Below are positions 1 through 64,000 of a DNA stretch of 64,000 nucleotides, piece after piece. The position numbers and the translations under genes were made by a program. The DNA is taken from NCBI RefSeq assembly GCF_030530745.1, contig NZ_JAUMUI010000002.1:27104-91103 (forward strand), given 5' to 3'. Each line of letters opens with the position of its first letter. Position 1 is the first letter of the stretch. The notes under the pieces were generated by a model. The model was given only the letters and a program-made list of their open reading frames with translations, searched no databases and had not been told where the DNA came from. The stretch is from Neisseria sp. (lineage in GTDB: Bacteria; Pseudomonadota; Gammaproteobacteria; Burkholderiales; Neisseriaceae).

Positions 1-426
1 GGCTTCCGCTTCGGCGGCAGGCTTGGATTGCCCGCCGTCGGGCGGCAGCTGCTTCATGCGTTCTGCCACAATGTCGCGCGCGCTTTTTTTCGGTGTGGCT
101 TTGGCGGCCGCCGCTTCTTTTTCAGACGGCCTTTCTTCTTCGCTTTGGCCGTCTGAAACGCTTTGCGCCATCGCATAAGCCTGCCCTTTGCCGGTTTTAA
201 ACAGCAGCGCGGGCATTTCGGGCGCCAGATCGGCGCGGACAGTTTCAATGGCGGCGGCAAAACTGTTTTTCAACATATTGACGGCAAACTGGTTTTTGCC
301 ATACACCACCCATACGCCGTTTTCCTCGCCCACGGTTAACGGCACAACCCAGGTTTGAAACTGCTGCACCGGTAAAGTGTCGTGTAGGCGGCGCAAACAT
401 TGCGGCCAAAATTCTGCAAGCGTCAT
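1..426 (-). CDS. dnaA: Chromosomal replication initiator DnaA, N-terminal part (runs off the window)
   Basis: DnaA binds DnaA boxes at oriC, opens the duplex and recruits the helicase. The minus strand from the ATG at 426 reads MTLAEFWPQCLRRLHDTLP and continues through domain I (self-association and helicase interaction, about residues 1-85) into the charged, variable domain II linker, which contains in-frame uptake-sequence peptides (VSDG, RPSE). The AAA+ and DNA-binding domains lie outside the window. It diverges from rpmH, the usual arrangement near bacterial origins. A TATAAT-like -10 lies on the minus strand at 444-439. The identification rests on my recognition of the neisserial DnaA N-terminus; start and frame are clear. 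Confidence 0.93.
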   Translation of the reverse strand, partial: MTLAEFWPQCLRRLHDTLPVQQFQTWVVPLTVGEENGVWVVYGKNQFAVNMLKNSFAAAIETVRADLAPEMPALLFKTGKGQAYAMAQSVSDGQSEEERPSEKEAAAAKATPKKSARDIVAERMKQLPPDGGQSKPAAEAEA

Positions 427-613
427 GTCAGGTGCCCGATTATAGCGGTTTTATACAAAACAAATAATGAAAGCGTTCCCAAAAAATACCGCATTTCCCG
501 ACACGGCTCTGCAAACGGAACACTTCCGAACCAACGAAATTAAAAACAGCAGGCCGTTGTTTTTCAGACGGCCTGTTGCATTGTTGCAAAGATTCGGTAG
601 ATTATACCGAAAA

Positions 614-622
614 TTATCCACA
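614..622 (+). promoter_or_regulatory. DnaA box
   Basis: TTATCCACA matches the DnaA-box consensus TTATNCACA exactly. It lies 188 bp upstream of the dnaA start, so it could serve origin function or dnaA autoregulation. Confidence 0.6.
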
Positions 623-765
623 ACCGCCATCAGCCGCAACAGTTAAAGCACGCTCCGACCCATACCGTCCGGAAACCGTATACCCTCCCGCAAAGGCCGT
701 CTGAAAACAAACCCGCCGACAAACGAAGGTAAAACAGGGCTCAGTCGGATCAAACTGTTTATTAA

Positions 766-794
766 TTGACAAAACCCTAAATTTAGGGTGTAAT
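766..794 (+). promoter_or_regulatory. rpmH operon promoter with palindromic spacer
   Basis: A perfect -35 (TTGACA, 766-771) is followed at 17 bp by TGTAAT (789-794), a good sigma70 promoter 36 bp before the rpmH ATG. Positions 774-789 (ACCCTAAATTTAGGGT) form a perfect 16-bp palindrome between the -35 and -10 boxes, a location typical of a repressor operator or a MerR-type site. Confidence 0.7.
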
Positions 795-829
795 CCAAAG
801 TTTAATTTTCTGCCATTTAGGAAACAGAC

Positions 830-964
830 ATGAAACGCACTTACCAACCCTCAGTAACCAAACGCAAACGCACCCACGGCTTTCTGGTACGCTCCAAAAC
901 CCGCGGCGGCCGTGCCGTTTTGGCCGCACGCCGTGCCAAAGGCCGCAAACGCCTGGCCGTGTAA
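830..964 (+). CDS. rpmH: 50S ribosomal protein L34
   Basis: L34 is a small, very basic protein of the large ribosomal subunit. The 44-residue product starts [18 protein letters not shown] and ends [11 protein letters not shown], the usual length and near-universal family sequence. It is preceded by TAGGAAA as ribosome binding site and by a strong promoter at 766-794. The rnpA start follows within two bases of the stop codon, so the two are co-transcribed, the conserved rpmH-rnpA pairing next to dnaA. Confidence 0.98.
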
Positions 965-965
965 C

Positions 966-1307
966 TTGAAACAAGGCTTCGCCAAGCGCTACCGCTTGCT
1001 GAAAACGGATGACTTTTCATCCGTTTTTGCATTTAAAAAACAGCACGGCTCGGCGCTCATGCAGGTTTTCTACCTGTCCGGCAACGGCTTGGGCCATGCC
1101 CGCTTGGGCTTGGTGGTGAGTAAAAAAACCGCCAAACGCGCGCACGAGCGCAACTATATGAAACGGGTGGTGCGCGAATGGTTCCGCTGCCATAAAGAAA
1201 CGCTGCCGCCCAACGATTTCATCGTACGCGTGCGCCGCCCTTTCAACCGAAAAACCGCCGCCGAAGCCCGCTCGCAGCTGGCACGGCTGATACGCAAAGC
1301 ATCCTGA
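966..1307 (+). CDS. rnpA: Ribonuclease P protein component
   Basis: RnpA is the protein cofactor of the RNase P ribozyme that removes tRNA 5' leaders. The product has the N-terminal [16 protein letters not shown] segment and the RNR signature ([17 protein letters not shown]), followed by a basic C-terminus. I chose the TTG at 966, two bases after the rpmH stop, giving 113 residues, which fits the family. An in-frame ATG at 912 lies inside rpmH and would add unrelated residues. The stop codon overlaps the yidD ATG (TGATG), indicating translational coupling. Confidence 0.9.
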
Positions 1308-1519
1308 TGGCCGCCAAACTGCTGCTGTGGCTGATACGGTTTTACCGATATGCCGTCAGCCCGCTGATCCCCCCCCGCTGCCGCTACACCCCCACCTGCT
1401 CGCAATATGCCGTAGAGGCGGTGAAAAAATACGGCGCACTCAAAGGCGGCTGGCTGGCCGCCAAGCGCATCGCCCGCTGCCATCCTTGGGGCGGCTGCGG
1501 CCACGATCCCGTGCCTTAG
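1307..1519 (+). CDS. yidD: Membrane protein insertion efficiency factor YidD
   Basis: YidD is a small membrane-associated protein that aids YidC-dependent insertion of inner-membrane proteins. The 70-residue product shows the family core: [12 protein letters not shown], then [11 protein letters not shown] with its conserved cysteines, and [13 protein letters not shown] at the end. It overlaps rnpA by one base and sits in the conserved rpmH-rnpA-yidD-yidC order. A MITE-like element now separates it from yidC. Confidence 0.95.
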
Positions 1520-1892
1520 CCCCGAACGCCGGCAATGAGCGCGATGCATTTCAGACGACCTGCCGCCAGCGGCATATTTTTCCACCGTAAGCAGGCACTT
1601 TCTATATAATGCCGCCTGAAACCGCCGGACGGATATTTCCGGCAAAATCCGCATGAAAACCGGCACCCCGGCCCCGGCAACCAACTTTTCTACACCCGAA
1701 CCTTAGGGGCTGTTGACAATTGGCCGGCGAAGCGGTTTTTTGAGGCAAAAACCGCGTATGCAAGGCAAAAAGCGCAGCAAGGTTGAACACCTTGCGAGCA
1801 TTTTTAACGCCGCAGACGGGGATTTTTGACCAAAAATACCGCCGTTGCGCTAATTGTCAACAGACCCTAGTAAGTATCACCAGGAAGATTCT
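1520..1892. other. yidD-yidC spacer with MITE-A insertion
   Basis: There is no gene here. The first 180 bp contain a degenerate uptake word and a TATAAT (1605-1610) with no clear -35 box. The remainder is the 162-bp MITE-A copy, which ends 25 bp before the yidC ATG. A short stretch with CAGGAAG as ribosome binding site (1881-1887) follows. Confidence 0.6.
1706..1867. mobile_element. MITE-A copy 1 (162 bp, TA-flanked)
   Basis: A 162-bp non-coding element with terminal inverted repeats, GGGGCTGTTGACAATT at the left and AATTGTCAACAGACCC at the right, flanked by TA on both sides (1704-1705, 1868-1869). A copy of identical length lies at 38460-38621 and a decayed left end at 19384. No transposase is encoded. 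Inverted ends, fixed size and TA flanks fit a miniature inverted-repeat transposable element mobilised in trans; the parent family is not known to me. Confidence 0.75.
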
Positions 1893-3542
1893 ATGGACTT
1901 CAAACGATTAATGATTTTTTTTGCTGTGGCTGCGGCAATCCTGTTCGGCTGGGAACAAATGTTCCCCTCGCCCAAACCCAGCCCCGCGCAACAGCAGGCG
2001 GCGCAAACCGCGCAGCAAAGCGCCGCGCTGCAGGCAGGTCATGCCGCCGAGCTTACCCCTACTGTTCCGGTTACCGTTACCACCGACATGGTTAAAGCCG
2101 TTATCGACGAAAAAACCGGCGACCTGCGCGGCCTGACCCTGCTGAAATACAACTCGAACAGCGACGAAAGCAAAGACTTCGTGCTGTTTAACGACAGCAA
2201 GGCCCACACCTATATCGCCCAATCCGAATTATTGGATTCAGACGGCCAAAACGTGCTGAAAGGCCTCGCGTTTACCGCCCCGCAGAAACAATACACCCTC
2301 AGCGGCGATAAAACCGAAGTGCGCTTGAGCGCGCCTGAAACCGCCGGTTTGAAAATCGACAAAGTTTACACCTTCACCAAAGGCAGCTACGTTATCAACA
2401 TGCGTTACGACGTAACCAACGCCAGCGGTGCGCCGGTTAAACTTGATGCCGTTTACCGCCTGCTGCGCGACAGCAGCAAGCCCGAAGGGGAAGGCTATTT
2501 CAACCAAACCTACGCAGGCCCCGTGGTTTACACCCCCGCCGGCGAGTTTGAAAAAGTACCGTTCGGCGATTTGGACGACGATTACAATTCCGGCAAAGAC
2601 CGTGCCGAATACGTGCGCAAAACCGACAGCGGCTGGCTGGGCATGATCCAACACTACTTCATGGCCACGTGGATTCTGCAACCCAAAGACGGCCAAACCG
2701 TCTGCGCCGCCGGCGCCTGCCGGATTGACTTAAAACGCCGCAGCGACAACCTCTATTCTGCAGCCGTGCGCGTGCCCTTGGCCGCCGTACCCGCAGGCGG
2801 CAAACTCGATACAGGCATCGGACTGTATGCCGGACCGCAAACCACCGACGTTATCAGCAAAGTGGCCGACAACCTGCAGCTTGCCAAAGATTACGGCAAA
2901 GTGCACATCTTCGCCTCGCCGCTCTTCTGGCTCCTGAACAAACTGCACGACTTCACCGGCAACTGGGGCTGGGCGATTGTTTTGCTGACCATTATCGTCA
3001 AAGCCGTCTTCTATCCGCTCACCAACGCCTCCTACCGTTCGATGGCGAAAATGCGCGCCGTCGCCCCGCGCCTGCAGGCATTGAAAGAGAAATACGGCGA
3101 CGACCGCATGGCCATGCAGCAGGCCATGATGCAAATGTATAAAGACGAAAAAATCAACCCGCTCGGCGGCTGCCTGCCGATGCTGCTGCAAATCCCCGTG
3201 TTCATCGGATTGTATTGGGCGATTTTCTCTTCGGTAGAACTGCGCCAGGCGCCGTGGTTGGGCTGGATTACCGACTTGAGCCGCCCCGACCCGTGGTTTA
3301 TCCTGCCCGTGATTATGGCGGCCACCATGTTCATCCAAACCTATCTGAACCCGCCGCCCACCGATCCGATGCAGGCCAAAATGATGAAAATCATGCCGGT
3401 GATTTTCTCGGTGATGTTCTTCTTCTTCCCCGCAGGTTTGGTGCTTTACTGGGTGGTCAACAACATCCTCACCATCGCTCAGCAGTGGTATATCAACAAG
3501 AGTATTGAAAAACAGCGAGCCGCCGGCGAAGTGGTATCGTAA
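1893..3542 (+). CDS. yidC: Membrane protein insertase YidC
   Basis: YidC inserts and folds inner-membrane proteins, alone or with SecYEG. The 549-residue product begins with TM1 (MDFKRLMIFFAVAAAILFGW), then a Pro/Ala/Gln-rich linker, a large periplasmic beta-domain (about residues 60-330) and the conserved C-terminal five-helix core, with INPLGGCLPMLLQIPVFIGLY and the final VLYWVVNNILTIAQQW. This is the Gram-negative form and length. I chose the ATG at 1893, preceded by CAGGAAG; an upstream in-frame extension runs into the MITE. A DUS hairpin terminator follows. Confidence 0.97.
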   Translation: MDFKRLMIFFAVAAAILFGWEQMFPSPKPSPAQQQAAQTAQQSAALQAGHAAELTPTVPVTVTTDMVKAVIDEKTGDLRGLTLLKYNSNSDESKDFVLFNDSKAHTYIAQSELLDSDGQNVLKGLAFTAPQKQYTLSGDKTEVRLSAPETAGLKIDKVYTFTKGSYVINMRYDVTNASGAPVKLDAVYRLLRDSSKPEGEGYFNQTYAGPVVYTPAGEFEKVPFGDLDDDYNSGKDRAEYVRKTDSGWLGMIQHYFMATWILQPKDGQTVCAAGACRIDLKRRSDNLYSAAVRVPLAAVPAGGKLDTGIGLYAGPQTTDVISKVADNLQLAKDYGKVHIFASPLFWLLNKLHDFTGNWGWAIVLLTIIVKAVFYPLTNASYRSMAKMRAVAPRLQALKEKYGDDRMAMQQAMMQMYKDEKINPLGGCLPMLLQIPVFIGLYWAIFSSVELRQAPWLGWITDLSRPDPWFILPVIMAATMFIQTYLNPPPTDPMQAKMMKIMPVIFSVMFFFFPAGLVLYWVVNNILTIAQQWYINKSIEKQRAAGEVVS

Positions 3543-3551
3543 CCGGCAGGC

Positions 3552-6134
<2,583 letters not shown>

Positions 6135-6167
6135 AAACTTGCGCCGAAACCTTTGCAAAACCCGATC

Positions 6168-6217
6168 AGGCCGTCTGAAAATGCCGATGCAACCGCCCCG
6201 CGCTTTTCAGACGGCCT
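6168..6217. terminator. Terminator after gyrB (inverted uptake sequences)
   Basis: Inverted copies of AGGCCGTCTGAAAA at 6168-6181 and 6204-6217 enclose a 22-base loop downstream of gyrB. Confidence 0.7.
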
Positions 6218-6287
6218 GAGACTTTTGCGAAATTGTTTAGGGCTTCTGAAACAAATACAGTTAAACCGCTTATTTAATAACCGATCC

Positions 6288-6363
6288 GTCATACTCGGGC
6301 TTGACCCGAGTATCTGTTATTCCTTCTAAACAAAAAGATACTCGGGTCTAACCCGAGTATGAC
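6288..6363. repeat. Nested TCGGG palindromic repeat
   Basis: Each half is itself a hairpin (ACTCGGG and CCCGAGT around a 5-base loop), and the two halves (6288-6314 and 6338-6363) are inverted copies of each other, GTCATACTCGGG to CCCGAGTATGAC. The 76-bp unit lies between gyrB and rsmJ and looks like a dispersed REP-type element. Confidence 0.7.
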
Positions 6364-6422
6364 GCAGATGTTTTATTATATAAAGGCCTTTGCAAAACCG
6401 CCTTCAGGCCGTCTGAACAACC

Positions 6423-7160
6423 ATGATCCCCGTTTATCTCACCGAATCCGCAACCGAATCCGCGCGCAGCCTGATCAGCCGCTTCAGTTTAACCGTATGC
6501 GGCAGCCTGCCGCAGCAGGGCGAATATCTGCTGGCCGATTCAGACGGCCTTTCGTTGTGCTGCGCCGGCGAAAAAGGGCGCGTGCGGGCAGACTTCACCG
6601 GCGGCACAGCGCAATACCGCCGCACCAAAGGCGGTGGCGAACTGATTGCCAAAGCCGTCAACCATACCGCCTCCGCTACCGTTTGGGACGGCACCGGCGG
6701 CTTGGGGCGCGACACATTCGTGCTGGCCTCGCTGGGGCTGCAAGTGCACACGTTCGAGCAAAACCCCGCCGTAGCCGCCCTGCTTTCAGACGGCCTGAAA
6801 CGCGCGCTCGAATGCCCCGAAACCGCCGCCATCGCCAACCGCATCACCCTGCATTTCGGCGACACTTGCGCACTGCTGCCCCAGCTGGCTGCCGCCACCG
6901 GCCGCCCCGATGTGGTGTATCTCGACCCGATGTATCCCGAAAGCCGCAAAACCGCCGCTGTGAAAAAGGAAATGGCTTATTTCCACAGTTTGGTGGGCAC
7001 GGCGCAAAACGAAGGAGGACTGCTTGCCGCCGCCCGTGCGGCCGCAAAAAAGCGCGTCGTCGTCAAACGTCCGCGCTTGGGGGAGTTCCTCAACCGTGAA
7101 CCGCCCGCCTATCAATATACAGGCAAAAGCACGCGGTTTGATGTCTATCTGCCGCTATAG
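6423..7160 (+). CDS. rsmJ: 16S rRNA (guanine1516-N2)-methyltransferase
   Basis: RsmJ methylates G1516 of 16S rRNA using S-adenosylmethionine. The 245-residue product has the family SAM-binding motif WDGTGGLGRDTFVLASLG (about residues 88-105), an acidic motif LHFGDTCALLP, and the catalytic-loop motif VVYLDPMYPES, with a C-terminal VVVKRPRLGEFL. The length is usual for RsmJ. The ATG at 6423 overlaps the end of an uptake sequence (GTCTGAACAACCATG). It stands alone and is followed by two hairpins. Confidence 0.93.
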   Translation: MIPVYLTESATESARSLISRFSLTVCGSLPQQGEYLLADSDGLSLCCAGEKGRVRADFTGGTAQYRRTKGGGELIAKAVNHTASATVWDGTGGLGRDTFVLASLGLQVHTFEQNPAVAALLSDGLKRALECPETAAIANRITLHFGDTCALLPQLAAATGRPDVVYLDPMYPESRKTAAVKKEMAYFHSLVGTAQNEGGLLAAARAAAKKRVVVKRPRLGEFLNREPPAYQYTGKSTRFDVYLPL

Positions 7161-7192
7161 CCGGTAAATCTGCTTTTTCTACCGGCGAAAAG

Positions 7193-7241
7193 AAGTTTTT
7201 TAAAGGGGGCCGTCCTAAGGACGGCCCCCTTTAAAAAACTT
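7193..7241. terminator. 49-bp near-perfect palindrome downstream of rsmJ
   Basis: Two 24-base arms are exact inverted copies around a single A. The stem is GC-rich in the middle (GGGGGCCGTCC) with A/T runs at the outer ends, so it would work as a rho-independent terminator in either direction. It is not built from uptake sequences, unlike most terminators here. Confidence 0.7.
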
Positions 7242-7309
7242 GGAGCTAATCTGTTTAAGCCCTTTTATATGTGATTTTTCTATAGCGAAAAAACTTCATT
7301 TCTGCCACG

Positions 7310-7395
7310 GCGTTGCCATGCCTTGCCGTACGACTGTACTACCTGCGGCTTGCTGCCTTGTGGTAAAAATAAGTTTTTCCACTATATCGCGCTGC
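7310..7395. repeat. Dispersed intergenic repeat, copy 1
   Basis: The segment contains CCACGGCGTTG, a central stretch with GCGGCTTGCTGCCTTGT, and ends near TTCCACTATA. A shorter related copy with an internal deletion lies at 54195-54255. I recall similar sequence between genes in other Neisseria genomes. It encodes no protein. Confidence 0.5.
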
Positions 7396-7422
7396 GTTAT
7401 ATTGACTGTAGCCGCTGTGTAA

Positions 7423-7453
7423 AAAAGCCCGCTTCATTAAAAAGCAGGCTTTT
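7423..7453 (-). terminator. secA terminator
   Basis: AAAAGCCCGCTT and AAGCAGGCTTTT form an inverted repeat with a short A/T loop, starting five bases beyond the secA stop. On the minus strand it ends in a T run. Confidence 0.75.
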
Positions 7454-7457
7454 GCGC

Positions 7458-10214
7458 TTAATCCAGTTTGCCGTGGCAGTGTTTGTATTTTCGGCCGCTG
7501 CCGCACGGGCAGAGGTCGTTGCGGTGGACGATTCGGCCTTGTTTGGCGAGCGCTTCGGGAGCAAAATCGTTACCGGCAGGGTCGAATGCTTCGGTGGCAA
7601 GATCATCGCGCGACTCGCCCAATACGTCTTCCATGGAAGGAGCACCGGAGTGGATGGCATGCATGGCAGAAGGTTCCTGCGGTTCGCTGTCGGCAATCAT
7701 ATCGTCGGCCTGTTCAATCTGCACCGAAGTCAGCAGGGAGGCAACGTTTTGTTTGATGCCGTTCCATAAATGCTGGAACATGATAAAGGCTTCGCGTTTG
7801 TATTCCTGTTTGGGGTTTTTCTGGGCGTAGCTGCGCAAGTGGATGCCTTGGCGCAGATAGTCCATGGCGGCGAGGTGTTCGCGCCAGTTGTTGTCGATTA
7901 CCTGCAGCAATACGTTGCGTTCGAAGTTGGTCATGTTTTGCTTGCCGACCAGTTCGGTTTTGTCGGCATATTCTTGTTCCACTTGGGCAATCAAACGTTC
8001 TTTTACGTCTTGGTTGTCGAGTGTGTTGTTTTCCTTCAACCAGCCGCGCACATCGGCATGAACGCGGAATTCGCCCGCCAATTGTGATTCGAGTGCGGGC
8101 AGGTCCCATTGTTCTTCCATGCTGTCGGGCGGCATGTGGTTATCTACCAAATCGCCGATAACTTCTTCGCGGATGCTCTTGGCCAAACCGCTCACGTCTT
8201 GGTTGGTGAGGATTTCGTTGCGGTAGTGGTAAATCACTTTGCGCTGGTCGTTGGCCACATCGTCGTATTCCAAAACCTGTTTGCGCATATCGAAGTTACG
8301 GCCTTCCACTTTGCGTTGCGCACCTTCGATTTGACGGGTGAGCATGCCGTGTTCGATGGCAACGCCGCGCTCCGGCGCAAGGCGGTTGAGGATGGCCGCG
8401 GCGCGGTCGAGGGCGAACAGGCGCAGGAGCGGGTCTTCAAACGAGAGGTAGAAACGGCTGGAACCGGGGTCGCCCTGACGCCCGGCGCGGCCGCGCAGCT
8501 GGTTGTCGATACGGCGGCTTTCGTGGCGTTCGGTGCCGATAATGTGCAGGCCGCCTGCATTCAGTACGCGCCGGTGATCGGCTTCCCAGCTGTTTTCGAG
8601 TTTGGAAATGCGGTCTTGCTTTTCATCGTCGCTCAAGGTTTCGTCGGCACGGACGGCGTCGCTCTGGTGTTTGACGTTGCCGCCCAAAACGATGTCGGTG
8701 CCGCGGCCGGCCATGTTGGTGGCCACGGTAATCATGCTGGGTTTGCCCGCCTGTGCCACAATCAGGGCTTCGCGCTCGTGTTCTTTAGCATTGAGCACGT
8801 TATGGGGCAGACCGGCCTGGGTGAGCAGGCGCGATACCAGCTCTGAGTTTTCAATGCTGGTGGTGCCTACCAAAACAGGCTGGCCTTTGTCGAAACAGGC
8901 TTGGATATCGTTAATGACAGCTTCGTATTTTTCTTCGGCGGTGCGGAAGATTTGGTCGTTGAAGTCTTTGCGCTGCATCGGGCGGTTGGTGGGGATAATT
9001 ACTGTTTCCAACCCGTAAATGCTTTGGAATTCGAAGGCTTCGGTGTCAGCCGTGCCGGTCATGCCGGAGAGTTTTTTATACAGGCGGAAGTAGTTTTGGA
9101 AGGTAATCGACGCCAGTGTCTGGTTTTCGCGTTTGATTTCAACGCCTTCTTTGGCTTCCACTGCCTGGTGCAGGCCTTCTGACCAGCGGCGGCCCGCCAT
9201 CAGACGGCCTGTGAATTCGTCGACAATTACAATTTCGCCCTCCTGAATCACATAGTGCTGGTCTTTGTGGAACAGGGTATGGGCGCGCAGTGCTGCCATC
9301 AGGTGGTGCATCAGCATGATGTTGGCGGCAGAATAGAGCGAATCTCCTTCTTGCAACAGGCCCATTTCGGCCAGAATTTCTTCGGCGTGTTCATGACCCG
9401 CTTCGCTCAAAATTACTTGGTGCGCTTTTTCGTCGACCCAATAGTCGCCTTCTCCTTCTTCGGTTTCTTGGCGGATAAGGCGTGCGGGCACTTTGTCCAT
9501 CACTTGGTAGAGCTGCACGTTGTCGTCGGCCTGGCCGGAAATAATCAGCGGGGTGCGTGCTTCGTCAATCAGAATCGAATCGACTTCGTCGACCACGGCG
9601 AAATTCAAACCGCGCTGCACTTTGTCGTATTGGTCGGTTACCATGTTGTCGCGCAGGTAATCGAAGCCGAATTCGTTGTTGGTGCCGTAGGTGATGTCGG
9701 CGTTGTAGGCGGTTTGGCGGAAGAAAGGCTGCATATCGCTCACGATCACGCCCACGGTCAGGCCGAGGAAGTTATACAGCGGTTCCATAATGCCCGCATC
9801 GCGTGCGGCCAGATAATCGTTGACGGTAACCACGTGCACGCCTTTGCCGGCCAGTGCATTGAGGTAAACGGCCAGTGTGGCCACCAGGGTTTTTCCCTCG
9901 CCGGTGCGCATTTCGGCGATTTTACCGTTGTGCAGCACCATGCCACCGATCAGCTGCACGTCGAAATGGCGCATGTTCAGCACACGGCGGCCGGCTTCGC
10001 GGCAGACGGCGAAAGCTTCGGGAAGAATGTCGTTTAAGCTTGCGCCTTCGGCAAGGCGCTGTTTGAATTCCGGGGTTTTGGCTTGCAGTTCTTCGTCGCT
10101 CAGAGCCTGCATCTGCGGCTCTAATTCATTGATTTTGTCTACGGTTTTACGGTATTGTTTGAGCAGGCGGTCGTTGCGGCTGCCAAATATTTTTTTGGCT
10201 AAGTTGGTAAGCAT
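7458..10214 (-). CDS. secA: Preprotein translocase ATPase SecA
   Basis: SecA is the motor that drives unfolded preproteins through SecYEG. The 918-residue product starts [21 protein letters not shown]. It has the Walker A region [13 protein letters not shown], the DEAD-like [21 protein letters not shown], the preprotein cross-linking and helical scaffold regions, [20 protein letters not shown], and the C-terminal zinc motif [14 protein letters not shown] used for SecB and phospholipid contact. The ATG at 10214 follows GGAAAT on the minus strand; an open frame continues upstream but lacks family sequence. It diverges from dciA. Confidence 0.98.
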
Positions 10215-10557
10215 GAGATTTCCTGTGGCGGAATGTGTTTGCGGCATTCCGGCTGAAACAGACGGATCGTAAAAATCAAACCCGAATTTTAACACAAGCC
10301 GTTTGGCAGGGTTACAATGCCGTCTGAAATGGCGGCAGTTTGACCAAATTTCAACTTCCCTTACTTTGCGGGCATTTTTGAAAATACGGCAAATTTGGTT
10401 TTTTGCGGATTTTTTATGCCAAATTTTTCGAGAATTTTTAGCCGGACAGGTAGAGGTTGCATGCAAAACGGTTATATGTGGCATAAAATGCTTAAAAGAA
10501 ATATGCGCTGCAGAAATTACGGACACTATTACTAAAACAACACTCAAGGCAGTTACT
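10215..10557. other. secA-dciA divergent promoter region
   Basis: A 343-bp spacer between two divergent genes, AT-rich around 10370-10440. It holds one uptake word near 10320 and no gene. A TAAAAT (10484-10489) could be a -10 box for the plus-strand gene, but no matching -35 box is convincing. Confidence 0.4.
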
Positions 10558-10980
10558 ATGGATTTGAACCGGCTGGGCGGGCGCGACGGGCATTTGCAGG
10601 TCCTGTTGCATCACTCGCAGCAATGGCTCAGGCTGGATGCCGAAATCAAGCAGATGATGCCCGCCAACCTGCGCGCGCATTTTCAGACGGCCTGTGTGGA
10701 AAACGGCGTATTGGTTTTGCTGGCCGGCAACAATATGGTTTCTTCGCGCCTGCGCATGATCGCCCCGGGGCTGCTGCCGCGTTTGCAGGCGCTGCACCCC
10801 GACATCGCCGGTGTGCGCGTGAAGGTTTTACCCAAGCAGCCGCAAACGCCCCGGGCCAACAGCTTGAAGTTGAGTGCGGCTGCGCTGGAAGGCTTCAGGC
10901 ACGCTGCCGGGCAGCTGCAGCACCACCCCGAGCTGGCGCAGGCACTGCAACGGCTGGCGGAAAAACACGGAAAAGACTGA
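10558..10980 (+). CDS. dciA: DUF721 protein, DciA-like helicase loader
   Basis: DciA proteins (DUF721) replace DnaC/DnaI in most bacteria by loading the replicative helicase DnaB. The 140-residue product has an N-terminal DUF721/KH-like fold: [44 protein letters not shown], then VRVKVLP. A helical, Gln/Ala-rich tail follows. I chose the ATG at 10558 because family similarity begins there, although the frame is open further up. Its position next to secA matches beta- and gammaproteobacteria. Function is inferred from family and context. Confidence 0.75.
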
Positions 10981-10981
10981 G

Positions 10982-11028
10982 AAAGGCCGGAGCCGTCTGA
11001 AAACATGTTCAGACGGCTCCGGCCTTTT
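10982..11028. terminator. Terminator after dciA
   Basis: Arms of 20 bases (AAAGGCCGGAGCCGTCTGAA and its complement) around a 6-base loop end in TTTT. The stem extends the uptake-sequence pair with extra GC pairs. Confidence 0.85.
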
Positions 11029-11118
11029 ACATGCAATGCCGATAATGCTAACATCAAAAGCCGTTTACGAAGCCTTTGGCAAAGGCTGCAATCCAAACAA
11101 TTAAAGGAGAAAAGCACG

Positions 11119-12243
11119 ATGAGTATCTTGCCCCGCCCCGAAATCGATTCAGACGGCCTGTTGGAATATTCGGTGGTTTACACCGACCGCGCGCTGAACC
11201 ATATGTCGCAAAAATTTCAGACGGCCTTGCGCTATATTTCGGCCACGTTGAAAAAAGTTTACGGCGCACAACACGCCGCCGTGATTCCCGGCAGCGGCAC
11301 ATCGGGCATGGAAGCCGTGGCGCGCCAGCTTGCGCGGGGCGAGAAATGCCTGATTGTGCGCAACGGCTTTTTCAGCTACCGCTGGACGCAGATTCTCGAA
11401 AAAGGCGCCATCGCCGCCGACAGCAAAGTGTTTACCGCCCGCCAGGCCGATGAGGCGCAAGCCCCGTTTGCGCCTGCGCCGATTGAAGAAGTATGCGCCG
11501 AAATCGCCGCCTACCGCCCCGCCGTAGTGTTTGCGCCGCACGTGGAAACCGCATCAGGTATCATGCTGCCCGACGGCTATATCCGACAACTGGCCGAAGC
11601 CGTGCACGCTGTCGGCGGCCTGCTGGTCATCGACGGCATCGCTTCGGGCTGCATTTGGTTGGATATGGAAAAACTCGGCATCGACGTGTTGGTTTCCGCC
11701 CCGCAAAAAGGCTGGAGCGGCTCGCCCTGCTGCGGTTTGGTGATGCTGAACGACGCGGCTTACCAAAAGGTGCAGCAAACCGAATCCGACAGCTTCGCGC
11801 TCGATTTGAAAAAATGGCTGCAAATCATGGAAGCCTTTGAAAACGGCGGCCATGCCTATCACGCCACGCCGCCCACCGATGCGTTGATGAAGCTGCACGA
11901 TATGATGAAAGAGGCCGAAGCCGTCGGTTTCGGGCATTTGCGGGCTGCACAAACCGAGTTGGGCGCGAAAATCCGCGCGCTGCTGGCCGATGCGGGCTAC
12001 CCCAGCGTGGCTGCGGCAGGCTTTGAAGCCCCCGGGGTGGTGGTTTCCTACACGGTTAACCCCGATATCCAAAACGGCAAAGCCTTTATCGCGCAAGGAA
12101 TGCAGATTGCCGCCGGCGTGCCACTGCAATGCGGCGAACGCAGTGATTTCCAAACCTTCCGCCTCGGCCTGTTCGGTTTGGACAAACTGCAAAATACCGA
12201 CCGCACGGTGGAAGCGTTCGCCCGGGTGTTAGGCAGGGTATAG
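11119..12243 (+). CDS. Class V PLP-dependent aminotransferase
   Basis: This belongs to the alanine/serine-glyoxylate aminotransferase-like group of fold-type I PLP enzymes. The 374-residue product shows PGSGTSGMEAVARQLARG near residue 57, the PLP-aspartate region VIDGIASGCIWLD, and the Schiff-base lysine K197 in SAPQKGWSG. The ATG at 11119 is preceded by AAAGGAG (11103-11109) at good spacing. It sits alone between a terminator and the panD hairpin. The substrate cannot be read from sequence; similar proteins are annotated as serine- or alanine-glyoxylate transaminases. Confidence 0.82.
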   Translation: MSILPRPEIDSDGLLEYSVVYTDRALNHMSQKFQTALRYISATLKKVYGAQHAAVIPGSGTSGMEAVARQLARGEKCLIVRNGFFSYRWTQILEKGAIAADSKVFTARQADEAQAPFAPAPIEEVCAEIAAYRPAVVFAPHVETASGIMLPDGYIRQLAEAVHAVGGLLVIDGIASGCIWLDMEKLGIDVLVSAPQKGWSGSPCCGLVMLNDAAYQKVQQTESDSFALDLKKWLQIMEAFENGGHAYHATPPTDALMKLHDMMKEAEAVGFGHLRAAQTELGAKIRALLADAGYPSVAAAGFEAPGVVVSYTVNPDIQNGKAFIAQGMQIAAGVPLQCGERSDFQTFRLGLFGLDKLQNTDRTVEAFARVLGRV

Positions 12244-12291
12244 CCGGCAGTTAAGGTTCGGCAAAGCGGCAAAAGGTGTACAATAACGCCT

Positions 12292-12340
12292 TTTTCAGAC
12301 GGCCTGCCGTTTGCGTCTGCTGCGGCAGGCCGTCTGAAAA
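12292..12340. repeat. Inverted uptake-sequence pair before panD
   Basis: Arms of 18 bases (12292-12309 and 12323-12340) containing AGGCCGTCTGAAAA flank a 13-base loop. It follows the aminotransferase and precedes panD. There is no T run on the plus side, so termination would be weak; it may form part of the panD leader. Confidence 0.7.
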
Positions 12341-12365
12341 CGCTTAACCGGAATTGGAGGCCTTA

Positions 12366-12749
12366 ATGTTCCGCACCATGCTCGGCGGCAAAATCCACCG
12401 TGCCACCGTTACCGAAGCCGACTTGAACTACGTCGGCAGCATCACCATCGACCAAGACCTGCTCGACGCGGCGGGTATCTGCGTTAACGAAAAAGTGCAA
12501 ATCGTCAACAACAACAACGGCGAGCGCTTTGAAACCTACACCATTCCCGGCGAACGCGGCAGCGGCGTGGTGTGCCTCAACGGCGCCGCCGCGAGGCTGG
12601 TGCAGAAAGGCGACATCGTGATTATTATGTCTTACGTGATGCTCTCCGAGCCGGAAATTGCCGCCCACGAGCCGAAAGTGGTGCTGGTGGACGGGCAAAA
12701 CAAAATCTGCGACGTTATCCGTTACGAACCGCCGCACACCGTTTTATAA
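12366..12749 (+). CDS. panD: Aspartate 1-decarboxylase (pyruvoyl-dependent)
   Basis: PanD decarboxylates L-aspartate to beta-alanine for pantothenate and CoA synthesis. The 127-residue proenzyme self-cleaves at Gly24-Ser25 in [10 protein letters not shown] to make the pyruvoyl cofactor, and also shows [19 protein letters not shown]. The ATG at 12366 follows TTGGAGG (12353-12359); an earlier in-frame ATG at 12354 lies within that site and would add four residues. Length is typical. Confidence 0.96.
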
Positions 12750-13655
<906 letters not shown>

Positions 13656-13674
13656 ACAGTTAACAGCATGGCAG

Positions 13675-13709
13675 CAGGCCGTCTGAAAATTTTTCAGACG
13701 GCCTGTTTT
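13675..13709. terminator. Bidirectional terminator between kdsA and guaA
   Basis: CAGGCCGTCTGAAAA and its complement flank an almost absent loop, ending in TTTT. It serves the convergent kdsA and guaA. Confidence 0.85.
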
Positions 13710-13727
13710 CTATTTTAAACCAAAAGG

Positions 13728-15293
13728 TTATTCCCACTCGATCGTAGAAGGCGGTTTGCCGCTCACATCGTACACCACGCGATTGATGCCGCGCACTTCG
13801 TTGATGATGCGGTTGGACACTTTGCCCAGCAGCGAATAGGGCAGCTCCGCCCAATGCGCGGTCATAAAGTCGCTGGTAATTACGGCGCGCAGGGCGACTA
13901 CGTATTCGTAAGTGCGGCCGTCGCCCATCACGCCCACGGATTTCACGGGCAGGAACACGGCAAAAGCCTGGCTGGTGAGGTCGTACCACGAAGTACCGTT
14001 TTCATCGAAGGTGTTGCGCAGCTCTTGAATGAAAATATCGTCGGCCCGGCGCAAGAGGTCGGCGTAATTTTTCTTCACTTCGCCCAAAATGCGCACACCC
14101 AGGCCCGGGCCGGGGAAGGGGTGGCGGTACACCATTTCGCGCGGCAGGCCGAGCGCCACACCCAGTTCGCGCACTTCGTCTTTAAACAGGTCGCGCAAAG
14201 GCTCGAGCAGTTTCAGATTCATGTTTTCAGGCAGGCCGCCGACGTTGTGGTGGCTTTTGATGGCGTGCGCTTTTTTGGTTTTTGCGCCCGCGCTCTCAAT
14301 AACGTCGGGGTAAATCGTGCCCTGTGCCAGCCATTTGGCGTTGACGCGTTTTTTGGCTTCGGCATCAAACACTTCCACAAACTCGCCGCCGATGATTTTG
14401 CGCTTTTGCTCGGGGTCGGTAACGCCGGCGAGTTTGCCCATAAACTGTTCGGTGGCGTCCACATGAATCACGTTTACGCCCAGATTGCGCGCAAACATAT
14501 CCATTACCATTTTGCCTTCGTTGAGGCGCAACAGGCCGTGATCGACGAACACGCAGGTGAGCTGGTCGCCGATGGCACGGTGAATCAGCGCGGCAGCCAC
14601 GCTGGAATCGACGCCGCCCGACAAGCCCAAAATTACTTCGTCGCCGCCCACTTGTTCGCGGATTTTGGCGACGGCTTCGTCGATGTAGTTGGGCATGGTC
14701 CAGCCCGGTTTGGCGCCGGCGATGTCCAAAACGAAGCGGTTAAGCAGGGCACGGCCTTGTTTGGTGTGGGTAACTTCGGGGTGGAACTGGATGCCGTAGA
14801 ATTGTTTTTCGGCGTGTTCCATCATCGCAATAGGGCAGCTCGGCGTGTCGCCGATGACCACGAAACCTTCGGGCAGTTTCGACACTTTGTCGCCGTGGCT
14901 CATCCACACATCGAGCGTGTTGGCCTGGCCGTCTGAAATGCCGCGCGTTAATTCGCAATCAATGGTTTTCACTTGCGCATAGCCGAATTCTCGCTGGTCG
15001 CCTGGCGACACTTCGCCGCCCAGATGGTGCGCCATAAACTGCATGCCGTAGCAGATGCCGAGCACGGGCACGCCTAAATCGAAGATGCCGGTGTCGGCCT
15101 GATAATCGGAGTTGTAAACCGAGTTGGGGCCGCCGGAAAGGATAATCGCTTTGGGGTTGAAGGCTTTGATGTCGGCCAAAGGCATATCGAAAGAATGCAG
15201 TTCGCAGTAAACATGGGCTTCGCGCACGCGGCGGGCGATGAGCTGGGTTACTTGCGAGCCGAAATCGAGAATGAGGATTTTGTCTTGGGTCAT
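13728..15293 (-). CDS. guaA: GMP synthase (glutamine-hydrolysing)
   Basis: GuaA aminates XMP to GMP using glutamine and ATP. The 521-residue product has an N-terminal class I amidotransferase domain ([19 protein letters not shown], catalytic Cys in [24 protein letters not shown]), an ATP pyrophosphatase domain with the P-loop [15 protein letters not shown], and the C-terminal dimerisation domain ending STIEWE. Length and domain order are normal. It is transcribed alone, downstream of the cytochrome c' terminator. Confidence 0.98.
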
Positions 15294-15435
15294 GATGGTT
15301 TTTGGTGGAGAATGTGAAACGGCAGGCCGTTTGAAGAAAGTGTTATTGTATCATTTTTTGGTAGAGAGGAATCCGGCCTGATTATCAGGCGGACTCTGAT
15401 TTCACTACAGGCGGCACGGGGCCGCCTGAAAACAA

Positions 15436-15469
15436 AAAAACCTGTTTGAATGCACCCAAACAGGTTTTT
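15436..15469 (-). terminator. Cytochrome c' gene terminator
   Basis: AAAAACCTGTTTG and CAAACAGGTTTTT-type arms around a 7-base loop lie 17 bp beyond the stop at 15486. On the minus strand the hairpin ends in a long T run. It is not uptake-sequence derived. Confidence 0.85.
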
Positions 15470-15485
15470 CATGTTAACGGACGGT

Positions 15486-16013
15486 TTAGTCTGCCCGGAA
15501 GGTGTCGTGGCAGGATTTGCAGCTTTGCCCCACCCCGCCGAACGGCTTTTTCACATCGTCGGGCTTGCCGGAGGCGGCGGCGGTTTTCAGCGCTGCAGTG
15601 GCGGCGGTGAATTTTTCGATTTCTTTTTTGAATTCGTCGGGTTTGCTCCACACTTCGGGCTTGGCATCCGATTCTTCGTTGGCGCTTTCGGGCGTGTAGT
15701 GTACCCACGGTTTGTCGGCGTCGGCGGCGAGATTGTCGGCAGCGGCTTGGAAGGCTGCTGCATCATACGGGGTTTCGCCTTTCACCATTTTGCCCATGAT
15801 GCCGAAGTCTTCTTTAAACGATTTCATCAGTTTTTCACGTTCTTTCACGGCTTCTTTCGGGCTTAATGCCGAAGTTGGGGAAGCGGCAGGAGCAGAGGCA
15901 GAAGCCGGTGCGGGTTCCGAAGCGGCGGGGGCGGTGCCGTTGCTTTGTCCGCCGCAGGCGGCCAGCAGGGTGAGGGCGGCTAAGGCGCCCAGGCTGAGTA
16001 TGGTTTTTTTCAT
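15486..16013 (-). CDS. cycP: Lipoprotein cytochrome c'
   Basis: Cytochromes c' are four-helix-bundle haem proteins that bind nitric oxide; in Neisseria the protein is a periplasm-facing lipoprotein linked to NO tolerance. The 175-residue product has a signal peptide with the lipobox LLAAC, an Ala/Pro/Ser linker (about residues 20-50), a helical domain, and a single C-terminal haem site CKSCH (C165, C168, H169), the position characteristic of cytochrome c'. The ATG at 16013 starts the signal peptide; upstream in-frame sequence lacks one. The gene name follows neisserial usage. Confidence 0.85.
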   Translation of the reverse strand: MKKTILSLGALAALTLLAACGGQSNGTAPAASEPAPASASAPAASPTSALSPKEAVKEREKLMKSFKEDFGIMGKMVKGETPYDAAAFQAAADNLAADADKPWVHYTPESANEESDAKPEVWSKPDEFKKEIEKFTAATAALKTAAASGKPDDVKKPFGGVGQSCKSCHDTFRAD

Positions 16014-16142
16014 GGTTGTGTCCTCAAATGGTTTATGGTTGTATAACGGCCGGCTCCGGCCGTTGTTTTTATTTATAGCGGGGCGGTCTGTTTCCTGCCG
16101 GTTTGACACCCGGGCCGGAACAAGCCTGTTTGCTATATGGCA

Positions 16143-16188
16143 AACAGGCCGTCTGAAAGTTTTGCCGGATTGATTCAGACGGCCTGTT
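16143..16188. repeat. Inverted uptake-sequence pair between cycP and the NRAMP gene
   Basis: AACAGGCCGTCTGAA and its complement flank a 16-base loop in the divergent spacer. It lies upstream of both genes, so it is not an obvious terminator. Confidence 0.65.
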
Positions 16189-16295
16189 AAGTTGCTATCT
16201 TAACGCGATATTGCCCACAAAAGAGCATTCAATTGCGTATAATCGCGCCTGCTTACAGATATTTACATCAAAACAACGAAATGAAAGGTTTGATT

Positions 16296-17558
16296 ATGAA
16301 CGAGCAAACGGTAAACGGCCGCTCGCGCCGGCGCGAGCGGCTGCGGGCGTTGGGCCCGGGTATTATGATGGCCTCGGCGGCGGTGGGCGGTTCGCACATT
16401 ATCGCCTCCACCCAGGCGGGGGCTTTATATGGTTGGCAGCTGGCGCTGATCATCGTGCTGGCCAATCTGTTCAAATACCCGTTTTTCCGTTTCGGCCCGC
16501 AATATACGCTGGAAACAGGCAAAAGCCTGCTGGAGGGCTATGCTGAAAAAAGCCGCGTGTATTTGTGGGTTTTTTTTGTGCTCAACCTGTTTGCAACGGT
16601 GATTAACACTGCAGCGGTGAGTATGCTGTGCGCGGCGATTCTGGGCTTTGCCCTGCCGGGAGACTTGCCGGTTAATATGCTTTCGGCTGCAGTATTGGCT
16701 TCTGCCGTGCTGATGCTGTTAATCGGCCCTTACCGCACGGTGGACGGTATGTCGAAAATCATCATGGCCAGCCTTACCGTTACCACGGTGGCGGCGGTGG
16801 CTGCGGCAGCCGTCAAAGGTGCCCAAATGCAGCCGGACTTTATCGAACCCAGTCCGTGGAATCTTGGTGCATTGGCATTTATTGTGGCGCTGATGGGCTG
16901 GATGCCGGCACCAATCGAGATTTCGGTTATCAATTCACTGTGGGTGGCGGCTAAGCGCAAACTTGAAAAAGTGAGCTATGAAGACGGCCTGTTCGACTTT
17001 AATGTCGGCTACATCGGCACAGCGGCTTTGGCGGTTGTGTTTTTGGCGCTGGGTGCGCTGGTGCAGTACGGTTCGGGCGCCGAAGTGCAGATGACGGGCG
17101 GCGCCTATATCGGCCAGCTTATCGATATGTATGCCAAAACCATCGGCGAGTGGTCGCGCTGGCTGGTAACGTTTATTGCTTTTGCCTGTATGTACGGCAC
17201 GACCATCACGGTAATCGACGGCTATTCGCGCACCAATATGGAGTCGTTCCGCCTGATTCTGCGCCGCCCAGAAAGCGAGAGGAGCAACCGCATATTGGCA
17301 GTATGGATTACCTTGGCTGCGGTTGCAGGCCTGTGCGTAATCGTATTTTTCAAAGGTGCGGTGATGCCGATGCTGAAATTTGCCATGATTGCCTCGTTTG
17401 TGGGCACACCAGTTTTCGCCTATCTGAACCTGGCACTGGTCCGTCGGGGCGGGCACAAGCTGCAGCCGTGGCTGATGTGGCTGGCTTGGGCGGGGCTGCT
17501 TTACCTGAGCGGGTTTGCGGTTCTGTTTTTGCTCAACCAAACGGGAGTTATCGCCTGA
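16296..17558 (+). CDS. NRAMP-family metal transporter homologue with altered metal site
   Basis: NRAMP proteins carry divalent metals with protons through 11-12 helices. The 420-residue product has the family start LRALGPGIMMASAAVGGSHI and about 11 hydrophobic segments with conserved spacing. However, the helix-1 DPGN metal motif is replaced by VGGSH and the helix-6 MPH motif by MPAP (MGWMPAPIEIS). Aspartate and asparagine metal ligands are therefore absent. It may carry another ion, such as magnesium, or another substrate. The ATG at 16296 has AAAGG upstream; the ATG at 16281 is an alternative. Confidence 0.75.
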   Translation: MNEQTVNGRSRRRERLRALGPGIMMASAAVGGSHIIASTQAGALYGWQLALIIVLANLFKYPFFRFGPQYTLETGKSLLEGYAEKSRVYLWVFFVLNLFATVINTAAVSMLCAAILGFALPGDLPVNMLSAAVLASAVLMLLIGPYRTVDGMSKIIMASLTVTTVAAVAAAAVKGAQMQPDFIEPSPWNLGALAFIVALMGWMPAPIEISVINSLWVAAKRKLEKVSYEDGLFDFNVGYIGTAALAVVFLALGALVQYGSGAEVQMTGGAYIGQLIDMYAKTIGEWSRWLVTFIAFACMYGTTITVIDGYSRTNMESFRLILRRPESERSNRILAVWITLAAVAGLCVIVFFKGAVMPMLKFAMIASFVGTPVFAYLNLALVRRGGHKLQPWLMWLAWAGLLYLSGFAVLFLLNQTGVIA

Positions 17559-17587
17559 TCGGGGGATGACATAAAGGGTAAAACATC

Positions 17588-17620
17588 AGGCCGTCTGAAA
17601 CAATGGTTTCAGACGGCCTT
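17588..17620. terminator. Bidirectional DUS terminator
   Basis: AGGCCGTCTGAAA and complement around a 6-base loop between the convergent NRAMP-like gene and the HerA-type gene. Confidence 0.8.
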
Positions 17621-17638
17621 CACCATATCGGGCACAGG

Positions 17639-19165
17639 CTATTTCAGCATATTCTTAATCACACCCATCACACTGCGGGAAATTGCGCGGGTTACCTGAC
17701 GGTTAATCTGACTGCCCACCGAATCGGCCAAATCATAAGCAATGCCTTGATTGGCTTTTTTGCGGCCGCCGAACAGGCCGCCTAAAAATCCGCCGACCAC
17801 ACCGTCTTTCTGCGGTTGTGCCGCCGCTGTGGCCTTTCCTGCCTTGGCCTGTTCTTTGGCAGCGGCTTCCGCTGCTTTGGCTTCGGATTGTTGTGCCTCC
17901 AATTCGGCCAGCGCCTCATAGGCAGAATAATTGTCTACCATATCTTTATAGTGGCGGTACAAAATATCGCTTTGGTATTTGGCATTACGTTCTGCTCCGG
18001 TCAGCGGGGTGAGGCCGGATTGCGGCGGCAGCACAATGGCGCGTTCCACCGGTGCAGGCATACCTTTTTCGTCGAGAAACGATACCAATGCTTCACCCAC
18101 ACCCAATTCGGCAATAGCCTCCACCACGTTGATACCGGGATTGGTGCGGAAGGTTTCGGCAGCGGCCTTCACGGCCTTTTGGTCGCGGGGCGTAAATGCA
18201 CGCAGTGCGTGCTGAACACGGTTGCCCAACTGGCCGAGAATTGTGTCGGGCAGATCGAGCGGATTCTGGGTAACGAAATACACGCCCACACCTTTGGAGC
18301 GGATAAGCCGCACCACCTGCTCAATTTGTGCTACCAGCGCGGCGGGGGCATTGTCGAACAACAGATGCGCCTCATCGAAAAACATCACGAATTTGGGCTG
18401 CTCCAAATCCCCCACCTCAGGCAGGGTTTCAAACAGCTTGGCCAGCATCCACAACAGAAATGCACTGTACATCCGCGGCGAACGCATCAGTTTTTCCGAA
18501 TTGAGGATATTGACCACACCTTTGCCGCCTTCGGCCTGCATCCAGTCTTCAAGATTAAGATCAGGTTCTCCGAACAGGTTTTCGGCACCTTCGTTTTCGA
18601 GTGTGAGCAGCTGCCGCTGCACCGCACCCACACTGGCAGGCGATATATTGCCGTATTTGGCGCGGTATTCGGCAGCATTGTCGGCAACGTGTTTGAGCAT
18701 GCCGCGCAGATCTTTCAGGTCGATTAAGTGCCAGCCGTTATCGTCGGCCACCTTGAATACCAGATTAAGCAGTCCTTCCTGCGTGTCGTTCAGATTCATC
18801 AGGCGTGCCAGCAGCATCGGCCCCATTTCGGAAATAGTAACGCGCACAGGGATACCGGTTTCGCCGTAAACATCCCAAAAACGCACCGGAAAACTTTGCA
18901 GCCAGCCCTCACCCAAACCGAATTCGGCAATGCGTTCGCCTACTTTGCCGCTGTCGGCACCGGCTTGGGCAATGCCCGACAAATCGCCTTTCACATCAGA
19001 CAGAAATACGGGAATGCCCGCACTGCTGAAAGCCTCGGCCATACGCCGCAAGGTAACGGTTTTACCCGTGCCCGTGGCGCCGGCAACCAAACCGTGGCGG
19101 TTGGCCATTTTTCCTGGAATTTCAAGCATTTTGCCGCCCGCACGGGCGATGGGGAAAGCAGTCAT
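17639..19165 (-). CDS. HerA/DUF853-type ATPase (YjgR-like)
   Basis: This is a P-loop ATPase of the FtsK/HerA clade, DUF853 family. The 508-residue product has Walker A GATGTGKT (residues 29-36), FLSDVKGDLSGIAQAG, the Walker B-like FVMFFDEAHLLFD, the sensor FVTQNPLDLPDTILGQLGNRVQHALRAFTP, an Ala/Glu/Gln coiled-coil segment, then a Gly-rich FLGGLFGG near the C-terminus. Family members are often called helicases but their cellular role is not settled. The gene is single and length is normal. Confidence 0.85.
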   Translation of the reverse strand: MTAFPIARAGGKMLEIPGKMANRHGLVAGATGTGKTVTLRRMAEAFSSAGIPVFLSDVKGDLSGIAQAGADSGKVGERIAEFGLGEGWLQSFPVRFWDVYGETGIPVRVTISEMGPMLLARLMNLNDTQEGLLNLVFKVADDNGWHLIDLKDLRGMLKHVADNAAEYRAKYGNISPASVGAVQRQLLTLENEGAENLFGEPDLNLEDWMQAEGGKGVVNILNSEKLMRSPRMYSAFLLWMLAKLFETLPEVGDLEQPKFVMFFDEAHLLFDNAPAALVAQIEQVVRLIRSKGVGVYFVTQNPLDLPDTILGQLGNRVQHALRAFTPRDQKAVKAAAETFRTNPGINVVEAIAELGVGEALVSFLDEKGMPAPVERAIVLPPQSGLTPLTGAERNAKYQSDILYRHYKDMVDNYSAYEALAELEAQQSEAKAAEAAAKEQAKAGKATAAAQPQKDGVVGGFLGGLFGGRKKANQGIAYDLADSVGSQINRQVTRAISRSVMGVIKNMLK

Positions 19166-19383
19166 AAAATTTCCTTACTGAATAATGTGACGGATACGCC
19201 GTATTTTCTTATGTTTCAACACACAGGACGACACATAAAGCGCCGCCCTACGTGTTGCCCTGATTGGGAAGGGGTTACACCCCTACCCGATAAACCCAAA
19301 TTCTACCGCCATAAACGGCGGGGTCTCAACCGAAAAGGAAACTTGATGAAACACGGCCGCACGCAAATATGAAAAAAACCGTA

Positions 19384-19410
19384 GGGTCTGTCGACATTTA
19401 ACCGACGAAA
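19384..19410 (+). mobile_element. Decayed MITE-A left end
   Basis: GGGTCTGTCGACATT preceded by TA, then ACCGACGAA, aligns with the first 27 bases of the copy at 38460. The body and right end are missing. Confidence 0.5.
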
Positions 19411-19446
19411 CTACCGCTGTTTCGGAAGAGGCGGGAAATAGAAAGG

Positions 19447-19476
19447 AGGCCGTCTGAAAAGGGTTCAGACGGCCTT
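19447..19476. terminator. DUS hairpin in the prfA downstream spacer
   Basis: AGGCCGTCTGAA and complement around a 5-base loop. It lies about 190 bp beyond the prfA stop on the minus strand and could end prfA transcription. Confidence 0.55.
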
Positions 19477-19667
19477 AAAAAAATAAAATCGATGAAAAGG
19501 AATGTAAACCAGCTGAAACTGTTGCCTTGTTTACATAACGAATATTAACAATATTTGCGTATATTGCGCAAGTGTTTTTTACAAAAAAGAATTAACTTGT
19601 TAAAAACAATATGAAAATAATTTCCCTGTTTGCAAGTTTGTGTAAATTTTTATTTACCGATGTCATA

Positions 19668-20744
19668 TCACCCTCCCATTTCAGCCAACAGCTCAGCCTG
19701 ATGTTCGGCTGTCAGCGCAGCCGTTAATTCTTCCAAATCGCCATCCATAATAAAATCCAGCTTGTGCAGGGTCAAGTTGATGCGGTGGTCGGTAACGCGG
19801 CCTTGCGGGTAATTGTAGGTGCGGATGCGCTCACTACGGTCGCCGCTGCCGATCAGGCTTTTGCGCTCCTCCGCTTCTTTAGCCTGCGCTTCGCGCTTTT
19901 GTGCGTCGTTCAGCCGTGCCGCCAAAACTTTCATCGCCTGCGCTTTGTTGCTGTGTTGCGAGCGGCCGTCTTGGCATTCGACCACCATGCCGGTGGGCAG
20001 GTGGGTGATGCGCACGGCGGAATCTGTTTTATTGATATGCTGGCCGCCCGCGCCGGATGCGCGGAAGGTGTCGATGCGCAAATCGGCGGGGTTGAGTTGG
20101 ATTTCTTCCAACTCGTCGGCCTCGGGCATCACAGCCACGGTGCAGGCCGAGGTGTGAATACGCCCCTGGCTTTCGGTAGCGGGCACACGCTGCACGCGGT
20201 GGCCGCCCGACTCGAATTTCAACTTACTATATGCGCCCAAACCGACGATGCGGGCGATTACTTCTTTATAACCGCCCAAGTCGCTCTCGTTAGCCGATAC
20301 GATTTCCACCTGCCAGCGGTTGCGCTCGGCGTAACGGCTGTACATACGCAGCAAGTCGCCGGCGAACAGCGCCGCTTCGTCGCCGCCGGTGCCGGCGCGC
20401 ACTTCGATAAAAATATTTTTATCGTCGTCGGCGTCTTTGGGCAGCAGCAGTTTTTGCAGCTCGTTTTCCAGCGTTTCGATTTGCGCTTTGGCCGTTTCGA
20501 TTTCTTCGGCGGCAAAGGCTTTCATTTCGGGGTCGGCCAGCATTTCCTGCGCATCGGCCAGATCGCTTTGCGCCAAGCGGTATTGCCGGAACACTTCCAC
20601 CACCGGCGTAATCTCCGCGTGTTCGCGCGTGAGCTTGCGGTAATTATCCATATCGTCGGCGGCTTCGGGCTGGCCCAGCAGGTGGGTTACCTCTTCCAAA
20701 CGTTCGGCCAATTGTTGCAGTTTTTCTAGAATAGACGGTTTCAT
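19668..20744 (-). CDS. prfA: Peptide chain release factor 1
   Basis: RF1 recognises UAA and UAG and triggers peptide release. The 358-residue product has the N-terminal helical domain, the codon-reading domain with [24 protein letters not shown], including the RF1-type PAT tripeptide, and the catalytic GGQ in [18 protein letters not shown]. Length is standard. It lies downstream of tRNA-Pro with a terminator and a DUS hairpin between, so it probably has its own promoter. Confidence 0.98.
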
Positions 20745-20759
20745 GATTTTTTTCCGTTA

Positions 20760-20787
20760 AGGCCGTCTGAAACATTTCAGACGGCCT
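20760..20787. repeat. Inverted uptake-sequence pair upstream of prfA
   Basis: AGGCCGTCTGAAA and complement with a 2-base loop, 16 bp before the prfA start. Confidence 0.7.
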
Positions 20788-20806
20788 CAAGTCAAACAGC
20801 AAAGAA

Positions 20807-20835
20807 AAAAGCCAGCTAATGCGTAGCTGACTTTT
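20807..20835 (-). terminator. tRNA-Pro terminator
   Basis: AAAAGCCAGCTA and TAGCTGACTTTT arms with a short loop; on the minus strand the hairpin is followed by a run of T, about 13 bp beyond the CCA end of tRNA-Pro. Confidence 0.75.
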
Positions 20836-20847
20836 CAATTGTTTTTT

Positions 20848-20924
20848 TGGTCGGAGTGAAAGGATTCGAACCTTCGACCCCTTGCACCCCATGCAAGTGC
20901 GCTACCAGACTGCGCCACACTCCG
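20848..20924 (-). tRNA. tRNA-Pro (anticodon GGG)
   Basis: The 77-nt minus-strand sequence folds as a cloverleaf: acceptor CGGAGTG/CACTCCG, anticodon stem CTTGC/GCAAG with loop ATGGGGT giving anticodon GGG, T-loop GGTTCGAATCC, and encoded CCA. It begins 26 bp after the stop of the HTH gene and may be the last unit of the pheT-ihfA transcript. Confidence 0.96.
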
Positions 20925-20950
20925 ACTCTGAAGAGAACGGGATTATAGAA

Positions 20951-21283
20951 TCATGCAGCTTGGCTGGCAAGCGTTTTCTCAACTTCGCCCAACATTTTTT
21001 TCAGCTCTTCGCGCATTTCTTCGGCCTGAATCGCCGGATTGCCCGAAGCATCTAAAGCATTGTGGTTGAACGTATCAATAAACGGTGCAAACGTATCTTT
21101 CAATTTCAAAACCTTAAGCACATCCGCACGGGTATAGTTATTGCCGCCGTAGCCGACCACCACACCGTTTTCGTGCTGCCATTGGGCAAATTGGGCGGTG
21201 CTGATCTGCGCCAGTTCGCACATTTCGTTGAGGCTGAAATAACGTTTGGCGGGGATGCCGGGAAGGTTAGCGCTGCTTGTCAT
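20951..21283 (-). CDS. Small MerR-like HTH protein
   Basis: The 110-residue product has an N-terminal helix-turn-helix resembling the MerR/excisionase winged fold ([22 protein letters not shown], then [18 protein letters not shown]). A helical C-terminus rich in Glu and Lys follows. It lacks the long dimerisation helix and effector domain of full MerR regulators. It overlaps ihfA by 17 bp and so is co-translated with IHF-alpha. In other bacteria a MerR-family gene often follows ihfA, which supports a conserved but uncharacterised regulator. No target is known to me. Confidence 0.7.
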
Positions 21284-21569
21284 AATAATGCTCCACCATA
21301 CCTTTGAGTTTTTGGCTGGCGTGGAAGGTTACCACGCGGCGGGCGGAAATCGGCACTTCTTCGCCGGTTTTCGGATTGCGGCCGGGGCGCTGGGGCTTGT
21401 CGCGCAATTGGAAGTTGCCGAAACCGGAAATTTTAATTTCTTCGCCGCGCTCCAAAGTAGAACGGATTTCTTCAAAAAAGAGTTCGACAATTTCTTTGGC
21501 ATCGTTTTTGGTTACGCTGCTCACCTTTTCTACCAAAATATCGGCCAAATCGGCTTTAGTTAGTGTCAT
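21267..21569 (-). CDS. ihfA: Integration host factor subunit alpha
   Basis: IHF-alpha pairs with IHF-beta to bend DNA in replication, recombination and transcription. The 100-residue product starts [16 protein letters not shown] and contains the DNA-intercalating beta-arm signature [22 protein letters not shown] with its proline. Length is typical. It lies 77 bp after pheT, the classic pheST-ihfA order, and overlaps the HTH gene downstream. Confidence 0.97.
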
Positions 21570-21646
21570 TTTATTACCTTCGTTTTTTCATACAGATGCG
21601 GATTATCACTAATTTTTTTTTAGAATTCAAGAGAATATCGAAAATT

Positions 21647-24013
21647 TTAACGCCTCAGTTGCGCACCTGCACTTTCAGCGGCGTATTCCACCAGTTTTTC
21701 GATTAAAGGCTCCACCGCATCATCGGTCAGCGTGGCCTCATGATCTTGCAGCACCACCTTCACCGCCATGCTTTTCGTCCCTTCCGGCAGCCCTGCCCCG
21801 CGGTAAACGTCGAACACGCTGATTTCTTGAACCAATTTGCTCTTCATCCCCCACAAAGCGGCCAGCAGCGTATCATGCGTTACCTCTTCGGGCAGCACAA
21901 ACGCCAGATCGCGGCGTACGGGCTGGAATTTGGATACGGGGCGGTAAACGGTTTTTTTCCTGCCCAGCACGGCGGCCATGTCGATTTCAAACACCAGCGC
22001 GGCTTGCGGCAGGCCGTATTTTTGCAGCCATTGCGGGTGCAGCTCGCCGATAAAGCCGACGGCATGGCCGTCCATCACGATTTCGGCGGTACGGCCGGGG
22101 TGCAGCGCGGGATGTTCGGCCTTTACGAACGACACGTTTTTACCGCCCAGCAGGGCTTCGACATCGCCTTTCACATCGTAAAAATCGGCCGCACGGATTT
22201 TCCCGCCCCATTGCTCGGGATCGGCGGAGCCGTAAACCAGGCCGCCGATGTGTTCGTTTTGCACGAAACGGCCGTCCGAACCTTTGTTGAACACGCGGGC
22301 GATTTCAAACACGCGCACGCGGTTTTGTTTGCGGTTGAGGTTGTTTTGCAGGATTTCCACCAAACCGCCGATCAGGGTGGAACGCATCACACTGTATTGC
22401 GCCGCCAGCGGGTTTTTCAGGCGGACGGGGTCTTCGTTGGCGGCGAAATCGCGCTCCCATTGCTCGTCAACGAAGGCATAGCTCACCACCTCCTGATAGC
22501 CGCGCGCCGCCATTTGATTGTAAACAGCGAAGCGGCTGCGGCGGGTTTCGGGCAGCGCCAACATTTTCAGACGGCCTGAGGTGTGGTCATCGGGAATGTT
22601 GTCATAGCCGTAGACGCGGGCGATTTCTTCGATTAAATCGGCTTCGATTTCGATGTCGTAACGGAAGCTCGGCGACGTGGTTTGCAGGCCGTCTGAAACT
22701 TTTTTCGGTTGCAGACCCAAGGCGGCCAGAATAGTTTTTATCCGTTCTTCATCAATTTTCACGCCCAGCAGCTTTTCCACCCGCGCCGTGCGCACGGCTA
22801 CGGTTTTGCGTTCGGGCAGCCTGCCTGCCGCTTCAACGATTTCGCCTGCCGCGCCGCCGCAAATCTGCAATACCAGTTCGCTGGCGCGCTCGACGGCGTC
22901 GCGCTGCAATTCAAAGTCCACGCCGCGCTCGAAGCGGAAGGAAGAGTCCGAACCGAAGCCGTATTGGCGCGATTTGCCGGCGATGATTTCCGGCGCGAAC
23001 CAAGCCGCTTCCAGCACGATGTTTTTGGTGCCGTCTGAAACCGCGCTGGCCGCGCCGCCCATCAGCCCGGCCATGCTCAATGTGCCTTGTTCGTCGGCCA
23101 CCACCAAGGTGTTGTCGGCCAGGGTAACGGTTTTTTCGTTCAGGCATTCCAGCGTTTCGCCGTTTTCGGCGCGGCGCACAATCAGGCTGCCTGAAAGTTT
23201 GTCGGCATCAAAAACGTGCATCGGCTGGCCGAGTTCCAGCATCACATAATTGCCGATGTCCACCAGCGCGGAAATGCTGCGCACGCCGCTGCGTTCCAGC
23301 CGCTGCTTCATCCACGCGGGCGTGGCCGCCTGCGCGTCCACGTTTTCAATCACGCGGCTGATAAAGCGGCCGCAGTCGGCAGGCGCGTCAATGCGTACGG
23401 GCTGTATTTTCGCGCTGCCCACCGAGGCCGTCTGAATGTCAGGCTGCCTGAACGCGCAGCCCGTGAGTGCCGCTACTTCGCGCGCCAAACCCTTGATGCT
23501 CAAACAGTCGGCACGGTTGGGCGTGATTTTCAGGGTAAAAACGGTGTCGTCCAAATCCAGATAGTCGCGCAGGTTTTGCCCCACGGGCGCATCGGCGCTC
23601 AGGATGTGCAGGCCGTCCACGCCGTCGTCGGGCAGGCCCAACTCGTCGGTGGAACACAGCATACCGCCCGATTCCACGCCGCGCATTTTGGTGGGCTTGA
23701 TTTTGAAACCGCCCGGCAACACCGCACCCGGCAAGGCACACGGCACTTTGATGCCGGCACGCACATTCGGTGCACCGCAAACGATTTGAATCAGCCCGCC
23801 GGTGCCGGCATCGACTTGGGTAACGTTCAGGCGGTCTGCATCGGGGTGTTTTTCCACCGATTTCACTTCCGCCACCACTACATTAGAGAAAGCAGGCGCG
23901 GCGGGTTCGGTTTCTTCCACCTCCAAACCGGCCATGGTTAACAGGTGCGCCAGTTCGTCGGCGGAAAGATTGGGATGGGCTTGGGTGTTCAGCCAGGAAT
24001 AGGGGAATTGCAT
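21647..24013 (-). CDS. pheT: Phenylalanine-tRNA ligase beta subunit
   Basis: PheT with PheS charges tRNA-Phe. The 788-residue product starts MQFPYSWLNTQAHP. It has the N-terminal tRNA-binding EMAP/OB domain (about 40-150), B3/B4 editing domain, B5, the catalytic-like core and the C-terminal anticodon-binding FDX-ACB domain (FQPVRRDLAFVLPEEV). Length is standard. Normally it directly follows pheS; here about 3.5 kb of defence-related genes separate them. Two AGGCTGCCTGAA words (23184 and 23441) lie within the gene. Confidence 0.97.
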   Translation of the reverse strand: MQFPYSWLNTQAHPNLSADELAHLLTMAGLEVEETEPAAPAFSNVVVAEVKSVEKHPDADRLNVTQVDAGTGGLIQIVCGAPNVRAGIKVPCALPGAVLPGGFKIKPTKMRGVESGGMLCSTDELGLPDDGVDGLHILSADAPVGQNLRDYLDLDDTVFTLKITPNRADCLSIKGLAREVAALTGCAFRQPDIQTASVGSAKIQPVRIDAPADCGRFISRVIENVDAQAATPAWMKQRLERSGVRSISALVDIGNYVMLELGQPMHVFDADKLSGSLIVRRAENGETLECLNEKTVTLADNTLVVADEQGTLSMAGLMGGAASAVSDGTKNIVLEAAWFAPEIIAGKSRQYGFGSDSSFRFERGVDFELQRDAVERASELVLQICGGAAGEIVEAAGRLPERKTVAVRTARVEKLLGVKIDEERIKTILAALGLQPKKVSDGLQTTSPSFRYDIEIEADLIEEIARVYGYDNIPDDHTSGRLKMLALPETRRSRFAVYNQMAARGYQEVVSYAFVDEQWERDFAANEDPVRLKNPLAAQYSVMRSTLIGGLVEILQNNLNRKQNRVRVFEIARVFNKGSDGRFVQNEHIGGLVYGSADPEQWGGKIRAADFYDVKGDVEALLGGKNVSFVKAEHPALHPGRTAEIVMDGHAVGFIGELHPQWLQKYGLPQAALVFEIDMAAVLGRKKTVYRPVSKFQPVRRDLAFVLPEEVTHDTLLAALWGMKSKLVQEISVFDVYRGAGLPEGTKSMAVKVVLQDHEATLTDDAVEPLIEKLVEYAAESAGAQLRR

Positions 24014-24097
24014 GGTTATTGATCTATCAAAATTAAAGGTTATTCACAGGTAATCAACCAGTTTCTAGGAAATTTGAGTTAAGAGGATAATGGCAGT

Positions 24098-24433
24098 CTA
24101 TTTATATATTTTTAATATATTTTTCAACGCCATAATGGAATGGAAAATATGGTTTCTCGGAAAGCTATTACTTTCGTAATCCTTTAATTCATCTTTTTCA
24201 AGATAATCTATAACTAATTTTAAATGTTCTACATATTCATCAGGTAATGAAATCTTGGACATTAAACCATTGTAAGGAAAGAAACCTTGGAAAATCAAAT
24301 CATCGGAGTCAAGCACTATTTCCCCATGCTTACACATTTCTTTTGCTTTATCAATTGCACTAGATACAGTTTCCGCTTCGATGATTATGTTACGACTCAG
24401 GATCTCTTTAACTTCAACTTCAAACAATTCCAT
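24098..24433 (-). CDS. DpnD/PcfM-like protein
   Basis: The 111-residue product begins MELFEVEVKEILSRNIIIEAET and continues SAIDKAKEMCKHGEIVLDSDD, which resembles the DpnD/PcfM family. DpnD is the uncharacterised partner encoded after the DpnI endonuclease in the pneumococcal DpnI cassette. The gene directly follows the DpnI homologue, reproducing the dpnC-dpnD order. It is clearly more AT-rich than its neighbours, pointing to transfer. I chose the ATG at 24433; a TTG at 24454 overlapping the drg stop is an alternative. The family match is from memory of its conserved core. Confidence 0.65.
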   Translation of the reverse strand: MELFEVEVKEILSRNIIIEAETVSSAIDKAKEMCKHGEIVLDSDDLIFQGFFPYNGLMSKISLPDEYVEHLKLVIDYLEKDELKDYESNSFPRNHIFHSIMALKNILKIYK

Positions 24434-24450
24434 TTTCACTTTCTCTTTTA

Positions 24451-25224
24451 TCAAATGGCCAGTTTCCGATACTGCCCACGGGCGGAAAACTCGATTACAT
24501 TTTGATCACGCAAAATCTGCAACTGCTGGCGGATTTTATCCTTAACATGATTATTTTCAGGAAATTGAATCGACAATTGTTTTTCAAATCCATATACCTG
24601 TTGCAAATTAAATTGCTCAGGTAGCCTTTCGATGCATTTCATAATGGCTAGCAGCCATCCTTTATTGGCTGCTTTTTGCTTTCTTAAAAACAGGCTCGTT
24701 TTCCATTGTTCGTGTACCCGTTCGGGTTCAATCATCCGGGCTTGCTCAACCAATAAGATTTTACCGCTTTCAGGCAGTGTGCCGATGTTTATCGTGCAAC
24801 CAACCCAGCCTGCCCGTTTTGCGGTTTCAGGCAAAGGTTTGCGGCGGGCAATCATATCGGCGGTCATAAAATGCTTGGGTACCAGCATGAGCTGCTGCAC
24901 GGAATAATCGGCTTTGCTGTACGACAGGAAAAAGAAATTGGGGTTGTCGTCGGCCTGAATCCGCTCCATCATGGTTTGGTATGCGCCATCATTAACGGTT
25001 TTCCCTGTTGATTTCCCCTGTTTGCTTTTCAGTTCGAATTGTTCGTTGCAGTGGGAACACAGAAAATCTTGTACGGGGCGGTTGTTCGGTGCTTTACTTA
25101 TCGGTTTGCAGCCGCAATTCGGACAATACACATTTGCCCCCATCCAGTTTTCAGTCAAAACACGGACAATTTGAGCAGCATTTTTATAACCCTCTGCCAA
25201 GCATGTATCGAAATACAAGTTCAC
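24451..25224 (-). CDS. drg: DpnI-type methyl-directed restriction endonuclease (dam-replacing gene)
   Basis: DpnI cleaves GATC only when adenine is methylated. The 257-residue product shows the family zinc knuckle (C34, C37, C56, C59), the PD-(D/E)XK centre D53 and E64-L65-K66, the long NPNFFFLSYSK stretch, and a C-terminal winged-helix domain (HVKDKIRQQLQILRDQNVIEF) that reads methylated DNA. It starts at GTG 25224, overlapping the stop of truncated dam by GTGA. In Neisseria such a gene, drg, is known to replace dam. An active enzyme requires a host without Dam methylation, consistent with the broken dam next to it. Confidence 0.92.
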   Translation of the reverse strand: MNLYFDTCLAEGYKNAAQIVRVLTENWMGANVYCPNCGCKPISKAPNNRPVQDFLCSHCNEQFELKSKQGKSTGKTVNDGAYQTMMERIQADDNPNFFFLSYSKADYSVQQLMLVPKHFMTADMIARRKPLPETAKRAGWVGCTINIGTLPESGKILLVEQARMIEPERVHEQWKTSLFLRKQKAANKGWLLAIMKCIERLPEQFNLQQVYGFEKQLSIQFPENNHVKDKIRQQLQILRDQNVIEFSARGQYRKLAI

Positions 25225-25832
25225 TGCACGAAACCTTTCGCATACGACGTAAACGATGCGGTTTCGCTCAGCGGCACATAAGGCGGATCGCAATAGACCA
25301 CATCGTCATCACCTGCCTGATTTAAGGCTGCCTGAAAATCACCGCACATCAATTCGATGCGCTCGGACTTGTCAGCAAAGGCTTGCATTTCCGTTGCGGG
25401 AAAATAAGGGGCGCTGTAACGGCCAAAGGGAACGTTAAACATGCCTTTGCTGTTGTAGCGGCACAAGCCGTTAAAGGCATGTCGGTTCAAATAAACAAAC
25501 AAGGCAGAACGCTCGGCAATATTGCGGCTGTGGTTGAATTGTTCGCGCAGCTCGTAAAAGCGGGCTTCCTGATTATTTTCAGAAATAAAAAACGAACGGG
25601 CATATTCTATGAACGATTGCTTTTCCTGTTTTAATGTCCGGAAAAGGCCAATCAAATCAGGATTGGTGTCGTTTAACAGATAGGCATCAAAGTCCAAAGC
25701 CAGCGATAAGGCAGCTGATCCCGCAAACGGCTCAATCAAGCGCTTGCAGGGATTTTGGGGCATATGGGCGGCAATAAACGGCGCCAGTTTGGCTTTGCCG
25801 CCTGCCCATTTCAGAAAAGGTTTATTTGACAT
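25221..25832 (-). pseudogene. dam: Truncated Dam adenine methyltransferase
   Basis: Dam methylates adenine in GATC. The 203 residues match Dam from motif X (FLKWAGGK, residues 6-13) and motif I (EPFAGSAAL, about 34-42) through the target-recognition region (NRHAFNGLCRYN, FNVPFGRY) to motif IV D182-P-P-Y and SETASFTSYAKGF. Translation then stops, while E. coli Dam continues about 75 residues. The missing part holds motifs V-VIII, so the protein is probably inactive. The break coincides with the drg start, so the 3' end was replaced. It overlaps mntA by 22 bp. Confidence 0.88.
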
Positions 25833-26164
25833 GGTGGGTACTTTATTTTCAGGCAGCCTGAAAGGTTTCTGGCCGTCTGTATCACGTAATGCTGTTGTTG
25901 GATGATTTTCCTAAACTCTTCACTGATCAACTGCCAGTCGGCAATATCCACTTTCCAAGGCAGGTCGGATTCGGAAAAGGCTTCCGTCAAAGCGGCGTGT
26001 TCGGCCAGGGTCAGGGCTTGCGGTGCGATAACGGCCAGATCCAAATCGGAATAGGGTTTGGCCGTGCCCGTTACCCGCGAGCCGAATGCCCATACGGTGT
26101 AATCGGGGATGTGTCGGCGCAGAATCTGTTTGACGGTCTGCAAATGTCCGGCTGCAATATCCAT
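25811..26164 (-). CDS. mntA: MntA-type minimal nucleotidyltransferase antitoxin
   Basis: MNT antitoxins of HEPN/MNT modules transfer AMP to the partner toxin to silence it. The 117-residue product has the GSX10DXD signature (G28-S29, D40, D42 in FGSRVTGTAKPYSDLDLAV) and a third acidic residue D73 (WKVDIADW), a full catalytic triad. It starts one base after the hepT stop. Its last residues read through a king/sim-type uptake word (25851-25862), so the C-terminal tail looks non-native. Family assignment is strong, substrate and partner inferred from neighbours. Confidence 0.85.
   Translation of the reverse strand: MDIAAGHLQTVKQILRRHIPDYTVWAFGSRVTGTAKPYSDLDLAVIAPQALTLAEHAALTEAFSESDLPWKVDIADWQLISEEFRKIIQQQHYVIQTARNLSGCLKIKYPPCQINLF
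25849..25862. repeat. Non-native uptake word TTCAGGCAGCCTGAA
   Basis: This reads AGGCAGCCTGAA on the plus strand and AGGCTGCCTGAA on the minus strand, the uptake dialects described for Kingella and Simonsiella, whereas nearly all words in this window are AGGCCGTCTGAA. Confidence 0.75.
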
Positions 26165-26575
26165 TCAGTTTCCCAGTCTGCGGTTAAGCATATCCCGTAA
26201 AAACACGGCTTCGGCGAGAAATTGTTCAATGCCGCCCACCACGGCCAGAACGGTTTTTTCGTCATAAGTATGGCTGGTGCGGCTGCGCATATCGCAATAC
26301 TGCCGCCAATCCGACCAGTCGCCGCGCAGCAAGCCCTGCTCGTTGGCAGTGCGGATCAGGTCTTGGAAGGTCATCGCATCAATCTCGGCAGGATTGGCGG
26401 AAGCGTGTTCCAAATACCGCTTCAATATTTTATGGGCGATTTCGTAGGTAAATTCAAAACGCTGAATCAGGCCGTCGCGGATTTGGGTGTCGGAAACGTC
26501 TTTCAGGTAGCGTTCCCAACCCTCCTGCAAACGGGCAACGGCATTGGTCAGGGGCTGGATGGATAATGTCTGCAT
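26165..26575 (-). CDS. hepT: HepT-type HEPN toxin
   Basis: HEPN toxins are small helical RNases. The 136-residue product belongs to the HI0074-like nucleotidyltransferase-substrate family: long helices (ALVARLQEG-type N-terminus, RFEFTYEIAHKILKRYL) and the RX4HXY catalytic and modification motif R97-SRTS-H102-T-Y104. In characterised pairs the tyrosine is AMPylated by the MNT partner. It is encoded directly before mntA with abutting stop and start, the standard toxin-antitoxin arrangement. Whether it is toxic here is an inference. Confidence 0.85.
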   Translation of the reverse strand: MQTLSIQPLTNAVARLQEGWERYLKDVSDTQIRDGLIQRFEFTYEIAHKILKRYLEHASANPAEIDAMTFQDLIRTANEQGLLRGDWSDWRQYCDMRSRTSHTYDEKTVLAVVGGIEQFLAEAVFLRDMLNRRLGN

Positions 26576-26589
26576 GGGAATTCCGGTTT

Positions 26590-26603
26590 TCAGGCAGCCT
26601 GAA
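26590..26603. repeat. Non-native uptake word TTCAGGCAGCCTGAA
   Basis: A second palindromic AGGCAGCCTGAA/AGGCTGCCTGAA word, located just upstream of hepT. Confidence 0.75.
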
Positions 26604-26605
26604 CA

Positions 26606-26895
26606 TTAAAAGAAGATTGAAATCAAACCATAAGCACACAGCGTGCAGACTAGCAAAACAACATTTTCCCATTTGTTGCGGAATGGCGCGCAGCCGCTGC
26701 CGGTTACCGTGCAGGCCAACCCGCCCAAAAAGCGTATTGCGCGCGCTCCAGCCATCTTTCTGCCAAAACCAAGTATCCGCCATTGCCCGATTTAAAATCA
26801 AAATACTGCGCGGCACGGGTTTCAAAACAAGCCTGCAATATCAGGCAGGCTAAGGCGGTACCGTAACCGATCAGCATGAAATGTGTTCTGTTCAC
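26606..26895 (-). pseudogene. Frameshifted small membrane protein
   Basis: From the ATG at 26895 the minus strand encodes a hydrophobic start (MNRTHFMLIGYGTALACLIL) and runs to a stop at 26704. In a neighbouring frame the coding potential continues as VTGSGCAPFRNKWENV and a second hydrophobic helix (VVLLVCTLCAYGLISIFF) to a stop near 26606. Joined, the two parts would give about 95 residues with two membrane segments. I do not recognise the family. It may be a real gene broken by one indel, or chance; it sits between ogt and hepT. Confidence 0.4.
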
Positions 26896-26992
26896 CGTTC
26901 AGGCCGTCTGAAAACTGATTCATATTGCTTCAAAACCCGCATCATGATTAAAACAGCCGTCAAAAATATTGATGCGGTTCCATTTTCAGCCG

Positions 26993-27532
26993 TCAGCAGC
27001 CTGCTTCACCAAACAGGCCGCCGGAGTGCGGATTCATGCCGCGCTCATGTTCCAGCAGCCATTGTTTGCGCTGCAAACCGCCGCCGTAACCCATGAGGCT
27101 GCCGTCCGCACCGATTACGCGGTGGCACGGGATAATGACCGATACGCGGTTCTGCCCGTTGGCATTGGCGACCGCCCGCACGGCGGAAGGTTTGCCGATC
27201 CGTTCGGCCTGCTCTTGATAGCTGACGGTTGTGCCGTACGGAATCTGTTGCAGTGCCGCCCAAACGGCTGCCTGAAACGGCGTGGACGGCGTATGCAGCG
27301 CCACCTCAAACTGCCGCCGTATTCCGGCAAAATATTCGCGCAGCTCGGCTTCTGCCTGTTCCAGATGCCGGTTTGTTCCGGCAGCCAACCGCCGCTTGAG
27401 CAAACGCTGCAAATCCCGCTGTTCCCGCTCAACCCGCCTGCTGCCGACAAATTCCAGCAGACACAAGCCCTGCTCGGTGGCACAGGCAACCATACCGCCC
27501 AAAGGGCTGTGAAAACAGTGGGTGTAAATCAT
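26993..27532 (-). CDS. ogt: Methylated-DNA-protein-cysteine methyltransferase
   Basis: This enzyme repairs O6-methylguanine by transferring the methyl group to its own cysteine, in a single turnover. The 179-residue product has the N-terminal ribonuclease-like domain and the C-terminal core TPFQAAVWAALQQIPYGTTVSYQEQA, then IIPCHRVIG with the acceptor C136 and GYGGGLQRKQWLLEHE. I chose the ATG at 27532; an upstream TTG at 27562 falls in an uptake word. It follows pheS by about 30 bp and probably shares its transcript. Confidence 0.92.
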   Translation of the reverse strand: MIYTHCFHSPLGGMVACATEQGLCLLEFVGSRRVEREQRDLQRLLKRRLAAGTNRHLEQAEAELREYFAGIRRQFEVALHTPSTPFQAAVWAALQQIPYGTTVSYQEQAERIGKPSAVRAVANANGQNRVSVIIPCHRVIGADGSLMGYGGGLQRKQWLLEHERGMNPHSGGLFGEAGC

Positions 27533-27564
27533 TTTGGCGGGACGTCCGAAGGCCGTCTGCAAAC

Positions 27565-29270
<1,706 letters not shown>

Positions 29271-32200
29271 ATGTCAAACCAAATCATCCTCACCGTTATC
29301 CCGACGAAAGGTGCATCAACTGCCGGACGGACCGCCCGTTTCAATGTAAATGCCGGTTCCGGCCAAGCCTTGCACATACAGGCAGCCGCACTCTCTGATT
29401 ACCAGCTTGCCGACGCCGCCACCGGCCTTGCCCCTGAAAATCTGGAATTTACCCGTATGGGCGACAATCTGCATATCCGCAGCAAAGCTTCTGCTTCCGG
29501 CCGTCCCGATATCGTAATCGAAAACTACTATGCCCATAACGGCAATATCAAAGGTTTGCAGGCAGACGGATCGTCGGCCGCCTATGACGGAAAAATCCCT
29601 GCCAAGCCCTTGGCAGCCGAACAAGTAACCGTACACCAAAGCGGCGCCGGCAACGGCGTAAACAAACTGGCCGTAACTTTGGGCGGCTTGGCGGGAGTGG
29701 GCCTGCTCGGCGCATTGGCAGGCGGCGGAGGCGGGGGCGGAAGCAGCACCAACCCGTCTCCGACCGCTGTGGCAACCCAAAGCAATGCATCTTCGACAGC
29801 CGCACAAACTGCCGCTTCGTCTGCCAATACAGCCACCACTCCCAAAACCACGGCAACAGCCGCTCAAACCGCATCTTCAAACTCTGCCGTACAAACAAAT
29901 ACTGCAACAGAAACTGCTTCCGTTTCTATTGCAGAAGAAGCCGAGGAAACAGCAGATGCCGCACCCGTCAGCACAACTGATCCCGAATCCGCAGGCACGC
30001 CGTCTGAAACCGTTTCCGCTGCCGCCAAAGACAGCGGACAAAAAACGGCTGATACTGCAACTGCAATCTCATCCGGCGGCACTACCGTATCCGATGCGCA
30101 AAGCACCGCACCCGGCAGCACAACTGTGCCCGAACCCGCAGGCATGCCGTCTGAAACCGTTTCCGCTTCCGGCAAAGAAAGCGGACAAAAAACGGCTGAT
30201 ACGGCAACCTCATCCGGCAACACTGCCGTAACGGCAGATACCGTTGCAAACAACAATAATCCGGCAAATGATTCAACAGCAGCAACCTCCCCGACCGGGG
30301 CTGTTTCAACAAACTCTGCCGCCACAGTTTCAGACGGCCCAACCGCAACGCAAAACGGCTACCGTGTATATGAACACCCGCAATACGGAAAATATATCGA
30401 TGCCACCGAATTCGGCACCGATCCGAGCGGCCAAACCGACAGCCTTGCCGCTATCAACGCCGCTTTGGCTGCGGCCCATCTGGAAAACGCCGCCGTATAT
30501 TTGAGCGGCAGCCTGTATATTTCAGATCAAATTATATTGAACGAAACCAATTCCGGCGTAACCGGCCTGTTTGGCGACGGCATGGGTAAAACCACTATTT
30601 CGTTCGACAAAGAGCAAACCGGCGTGTTCAACCCCAACAGCAACGAAGACGACATCCGTGCTTTCGCCGGCATCCTTATCGACGGCCAAAGCAACAAAAC
30701 CATTGCCGAGCTGTCGGTGAAATATACCAATCCCGATTTTTACCGTAAGGGTCTGAGCTATTTCGGCAAGGTTAGCGGTATTCTGGTAAACGATGCCGAC
30801 AATACCCTCATCAGCAAAGTAGAAGTATCCGGAGCCAACCGTGCCGGTGTGTATTTCACCTCTACCAAAACCCTGACATCCGATCCCGAAAGCCCCCAAG
30901 GCCGTACCTATAAAGCCCGCCTGATCCGCGGCGAAGTAGATGAAACCTACGAAAGCCTGCCCTTGGGTGAAAACAACCGCATCGTCGACAGCAATCTGCA
31001 CCACAACCGTGTGGCCGGTGTATTGGTTTCTTACCAGAAAAACTTTGTGGCCGACAACAACACCATGTCGTGGAACGGCCACGAAGCCGACGGCGGCACC
31101 GGTTACGGCATCGCCAGCATGGCAGGCAGCTACAACTTCGGCATCACCTTTACCAACAACAAAACCGATCACAACTACCGCAAAGGTTTGGATGTGCACG
31201 ACGGCGACAACATCGTGATTGAAAACAACACCTCAAACGGCGACCGCCTCAACGGCATTGCCGTGTATAACCGCCAATTCACGATGGATACGGTGAAAAT
31301 CAGCAATAACACCATCATTGCCGATCCGAACTTCCGCTTGGAACAAGACGACGATTTGGGAAGCCGCTACCACGGTTATGCGGGCATTCAAATCCAAACC
31401 AACACCATGAACCGCGATTTGCGCAGCAGCGATACCGGCCATTTTGAAATCAGCAACAACACTGTTTCAAATCTGGATGTTTACCAAAATGCCATACAGA
31501 CATACGGCATCGAGTTCCGCAACCATGAACCGCACATGCACTACACGCTCGACATTACCGGCAACACTATCGAAGGCGAATCCTCGAAATATGCCATTGC
31601 TATTATCAACAACACAAAAAACAATACCTTAGGCACAAACGGCGAAGGATCGGGCACCATCAACATTCTGAACAACAACATCGACATCGGCAGCATCCTC
31701 AAAGGCGCCATGCCCATCTTTATTATCGAAGAGAGCAACAGCGGCCAACTGCGCGGCGAAGTTACCGTATCGGGCAACAGTCTGACCATTCGCGAAGCAT
31801 CCGACGGCACCATTGAAGGCGTTCAAATGGTGGGCAATGCCGAAACCTACCGCGTTACCGACAACACCTTTGAAATCCACGGCACCATGGACAAACCCGT
31901 TGTCAGCTTGCTCGGCCGCGCAGGCGGAGAGATTCCCGAACTGATTGTCAGCGGCAACGACATCACTACAGACTTGACCGGCAACCTCTACCGCAGCTGG
32001 ATCGAACGCAATGCTGTTGTCGATGTTTATGCCGACAACAATACCCACAACGGTAAAGAGCTGGCAGAAGTGAAACATATCGTTTCTACTCCTGCTGCAG
32101 GCTATGCACCCGAAACTGCCGAAACGGTTGAAACCGCCGAAACCGCCCACGTTTTAGATTTGGGCATCGGCAGCAACACCATATCGGGTACCGACTCCTA

Positions 32201-32444
32201 CCAAACGGCATCCAAACAAACGGCAACAGCCTCGGAAAATGCAGCAGAACTTTCCGGCCCGGCTTCAGGCAGCCTGTCGGCCCTGAACGATTTGCTTGCC
32301 GCTACCGAGTTGGATTTATCCTCCCTTTTAGGCAAAGAGAGTGGAGCGGGATTAGCCGTCGGCACTGCAGACACAAAATACGCACAATCTCTGAACATCA
32401 GTGAAGAACAGTGGCAAAGTGAAGTTTCCGCCCATATTGTGTAA
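29271..32444 (+). CDS. Large beta-helix protein with Bap-like N-terminal prefix, putative secreted surface protein
   Basis: The 1057-residue product has no Sec signal. Residues 1-135 (LEFTRMGDNLHIRSK, PDIVIENYY) resemble the prefix domain of Bap/BapA-type type I secreted adhesins, followed by a small hydrophobic and Gly-rich stretch (about 136-158). Residues 159-355 are a Thr/Ser/Ala linker with two imperfect repeats. Residues about 360-920 form a right-handed beta-helix of the pectate-lyase/epimerase type (repeated NNT and ISNNT turns, DATEFGTDPSGQTDSLAAINAAL at its start). The tail (920-1057) is acidic and Ala-rich. No RTX repeats are visible. The role could be polysaccharide binding or cleavage, or adhesion. 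Confidence 0.72.
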   Translation: MSNQIILTVIPTKGASTAGRTARFNVNAGSGQALHIQAAALSDYQLADAATGLAPENLEFTRMGDNLHIRSKASASGRPDIVIENYYAHNGNIKGLQADGSSAAYDGKIPAKPLAAEQVTVHQSGAGNGVNKLAVTLGGLAGVGLLGALAGGGGGGGSSTNPSPTAVATQSNASSTAAQTAASSANTATTPKTTATAAQTASSNSAVQTNTATETASVSIAEEAEETADAAPVSTTDPESAGTPSETVSAAAKDSGQKTADTATAISSGGTTVSDAQSTAPGSTTVPEPAGMPSETVSASGKESGQKTADTATSSGNTAVTADTVANNNNPANDSTAATSPTGAVSTNSAATVSDGPTATQNGYRVYEHPQYGKYIDATEFGTDPSGQTDSLAAINAALAAAHLENAAVYLSGSLYISDQIILNETNSGVTGLFGDGMGKTTISFDKEQTGVFNPNSNEDDIRAFAGILIDGQSNKTIAELSVKYTNPDFYRKGLSYFGKVSGILVNDADNTLISKVEVSGANRAGVYFTSTKTLTSDPESPQGRTYKARLIRGEVDETYESLPLGENNRIVDSNLHHNRVAGVLVSYQKNFVADNNTMSWNGHEADGGTGYGIASMAGSYNFGITFTNNKTDHNYRKGLDVHDGDNIVIENNTSNGDRLNGIAVYNRQFTMDTVKISNNTIIADPNFRLEQDDDLGSRYHGYAGIQIQTNTMNRDLRSSDTGHFEISNNTVSNLDVYQNAIQTYGIEFRNHEPHMHYTLDITGNTIEGESSKYAIAIINNTKNNTLGTNGEGSGTINILNNNIDIGSILKGAMPIFIIEESNSGQLRGEVTVSGNSLTIREASDGTIEGVQMVGNAETYRVTDNTFEIHGTMDKPVVSLLGRAGGEIPELIVSGNDITTDLTGNLYRSWIERNAVVDVYADNNTHNGKELAEVKHIVSTPAAGYAPETAETVETAETAHVLDLGIGSNTISGTDSYQTASKQTATASENAAELSGPASGSLSALNDLLAATELDLSSLLGKESGAGLAVGTADTKYAQSLNISEEQWQSEVSAHIV

Positions 32445-32464
32445 CAAGAAGGTTTCAAGCCCGT

Positions 32465-32512
32465 AAGCCGCAGGCCGTCTGAAAATCAAGTTTTCAGACG
32501 GCCTGCGGCTTT
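32465..32512. terminator. Bidirectional terminator between the beta-helix gene and cysS
   Basis: Arms of 21 bases, AAGCCGCAGGCCGTCTGAAAA and complement, around TCAAG; an extended uptake-sequence hairpin between convergent genes. Confidence 0.85.
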
Positions 32513-32561
32513 ATAGTGAGTGGAATTTACCCCGGCATCAAACAACATCAGGCCGGAGAAA

Positions 32562-33971
32562 CTATCCGCGCCGCCAAGTGGTGCCGCCGGCACCATCTTC
32601 CAGAATAATGTTTTCGGCGTTGAGCAGGTCGCGGATGCGGTCTGATTCGGCCCAGTTTTTTGCCTCACGCGCCTGTTTGCGCTGTTCGATTAAGGCGTCA
32701 ATGTCTGCATTGGAAAGGCCGTCTGAAACGCCGCCACCTTGCAAAAACGCCTGCGGGTCGCGCTGCAGCAGGCCGATGATACCGGCGAGCGCTTTCAAAC
32801 AACCGGCCAATTCGGCGCTGTTGGTTTTGTTGACTTCGCCTGCCAGCTCGAACAACACCGCCATCGCTTCCACCGTGCCGAAATCATCGTTCATGGCGGC
32901 ATAAAAACGGCGGGTGTAGTCGTTGCTGTCTTCACGCACGGCCACTTCGGCGGGCGGGGTGTTCTTCAGGGCGGTATAGAGGCGGGTGAGCGCACCTTTG
33001 GCATCATCGAGATGCGCATCGGAATAATTCAGCGGGCTGCGGTAGTGGGCGCGCAGAATAAAAAAGCGCACCACTTCGGGATCGTATTGCTTGAGCACGT
33101 CGCGGATGGTGAAAAAATTGCCCAGCGATTTCGACATTTTTTCGCCGTCCACGCGGATAAAGCCGTTGTGCAGCCAGTATTTCACATGGCTGGCTATGGT
33201 TTTGCCGTGCGCCTCGTGGTGCAGGCAGGTACCGTGCGCACCCACGCTTTGGGCGATTTCGTTTTCGTGGTGCGGAAACTGCAAATCGGCGCCGCCTCCG
33301 TGAATGTCGAAGGTGTCGCCGAACAGGTTTTCGCTCATGGCCGAGCATTCGATGTGCCAGCCCGGGCGGCCTTGCCCCCACGGGCTTTCCCACGCAGGCT
33401 CGCCCGCTTTGGCGGCTTTCCACAGCACAAAATCCAGCGGATCGCGCTTGAAGCCGTCAACTTCCACGCGCTCGCCCGCGCGCAAATCGTCGAGCGATTT
33501 GCCCGAAAGCTGGCCGTATTCGGGAAACTCGCGCACGGCGTAATACACATCGCCGTTGGCTGCGGCATAGGCTTTGCCGTTGGCAATCAGGCGCTCAATC
33601 ATCGCCAGCATTTGCGGAATGTTTTCAGTGGCCTTAGGCTCGGCATCGGGACGCAACACGCCCAGCGCGTCGGCGTCTTCGTTCATGGCCTGAATAAAGC
33701 GTGCGGTCAGCTCGCCGATGGTTTCGCCGTTTTCGGCGGCGCGGGCAATGATTTTGTCGTCGATGTCGGTGATGTTGCGCACGTAAGTGAGCGGATAGCC
33801 GCACTCGCGCAGCCAGCGCGCAATCATGTCGAACACCACCATCACACGCGCATGGCCGAGGTGGCAGTAATCGTAAACAGTCATGCCGCAAACGTACATA
33901 CGCACGTTTTCGGGGTTGATCGAAGTAAAGGTTTCTTTTTGGCGGGTAAGGGTGTTGTAGATGGTCAGCAT
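32562..33971 (-). CDS. cysS: Cysteine-tRNA ligase
   Basis: CysS charges tRNA-Cys. The 469-residue product has the zinc/active-site start [20 protein letters not shown] with the HIGH-type [17 protein letters not shown], the zinc ligand region [19 protein letters not shown], and the KMSKS loop [10 protein letters not shown], followed by the anticodon-binding domain. Length and order are typical. It is transcribed alone after obgE with 37 bp between. Confidence 0.98.
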
Positions 33972-34008
33972 GATCGGTTGTAAAGATTAAAATGGGTTTC
34001 AGACGGCC

Positions 34009-36023
<2,015 letters not shown>

Positions 36024-36061
36024 GGTGAGTAAAACAGATTTATGTTGCGGTATTTTTACCG

Positions 36062-36105
36062 AGGCCGTCTGAAAGGCTTCGGCTCCGCTCGTTTTCAGAC
36101 GGCCT
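36062..36105. repeat. Inverted uptake-sequence pair between the two acyltransferase genes
   Basis: AGGCCGTCTGAAA and complement flank an 18-base loop directly after the OlsB-like stop codon. It could reduce transcription into the downstream acyltransferase. Confidence 0.65.
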
Positions 36106-36876
36106 TTATTCAGAACCATCAATAAGGTTTTTAGGTGCGAAACGCTGCAAGTATCGGTCGTTGAGCCGGGTGATGTCCATCAGGATCAGCACGTCTGCGC
36201 AGTTGAAGCCTTCATCCACGCACGGCTCGCCGCAAAACCAGGCGCCGGCTTTGAGATAACCTTTGATCAGCGACGGACATTCAGGATCCGCTACAGGGGT
36301 AAGCACATTCCATTTCAGCGGATTGAGCGGGCGCACGCGCCATTGTTCGGGCGCCAGGTGTTTTTCTTTCAGCGCATGATACAGCCCGGCCGCTTCATGG
36401 CCGCCGTCGGCGGTGCTGATGCTGCCGCAGCCTATCATAAAGCGCAGGTTTTCGTCGCGCATAAATTTCACAAGGCCCGTCCACAGCAGCATAATCAGGC
36501 CGCCGTTGCGGTAGGCGGGGTGGATGCAGGCGCGGCCCAGCTCCACGGTTTGCGGCAGAATGTTTTGCAGCGGGGAGAGGTCGAATTCGTGTTCGCTGTA
36601 CCACGAGCCGACGGCACGGGCGGTTTCTTCGGTAATCAGGCGGTAGCAGCCCACTACTTCGCCGGTGGCTTCGTCGAAAGCGAGCAGGTGGTGGCAGTGC
36701 CGGTCGTATTCGTCGGTATCCAAACCGTTGCTGCTTTGGATATCTGCACCCAACTCGCCGGCGAACACTTGGTAGCGCAAGCGTTGCGCAGCTTCGATTT
36801 CCTGCCGGTTTTCGGCTAGGCGCACGCTCAGGCCGATTTTGGGGCCGGTGGTGTTAAAACGGCTGGTTTGCGGCAT
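36106..36876 (-). CDS. GNAT acyltransferase of the OlsB / hemolysin-like type
   Basis: OlsB transfers a 3-hydroxyacyl chain from acyl carrier protein to ornithine. The 256-residue product has the family core: AAQRLRYQVFAGELGA, LDTDEYDRHCHHLLAFD, VVGCYRLI, FYSEHEFDLS-like WYSEHEFDLSPL, then ELGRACIHPAYRNGGLIMLLWTGL and MIGCGSIST. Its neighbour is a PlsC-type enzyme, the olsB-olsA arrangement. Related proteins in pathogenic Neisseria are annotated only as hemolysin-like or N-acyltransferases, so the lipid product is uncertain. Confidence 0.72.
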   Translation of the reverse strand: MPQTSRFNTTGPKIGLSVRLAENRQEIEAAQRLRYQVFAGELGADIQSSNGLDTDEYDRHCHHLLAFDEATGEVVGCYRLITEETARAVGSWYSEHEFDLSPLQNILPQTVELGRACIHPAYRNGGLIMLLWTGLVKFMRDENLRFMIGCGSISTADGGHEAAGLYHALKEKHLAPEQWRVRPLNPLKWNVLTPVADPECPSLIKGYLKAGAWFCGEPCVDEGFNCADVLILMDITRLNDRYLQRFAPKNLIDGSE

Positions 36877-37145
36877 AAAAAAACCCGTATGGCAAAAATA
36901 AGGCGCAAAGTATAGCAGAGGGCATAAATTAAGTAACCGATTAATTTAACCGTAAGGCCGGCATCTGTGGCGGCAACAACCGGCACAGAACCTGTTGTTT
37001 CTGCCGCCGATTGGTGCTATTTTCGCACTTCTTGGTGTTGCGCCGGTTTTTCCGCAGCCGTTTTACCGTACGGCAGGCGCGTTACCGGCAGCGCGTTTGG
37101 AAGAAAAACGCCGCCCGCAGGCTGTTTCAAAGGAGACCTTATTAA

Positions 37146-38366
37146 ATGGCAGTGAATTTAAAAGAAAAAAGTGCAGAAGAATTGCTCAGCGTCGACGGCG
37201 TACAAGTGTTCGTCGGCCGGGCGGGCGTGAAAAAACCCGACCACGACGACTTAACCCTGATTGTGCTCAACCGCAGCAATACCGTCGGCGCCGTGTTCAC
37301 CCAAAACCGTTTCTGCGCCGCACCCGTTTATGTTGCCAAAGAACACCTGGCCAACGAGAACGGCATCCGCGCGCTGGTTATCAACACCGGCAACGCCAAC
37401 GCCGGCACCGGCGCGCAAGGCCGCGAAGACGCGCTGGCCGTGTGTCGTGCCGCCGCAGAACAAGTCGGCTGCGCACCCGGACAAGTGCTGCCGTTTTCCA
37501 CCGGCGTGATTCTCGAACCGCTGCCCGTACAGAAAATCACCGCCGCCCTGCCCGATGTGAAACCCGTGCACTGGGATCGCGCCGCCCGCGCCATCATGAC
37601 TACCGACACCGTGCCCAAAGCCGCCAGCCGCGAAGGAAAAGTGGGCAACAGCCACACCGTGCGCGCCACCGGCATCGCCAAAGGCTCCGGCATGATCTGC
37701 CCCAACATGGCCACCATGCTCGGCTTCATCGTGTGCGACGCCAAAGTTTCCCAACCCGTTTTACAGATGCTCACGCAAGAAATAGCCGACTCATCGTTCA
37801 ACGCCATCACCGTTGACGGCGACACCAGCACCAACGACAGCTTCGTAGTGGTAGCCACCGGCAAAAACGGCCAAAACGAAATCGACAATATCGCCGACCC
37901 GCGCTACGACCAACTGAAAGCCCTGCTTGCCGGCCTCGCGCTCGAGCTGGCGCAGGCTATCGTGCGCGACGGCGAAGGCGCCACCAAGTTCATCACTATT
38001 CGGGTGGAAAACGCTGCCGGCCGCACCGAAGCCCGCCAAGTTGCCTACGCCGTCGCCCACTCGCCTCTGGTGAAAACCGCCTTTTTCGCCTCCGATCCCA
38101 ACCTCGGCCGCCTGCTCGCCGCCATCGGCTATTCGGGGCTGGAAAATTTCGACACCGACAAAGTGCGCCTGTGGCTCGACGATGTTTTGGTTGCCGAAAA
38201 CGGCGGCCGCGCCGCCGGCTACACTGAAGAACAGGGTCAGGCCGTGATGGACCGCGCCGAAATCACCGTGCGCATCGACTTGCAGCGCGGCCGCGGACAC
38301 GCCGCCGTTTACACCTGCGATTTGTCGCACGAATATGTGTCGATTAATGCCGACTACCGCAGCTGA
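37146..38366 (+). CDS. argJ: Bifunctional glutamate N-acetyltransferase / ornithine acetyltransferase
   Basis: ArgJ moves acetyl groups from N-acetylornithine to glutamate in the arginine cycle, and can also use acetyl-CoA. The 406-residue precursor self-cleaves before the nucleophile Thr190 in [16 protein letters not shown]. Other family motifs are [16 protein letters not shown] and [10 protein letters not shown] near residue 220. The ATG at 37146 follows AAAGGAGACC. It stands alone; its product links to argO-type export only at pathway level. Confidence 0.97.
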
Positions 38367-38401
38367 TGCAAATCAAACCCATCGTGCCGAATGCTTGAAA
38401 A

Positions 38402-38427
38402 GCCGTCTGAAAAGGTTTTCAGACGGC
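38402..38427. terminator. argJ terminator
   Basis: GCCGTCTGAAAA and complement with a 2-base loop downstream of argJ. Confidence 0.75.
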
Positions 38428-38459
38428 CTATTTGTTATTTCCGGCCAAGCATAAGGCCA

Positions 38460-38621
38460 GGGTCTGTTGACAATTGACCGGCGAAGCGGTTTTTTGAGGC
38501 AAAAACCGCATATGCAAGGCAAAAAGCGCAGCAAGGTTGGACACCTTGCGGGCATTTTTAACGCCGCAGACGGGGATTTTTGACCAAAAACACCGCCGTT
38601 GCGTTGAATGTCGACAGACCC
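38460..38621. mobile_element. MITE-A copy 2 (162 bp)
   Basis: This element is about 93-95% identical by eye to the one at 1706-1867 and has exactly the same length. Its ends are GGGTCTGTTGACAATT and AATGTCGACAGACCC. The right flank is TA (38622-38623), the left flank CA. The final C of the element plus the flanking TA supply the TAG stop codon of dsbD on the minus strand. Confidence 0.78.
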
Positions 38622-40411
38622 TAGCGCTCATTCTGCCGGTACCACTCGATAAACGCATCGGGCTTCACAAATCCCAGCAGGGCTTCGCTGCGGCTGCCGT
38701 CGGCGCGCACAACAAACACACCGGGCGGCCCGAACAGGCCGTATTCTTTCAGCAGCGCCTGATGCTCGGGCGTGTTGGCGGTAACGTCGATTTGGAAAAA
38801 GCGTTCCATATCCACCGCTTCGTGCACCTGCGGCTGGTTGAGCGTATAGGCCGCCATTTCTTTGCACGAGATACACCAGTCGGCATAAAAATCAAGCAGC
38901 ACCGGCTTGGCGGGGTTTTGCTGCAAAGCCTGCTGCATGGCGGCTTTCAATTGCGCCGTATCGGTGTAAACCTGCCCGTGTGCGCCCTCCGATCCGGCCG
39001 CGGGCGGAATCAGGATGAGAAAATGGTGCAACGCGGTGGTTTGCCGGTTGGCACTCTGATAGGCGAACCACGAACCGCCCGCCAACAACAACGCCCCCAG
39101 CAGCACGCACACGCTTTTCAGACGGCCTGCCGTTTTCGGCACGTTGGCCAGCAGCAGGCCGGCGGGAATCACCATCAATAAAGTGTAAAGCGCGGCAACC
39201 AGCGGATAAGGCAGGAAAGGCGTGGCCAGATACACCGCCACTGCCAGCAGGATAAAGCCGAACGCATATTTGATGCCGTTCATCCACTCACCCGCTCTCG
39301 GCAGGATGTGGCCGCCGAACGTGCCCACGGCAACCAGCGGCACACCCGTACCGACGGCCAGCGCATACAATGCCAAACCGCCGAGGGCGGCATCGCCGGT
39401 TTGGCCGATATAGCCCAGAGCGAACGCCAGTGGCGGTGCCACGCAGGGGCCGACAATCAGCGCGGAAAGCATACCCATCACAAACACCGAAGCGATTTTG
39501 CCGCCCGAAAGCCTGCTGCTTCGGTTTTGGAAATAGCCCTGCACCGAAGCGGGCAGCTGCACGGTAAACACGCCGAACATCGACAAGGCCAGCGCCACCA
39601 TCACCGCCGCCGCCGCCAGCACCACCCACGGCTGCTGCAGCCACACGGTCAAGAGCGCGCCCGTCAGACCCGCAACCACGCCCACGGCGGTATAAGTGAG
39701 CGCCAAGCCCTGCACATACACCATCGACAGCACAAACGCACGGCCCTTGCCGGTGTTTTTATCGCCCACCACAATGCCCGACACAATCGGCAGCAGCGGA
39801 TACATACAGGCGGTAAAACTCAACCCCAGACCCGCGAGAAAAAACGCCAACAGATTGGCGTTCAAATTATCCCAAGAAAGTTTGAAGCCACCGTCGTCCG
39901 AACGTGCGGCGGGTTTTGATGCAGAACCGTTTGGAGACGGCGCAGACTGTAGGAAAGGGTTGCTGCCGGTTGCCGCAGCGGGTTGATACAGCCCTTCGCC
40001 TTTAATCTCAAACGTGGTTTCGGTGGGCGGATAACACACACCCACCTCCGCACATCCTTGATAACGCAATGTTAATTTATAGTTTTGCACGCTCTTGGCA
40101 TACGGCCAGTTGACTTGCGCCGCACGGTGGTAAACCGTTTGCCGGCCGAAAAACTCGTCTTCTTTTTCCTCGCCCTTGCTGAATTTCGGCGCCGACAGCA
40201 AACCGGCCGGGTCGGTGTCGGCCATCATTTTCGATTGATACAGGTAATAACCGTCGGCTACGGCAAACTGCACGTTGATGCCTTCTGCAGTGGCATTCAC
40301 CTGCGGCACAAACGCCTCTTCGGGCGGCAGCAGCTTGGAAGCGTCGATTTCCGCGTGCGCCGCACCGCATAAAGAGAATAATGCAACCAGAAAATAAAGC
40401 AGTTTTTTCAT
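38621..40411 (-). CDS. dsbD: Thiol:disulfide interchange protein DsbD
   Basis: DsbD carries electrons from cytoplasmic thioredoxin across the inner membrane to periplasmic DsbC and others. The 596-residue product has a signal peptide (MKKLLYFLVALFSLCGAAHA), the periplasmic alpha domain with the LRYQGCAEVGVCYPP cysteines, an eight-helix core with FTACMYPLLPIVSG and GPCVAPPLAFALG, and a C-terminal thioredoxin domain with DFYADWCISCKEM. Its stop codon is formed at the junction with MITE-A. The ATG at 40411 starts the signal peptide. Confidence 0.96.
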   Translation of the reverse strand: MKKLLYFLVALFSLCGAAHAEIDASKLLPPEEAFVPQVNATAEGINVQFAVADGYYLYQSKMMADTDPAGLLSAPKFSKGEEKEDEFFGRQTVYHRAAQVNWPYAKSVQNYKLTLRYQGCAEVGVCYPPTETTFEIKGEGLYQPAAATGSNPFLQSAPSPNGSASKPAARSDDGGFKLSWDNLNANLLAFFLAGLGLSFTACMYPLLPIVSGIVVGDKNTGKGRAFVLSMVYVQGLALTYTAVGVVAGLTGALLTVWLQQPWVVLAAAAVMVALALSMFGVFTVQLPASVQGYFQNRSSRLSGGKIASVFVMGMLSALIVGPCVAPPLAFALGYIGQTGDAALGGLALYALAVGTGVPLVAVGTFGGHILPRAGEWMNGIKYAFGFILLAVAVYLATPFLPYPLVAALYTLLMVIPAGLLLANVPKTAGRLKSVCVLLGALLLAGGSWFAYQSANRQTTALHHFLILIPPAAGSEGAHGQVYTDTAQLKAAMQQALQQNPAKPVLLDFYADWCISCKEMAAYTLNQPQVHEAVDMERFFQIDVTANTPEHQALLKEYGLFGPPGVFVVRADGSRSEALLGFVKPDAFIEWYRQNER

Positions 40412-40490
40412 CTTTTCTCCTTTCAGACGGTCTGAAAAACACATAGCCTTTCAGACGGCCTCATTCCCCTTTTCCTTACACGCCCGCGGC

Positions 40491-41219
40491 TCAATGTTTC
40501 ATCACCTGCTGCAAAAACTGCTTCGCACGCTCATGCTTCGGGTTGGTGAAAAATTCTTCGGGTGCGCCCTCTTCGAGAATCTGCCCGTGGTCGATAAAAA
40601 TCACGCGGTCGGCCACTTCGCGGGCGAAGCCCATTTCGTGGGTAACGCACATCATGGTCATGCCGCTGTTGGCCAAGTCTTTCATCACGCGCAGCACTTC
40701 GCCCACCATTTCGGGGTCAAGCGCCGAAGTCGGTTCGTCGAACAGCATCACACGCGGCTCCATCGCCAAACCGCGGGCAATCGCCACCCGCTGCTGCTGG
40801 CCGCCTGAAAGCTGGCCGGGCATGGCGTCTTTTTTATGCGCCAAATCCACGCGCTCGAGCAGCTCCATCGCCTTTTTCTCAGCCTGCCCTCGGCTTTGCT
40901 TTTTCACTTTCATCGGCGAAAGAATGATGTTCTCAAGCACGCTCAGATGCGGATAGAGATTGAAACTCTGAAACACAAAGCCCACCTCTTCGCGCACTTT
41001 GTTCAAATCGGTTTTCGGATCGGCCACGTTCATGCCGTCCACCCAGATTTCGCCGCTCCCAATGGTTTCGAGCTGGTTGACGGTGCGGATTAAGGTGGAT
41101 TTTCCGCTGCCCGAAGGGCCGCACACCACCACTACTTCGCCCTGCTTCACTTCCAGATTCACGCCGTTAATCACGTGCAGGTCTTTAAAGTGTTTGTGTA
41201 CGTTTTTGAATTTGATCAT
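40491..41219 (-). CDS. Polar amino-acid ABC transporter ATPase (GlnQ/GltL type)
   Basis: This is the ATP-binding subunit of a polar amino-acid uptake system. The 242-residue product has Walker [11 protein letters not shown]-loop [10 protein letters not shown], signature [16 protein letters not shown], Walker [16 protein letters not shown] and the H-loop VTHEMGFA. No permease or binding protein gene is adjacent, so it must work with subunits encoded elsewhere. It lies 17 bp downstream of rsmA on the same strand and is probably co-transcribed. The substrate cannot be fixed. Confidence 0.9.
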
Positions 41220-41236
41220 TTGTTATTATCCTGTTT

Positions 41237-42016
41237 TCAGACGGCCTGTTTCACCAGATAATTGCTCAGTTTCACATACAGTTCCGGCGCGATATGTTCG
41301 GCCCTGTCTTGCGGGTTGATGCCCACGGCCTGCAAATCTTCATCGGCGGCCATGCCTTTCAGATTGTTGCGTATGGTTTTGCGGCGCTGGGCAAACGCCT
41401 GTTTGACCAGTTTGGCAAAATGCCCGAAATCTTGCGCCTCGCCGATCCGGTGTTTGACGGGAATCATACGCACCACCGCCGAATCCACTTTCGGCGCGGG
41501 GTCGAACGATTCTGGCGGCACGCCGATTAAGGTTTCCATCTCGAAAAAGTATTGCAGCATCACGCTCAAGCGGCCGTAGTCGTTGGTTTTCGGCCGCGCC
41601 GTCATGCGCTCGACAACTTCTTTTTGCAGCATAAAGTGCATATCGATCACATCGTCGGCCACTTCGCTCAGGCGGAACAGCAGCGGCGTGGAAATATTGT
41701 AGGGCAGGTTGCCGACGATTTTCTTTTTGCCCGCCACGCTGTTGAAGTCGAATTGCAGCACGTCGCCTTCGTGTATCACCAGTTTGTCGGCAAACGGCAG
41801 TGTTTTCAGACGGTCTACGATGTCGCGGTCGATTTCAATCACATGCAGTTTGTCGAGCTTTTTCGCCAACGGTTCGGTAATCGCCGCCAGCCCGGGGCCG
41901 ATTTCAACCACCACATCGCCGGGCTGCGGGCGCACAGCATTGACGATGTCGTTGATAATGCGCGTATCCTGCAAAAAATTCTGCCCGAAACGTTTGCGGG
42001 CCTTGTGTTCTTTCAT
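41237..42016 (-). CDS. rsmA: 16S rRNA dimethyladenosine transferase
   Basis: RsmA (KsgA) dimethylates A1518 and A1519 of 16S rRNA late in 30S assembly. The 259-residue product starts [22 protein letters not shown] and has the SAM motif [16 protein letters not shown], the NLPYNIS catalytic motif and a C-terminal helical domain with [11 protein letters not shown]. Length is normal. It diverges from the hemerythrin gene. Confidence 0.97.
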
Positions 42017-42214
42017 ACGGTTTCTTCAACTCGGTTTTAAACGTATTGTAGCGCAAAACGGTATACTGTGCGGCGGGCGGAATCTTTTTCAGACGGCCTG
42101 ATGCGCCGCCCCTCAACATCTGCCGCCGAAAGGTTTATGATGCGGCCGAAGCACCGCCCGATTAAACCGACGCGTACTTTTTATGATGCGCCCCACTCCC
42201 GCTAGGAAACCGCA

Positions 42215-42721
42215 ATGGATTTATTCAACACCCGCAGCGTTACTTTCGACGACCCCATAGAAATGCTCTATGCCTGCCACGGCAAAGTGCGCAACTTCTG
42301 CAATCAGGTGCAGATGCTGCCCGGCTATATCGCCGCCAACGGGCGCAACGATGCGGTGTTGCAGGCTGTGAAACAGATCAGCCAATATTTCAACACCGCC
42401 GCGCCGCTGCACCACCAAGACGAAGAAGAGGATTTGTTCCCGCTGCTGCTGCACCACTTTCCGCACACCCGCAGCAGCATCGAAGCGCTGCAACGCCAGC
42501 ATGAAAGCCTGCACGCCGACTGGGCGGCGGTAGAACGCGAATTCGCCGAACTCTCGGCCGACCCCGCCTACCGCCTGCAAAACGATGTGCTCCAACGCTT
42601 CTGCGCCGGCTATGATGCCCATCTGGCCTTGGAGGAGCCTTTGTTTGAAATCAGCAGAAACCTGCCCGCGCAAGCACTGGCCGAAGCCGGAAAAAACATG
42701 GCCGCGCGCAGAAAAGTTTAA
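42215..42721 (+). CDS. Hemerythrin HHE domain protein
   Basis: Hemerythrin-like proteins bind a di-iron site in a four-helix bundle and serve in oxygen or NO sensing, iron-centre repair or storage. The 168-residue product has helix-borne ligands: YACHGK (H22), APLHHQDEEEDLFPLLLHHF (H66/H67 and acidic residues near 70), RQHESLHADW, and DAHLALEEPLFEI. Length fits a single-domain protein. It is alone, divergent from rsmA and convergent with anmK. Specific function not assignable. Confidence 0.85.
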   Translation: MDLFNTRSVTFDDPIEMLYACHGKVRNFCNQVQMLPGYIAANGRNDAVLQAVKQISQYFNTAAPLHHQDEEEDLFPLLLHHFPHTRSSIEALQRQHESLHADWAAVEREFAELSADPAYRLQNDVLQRFCAGYDAHLALEEPLFEISRNLPAQALAEAGKNMAARRKV

Positions 42722-42742
42722 AGTTTGAGGCTTGCCGTATTT

Positions 42743-42770
42743 CAGGCCGTCTGAACATTCAGACGGCCTG
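42743..42770. terminator. Bidirectional DUS terminator
   Basis: CAGGCCGTCTGAA and complement with a 2-base loop between convergent hemerythrin and anmK genes. Confidence 0.8.
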
Positions 42771-42808
42771 ATACTGTTGACGGTGGTTTTGGGTTTTACC
42801 AAAGCTTT

Positions 42809-43909
42809 TCAGGCAGGGTAGCCCGCACCCAAAACACGCGCCCCCCGCGCGCCGGTTGCCCGGTAAAGATTGCCGGGCCGGCGGTTTGCCCAAGCGGCGG
42901 CGAGCCAGCCGAAAGCAGCGGCTTCCACCCATTGCGGGTCGAGGCTGAGCACGGCGGTGCTGTGCAGGTGGGTATTGCGGGCAGAAAAGCGTTTGTTCAG
43001 GCTTTCCATCAGCGCCGTATTGCGGATTCCGCCGCCACATACGTAAATATTGCGGGCGGCGGGCGCGGCGGCGGTTACGGCACCGTAAATGCTTTGCGCG
43101 GTAAATTCGAGCAGGGTTTTCAGCACATCGTGCGGGTTGAGGCCGTCTGAAAGCTGCGGCAGCAGCCATTCCAATGAAAACAGCTCGCGGCCGGTGCTTT
43201 TGGGATACGGGCGGGCGAGATAGGGGTGCACCAGCCATTGCGCGAGCAAGTCGGGCAGCACCCTGCCCTCGGCGGCTTTGGCACCGTTTTCATCATAAGG
43301 CTGCTGCCAGACATGGCGCACCCACGCATCCATCAGCATATTGCCGGGGCCGGTGTCGAAACCGTAGGCCGCTTCACCGGGCGGCAATACGCTGATGTTG
43401 GCAATGCCGCCGATGTTGAGCACCACGCGCGTTTCGTGCGGGCTGCCGAACAGGGCTTCGTGAAACGCAGGCACCAGCGGCGCGCCCTGCCCGCCTGCCG
43501 CCAAATCGCGGCTGCGGAAGTCGCCCACGGTTAAAATGCCGCTTTTTTCGGCCACCAGCGCCAAATCGGCAAGCTGTATGCTGTAACCGCTTTCGGGGGC
43601 ATGGCGCACGGTTTGGCCGTGGCAGCCGATGGCGGCAATATGTTCCGGCCCGAGCCCGCAGGCCTGAAGCAGTGATCCGGCCACATCTGCATACAGCCTC
43701 CCGAGTTCCTGTGCCAGCAGCATACTGCGGTGCAGCTCGTTGCCGCCCGGATTCTGCAAGGCAAGCAGGTCTTTTTTCAGGCGCTCGGGATAAGGCAGGA
43801 AAGCATGGGCTTCGGCAGCAATCCAGCGCATACCCGCCATGCGTACCAGCACGGCATCCGCACCGTCCATACTGGTGCCCGACATCAGTCCGATATAAAG
43901 TTGCTCCAT
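42809..43909 (-). CDS. anmK: Anhydro-N-acetylmuramic acid kinase
   Basis: AnmK phosphorylates and opens 1,6-anhydroMurNAc to MurNAc-6-phosphate in peptidoglycan recycling. The 366-residue product starts MEQLYIGLMSGTSMDGADAVLV, with the ATP-binding SGTSMDG, GCHGQTVRHAP, VGDFRSRDLAAGGQGAPLVPAFH, LNIGGIANISVLP, GFDTGPGN and ICVCGGG-type IYVCGGGIRNTALM. I chose the ATG at 43909 because the family begins there. Length is typical. Confidence 0.96.
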   Translation of the reverse strand: MEQLYIGLMSGTSMDGADAVLVRMAGMRWIAAEAHAFLPYPERLKKDLLALQNPGGNELHRSMLLAQELGRLYADVAGSLLQACGLGPEHIAAIGCHGQTVRHAPESGYSIQLADLALVAEKSGILTVGDFRSRDLAAGGQGAPLVPAFHEALFGSPHETRVVLNIGGIANISVLPPGEAAYGFDTGPGNMLMDAWVRHVWQQPYDENGAKAAEGRVLPDLLAQWLVHPYLARPYPKSTGRELFSLEWLLPQLSDGLNPHDVLKTLLEFTAQSIYGAVTAAAPAARNIYVCGGGIRNTALMESLNKRFSARNTHLHSTAVLSLDPQWVEAAAFGWLAAAWANRRPGNLYRATGARGARVLGAGYPA

Positions 43910-44138
43910 AAAACAGGCCGTCTGAAAGAAATAAAGCGCAATTGTAACCCATATGATTGCAACAGGCAGACCCACCGATATAAAACATTCATTGAGTATT
44001 TCATGACGCAATGCGGCAATACCTTTATAATATTTTCTTTCCAACACACAATCACACTGGCCGGGTTTCCCGCACCGTTCCCGAAACGGCGGCAGGTAAA
44101 CCGGCATTTTTCAGGACTTGACGAAAGCCCTCACTAAT

Positions 44139-45704
44139 ATGAATTCCGCTCTGATACAAAAAATCAACTATGCTTTTGCCGCCTTGCTCATCGGCACCGT
44201 AGGCTACTTTATTTTCTGGGGGCTGGGCTACACCCACAGCAACCATACCTTACTGTTCCTGCTGGCCACACTGTTCGGCATGTTCATGGCATTCAATATC
44301 GGCGGTAACGACGTGGCCAACTCTTTCGGCACCAGCGTCGGCGCGGGCACGCTCACCATTCCCCAAGCCCTGCTGATTGCCGCCATTTTTGAGGTGAGCG
44401 GCGCGGTAATCGCGGGCGGGGAGGTAACCGATACCATCCGCAAAGGCATCGTCGACCTCAACGCCATGCACCTTGAGCCGATACAGTTTGTGTATATCAT
44501 GATGTCGGCACTGCTCTCCGCCGCCCTCTGGCTGCTGTTTGCAACCAAAAAAGGCCTGCCCGTATCCACCACCCACGCCATCATCGGCGGCATCGTCGGC
44601 AGCGCGCTGTGTTTGGGGGCACTTGGCGGAAGCGGCGACACCCTTTCCTTAATCCAGTGGGGCAATATAGGGGAAATCGCGGTTTCCTGGGTGCTCTCCC
44701 CCGTACTGGGCGGTTTGGTTTCCTATATCCTCTTTACCCAAATTAAAAAATACGTTTTAGACTACAACAGCGCGGCCGAAGAAAACCTGAAACGCATCAA
44801 GCAGGAAAAAAAGGCCTATAAAGAACAGCACCGCCTGCACTTTGAAAGCCTCGACGAATCCGCCAAAATCGAATGCGCAACCGCCATGGCCCGCGATGCG
44901 CAGATTTACGGCGAAGCCGATTTGGATCCTTCAGAGCTGGAATCTTCCTACTATAAAGGCTTATACGACATCGACCAGCGTAAAAGCAGCATCGACGCAT
45001 ATAAAGCCCTGCATTCGTGGGTGCCCGTCGTTGCTGCCGTCGGCGGCATGATTATCGCCTCCATGCTGATTTTCAAAGGGTTGAAAAACCTCGAAATCGG
45101 CATCGGCAACGCCGGCAGCTTCCTGACCATCTTTATGATCGGAGCCGCCATCTGGATGGCCACCTTCATCTATGCCAAAACCCTGAAGCGTAAAGATTTG
45201 AGCAAATCCACTTTTCTGATTTTCAGTTGGATGCAGGTGTTCAGCGCATCGGGTTTCGCATTCAGCCACGGTTCCAACGATATAGCCAATGCCATCGGCC
45301 CCTTCGCCGCCATTCTCGACGTGCTGCGCACAGGCGACATCGATACCCAGTCCCCCATCCCCCCCATCGCCATGCTGGCTTTCGGCATCGCCCTGATTGT
45401 CGGCCTGTGGTTTATCGGCAAAGAAGTGATTCAAACCGTCGGTTCGGGCTTGGCCTCCATCCATCCTGCATCGGGTTTTTCGGCAGAACTCTCCGCTGCA
45501 TTCGTGGTGATGATAGCTTCACTGATAGGCCTGCCCGTATCCAGCACGCACATCTTGGTCGGTGCCGTATTGGGCATCGGCCTGGTCAACCGAAACGCCA
45601 ACTGGGCAATGATGAAGCCTATCGGACTTGCATGGGTGGTTACCCTGCCCGCCTCCGCCGTATTGTCGGTGATGTGTTTCCTGACCCTGCGCGCCTTGTT
45701 CTAA
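44139..45704 (+). CDS. PiT-family inorganic phosphate transporter
   Basis: PiT proteins are low-affinity phosphate (metal-phosphate) symporters. The 521-residue product has the two inverted family signatures [19 protein letters not shown] and [17 protein letters not shown], about ten membrane helices, and a long charged cytoplasmic loop in the middle ([22 protein letters not shown] to [16 protein letters not shown]). The paired [12 protein letters not shown] and [12 protein letters not shown] motifs confirm the internal duplication. I chose the ATG at 44139; a TTG at 44118 is possible. No PhoU-type gene is adjacent. Confidence 0.92.
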
Positions 45705-45718
45705 CCTGCCGCTGCGAC

Positions 45719-45760
45719 AAAAAACCGCGCAACGCCAAACATTGGGGCTGCGCGGTTTTT
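45719..45760. terminator. Phosphate transporter terminator
   Basis: AAAAACCGCGCA and TGCGCGGTTTTT arms around a 17-base loop, ending in T5, 15 bp after the stop. Confidence 0.85.
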
Positions 45761-45784
45761 ACCGGTTTTGGAAAGACAAAACCG

Positions 45785-45851
45785 AGGCCGTCTGAAACAC
45801 CCGAATACCGCTATAGCGGAAATGACGGCGCAAAGTGTTTTCAGACGGCCT
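45785..45851. repeat. Widely spaced inverted uptake-sequence pair
   Basis: AGGCCGTCTGAAA and complement enclose about 40 bases, including a small inner hairpin CCGCTATAGCGG, just downstream of the TIGR01244 gene. Confidence 0.6.
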
Positions 45852-45861
45852 GATTCAGACC

Positions 45862-46308
45862 TTACAGAGGCTTCAGGCCGTTTGCGGCGGCTTCCTGCAA
45901 ACGTTGCTCGAAATTGGCCAAATCTACGCCCGCCTGCTTGGCTGCGGCAACGGCTTCCGCCACCGGCAAACCGTTTTGCACTTGATGGTAAGCCCACAGC
46001 AAAGCGCTGCGCGTGCCTGTGCGGCAATATGCCAAAACCGGTTTTTCGGCTTGGTTCAGCAAAGCTTGAAAACGGGCAGTGTCCTGCCCGCCGATGGCGG
46101 GCGCAACCACAGGCTGGTGCACCGTATTCGCAATGCCGGCCTCGGCCAGCCATTGCTGCACTTGGTTAAAAGCGGGTTGGTCGTCGGCCTCGCCGTCGGG
46201 GCGGTTGCAGATAACGCTGCGTATGCCCAACGCCGCCGCATCGGCCGCACCGGCTTGGGTGAGTTGGGGGGCGATATACAGCCCTTCGGCCAGTTTTCGG
46301 ATATTCAT
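45862..46308 (-). CDS. TIGR01244 / DUF442 family protein
   Basis: The 148-residue product matches the family often fused to rhodanese or beta-lactamase-like sulfur enzymes. It shows MNIRKLAEGLYIAPQLTQAG, GIRSVICNRPDGEADDQP, VHQPVVAP and the phosphatase-like loop LAYCRTGTRSALLW, whose cysteine is the presumed nucleophile. I chose the ATG at 46308, preceded by AAGGAGCA. Members are linked to sulfide or persulfide metabolism, but the reaction is not established. Confidence 0.82.
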   Translation of the reverse strand: MNIRKLAEGLYIAPQLTQAGAADAAALGIRSVICNRPDGEADDQPAFNQVQQWLAEAGIANTVHQPVVAPAIGGQDTARFQALLNQAEKPVLAYCRTGTRSALLWAYHQVQNGLPVAEAVAAAKQAGVDLANFEQRLQEAAANGLKPL

Positions 46309-46411
46309 CGCTTGCTCCTTTTCAAATCTTCTCAATCTGTTTTTTTAACGGCTTAAATTTAAGCCACTATTATCTTCTATTTTCAGACGGCCAAATGCTT
46401 TCGCAAGCTGT

Positions 46412-48175
46412 TCAGGCCGTCATTCTGCCGCTACAACCCAACCACTGCGCCAGCAAACTGCGGTCGGCGATATGCAGGATGGCCGTATCGGCCTCCGCCG
46501 CCTGCACGGTTAAATCGGTTTCGTGCAATACGCCGTGGCGGAAATAGTGAATATGCACGGTTTCACCTATATCGAACTGCGCCCACTGCTTCTCGAAGGC
46601 CGTGCAGGCAAAGCCGTTTAGGGCGATGATTTTGTCTTTCGGACACAGCGCGGCCTGCTCGGCGCTGCCGCCGTTGAACACATGGGTTAAGGTAATACCG
46701 TCGTTATCCTGCTTGAAACGTGCGCCCAAATCACTTGCCGGCTGCATCACTTCTCCGCTGCCCAAGCCGCCGCCGTGGCTGCGCGGCGCGGCCAGCCATT
46801 CCAAGCTCACGCCCGCAAACTCCAAGCTGCTTTGCAGGGGAAGGTCGTCGGTGGAATATAAGGCCGTCTGAAAAAAACCGCTCAAATCCAGACCGGTGAT
46901 TTCTTGGCAATATGCCTGCCATTGCCGCTCTTGGATGCCTTTGCCGTTTTCTCGCCAGTTGCGGTAGAGCGCTTGCATCACCGTATCCAAACTATGTTTG
47001 CCCGCACTCCTGCTGCGAATCTGCAAATCCAGGCACAAAGCCGCCAGCGCACCTTTCTGATAATAGCTCACGATGGCATTGGGGCTGTTTTCATCCTGCT
47101 TGTAAAACTTGTTCCACGCGGTAAAGCTTGATTGCGCCAAAGTCTGTTTCAGACGGCCTTTGCCCTGCTGCACGCGGGTGACGCCTTGTGCCAGCAGTTT
47201 CAAATAGGCTTCCGGCGCAATCACGCCGCTGCGGGCTAAAAACAGATCGTCGTAATAAGACGTAATGCCCTCAAACGCCCATAACTGCTCGGTATAGCTT
47301 TCGCTGTCCAAACGGTAAGGCACAAACGCGGCGGGCTTGATGGATTTTACATTCCACGCATGGAAATACTCGTGGCCGAACAGCCCCAGCAGCTGGATAT
47401 AGGCATCGTCCGGCCCGCCCATGCCGCGCGCAGGCAGGCTGTTGCGGTCAGCCAAGAGCGCCGTACTGCTGATGTGTTCCAAACCGCCGTAAATATCATC
47501 ACCCACATGCAGCAGAAACAGATATTCTTGAAACGGTGCCGCGCCGGCAAACATTTCCAACTCGGCCGCACAGATTTTCTGCACGTCGCCGAGCAAACGG
47601 CTGCGGTCGAAATCACGGTAATGCCCACTCAAAACGATACGGTGCGGAATACCGCCTGCCTCAAAGTGCAAAGTTTCAAACCGCCCCAGTTCAAACGGGT
47701 AGTCAATCAGCTCGGCATAAGAGGCCGTCTGAAAAGTACGATCGCCCGCCACCGGCATCGTTGTGGCAATCTGCCAGTTTTCCGGCAATTGCCGAAAAGT
47801 AATCTGATGTGGCCGGTTTTCGTATCCTTCCACCCGGAGCAACAGGCAGGCACCGTCAAAAAATCCGCGCTCCATGCTCAAAAACGAGCCGCGCACAGAC
47901 AGGTCAAACGCATAAACAGTATAGCGGATCTGCCACTCGCCGCCTTGGTTTTCAGCCGCCCATTCATTTTTCGAAACCTGATCCAACACAGCCGGCCGGC
48001 CGTTGCAGCAAGCTTCGATATCGACGATATGGCGCGAAAAATCCCGAATCAGATAACTGCCCGGCACCCAATTGGGAAGCTTGATTTGTAAAGGACGGTT
48101 ATCTTTTGAACAAAAACTCAAACAAACCCGCCACAAATGGGCGGCCGGTTCGGGGGTAAGGGTGTATTGGATCAT
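46412..48175 (-). CDS. M61-family metallopeptidase with PDZ domain
   Basis: M61 peptidases include glycyl aminopeptidases. The 587-residue product has an N-terminal beta domain (NWVPGSYLIRDFSRHI), the thermolysin-like zinc site GLFGHEYFHAWNVKSIKP with the HEXXH histidines and catalytic Glu, a downstream third ligand region LWAFEGITSYYDDLFL, and a C-terminal PDZ domain (THVFNGGSAEQAALCPKDKIIALNG). No signal peptide is apparent, so it is probably cytoplasmic. It diverges from ccoN, with the FNR site 46 bp upstream of its start. Confidence 0.9.
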   Translation of the reverse strand: MIQYTLTPEPAAHLWRVCLSFCSKDNRPLQIKLPNWVPGSYLIRDFSRHIVDIEACCNGRPAVLDQVSKNEWAAENQGGEWQIRYTVYAFDLSVRGSFLSMERGFFDGACLLLRVEGYENRPHQITFRQLPENWQIATTMPVAGDRTFQTASYAELIDYPFELGRFETLHFEAGGIPHRIVLSGHYRDFDRSRLLGDVQKICAAELEMFAGAAPFQEYLFLLHVGDDIYGGLEHISSTALLADRNSLPARGMGGPDDAYIQLLGLFGHEYFHAWNVKSIKPAAFVPYRLDSESYTEQLWAFEGITSYYDDLFLARSGVIAPEAYLKLLAQGVTRVQQGKGRLKQTLAQSSFTAWNKFYKQDENSPNAIVSYYQKGALAALCLDLQIRSRSAGKHSLDTVMQALYRNWRENGKGIQERQWQAYCQEITGLDLSGFFQTALYSTDDLPLQSSLEFAGVSLEWLAAPRSHGGGLGSGEVMQPASDLGARFKQDNDGITLTHVFNGGSAEQAALCPKDKIIALNGFACTAFEKQWAQFDIGETVHIHYFRHGVLHETDLTVQAAEADTAILHIADRSLLAQWLGCSGRMTA

Positions 48176-48498
48176 AGCGTTACCGGTTATAGTTAAAGTT
48201 TGTATAGACGGTTAAACAAATTTGATTTGCATCAAGAAACTTTATGTAGTGAATCTATAATCTAACAAAATACAGCTGGAATCAACCTGTCTTTCCTAGT
48301 AGAAATTGCCGTTTTTATACCGATTCGGCTTGGTACGGGGAAGGTTTTGATTTAGAATGCGCTAGTTAAGCTGCCGTTAATTGCCTATCCACGCAACGAT
48401 CGGTGTTAAATTAAGAAAAATCGGGTGTATCTTTGGTGTATTTCAGCAAGCCGGAGCAAACCGATAAGTGTAAATTGCCATGTTTAATGGAGACCCTT
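48176..48498. other. M61 peptidase-ccoN divergent regulatory region
   Basis: The 323 bp contain no gene. They hold the FNR box and -10 described separately and an untranslated leader of about 230 nt before ccoN. Confidence 0.65.
48222..48261 (+). promoter_or_regulatory. FNR box and -10 of the cco operon promoter
   Basis: TTGATTTGCATCAA (48222-48235) is a perfect match to the FNR consensus TTGAT-N4-ATCAA. A perfect TATAAT lies at 48256-48261. If transcription starts near 48268 the box centre is at about -40, the class II activator position. This predicts induction of ccoNOQP at low oxygen. Confidence 0.8.
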
Positions 48499-49935
48499 AT
48501 GGAAACGCAAACATATAACTACAAGGTGGTGCGCCAATTTGCCATCATGACTGTAGTTTGGGGTATCGTGGGTATGCTGGTAGGAGTGATTATCGCCGCC
48601 CAGCTGTTTCTGCCCTCCCTCAACCTTTCAGACATCGGCCCTTGGTTCCACTTCGGCCGCCTGCGCCCGCTGCACACCAACGCCGTGATTTTCGCCTTCG
48701 GCGGCTGCGGCCTGTTCGCCACGTCATATTATGTGGTACAGCGCACCTGCAACGTGCGCCTGTTCGGCGGCAAATGGCTGCCTGCCTTCACCTTCTGGGG
48801 CTGGCAGCTGGTTATCGTTTTGGCTGCCATCACCCTGCCCTTGGGCTACACCCAAGGTAAGGAATATGCCGAGCTGGAATGGCCGATCGACATCCTGATT
48901 GCGTTGGTGTGGGTTGCCTACGCCGTCGTGTTCTTCGGTACCATCGCCACCCGCAAAATCAAACACATCTATGTGGCCAACTGGTTTTACGGTGCATTTA
49001 TTTTGGCCGTGGCGTTGCTGCACATCGTTAACAGCCTGGCCATTCCCGCCGGCGCCATGAAGTCTTATTCGCTTTACTCGGGCGCCATCGATGCCATGGT
49101 TCAATGGTGGTACGGCCACAATGCCGTGGGCTTCTTCCTGACCGCCGCTTTCCTGGGCATGATGTACTACTTCGTACCCAAACAAGCCGGCCGCCCGGTT
49201 TATTCTTACCGTTTGTCTGTCGTGCACTTCTGGGCGCTGATTTTCACCTATATGTGGGCCGGCCCACACCACCTGCACTACACCGCACTGCCCGACTGGA
49301 CTCAATCTTTGGGCATGGTGCTGTCATTGATTCTGTTCGCACCCTCATGGGGCGGTATGATCAACGGTATCATGACCTTATCCGGCGCATGGCACAAACT
49401 GCGCACCGACCCGATTTTGAAGTTCCTGGTGGTGTCCCTCTCTTTCTACGGCATGTCTACCTTTGAAGGCCCGATGATGTCGATTAAAACCGTCAACGCA
49501 TTGAGCCACTACACCGATTGGACTGTAGGCCACGTTCACTCCGGCGCCTTGGGCTGGGTTGGCTTTGTTACCATCGGCGCGATTTACTATCTGATTCCTC
49601 GCCTGTTCGGCCAAAAAGAAATGTACAGCACCAAACTGATAGAAGCACACTTCTGGATTGCCACCATCGGTGTTGTGCTATACATCGCCTCCATGTGGAT
49701 TTCGGGCGTGATGCAGGGCCTGATGTGGGGCGCATTGAACGATGACGGCACGCTCACCTACTCTTTCGTCGAATCGGTCAAACGCAGCATGCCTTTCTAT
49801 ATGATTCGCTTTTCAGGCGGCCTGCTGTATCTGAGCGGTATGATAATCATGGCCTACAACGTTTACCGCACCGTTATCGGCGGCAAGCCCGTTAATGCCG
49901 AAATCCCTGCCGTTTCTCAAGCGCAACACCACTAA
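48499..49935 (+). CDS. ccoN: Cytochrome cbb3 oxidase subunit I
   Basis: CcoN is the haem-copper catalytic subunit reducing oxygen to water and pumping protons. The 478-residue product has 12 membrane helices, [14 protein letters not shown] with a low-spin haem ligand, [23 protein letters not shown] with the copper-binding histidine, [14 protein letters not shown] with the paired CuB histidines, and the haem-ligand segment [17 protein letters not shown] chose the ATG at 48499 (GGAG upstream); an ATG at 48487 would add four residues. It heads the ccoNOQP operon. Confidence 0.97.
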
Positions 49936-49955
49936 AAGAAAGACAGGCTACCAAA

Positions 49956-50567
49956 ATGAAATTACAACAATTAGTCGAAGAAAAAGTCGGAGTATTGATT
50001 GTATTTACTTTCTTGGTGATCAGCGTCGGCCTTCTGATTGAAGCGGTACCGCTGTTCTTTACCAAGTCGGTAACAGAGCCGATTAAAGGCGTTAAGCCCT
50101 ACTCCGCCCTGCAAGTTGCCGGACGCGATATCTATGTTCGCGAAGGCTGCTACAACTGCCACTCCCAAATGATCCGCCCGTTCCGTGCGGAAACCGAACG
50201 TTACGGCCATTACTCCGTAGGCGGCGAATCCGTTTACGACCGCCCGTTCCAATGGGGCTCCAAACGCACCGGCCCCGACTTGGCCCGCGTGGGCGGCCGC
50301 TATTCCGACGAATGGCACCGCCTCCACCTGCTGAATCCGCGCGATGTGGTGCCCGAGTCCAACATGCCCGCTTTCCCGTGGCTGGCGCGTAACAAAGTTG
50401 ATGCCGAAGCAACCGTGCAACATATGAAAGCGCTGCGCGCAATCGGCACACCTTACAGCGACGAAGAAATCGCAAAAGCACCCGAAGAACTGACCGACAA
50501 ATCAGAATTGGATGCTGTGATTGCTTACCTGCAAGGCTTGGGATTGGCACTGAAAAACGTAAGGTAA
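49956..50567 (+). CDS. ccoO: Cytochrome cbb3 oxidase subunit II
   Basis: CcoO is a membrane-anchored monohaem cytochrome c feeding electrons to CcoN. The 203-residue product has an N-terminal helix ([22 protein letters not shown]), the haem motif [14 protein letters not shown], and a methionine-containing distal segment [10 protein letters not shown]. It starts 20 bp after ccoN with GAAAGACAGG upstream, and is followed four bases later by ccoQ. Confidence 0.97.
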
Positions 50568-50571
50568 CATC

Positions 50572-50739
50572 ATGGATATCAACTGGGCGCGTTCGTTTTT
50601 TACCGTTTGGGTATTCGCCAGTTTCATGCTGGTTCTGTATATTGTGCTGAACAAGCGCAATAAGAAGAATTATGACGATGCTGCCAACAGCATCATGGAA
50701 GACAACGACACCCCTGATAACGATAAAGGCGTGCGCTAA
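50572..50739 (+). CDS. ccoQ: Cytochrome cbb3 oxidase subunit CcoQ
   Basis: CcoQ is a small single-helix subunit that stabilises the cbb3 complex. The 55-residue product is MDINWARSFFTVWVFASFML followed by VLYIVLNKRNKKNYDDAANS and an acidic tail. The start is four bases after the ccoO stop, with AAGGTAA upstream. Position between ccoO and ccoP and the helix-plus-basic-loop pattern identify it. Confidence 0.88.
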   Translation: MDINWARSFFTVWVFASFMLVLYIVLNKRNKKNYDDAANSIMEDNDTPDNDKGVR

Positions 50740-50768
50740 CCCGGTTTCCCGTGACAACGGAGCAAATA

Positions 50769-52163
50769 ATGAACACAACTTCCCAATTTACCAGCAATTT
50801 CTGGAACATATACATTGCCGTTATCGTATTGCTCAGCTTCATCGGCTTGCTTTGGCTTCTGCTTTCACAAAACAAAGTTAAAGCACCCCCAAAAGGTGAA
50901 GACGTTAAAACCATGGGGCATTCATGGGACGGTATTGAAGAATATAACAACCCCCTGCCCCGCTGGTGGTTCTGGCTCTATATCGCCACTTGGATTTTCG
51001 GTGCAGCCTATCTGTTCTTATACCCGGGCTTGGGCGACTACAAAGGCTATCTGAACTGGACCAGCACCAACCAATACGAAAAAGAAATTCAGAAAGCAGA
51101 CGAGCAATACGGCAAACTGTACGCCAAGTTCGCCAATATGCCTATTGAACAAGTAGCCAAAGACCCGCAAGCCCAGCGTATCGGCAAGAATCTCTTTGAC
51201 ACCTACTGTATCCAATGCCACGGCTCCGATGCAAAAGGTTCGAAAGGTTTTCCCAACCTGACCGACCACGACTGGCTGTGGGGTGGCGAGCCTGCCAAAA
51301 TCCAAGAAACCATTCAAAAAGGCCGTACCGGCACCATGGCCGCTTGGGGTCCTACTTTAGGTGAGGAGCGTGTAAAAGACGTCGCCCACTACGTGATGTC
51401 GCTTTCCAAAGGCAAAGACCAATACGATGCCGACCGTGCGGAACGCGGCAAACTGCTGTTTAACGGACCGCCCGCCAACTGCTTCACTTGTCACGGCGAT
51501 AAAGGCCAAGGCATTCAAGGCCTAGGCCCGAACCTGACCGACGACATCTGGTTGTGGGGCGGAACCCAAAAAGCCATTATCGAAACCATTACCAACGGCC
51601 GCCACAACCAAATGCCCGCTTGGGACAATTTCTTGGATAAAGACAAACTGCACATTATGACCGCCTATGTATGGGGTTTGTCTAACAAAGACGGTAAATC
51701 ACCGGCCAAACCCGCAGAAGCTGCTCCCGCTGCTGCGTCTGCCGGTGCAACTCCGGCTTCCGAACCGGCAGCTTCCGCAGTACCTGCTGCTTCGGCTCCT
51801 ACAGAACCTGCCTCCGATAAGGCCGATGTAACTTACGACACCCAGGCCGGCACACCCGTCGGCACCTTCTACTTCGCCACCGGTAAAAGCGAAGTGGCCG
51901 ACAACGCAGCCACCATCCTGACTGATCTGATTAAAGCCGGCAAAGACGGCAAAAAACTGGTTGTCAGCGGCTACACCGACAGCACCGGCAACGCCACCGC
52001 CAATGAAAAGCTGTCAAAAGCACGTGCGCAGGCAGTGGAAGCTTTCTTAAAAGCGCAAGGCGTTGATGCCCAAAACATTGAATTGCGCAAACCGGAAAAC
52101 ACTACCGCCGCCCAAGGCAACAATGCCTCAGGCCGCCGTGTAGAAGTAAAAGTCGAAGGCTGA
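50769..52163 (+). CDS. ccoP: Cytochrome cbb3 oxidase subunit III fused to a C-terminal OmpA domain
   Basis: CcoP is the dihaem cytochrome c that takes electrons from the bc1 complex. The 464-residue product has two membrane helices (about residues 12-34 and 62-80), haem motifs CIQCH (near 147) and CFTCH (near 238), then an Ala/Pro/Ser linker (about 305-350) and an OmpA/MotB peptidoglycan-binding-like domain (FYFATGKSEV, SGYTDSTGNATANEKLSKAR, AFLKAQGV, ASGRRVEV). Some Neisseria CcoP proteins carry a third haem in this place; here no third CXXCH exists. GTG 50751 is an alternative start. Confidence 0.93.
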   Translation: MNTTSQFTSNFWNIYIAVIVLLSFIGLLWLLLSQNKVKAPPKGEDVKTMGHSWDGIEEYNNPLPRWWFWLYIATWIFGAAYLFLYPGLGDYKGYLNWTSTNQYEKEIQKADEQYGKLYAKFANMPIEQVAKDPQAQRIGKNLFDTYCIQCHGSDAKGSKGFPNLTDHDWLWGGEPAKIQETIQKGRTGTMAAWGPTLGEERVKDVAHYVMSLSKGKDQYDADRAERGKLLFNGPPANCFTCHGDKGQGIQGLGPNLTDDIWLWGGTQKAIIETITNGRHNQMPAWDNFLDKDKLHIMTAYVWGLSNKDGKSPAKPAEAAPAAASAGATPASEPAASAVPAASAPTEPASDKADVTYDTQAGTPVGTFYFATGKSEVADNAATILTDLIKAGKDGKKLVVSGYTDSTGNATANEKLSKARAQAVEAFLKAQGVDAQNIELRKPENTTAAQGNNASGRRVEVKVEG

Positions 52164-52191
52164 CCGCCATCATCTGAAAAACCAAAAAACC

Positions 52192-52242
52192 AAACTGCAC
52201 CCTGAAACCGGAATCTACCCGACTTTCAAGGTGCAGTTTTTT
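52192..52242 (+). terminator. cco operon terminator
   Basis: AAACTGCACCCTGAAA pairs with TTTCAAGGTGCAGTTT and ends in TTTTTT, about 30 bp after the ccoP stop. Confidence 0.85.
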
Positions 52243-52458
52243 ATGGAAAATACACCGGGAAGTTCAGTGAAACAAATAAAAGTGAACAAATAAAGCCGTT
52301 ATTGAGCATCTGCCAAACAGAGAGCTGCCACTGGAAGTTCGCGACATCGCCGCCCTTTATCCCGACTACCGCATTGAGACGGTGGCCGAACAGCAGGCAT
52401 TGCTGCGTCATTGAACCGTCGCGTTCAATACCCGCCCTACTGACACAACATGCCCGCC

Positions 52459-52593
52459 GAGACCTTTGCCCCCCAGATGTGGATACAGTTCAAGGCGTAG
52501 CAACACAGCGGGCGCAGACATATCAAATGGCTAAGCGGGCGGGCAGCGCACAACGCAGAAATACGCCGCAGATGGGGGTTTTGCAAAGGTCTC
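52459..52593. mobile_element. MITE-B copy 1 (135 bp)
   Basis: The element has inverted ends GAGACCTTTGC and GCAAAGGTCTC. Its interior (CAGTTCAAGGCGTAGCA, then GCAGCGCAC, then GCAGAAATACGC, GCAGATGGG) matches the copy at 61650-61791. No protein is encoded. The end sequence resembles the termini I recall for neisserial IS5-family elements such as IS1106, so mobilisation by such a transposase is likely but unproven. Confidence 0.7.
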
Positions 52594-52622
52594 AGGCGTT
52601 TTATCCGCTGCGGCCGAAACGG

Positions 52623-52650
52623 TATAATCAAAACCATCATATTCAGGAGG
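52623..52650 (+). promoter_or_regulatory. -10 box and strong ribosome binding site of the DUF445 gene
   Basis: TATAAT lies at 52623-52628 and a full AGGAGG at 52645-52650, five bases before the ATG at 52656. The short interval leaves a very short leader and decides the start. Confidence 0.65.
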
Positions 52651-52655
52651 CCGCC

Positions 52656-53975
52656 ATGCACACCTTGTCTGCCGAAGCCCGCACCAACAGGGCGAGGGCG
52701 CGTTTGAAAAAAAGCCGCCGCCGGGCCACGGGGCTGCTGCTGCTGGCCTGTGTGCTCTTTGCCGTATCGGCCGCGTATGTCAAACACTATCCCGCGCTCG
52801 GCTATGTGAAAGCCTTTGCCGAAGCGGCGATGGTGGGCGCGCTGGCCGATTGGTTCGCCGTTACCGCGCTGTTCCGCCACCCGCTGGGGCTGCCGATTCC
52901 ACACACCGCGATTCTGCCGCGCAACCAGCACCGTATTGCCGACGAATTGGGGCGGTTTATTGAAAACAATTTTTTGCAAGGCAGGCCGATTGCATTGCGC
53001 GTGTATCAGGCCGCGCCGAGCGAAAAACTGCTGGCGTGGCTGACCCGGCCGCAAACCCGCGGCCAATGGCTGCCGTGGCTGACCGCCCAACTGCCCGCGC
53101 TCTTCAAAGTGGCCAAACCCGAGCAAACCGCACGTTTTCTGGGTATGCTGCTGGCCGAACAATACAGCGGCGAAAGAATCGGCAAAACGCTTTCAGACGG
53201 CCTCAAAGCCCTGAAGGCGCAAGGCTTGCACGACATGCTGTTTAACGCCGTGCTGAAACAGACCCGCCGCTGGCTGCAAGACCCTGAAACCCGTTTGCTG
53301 CTCGAACAAAACCTGCGCGAGTGGGCGGCCAAAATCGAAAGCGACGCACCGAGCACTTGGGAAAAACTGAAAGCCTCGCTCAAAGGCACACTGGTAGATA
53401 AAGTGGACGGCTGGGTGTCGGAAAAAGCCCTCGACTGGGCTGACGGCTATCTGGCCGCCGCGCTGGCCGATCCGAACCACCGCATCCACCGCAGTTTCAA
53501 TGAACAATACGACCGCATGGCCGACGCCCTGAGCCGTTCCCGCCTGTGGCACAAACGGCTGGAACAAGGAAAGATGCAGCTCGCCCAATCTCCCGCCGTG
53601 CGCGAAATGCTCGAAAAAAGCTGGCAGAGCCTGCAAACTTGGACGAAAAACGACGTGCAGCAAGCCAATTCGCTATGGCTGGCGCAACTGAACAAACTGC
53701 TCGACCACATGATTACGCAGGCGCAGCGCTATCCGCAGTTTATGCGCCGCACCGACGTGCGCATTTCGCTGATGGTGCGCGATTTCGTGATGCGCTATAA
53801 AGACAAGGCGGCCCTGTTTGTGGCCGACAAGGTAAAAGGCTGGGACAGCTCGCAGATGGTGGAAAAACTGGAGCTGAGCGTCGGCCGCGATTTGCAGTTT
53901 ATCCGCATCAACGGAACGCTGGTAGGCGGCTTGGTAGGATTGGTGATTTACTGCGTGTCGCAATGGGTGTTTTAG
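52656..53975 (+). CDS. DUF445 membrane protein
   Basis: The 439-residue product begins with a basic segment and a hydrophobic helix (TGLLLLACVLFAVSAAYV), then the DUF445 signature FAEAAMVGALADWFAVTALFRHPLGLPIPHTAILPRNQ. A long helical region follows (residues 100-400), and it ends in a helix (GTLVGGLVGLVIYCVSQWVF). The fold therefore has membrane anchors at both ends. Related proteins are called YjiN; the function is unknown. I chose the ATG at 52656 because of the AGGAGG site. It is a single gene. Confidence 0.88.
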   Translation: MHTLSAEARTNRARARLKKSRRRATGLLLLACVLFAVSAAYVKHYPALGYVKAFAEAAMVGALADWFAVTALFRHPLGLPIPHTAILPRNQHRIADELGRFIENNFLQGRPIALRVYQAAPSEKLLAWLTRPQTRGQWLPWLTAQLPALFKVAKPEQTARFLGMLLAEQYSGERIGKTLSDGLKALKAQGLHDMLFNAVLKQTRRWLQDPETRLLLEQNLREWAAKIESDAPSTWEKLKASLKGTLVDKVDGWVSEKALDWADGYLAAALADPNHRIHRSFNEQYDRMADALSRSRLWHKRLEQGKMQLAQSPAVREMLEKSWQSLQTWTKNDVQQANSLWLAQLNKLLDHMITQAQRYPQFMRRTDVRISLMVRDFVMRYKDKAALFVADKVKGWDSSQMVEKLELSVGRDLQFIRINGTLVGGLVGLVIYCVSQWVF

Positions 53976-54194
53976 CCTGCCTGTTGTAAACCACAAAACA
54001 CGCTTCCTTTTCCGAGAGAAACAAATTGCCGAGAAAAACAAATCAAGACTGATTCAGCCTGCCGGATCCGGATACGTAAAAAACATTGTCGGTTTATACG
54101 ATTAAGATAACCTGAAAGCACCTGCAATCAAGTTACCTCCCTGCTGTACCCAGGTTTCGGCATCGGCTGTGATCGTATAACAGATTAACTTAAC

Positions 54195-54255
54195 TTTCGC
54201 CACGGCGTTGTGCGGCCTGCTGCCTTGTATCGAAGTAATTGAATCCGCTATAATA
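54195..54255. repeat. Dispersed intergenic repeat, copy 2 (internally deleted)
   Basis: GCCACGGCGTTG and GCGGCCTGCTGCCTTGT, then CCGCTATA, line up with the copy at 7310-7395 with about 25 bases missing in the middle. Confidence 0.5.
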
Positions 54256-54256
54256 A

Positions 54257-54284
54257 AAAAACAGCCCGAAAATTGGGCTGTTTT
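54257..54284 (-). terminator. tRNA-Leu terminator
   Basis: AAAAACAGCCC and GGGCTGTTTT around a 7-base loop, followed on the minus strand by a T run, 8 bp beyond the tRNA CCA end. Confidence 0.85.
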
Positions 54285-54291
54285 CTTTTGA

Positions 54292-54377
54292 TGGTGCCGA
54301 CATCGAGACTTGAACTCGAACGACCTAGGGTCACTACCCCCTCAAGATAGCGTGTCTACCAATTCCACCATGTCGGC
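54292..54377 (-). tRNA. tRNA-Leu (anticodon GAG)
   Basis: The 86-nt minus-strand sequence has acceptor GCCGACA/TGTCGGC, D-arm GGTGGAATTGGTAGACA, anticodon stem CTATC/GGTAG with loop TTGAGGG (anticodon GAG), a long variable arm, T-loop TTCGAGT and encoded CCA, as expected for a class II tRNA-Leu. It lies downstream of secG and is probably on the tpiA-secG transcript. Confidence 0.95.
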
Positions 54378-54418
54378 AAAAACTGTATTTTTAAAAAAAC
54401 CGTAATACCCAAACACCA

Positions 54419-54751
54419 TTATTGGTCTGAGGAAGCGGGCGTTTGCGGTGTAGTTTGTACGGGAGTGCTCTGTTGCACCGTGCTGAAATCCAACCCGTGT
54501 TTGCTTGAATGGGTATTAATGTAAACCATAGCCATGCAGGTGGCAAAGAACACGGTGGCGGCGATGGCGGTGCTTCGGCTTAAAAAGTTGGCGTTACCAC
54601 CCGAACCGAACACGCCTTGGGCGCTGCCGCTGCCCGAACCGAAAGTGGCACCCGCATCCGCGCCTTTGCCGTGCTGCATCAAAACAAGCACGATAACGGC
54701 CAAGGCGGCGAAAATGTTGATAATCCAGATAACGGTTTTAAAGGCTTCCAT
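54419..54751 (-). CDS. secG: Protein-export membrane protein SecG
   Basis: SecG is the accessory subunit of SecYEG. The 110-residue product has two membrane helices (TVIWIINIFAALAVIVLVLM and STAIAATVFFATCMAMVYI) linked by QHGKGADAGATFGSGSGSAQGVFGS, the family signature, and a Pro/Thr/Gln-rich tail. It starts five bases after tpiA ends, and is followed by tRNA-Leu, the common tpiA-secG-tRNA-Leu order. Confidence 0.96.
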   Translation of the reverse strand: MEAFKTVIWIINIFAALAVIVLVLMQHGKGADAGATFGSGSGSAQGVFGSGGNANFLSRSTAIAATVFFATCMAMVYINTHSSKHGLDFSTVQQSTPVQTTPQTPASSDQ

Positions 54752-54756
54752 AATTC

Positions 54757-55512
54757 CTATGATTCTTGTGCGGCATCAATGATGGCGGTAAACGAGTCGT
54801 AAGATAGGGATGCCCCGCCTACCAGTGCGCCGTCTACATGCGGCACGGCGAAAATGTCGGTCGCGTTGCCGACGTTGACGCTTCCGCCGTAAAGGATGCG
54901 GATATTAACATCGTTGCCGCACAATGACAAGATTTGTTTGTGAATAAACGCGTGCATGCCCGAAATTTGGCTCGTGGTGGCGACTTTTCCGGTGCCGATG
55001 GCCCATACGGGTTCGTAGGCAACGGCAATGTTTTTAGTGTTCAATCCCTCTAAAATCGAGAGTTGGTGGGCGATTATTTCTTGTTCTCGCCCTGCTTCGC
55101 GCTCTTCCAGGCTCTCGCCCACGCAAAGCAGCGGGGTCAGTCCCACATTTAGCACATTCACCATTTTTTGACGCTGGATTTCGTTTTTTTCGCCGAAATA
55201 CAGGCTGCGCTCTGAGTGGCCGATCAAAACGATATCCACGCCGATGTCGGCCATCATGTCGGCGGACACTTCGCCGGTGTAGGCACCGTTGCCGGGAAAG
55301 CGGCTGACATCTTGCGCGCAGGTGAGGATGCGGTTGTTGAGCACAATCTGCATGGCGTTGTGCAGTTGCAGCAGGTAAACGGTGGGGGCGGCCAAACCGA
55401 TAACCACCCGGTCGGCCGTAGGCATGATGCGGAATCGGTGCATCAGTGCATTATTGTTTTGCAGGCGGCCGTTCATTTTCCAGTTGCCGATAACCCATTT
55501 CTTGTCCCACAT
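54757..55512 (-). CDS. tpiA: Triosephosphate isomerase
   Basis: TpiA interconverts dihydroxyacetone phosphate and glyceraldehyde 3-phosphate. The 251-residue TIM-barrel protein shows the substrate lysine in GNWKMNG, the electrophilic histidine in IGHSERS, the catalytic glutamate in [12 protein letters not shown] and the phosphate-binding ILYGGSVN, and ends with [10 protein letters not shown]. Length is standard. Confidence 0.98.
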
Positions 55513-55607
55513 GGCTCGGTATCCTTCGTTTACTTCGTAACGTTTCGGATTTTAGCGCACATCTCTGTAAAAATGTAGTGCGCTGTAATGATAAAAATAT
55601 GCAAACA

Positions 55608-55634
55608 GGCCGTCTGAAACGCTTTCAAACGGCC
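55608..55634. terminator. Imperfect DUS hairpin after the secreted hypothetical gene
   Basis: GGCCGTCTGAAA pairs with TTTCAAACGGCC around CGC, with one mismatch from the uptake word, 22 bp beyond the stop at 55657. Confidence 0.65.
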
Positions 55635-55656
55635 CGGCAACGTTATCTGTGTCGGT

Positions 55657-56046
55657 TTATTTGTTTTTGGGGGCTTGCTCTTTCGCATCCAAACCGGCTT
55701 TGTATTCGATGATGCCGTAATCGTTGCGTTCTATGGAAACTTCCAGCCCTTGGTTGCGGCGCGTGAATTTCAGGCCGGCATCGTCGCGTTTGATGTCGGA
55801 TTCCACCACTTTGAAGCCGTGCCGTTGGGCGTGGGCGCGCACTTGGTTGGCCAATCCTTCTACACTGGCTTCGTTGCTGCTCACATGGAATTCGGCTTCA
55901 AAATCCCCACTCTCTGCCCGGTCGGCCTTAACCACTTCTGCGCCGCGCGGCTGGAAAATCTCACCGGGCAGCGGTGCGGCGAAAGCGCTGGCGGAAAACA
56001 GTGCCATAATACCGGTAAGCAGCAGGGTTTTCGGTGTGTTTTTCAT
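55657..56046 (-). CDS. Secreted hypothetical protein
   Basis: The 129-residue product has a clear Sec signal peptide (MKNTPKTLLLTGIMALFSAS with cleavage likely after AFAA). The mature part is about 105 residues, charged, of mixed alpha/beta character (FEAEFHVSSNEASVEGLANQ, GFKVVESDIKRDDAG, YGIIEYKAGLDAKEQ), without cysteines. I do not recognise the family. It stands alone between tpiA and rsfS, on the same strand as both. Periplasmic location is inferred from the signal peptide. Confidence 0.75.
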   Translation of the reverse strand: MKNTPKTLLLTGIMALFSASAFAAPLPGEIFQPRGAEVVKADRAESGDFEAEFHVSSNEASVEGLANQVRAHAQRHGFKVVESDIKRDDAGLKFTRRNQGLEVSIERNDYGIIEYKAGLDAKEQAPKNK

Positions 56047-56339
56047 TTCAAATACCTCTGGTGTTGCAAAATACCTGCTGCAATATAACCAGCCGCAGGC
56101 GTCTCGGGCAAGCCGTTATACTTTTTTTTACTGCAATCTGTATTTGGCCGTTTTATGCTTACGCATACTTGCATTCTGAAACCGTGCGGGCGTTTTTTTC
56201 AGACGGCCGCCCGTTTGGCTGCGGATACGGTTTCAAACTTTTTCACAACTCCGCTCCGTTTTGCGTTTGCCGGAAAAATATTTGCCGTCGTTTCCATACG
56301 GGATGACGGCAAATATTTTTCCGGCAATGTCTGGGGCGT
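56047..56339. other. Spacer upstream of the secreted hypothetical gene, with a long palindrome
   Basis: The 293 bp hold no convincing gene. They contain one uptake word near 56199 and the 61-bp palindrome described separately. Confidence 0.5.
56267..56327. terminator. rsfS terminator-like long palindrome
   Basis: Two 23-base arms (56267-56289 and 56305-56327, each TTGCCGGAAAAATATTTGCC-like) are exact inverted copies around a 15-base loop. It lies 13 bp beyond the rsfS stop and is not uptake-sequence derived. Confidence 0.65.
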
Positions 56340-56732
56340 TTAGTTGTCGGCCGCGTGCCAGGGTTTTTGTGCGCCGGCGTGGAACGAGGGTTTTTCGCCG
56401 CCCCACAGGGTGTCGATGTCGTAAAAGTCGCGCACGGCGGGCAGCATAACGTGTACCACCAAGTCGCCGGCGTCAATCAGCGCCCATTCGCCGCCGTCTT
56501 GGCCTTCGCTGCCGAGAATTTCAAAGCCGGCTTCTTTTAAATCGACGGCCACGTTGTTGGCCAGCGCCTTTACTTGGCGGTTGCTGTCGCCGCTGGCAAT
56601 AATCATGCGGGAGAACAGGGAGGTTTTTTCTTGGGTTTCGAGCACGGTGATGTCTTTGCCTTTGATGTCTTCCAAAGCGTTCACGGCGATTTCAACCATT
56701 TTTTGCAGGTCTTGCAATTCTTGTTTGTTCAT
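56340..56732 (-). CDS. rsfS: Ribosomal silencing factor RsfS
   Basis: RsfS binds L14 and blocks subunit joining under starvation. The 130-residue product has the conserved core LEDIKGKDITVLET, MIIASGDSNRQVKALAN and EWALIDAGDLVVHVMLPAVRDFYDIDTLW, with a short extra C-terminal tail. It lies 91 bp downstream of nadD on the same strand, the conserved nadD-rsfS pairing. Confidence 0.96.
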   Translation of the reverse strand: MNKQELQDLQKMVEIAVNALEDIKGKDITVLETQEKTSLFSRMIIASGDSNRQVKALANNVAVDLKEAGFEILGSEGQDGGEWALIDAGDLVVHVMLPAVRDFYDIDTLWGGEKPSFHAGAQKPWHAADN

Positions 56733-56823
56733 TTTCGTTTCCTGTTTATTTATAAAGTGTTCAGACGGCTTGGGCTGTTACCGATAAATATAAATAAGGT
56801 TAAATAAGGCCGTCTGAAAATCG

Positions 56824-57432
56824 TTAGCGGTAAAGGCCGTGCTGCCTGATATAGGCTTCTACACGCCCGTCTATCAGTCCCGCTGCGCTTTCACCGTTAT
56901 GCAGACGGCGGCGGATTTCGGTGGAGCTGATATCGCACAGCGGCGCCTGCAACGGTTTTAAGCTGCCGTTTTGCAGGGCCTGCCCCAGCCAGCCTTGCAA
57001 CTCTTGCGGCGCTTGGGCGATATTGCCGCCGGAGCGGCCGGCAACGGCAATGTGGGTTTGTTTGACCAGGGTCTGCCATTTTTTCCAAGTATGCAGTTTG
57101 AGCAGGCTGTCGCTGCCGAGCAGCCACCACAATTGGGCGGTGGGGAACTGCTGGCGGAAAATTTGCACGGTATCGAAGGTGTAGGTTGCGCCTTCGCGCA
57201 CGATGTCGCAGTCGCTGACGGCAAAACGGCTGTCGGTGGCAACGGCCAATTCGGTCATCGCCAGCCGGTGTTTTGCAGGGGTGCGGGTACTTTCTTCTTT
57301 GTGGTAGGGGTCGCCTGCGGGCAGAAAAACCACCATGTCCAAACCCAACTCGTCGGCGAAAGCGCGGGCGATATGCAGGTGGCCGTTGTGGGGCGGGTCG
57401 AAAGTGCCGCCGAAAAGTCCGATTTTTTTCAT
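56824..57432 (-). CDS. nadD: Nicotinate-nucleotide adenylyltransferase
   Basis: NadD adenylates nicotinate mononucleotide in NAD synthesis. The 202-residue product starts MKKIGLFGGTFDPPHNGHL with the nucleotidylyltransferase (T/H)XGH motif, continues FLPAGDPYHK, LLGSDSLLKLHTWKKW and ends with the ISSTEIRRRL motif. Length is typical. It is four bases from the carbonic anhydrase gene and probably in one transcript with it and rsfS. Confidence 0.96.
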   Translation of the reverse strand: MKKIGLFGGTFDPPHNGHLHIARAFADELGLDMVVFLPAGDPYHKEESTRTPAKHRLAMTELAVATDSRFAVSDCDIVREGATYTFDTVQIFRQQFPTAQLWWLLGSDSLLKLHTWKKWQTLVKQTHIAVAGRSGGNIAQAPQELQGWLGQALQNGSLKPLQAPLCDISSTEIRRRLHNGESAAGLIDGRVEAYIRQHGLYR

Positions 57433-57436
57433 TAGC

Positions 57437-58015
57437 TTAAGGTGCTACGGGGCATTCAGCCTTACCGTCCACAATCACGGTGAGTTTGCCGGTGGTGGGG
57501 TGGATAACGAGGCCGTGAACGGCAACGTTGTCGGGCATCAGCGGGTGGCGGCGGATGATGCCGACGGTGTGGCGCACGCTTTCTTCTACGTTGTCGAAGC
57601 CGGTGAGCCAACCGTCGAGGTCGATGCCGGCATTTCGCAAGGTGGTGATGCGGTCGTCGGGGATGCCGTTTTGGTGGGCATGGTTGAGAAAGGTGCCGGG
57701 GCTGAGGCCGCGCATACCGCAATCGTAGTGGGCGATTACCATGATTTCTTTAACTTTCAGCTCAAACACGGCCACCAGCAGGCTGCGCATCACCGAACCC
57801 CAAGGGTGGGTAACGAGGGCGCCGGCGTTTTTAATCAGTTTGGCGTCGCCGTTTTTCAGCCCCAATGCACGCGGCAGCAGTTCTACCATGCGCGCGTCCA
57901 TGCACGATAAAATCGCCAACTCGCGCTCGGGGAATTTGTTGGTGAAAAATTGGGCGTATTCGCCCGAATCTACAAATTTCCGGTTGAAGTCTAAAATATG
58001 GTCGAGTTCGCTCAT
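57437..58015 (-). CDS. Beta-class carbonic anhydrase
   Basis: The enzyme interconverts carbon dioxide and bicarbonate. The 192-residue product carries the zinc ligands and dyad C38-MDAR (C38, D40, R42) and H96-YDC99, and begins with a helical arm (MSELDHILDFNRKFVDSGEY). The sequence is of the small plant/archaeal-like beta type. It is the first gene of a nadD-rsfS transcript, preceded by a DUS hairpin. Confidence 0.92.
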   Translation of the reverse strand: MSELDHILDFNRKFVDSGEYAQFFTNKFPERELAILSCMDARMVELLPRALGLKNGDAKLIKNAGALVTHPWGSVMRSLLVAVFELKVKEIMVIAHYDCGMRGLSPGTFLNHAHQNGIPDDRITTLRNAGIDLDGWLTGFDNVEESVRHTVGIIRRHPLMPDNVAVHGLVIHPTTGKLTVIVDGKAECPVAP

Positions 58016-58082
58016 GTCGTGTTCGGTTTCATGCTGTGGTTTGCGGCCATTATAGCGGTTTCGGGGCGTGTGTGTGCAAAGA

Positions 58083-58108
58083 GGCCGTCTGAAATGTTTC
58101 AGACGGCC
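58083..58108. terminator. DUS hairpin between carbonic anhydrase and the short hypothetical gene
   Basis: GGCCGTCTGAAA and complement with a 2-base loop, 25 bp beyond the stop of the 80-residue gene. Confidence 0.75.
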
Positions 58109-58132
58109 AGGCCGGGTTGGGAAGCCTTGCGT

Positions 58133-58375
58133 TTATTTTTCCGGCCTGCGTTCGGTTTCCGGCACTTCGCCGGCATCTTTCAACGCATCGTTCACGGTCT
58201 GCTCTATCGGGTTGATGCCCGATTGTTCGCGCACGATGGCTTTCTGCCGTTCGCTTAAAGGCGGGTTGACGGCCAACGCTTCTTCTTCGCGTTTGCGTTC
58301 GGTTTCTTCAAAGCTCTCGTAAGGCCGGGGTTTGATGTTGCCTGTGTTTGCAGCCGGTTTTCCGTTTGCTGTCAT
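58133..58375 (-). CDS. Short charged hypothetical protein
   Basis: The 80-residue product is rich in Glu, Lys and Pro (PRPYESFEETERKREEEALA, ERQKAIVREQSGINPIEQTV, EVPETERRPEK), has no hydrophobic segment and is probably partly disordered with one amphipathic helix. I do not recognise it. It begins 20 bp after pdxA on the same strand and is likely co-transcribed. The coding assignment rests on position, clean spacing and codon usage like its neighbours. Confidence 0.6.
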   Translation of the reverse strand: MTANGKPAANTGNIKPRPYESFEETERKREEEALAVNPPLSERQKAIVREQSGINPIEQTVNDALKDAGEVPETERRPEK

Positions 58376-58394
58376 AGGGTTGCCCTTTCTGAGT

Positions 58395-59375
58395 TCAACG
58401 GTTGTTATGGTGCGCCATTTCCAACGCAGTGTCCACCGCCACCATCAGGCTGCCGGAATCGGCTTTGCCTGTGCCCGCCAAATCGAGTGCAGTGCCGTGA
58501 TCGACAGATGTACGCACGAACGGCAGGCCAAGCGTAATATTCACGCCTTTGCCGAAGCTGGCGTATTTCAACACGGGCAGGCCCTGATCGTGATACATAG
58601 TTAACACGGCATCGGCATCTTTCAGCATAAACGGCTGAAACAGGGTGTCGGCAGGATAAGGGCCGCGCACATCTATGCCTTGTGTGCGCAGGTTGTTAAG
58701 CGCGGGGGTGATGATGTCGATTTCTTCATACCCGAGATGGCCGCCCTCGCCCGCGTGGGGGTTCAGCCCCGCCACCAAAATGCGCGGCGCGGCTATGCCG
58801 AATTTTTTTTGCAGATCGCGGTGTACGATTTGCGCCACCGACTCAAGCTGCGGTTGGGTAATAGCGGCGGCCACGTCTTTCAACGGCAGATGGGTGGTGG
58901 CCAGCGCCACACGCAAACCGCCGCCTGCCAGCATCATCGCCACCTGCCCCGTGCCGCTTTTTTCGGCCAAGTATTCAGTGTGGCCTGAAAAAGGCACGCC
59001 GGCATCGTTGATAATGCCTTTGTGCAGCGGCGCGGTTACCATCGCAGCGAATGTGCCGTTTTGAATACCGTTGTAGGCGGTATCGAGCAGTTCGAGTACA
59101 TAAGCGGCGTTTTCAACGTTCAGACGGCCTGCCTCGCACGGGGCTTTCAAAGGAATATGCAGCACTTCCAATACGCCTTCCTGCTGCCCGGCGGCCGGAT
59201 TGAAATCTTGCAAAACAACGGCTTTGCCCAACCGGTCGGCACGCGCCTGCAACAGGGTTTTGTCGCCCAGCACCACTAAGCGGCAAGGCAGCTCGGCGGC
59301 GGGCAGGTCGAGGCAGATATCGGGGCCGATACCTGAAGGTTCGCCGGATGTAACGGCAATAACGGGCAAGGGCAT
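58395..59375 (-). CDS. pdxA: 4-hydroxythreonine-4-phosphate dehydrogenase
   Basis: PdxA oxidises 4-phosphohydroxy-L-threonine in de novo pyridoxal phosphate synthesis. The 326-residue product has [18 protein letters not shown], the metal-binding [41 protein letters not shown], the active-site PADTLFQPF and [12 protein letters not shown], and ends with [17 protein letters not shown]. Length is standard. Confidence 0.97.
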
Positions 59376-59509
59376 TTCGTTTCCTTAATCAGAATCAATG
59401 AATCGGCCTGCTATTTTAGCCCACTCTTGCAGAAATTTCCGCTTGAGAACTGTTCCCTTTTTTTGAAAAATGGTAGGCTTGCTCATTTTATATGACTAGA
59501 ATCGATACA

Positions 59510-60319
59510 ATGATTGCGGTTACCCTGCAAAATCTAACGGTGGCGTTCGGCATCACCTTGGCCGCCGGGCTGGCGACGGTGCTGGGCAGCGTGTTGGTGT
59601 TTTTATCGAAAACCCCCAACCCGCGTATGCTCTCGTTCGGGTTGGCGTTTGCGGGCGGCGCGATGGTTTATGTGTCGCTCACCGAAATATTTTCCAAATC
59701 ACAACAGGCTTTTACTGCGGCCTACGGGCAAAGTATGGGCTTTGCCGCCGCCACTTTCGCTTTTTTGGCGGGACTTGGGGCGGTTGCCTTAATCGACCGC
59801 TTGGTGCCCAACCCGCACGACACCTTAGACGCACACGATCCCGAATTTCACGAAAAATCACGCCACCACATCGCCCGGGTGGGTTTAATGACGGCATTCG
59901 CCATCACCGCCCACAACTTTCCCGAAGGGCTGGCCACTTTTTTCGCCACGCTGGAAAACCCCGCCGTGGGCACGCCGCTGGCGCTGGCGATTGCCGTCCA
60001 CAATATTCCCGAAGGCATCTCGATAGCCGCACCGGTTTATTTCGCTACCCGCAACAAAGCCTTAACGGTTGCCGCCTGTCTGCTTTCGGGCTTGGCCGAA
60101 CCGTTGGGGGCTTTGCTGGGTTATTTTGTGTTGAGGCCTTTTCTTTCGGATGCCGTGTTTGGCGCCATCTTCGGCCTGATTGCCGGCGTGATGGTTTTTT
60201 TGGCGTTGGACGAGCTGCTGCCGGCCGCCAAGCGTTATTCAGACGGCCACGAAACGGTATACGGCCTGACTTCGGGCATGGCGGTGATTGCCTTGAGTTT
60301 GGTATTGTTCAATTGGTAG
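59510..60319 (+). CDS. zupT: ZIP-family zinc transporter ZupT
   Basis: ZupT imports zinc and other divalent metals. The 269-residue product has eight membrane helices, with the paired metal-binding helices HNFPEGLATFFATL and HNIPEGISIAAPVY, and a histidine-containing loop (NPHDTLDAHDPEFHEKSRHH). Length is as in the ZupT group. I chose the ATG at 59510; an ATG at 59492 adds six residues and has no better ribosome site. It is the only gene in its transcript before tRNA-Ser. Confidence 0.94.
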   Translation: MIAVTLQNLTVAFGITLAAGLATVLGSVLVFLSKTPNPRMLSFGLAFAGGAMVYVSLTEIFSKSQQAFTAAYGQSMGFAAATFAFLAGLGAVALIDRLVPNPHDTLDAHDPEFHEKSRHHIARVGLMTAFAITAHNFPEGLATFFATLENPAVGTPLALAIAVHNIPEGISIAAPVYFATRNKALTVAACLLSGLAEPLGALLGYFVLRPFLSDAVFGAIFGLIAGVMVFLALDELLPAAKRYSDGHETVYGLTSGMAVIALSLVLFNW

Positions 60320-60447
60320 AGGCGCACACCGCCGCTTATAGCAGGTTAAAAACAGGCCGTCTGAAAGTGTTATTGCCTGTAAGTGCAAAGTATTCCATTC
60401 AGAAGATTGCCAGCGCAGCACAAACTCCGTATAATTTCGTTTCCGTT

Positions 60448-60538
60448 AGAGAGGTGGATGAGTGGTTGAAGTCGCACGCCTGGAAAGCGTGTATACGTGA
60501 ATAACGTATCGAGGGTTCGAATCCCTTCCTCTCTGCCA
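60448..60538 (+). tRNA. tRNA-Ser (anticodon GGA)
   Basis: The 91-nt sequence has acceptor AGAGAGG/CCTCTCT, anticodon stem CACGC/GCGTG with loop CTGGAAA (anticodon GGA), a long variable arm (TATACGTGAATAACGTATC), T-loop GGTTCGAATCC and encoded CCA. TATAAT at 60430-60435 provides its -10 box. Confidence 0.96.
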
Positions 60539-60544
60539 GATACC

Positions 60545-60575
60545 GAACCCGGGCCGTTTAGTCCCGGGTTTCTTT
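60545..60575 (+). terminator. tRNA-Ser terminator
   Basis: GAACCCGGG and CCCGGGTTTC arms around a 9-base loop, then TCTTT, seven bases after the CCA. Confidence 0.8.
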
Positions 60576-60719
60576 ATGAATACCAATATGGGTTTTGCAA
60601 AGTCCTCTGACAATTGATAAATATTGAGGTTGAAATCCCTGAAAATCCCATGCCCGGCCCGATAGTCGGCCGATGGTGTTTCAGCCATAATAATGTTTTC
60701 CACTCCTGAGCATCTTTAA

Positions 60720-61346
60720 ATGCACCCCTTTTTCACCGGACTGATGATTACCGGCAGCCTGATTGCTGCCATCGGCACACAAAATGCTTTTGTTTTGAAA
60801 CAAGGTTTGATCAAACAGCATGTGGGCCTGGTTGTGTTGCTGTGTTGGCTGTGCGACGTAGTATTGATTACGCTGGGCGTATTCGGCACTGCCGCCCTGT
60901 TATCGGACAGCCCCACTGCTTCCGCGCTACTGGCACTGGCAGGCGGCCTATTTCTGCTGACCTATGGTGCAATAAACACCAAACGTGCCTGGCAAGGCGG
61001 CGGACACTTGGCTGTAAACACCGACAAACCGGCCACTGTTTCCACCCTGAAAACCGCCACAACCACGCTCGCCCTAACTTTGCTCAACCCTCATGTATAT
61101 ATCGACACAGTGGTGTTGATCGGCGGTGCGGCTTCACCTTTTAACCCGGCAGGTAAAATACTGTTTCTAATCGGATCGGTAACCGCTTCGGCACTATGGT
61201 TTGCTTCGATAGGCTTCGGTGCGCGCCTGCTTCAGCCTCTATTCCGCCGAGAACGTGTGTGGCAGGTTCTCGACGGCCTGATAGCTGCCATGATGTTTTA
61301 TCTGGCATGGGGCCTACTGAAACAGGCATTACCCCTGTTGTTCTGA
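60720..61346 (+). CDS. argO: LysE/ArgO-family amino acid exporter
   Basis: LysE/ArgO exporters expel basic amino acids. The 208-residue product has six membrane helices and the family motifs GLMITGSLIAAIGTQNAFVLKQGL and TLLNPHVYIDTVVLIGGAAS, typical of ArgO/LysE rather than RhtB. Length is normal. The substrate, arginine or lysine, is inferred from the family. No adjacent LysR-type regulator is present. Confidence 0.88.
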   Translation: MHPFFTGLMITGSLIAAIGTQNAFVLKQGLIKQHVGLVVLLCWLCDVVLITLGVFGTAALLSDSPTASALLALAGGLFLLTYGAINTKRAWQGGGHLAVNTDKPATVSTLKTATTTLALTLLNPHVYIDTVVLIGGAASPFNPAGKILFLIGSVTASALWFASIGFGARLLQPLFRRERVWQVLDGLIAAMMFYLAWGLLKQALPLLF

Positions 61347-61364
61347 TACGGTAATCCTGCAAAA

Positions 61365-61404
61365 CCCGAGGCTGTCTGAACAAATACTTTCAGACGGCCT
61401 CAGG
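61365..61404 (+). terminator. argO terminator
   Basis: CCCGAGGCTGTCTGAA and TTCAGACGGCCTCAGG form an imperfect uptake-sequence hairpin followed by TTTT. Confidence 0.75.
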
Positions 61405-61649
61405 TTTTATACGGCAACAGCTTCCCGATCATAATCAGCCTGCAAACAAAAAATAGTATATTGTTACAGCAGATCGGAGTTTGACTGAAAAACCATGCAG
61501 CAGCAATCGGGTTAACGGAGCTTTCTCAAATCCGACTCCGAACTACCATGACAGGGGGCAATTAAAACCTGCCCCGTCAATCTTCTGAATATGCAGACGC
61601 GGACTTTCAACCCGAAATACTGCCGTTACACCAAAGAAAAGCAGGGTTT

Positions 61650-61791
61650 GAGACCTTTGCAAAACCTTCAGATGCGGATGCAGTTCAAGGCGTAGCAGCG
61701 CAGCGGGTGCAGACATAACATAGAGTCAGGCAAACGGGCGAGCAGCGCACGATGCAGAAATACGCTGCAGATGGGGTTTTGCAAAGGTTTC
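61650..61791. mobile_element. MITE-B copy 2 (about 142 bp)
   Basis: Left end GAGACCTTTGCAAAA, right end TTTTGCAAAGGTTTC (one base decayed from the ideal complement). The interior aligns along its length with the copy at 52459-52593. Non-coding. Confidence 0.7.
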
Positions 61792-61799
61792 CATATAGG

Positions 61800-61828
61800 A
61801 AAGCCCTGCCTTACGGCAGGGCTTTTTT
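61800..61828 (-). terminator. RTX adhesin gene terminator
   Basis: AAAGCCCTGCC and GGCAGGGCTTT arms around a 4-base loop, with T6 on the plus side and TTT on the minus side, 15 bp beyond the adhesin stop. Confidence 0.75.
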
Positions 61829-61842
61829 CACCAACTGTGCAA

Positions 61843-64000
61843 TCAGCCGATAAATTCAACATGCTTTTCCAGAATGCTGCTCAGGGTTTCACCTGACGAT
61901 ATGCCGGCAAACGTAATGCTGTTTTGGTAAACCGCACCGTCTTGCCCCACGCCGGTAAAGCTCAGAGTGTGAGTTTGGTCGTTCCATACCGCACCTTGCA
62001 GCTGGTCGGGGCCGACCAAATCGGCAAATACCACTTTATCGCTGCCGGCTTGGAAATCCATAATTTGATCTTGGCCGCTGTTGCTGTTGGCCAAAAATAC
62101 GAATTTATCCGCACCTTCACCGCCAATCAGGGTATCGTTACCGGCACCACCGAACAGGATATCGTTGCCTTCGCCCCCGTTCAGCGTGTCGTTACCTCCA
62201 TCTGAACGGCCGTCAAGCAATTGGATCCAGTGTTTTTGGATATAGTCGACTTTTTGTTGGTCGCTTGCAGCAACACCGCCGTTTTCACTCCATTTGATGA
62301 ATTCGCTCAAGGCTTCCGAACCCATACCGTTATGGCTGCCTGCTGCGTAAACCGCACCTGTGGCACCATCGGTCCAAGCCAAATGGTCGGTATTGATAGA
62401 ATCGCCGAATAAAATGTCGTCTCCCTCACCGCCAATCAAGGTATCGTTAGCAACACTGTCAAGCACGGTAACCGAAGAACCTTTTGCTAAAGCCGCATCT
62501 AATTCGTCGGGCGAATTGACGATTGAAGCTTCACCTGCAGTGCCTTGATATTTTACGGTGGTATAGCCTTTGGCATTAAAGCTTGCTACTACATCGCTGC
62601 CGCTGCTCAAGCTGCCCGAAGTGGTATTGTCGAAATACTTCAACGTGGTTTGCTGTACACCTTGGGCAAAGCCGATGGCATGCACGTCGGATATTGCGCT
62701 CAACTTCTTAAAGCTCTCCAAGCTTGCATCTACAGAGCCTTGGGTTACATAGCCCAAATTGCTGTATGGGCCGCTCTTACCGTCTTCACCGTAAGCCGTC
62801 GGCTGGCCGTCGGTCAGGAAGTAGGTAACATTGGTATAACCGTTACCCGATACTTTTTTAAACCACGCAGCGGTATCGCTGAAAGCATCATCGTAATTGG
62901 TTACGCCTCCGGCTTTACTTTGCTGGGCAATAATGCTTCTCAACAATGAATCTACATTGCCTTCGTTCAAGCTGCGGATATCAATCACCTGTTTGGCGGT
63001 CTGGTTAAACACAATCAGGCTCACATTAATATCACCGTCGTGCGTTGCCAATTCGCCGGCCAGTTTCAGTAGAGATGCTTTTGCCATGTTAAGATAAGAC
63101 GTACCGTTGGCCGTTTTGTATGTTTTCATACTGCTCGAAATATCAAACAGAATGGCCACATTATAGTCTGTACCTTTGGTGATAATCGTTTGAGTACCTC
63201 CGGTATCGCCAATCAATACATCGTTACCCCCACCGCCTCTGATATCGTTATCTGACTCATTCGTACCGATTTTGATCTTATCACTGTCCACTCCGTTGAT
63301 AGTAATATTCAACTCGGCAGTTGAACTGTCGCCGTCAGCATCTTTAACGGTGTAAATAAAGGTATCTACCAGTTTTTGACCGTTGTTCAGGGCTTTTACT
63401 GCGGCGTTGTTACCGTCAAGTTCGTAGGTATATCGGCCGTCTGAATCCAGCACCAGCTTACCGTAATTACCGGTTTGCTTGCCAGCCGTTACCGTTACCG
63501 GCACATCAGCACCAGTTATATCGTTAGCCAATACATTGCCACTCACTAAAGTACCTTTTTCACTGATACTGTTGCTGTCGTTTACAGCCACAGGCGCAGT
63601 ATCGGTAATCTTGATATCCAAGCTGTCCATCGCGGTATTGCCCGCTCTGTCTTTTACCACCACGATAAACTTATCGACAACGGAATCATCACCTTTGGAA
63701 TGGTCTTTACGCACACCGTTTTCGATGTAGGTATAAGTAACAATACCTTTGTCTGCATCATAACCGCTAACCACCAACTGACCTTGAGCCGTTTTCACCG
63801 TTACCGGATTGGCGGCGGAGGCAGATGTAATATCTTTACCTGCAACCGTAACCGCAGCTATTCCGCCGACATCACCTATCTTAATAATGCCGCTGACTTC
63901 GGCTCCGCTAGCCTCTACAACCTGCTGGTCTTCTGCTTTCGCAAACGGTGCCACGGTATCGATGCTGCCGTCGTCTTTGGCGCGGCCTTCGTTGCCGGCG
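61843..64000 (-). CDS. Giant type I secreted adhesin with VWA and RTX domains, C-terminal part (runs off the window)
   Basis: The visible 719 C-terminal residues begin with tandem bacterial Ig/cadherin-like modules (VKDRAGNTAMDSLDIKITDT, VLANDITGADVPVTV, FIYTVKDADGDSSTAELNIT). They continue with a von Willebrand A domain carrying the MIDAS motif FDISSSM and TDGQPT, then RTX nonapeptides (GGEGDDILFGD, LNGGEGNDILFGGAGNDTLI), and end with a type I secretion target domain of the VCA0849 class (FVFLANSNSGQDQIMDFQAG). This architecture matches LapA/BapA-like surface adhesins, which need calcium. The start and most repeats lie beyond 64000; no secretion genes are in the window. Confidence 0.93.
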   Translation of the reverse strand, partial: AGNEGRAKDDGSIDTVAPFAKAEDQQVVEASGAEVSGIIKIGDVGGIAAVTVAGKDITSASAANPVTVKTAQGQLVVSGYDADKGIVTYTYIENGVRKDHSKGDDSVVDKFIVVVKDRAGNTAMDSLDIKITDTAPVAVNDSNSISEKGTLVSGNVLANDITGADVPVTVTAGKQTGNYGKLVLDSDGRYTYELDGNNAAVKALNNGQKLVDTFIYTVKDADGDSSTAELNITINGVDSDKIKIGTNESDNDIRGGGGNDVLIGDTGGTQTIITKGTDYNVAILFDISSSMKTYKTANGTSYLNMAKASLLKLAGELATHDGDINVSLIVFNQTAKQVIDIRSLNEGNVDSLLRSIIAQQSKAGGVTNYDDAFSDTAAWFKKVSGNGYTNVTYFLTDGQPTAYGEDGKSGPYSNLGYVTQGSVDASLESFKKLSAISDVHAIGFAQGVQQTTLKYFDNTTSGSLSSGSDVVASFNAKGYTTVKYQGTAGEASIVNSPDELDAALAKGSSVTVLDSVANDTLIGGEGDDILFGDSINTDHLAWTDGATGAVYAAGSHNGMGSEALSEFIKWSENGGVAASDQQKVDYIQKHWIQLLDGRSDGGNDTLNGGEGNDILFGGAGNDTLIGGEGADKFVFLANSNSGQDQIMDFQAGSDKVVFADLVGPDQLQGAVWNDQTHTLSFTGVGQDGAVYQNSITFAGISSGETLSSILEKHVEFIG

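Follow-up and report, generated by a model that had tools for sequence, protein, structure and literature searches.

A DpnI-type gene cassette joined to a truncated dam gene between pheS and pheT in a Neisseria genome, with comparable hybrids in other bacteria

The locus lies on the minus strand of a 64,000-nucleotide stretch of a Neisseria draft genome of 53 contigs; this whole stretch is called the window, and coordinates refer to it unless a locus is named. Five genes running in a single direction were found between pheS (27565 to 28554, with an ogt-like frame adjoining it) and pheT (21647 to 24013), all on the minus strand. These two genes form the left and right flanks of the slot, pheS being a recurrent neighbour in relatives. 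In order, the five encode a HEPN-type (HI0074-like) subunit (26165 to 26575; PF08780, E 1.4e-33), an MNT nucleotidyltransferase (25811 to 26164; PF01909, E 1.1e-12) whose last codons overlap the start of the next gene, a truncated Dam methylase (dam′, 25221 to 25832), a DpnI homologue (dpnC, or drg; 24451 to 25224) and a DpnD-like protein (24098 to 24433, with the first ATG at 24433). The GC content is 0.482 in dam′, 0.452 in the DpnI gene, 0.300 in the dpnD-like gene and 0.545 in the window.

The 203 residues encoded by dam′ consist of the 5′ 200 codons of a Dam/DpnM methylase followed by FVQ, with PFLKWAGGK at residue 5, DPPY at 182 and FTSYAKGF at 194, and nothing beyond the DPPY motif region. 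The frame contains no internal stop and ends in a GTGA overlap with the DpnI start (25221 to 25224), as the earlier note had described. The match to Pfam MethyltransfD12 (E 7e-57) ends at profile position 199 of 253, and that to the NCBIfam dam subfamily TIGR00571 (E 6e-71) covers positions 2 to 199 of 267, so that dam′ is not the complete GATC methylase of a DpnII-type restriction-modification system. An alignment was made with 20 other Neisseriaceae dam proteins, 18 of them full-length and two (L059 and L076) cut short; the dam of G050, which is in pieces, was excluded. Everything up to AKG is retained in dam′ and the rest is absent, amounting to about 70 C-terminal residues that include the SNHD motif and a GSSRQKV-like block, both of which the 18 full-length proteins have in one form or another. 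Up to the junction the frame is free of frameshifts and stops, and it leaves unbroken all 79 columns that do not vary among the other 20 proteins (L059 breaks one of 80; other rows, 0 to 7). Since no invariant column is broken, either the truncation is recent or the frame is under selection, and dam′ is perhaps kept as a translated leader. The earlier note had called it a fossil: it is indeed truncated, but the unbroken columns make it a recent or a maintained one. Promoters in the leaders were considered and set aside; three promoter-like sites were found, against 4.4 in shuffled sequences. As a test of function, dN/dS was calculated on seven long dam′ sequences and set aside; the values were low, but most of the divergence may predate the insertion. 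In trees, dam′ is nearest, with weak support, to the dams of G040 (pheS/pheT) and G016. The link to G040 received 0.93 in FastTree and 57.9/64 in the IQ-TREE protein tree and was absent from the DNA tree, and descent from a G040-type dam was not adopted on this weak support.

The preferred DpnI frame starts with the GTG at 25224 and ends at 24451, giving 257 residues; the start in the mechanical list of open reading frames, 25293, falls inside dam′. The protein contains the PD-(D/E)XK catalytic domain of the DpnI family with its zinc cysteines (PF06044, E 4.6e-75) and the C-terminal winged-helix domain DpnI_C (E 2.4e-31), and phmmer aligned it with the solved DpnI structures (4esj and 4kyw) at E 1.5e-88 over residues 3 to 256. 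C34, C37, C56 and C59, which we take to be the zinc ligands of DpnI, are present, as are D53, E64 and K66, whose roles in DpnI are described in the accessible part of PMC4117772. The gene that follows, AT-rich as its GC content indicates, matches DpnD-PcfM at E 8.4e-11. Family searches thus bear out what the earlier note had read from the letters, namely a DpnI homologue with its catalytic and zinc residues and a DpnD-like gene behind it, and at such family-level E-values the three assignments (dam′, DpnI and DpnD) are not due to chance. A similar dpnD-like gene, 41% identical, follows drg in L057. Phage carriage was considered and set aside; a scan of viral contigs gave five matches, all to the C-terminal domain alone.

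The window genome (G000) contains one D12 (Dam-type) match above the cut-off and one drg. Neither a second full dam above the D12 cut-off nor a DpnII (PF04556) or MutH match was found in it, in line with the earlier note's reading; a second D12 match, below the cut-off, falls within a 690-residue frame. Two N6_N4 methylases, of 598 and 690 residues, are read from their size as probable type III enzymes. A dpnA-like methylase and a GATC endonuclease are absent from the window slot. A KwaB-like gene adjoins the 598-residue methylase on another contig (C7, L115).

The site was compared with that in relatives, as the earlier note had proposed for dam-positive ones. In three close relatives (L095, L096 and L097), blastn homology stops at 25931, inside the MNT gene, and restarts at 24014, at the start of pheT; L099 and L103 have edges at 25934 and at 24033 or 24017, no more than 20 bases from those of the other three. 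Relative to all five, the window carries an insert of about 1.9 kb (24015 to 25930, minus strand). These were the five loci with HEPN-MNT at the site among 20 fetched upstream of pheT, and none of the five gave a dam or drg match there. In G040, of the same genus, pheS-dam-dpnA-DpnII is intact and runs towards the contig end, where the first 14 codons seen are those of pheT, and in G064 dam-dpnA-DpnII adjoins pheT. The interval between pheS and pheT thus holds HEPN-MNT alone, dam-dpnA-DpnII or the hybrid, in different species, as in a minimal mobile element.

Other intervals are likewise shared. Slots common to drg and dam in different species are gatA/gatB, leuS, ychF-tyrS, mutS, obgE-cysS, uvrD-queA, an S1-domain gene and pheS/pheT (leuS, pheS and pheT were named from sequence, the other neighbours by family searches), and 19 of the 21 drg loci match the dam cassette of another species on one flank or both, several of them on one side only (exceptions, G026 and G081). 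In 20 further genomes, chosen as having neither dam nor drg known at gatA/gatB, the gap between these genes measured 191 to 2438 nt in 18, gatB was not met within about 3.5 kb in two, and no dam or drg match was found in it. The gap may therefore be a general cassette site, and slot sharing, once considered as proof of direct exchange, was retained as weak support.

To see what kind of cassette dam belongs to in the family, 20 loci with a dam orthologue were fetched from relatives. Next to dam there is a dpnA-like match in 17 of them, and a candidate endonuclease, meaning DpnII (PF04556), a Sau3AI/MutH-like nuclease or a protein of 180 to 190 residues with a PDDEXK_11 match below the cut-off, also in 17 (not in L076, L089 or L094). 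By gene content, then, Neisseriaceae dam is mostly the dpnM of a DpnII-type cassette and not a lone housekeeping gene, and a whole restriction-modification cassette was probably overwritten. The earlier note's proposal that dpnCD recombined into dam stands as regards the replaced 3′ end; the dam concerned was probably not a lone gene. In the accessible part of PMC7973814, meningococcal dam and dpnIIb are likewise entered together as a single GATC system. The 180 to 190 residue gene occurs after dam or dam-dpnA in L084, L085, L086 and L088, loci that gave neither a DpnII nor a MutH-like nuclease; it is perhaps an undescribed GATC endonuclease.

PF06044 was found in 21 of 83 family genomes and full-length dam (orthologues of at least 60% identity, from a list that we compiled) in 18, with no overlap (P 0.0025, relatedness ignored). 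Within the genus, drg occurs in 20 of 46 genomes and dam in 13, the overlap being 0 against 5.7 expected (P 1e-4, relatedness ignored). Pieces of a DpnII cassette (tblastn, E 0.01) lie beside drg in eight of the 21 drg loci (the window, L059, L061, L062, L065, L066, L069 and L074) and are lacking in the other 13, whereas drg pieces were found in none of the 20 dam loci (Fisher 0.003). Dam pieces upstream of drg occur only in the window, to codon 200, and in G081, to codon 236, which has its own dam′-drg fusion at a different codon. Five of the eight debris loci are in the leuS slot, where drg is followed by dam from about codons 217 to 221; four share the same junction, and the fifth, L074, has the same order. 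In a recombination test on the four leuS-slot loci, drg and leuS were conserved to about the same degree, which fits a single old event, so that the independent events number about four. The asymmetry suggests that DpnII to DpnI is the usual direction, although such events are few. In L074 (G013), drg is split by two inserted genes, one of them a DUF6884 gene; DpnI thus also decays.

Hybrids of this kind extend beyond the family. A scan of named genomes for DpnI loci gave 511, the best 80 of which, six from Neisseria, had their flanks searched at E 1e-3 with dam, dpnA and DpnII profiles built in this work; two sequences of the scan set, L147 and L171, were used in the building and match the dam profile by construction. 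Among these best 80, up to 22 loci from several phyla gave dam, dpnA or DpnII matches in their flanks. Dam pieces were present in 15, and no dam match spanning the profile, or any elsewhere in these sequences, was found. Fourteen of the 15 pieces lie on the same strand as dpnC and end no more than about 165 nt before it or just inside it; they start at profile position 2 or 3 and end at 18 to 19, 31, 46 to 47, 58, 233 to 236 or 256 to 258 of 272. The fifteenth (L122, a N. gonorrhoeae genome already counted as G023) retains the 3′ part. Matches to dpnA were found in 17 of the best 80, none spanning a profile that is mostly Neisseriaceae and against which a divergent start could mimic a loss. 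A dpnA 5′ stub precedes dpnC in L178 and L182, and in L182 a DpnII piece also follows dpnC; the dpnA matches of L126, L142, L143, L163 and L177, 0.7 to 1.1 kb after dpnC and with no dam piece, may be unrelated methylases.

One pair of hybrids appears to record an exchange. Between L160 (a Taibaiella metagenome-assembled genome) and L169 (Flavobacterium), dS is 1.1 for dam and 0.02 for dpnC, and identity climbs within dam, near L160:2690, from about 0.8 to 0.98–1.0. This points to a probable recent exchange of the dpnC cassette, with the crossover inside the dam piece, as if dam had supplied the crossover arm. A weaker trend in the same direction is seen in L135/L152 (dS 1.07 and 0.32), L160/L171 and L169/L171; it is lacking in pairs with L186 (dS 0.90–0.94 for dpnC and 0.83–1.18 for dam), and those with L147 were saturated or unclear. 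The dam frame ends between −6 and +3 nt of the dpnC start in 13 of 16 hybrids (the other three at −30, −27 and +22), against about five expected for random phase by a hand count from a three-frame table, but ATGAA starts contain TGA, so that part of this signal comes free, and several loci share a junction. The placement is suggestive of translational coupling, and only that. In L135, L147, L152, L160, L169, L171 and L186, a repeat-like stretch between dam′ and dpnC, which we read as resembling a REP-type element, carries the open dam frame on as far as the start of dpnC.

Taken together, the gene content and comparisons make it very probable that the locus is a DpnII-type cassette overwritten downstream of dam codon 200 by dpnC-dpnD, the outcome being a modification-dependent system. 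The ancestral cassette would have comprised dam (dpnM), dpnA and an endonuclease, the last two presumably having followed this dam, and dpnC-dpnD would have taken over everything 3′ of codon 200. The remnant would be inactive as a methylase, the cell would stop methylating GATC, and the predicted DpnI would cleave GmATC-methylated DNA entering from outside; the locus thus most likely serves as a DpnI-type defence against GATC-methylated DNA in a cell without GATC methylation. Reading in the same direction, dam′ probably passes ribosomes to DpnI through the GTGA overlap. Hemimethylated GATC is described as a poor DpnI substrate in the accessible text of PMC12707154, and weak cutting of it could let a switch survive once the methylase supply stops. 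The overwriting is supported by the anatomy, the intact DpnI residues, the lack of another recognised Dam-type methylase in the window genome, the insert-free site in relatives and the recurrence of hybrids. Against it stand the unbroken invariant columns, unlike a long-dead gene, the 13 drg loci free of debris and the weak link to G040.

How and where the hybrid arose is less settled. A simple swap in place at pheS/pheT is not supported, because HEPN-MNT precedes dam′ in the window but not in G040. The dam′-drg-dpnD hybrid may instead have formed elsewhere and moved whole into the gap between MNT and pheT, which we put at slightly under an even chance. The pheS/pheT interval would then simply be a busy cassette site, as it is for restriction-modification cassettes of meningococci in the accessible parts of PMC7973814 and PMC3082526. 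The window drg clusters with gatA/B-type drg (support 0.70), and the gatA-gatB gap, home of many dam and drg cassettes, also varies in genomes with neither known there; the weak affinity of dam′ to the dams of G040 and G016 points the other way. The order of events is similarly balanced. The earlier note had loss of methylation and gain of DpnI as one event, which goes beyond what the sequences record; the chances are about equal that a DpnII-type cassette died, left the DNA unmethylated and was only afterwards joined by DpnI, and this two-step route is at least as likely as a single event. Dam is split by a frameshift in G016 and dam and dpnA are in pieces in G050 (one contig, 85% complete, with possible sequencing errors), both without drg, and G024 has its dpnA and DpnII in incomplete or split form; a direct Dpn switch should be lethal according to the accessible part of PMC3573125. 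The uninterrupted dam′ frame, with every invariant column whole, fits such a prior death poorly.

Two further readings touch the nature of dam′ itself. That the 203-residue Dam still works, or regulates together with DpnI, would suit its conserved open frame and the absence of visible relaxation, but the missing C-terminal block, the fact that an active Dam would make its own chromosome a DpnI substrate, and the different dam lengths retained by the hybrids, G081 included, which define no common minimal form, make this very improbable. An artefactual joining of unrelated contigs, conceivable in a draft assembly, is scarcely credible: dam′ and drg are each present once, flanked by pheS and pheT on a contig of 148 kb, their frames overlap coherently, and junctions of the same kind recur in unrelated genomes. 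Returning to the overwriting of a DpnII-type cassette, we suggest tentatively, as a rather unlikely extension, that dam and dpnA pieces act as homology arms steering DpnI cassettes into DpnII-type loci, the methylase being killed in the same crossover and then serving as a translated leader whose stop codon would sit on the DpnI start. In several Bacteroidota a dpnA piece on the other side could be the second arm. If so, DpnI systems would spread as overwriters of DpnII systems.

The DpnI and DpnII systems are textbook opposites. In pneumococci, DpnI (dpnC-dpnD) and DpnII (dpnM-dpnA-dpnB) belong to the same families as the genes described here and are mutually exclusive alternative cassettes at one site. 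As far as the accessible parts of PMC3573125 and PMC4263131 go, whole cassettes alternate at that locus, whereas the window junction runs through the methylase gene; the latter source reports, for 616 pneumococci, one DpnI/DpnII switch and one replacement of DpnIII by DpnI within sequence clusters. The drg gene of N. meningitidis and N. gonorrhoeae (NmeBII/Drg) is, as in the window, a DpnI homologue interrupting dam, but it sits at leuS and the window hybrid at pheS/pheT. This kind of truncation, to which the earlier note had alluded as the known drg, is published for meningococci (PMC4269198, accessible part), and the window hybrid is one of a series of such events. Minimal mobile elements of Neisseria, with cassettes varying between two conserved genes, pheS/pheT included, are described in the accessible part of PMC3082526; the same holds here, except that the window cassette is a hybrid of two incompatible systems. 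Within the mainly open-access papers searched, in their text and as far as each could be consulted, dam truncated by drg appeared for Neisseria only, and nothing was found on dam stubs before dpnC elsewhere or on a hybrid at pheS/pheT. Judging by the hybrid loci, the DpnII/DpnI switch has happened repeatedly in different bacteria, and the same loci indicate its crossover positions, which make the route reconstructable and testable. Similar wrecks beside DpnI relatives suggest a swap route between GATC systems thought lethal to exchange, and in Neisseriaceae the dam and drg states make more sense as a choice between defence systems than as a housekeeping methylase having been lost.

Several minor features were recorded. 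An inverted repeat of 17 nt (82%) lies at both ends of dam′ (25223 to 25239 and 25860 to 25876); the 2.8 kb that holds it contains other pairs of similar length. Two identical copies of TTTTCAGGCAGCCTGAA flank HEPN-MNT (25846 to 25862 and 26587 to 26603), which we take to be an uptake-signal dialect differing from the 61 copies in the window that we presume to be AG-DUS. A frame of 1057 residues at 29271 to 32444, with a Ser/Thr/Ala-rich front and repeats resembling a parallel beta-helix, perhaps encodes a surface protein. GATC avoidance was considered as a marker of the present system and discarded, the mean ratio being similar, at 0.38 in genomes with drg (21), 0.34 with dam (18) and 0.36 with neither intact (6). 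GATC is strongly avoided in the window (101 observed, 239 expected from a second-order Markov model), and the ratio was at most 0.61 in 44 of the 45 genomes sampled, whichever system they now carry.
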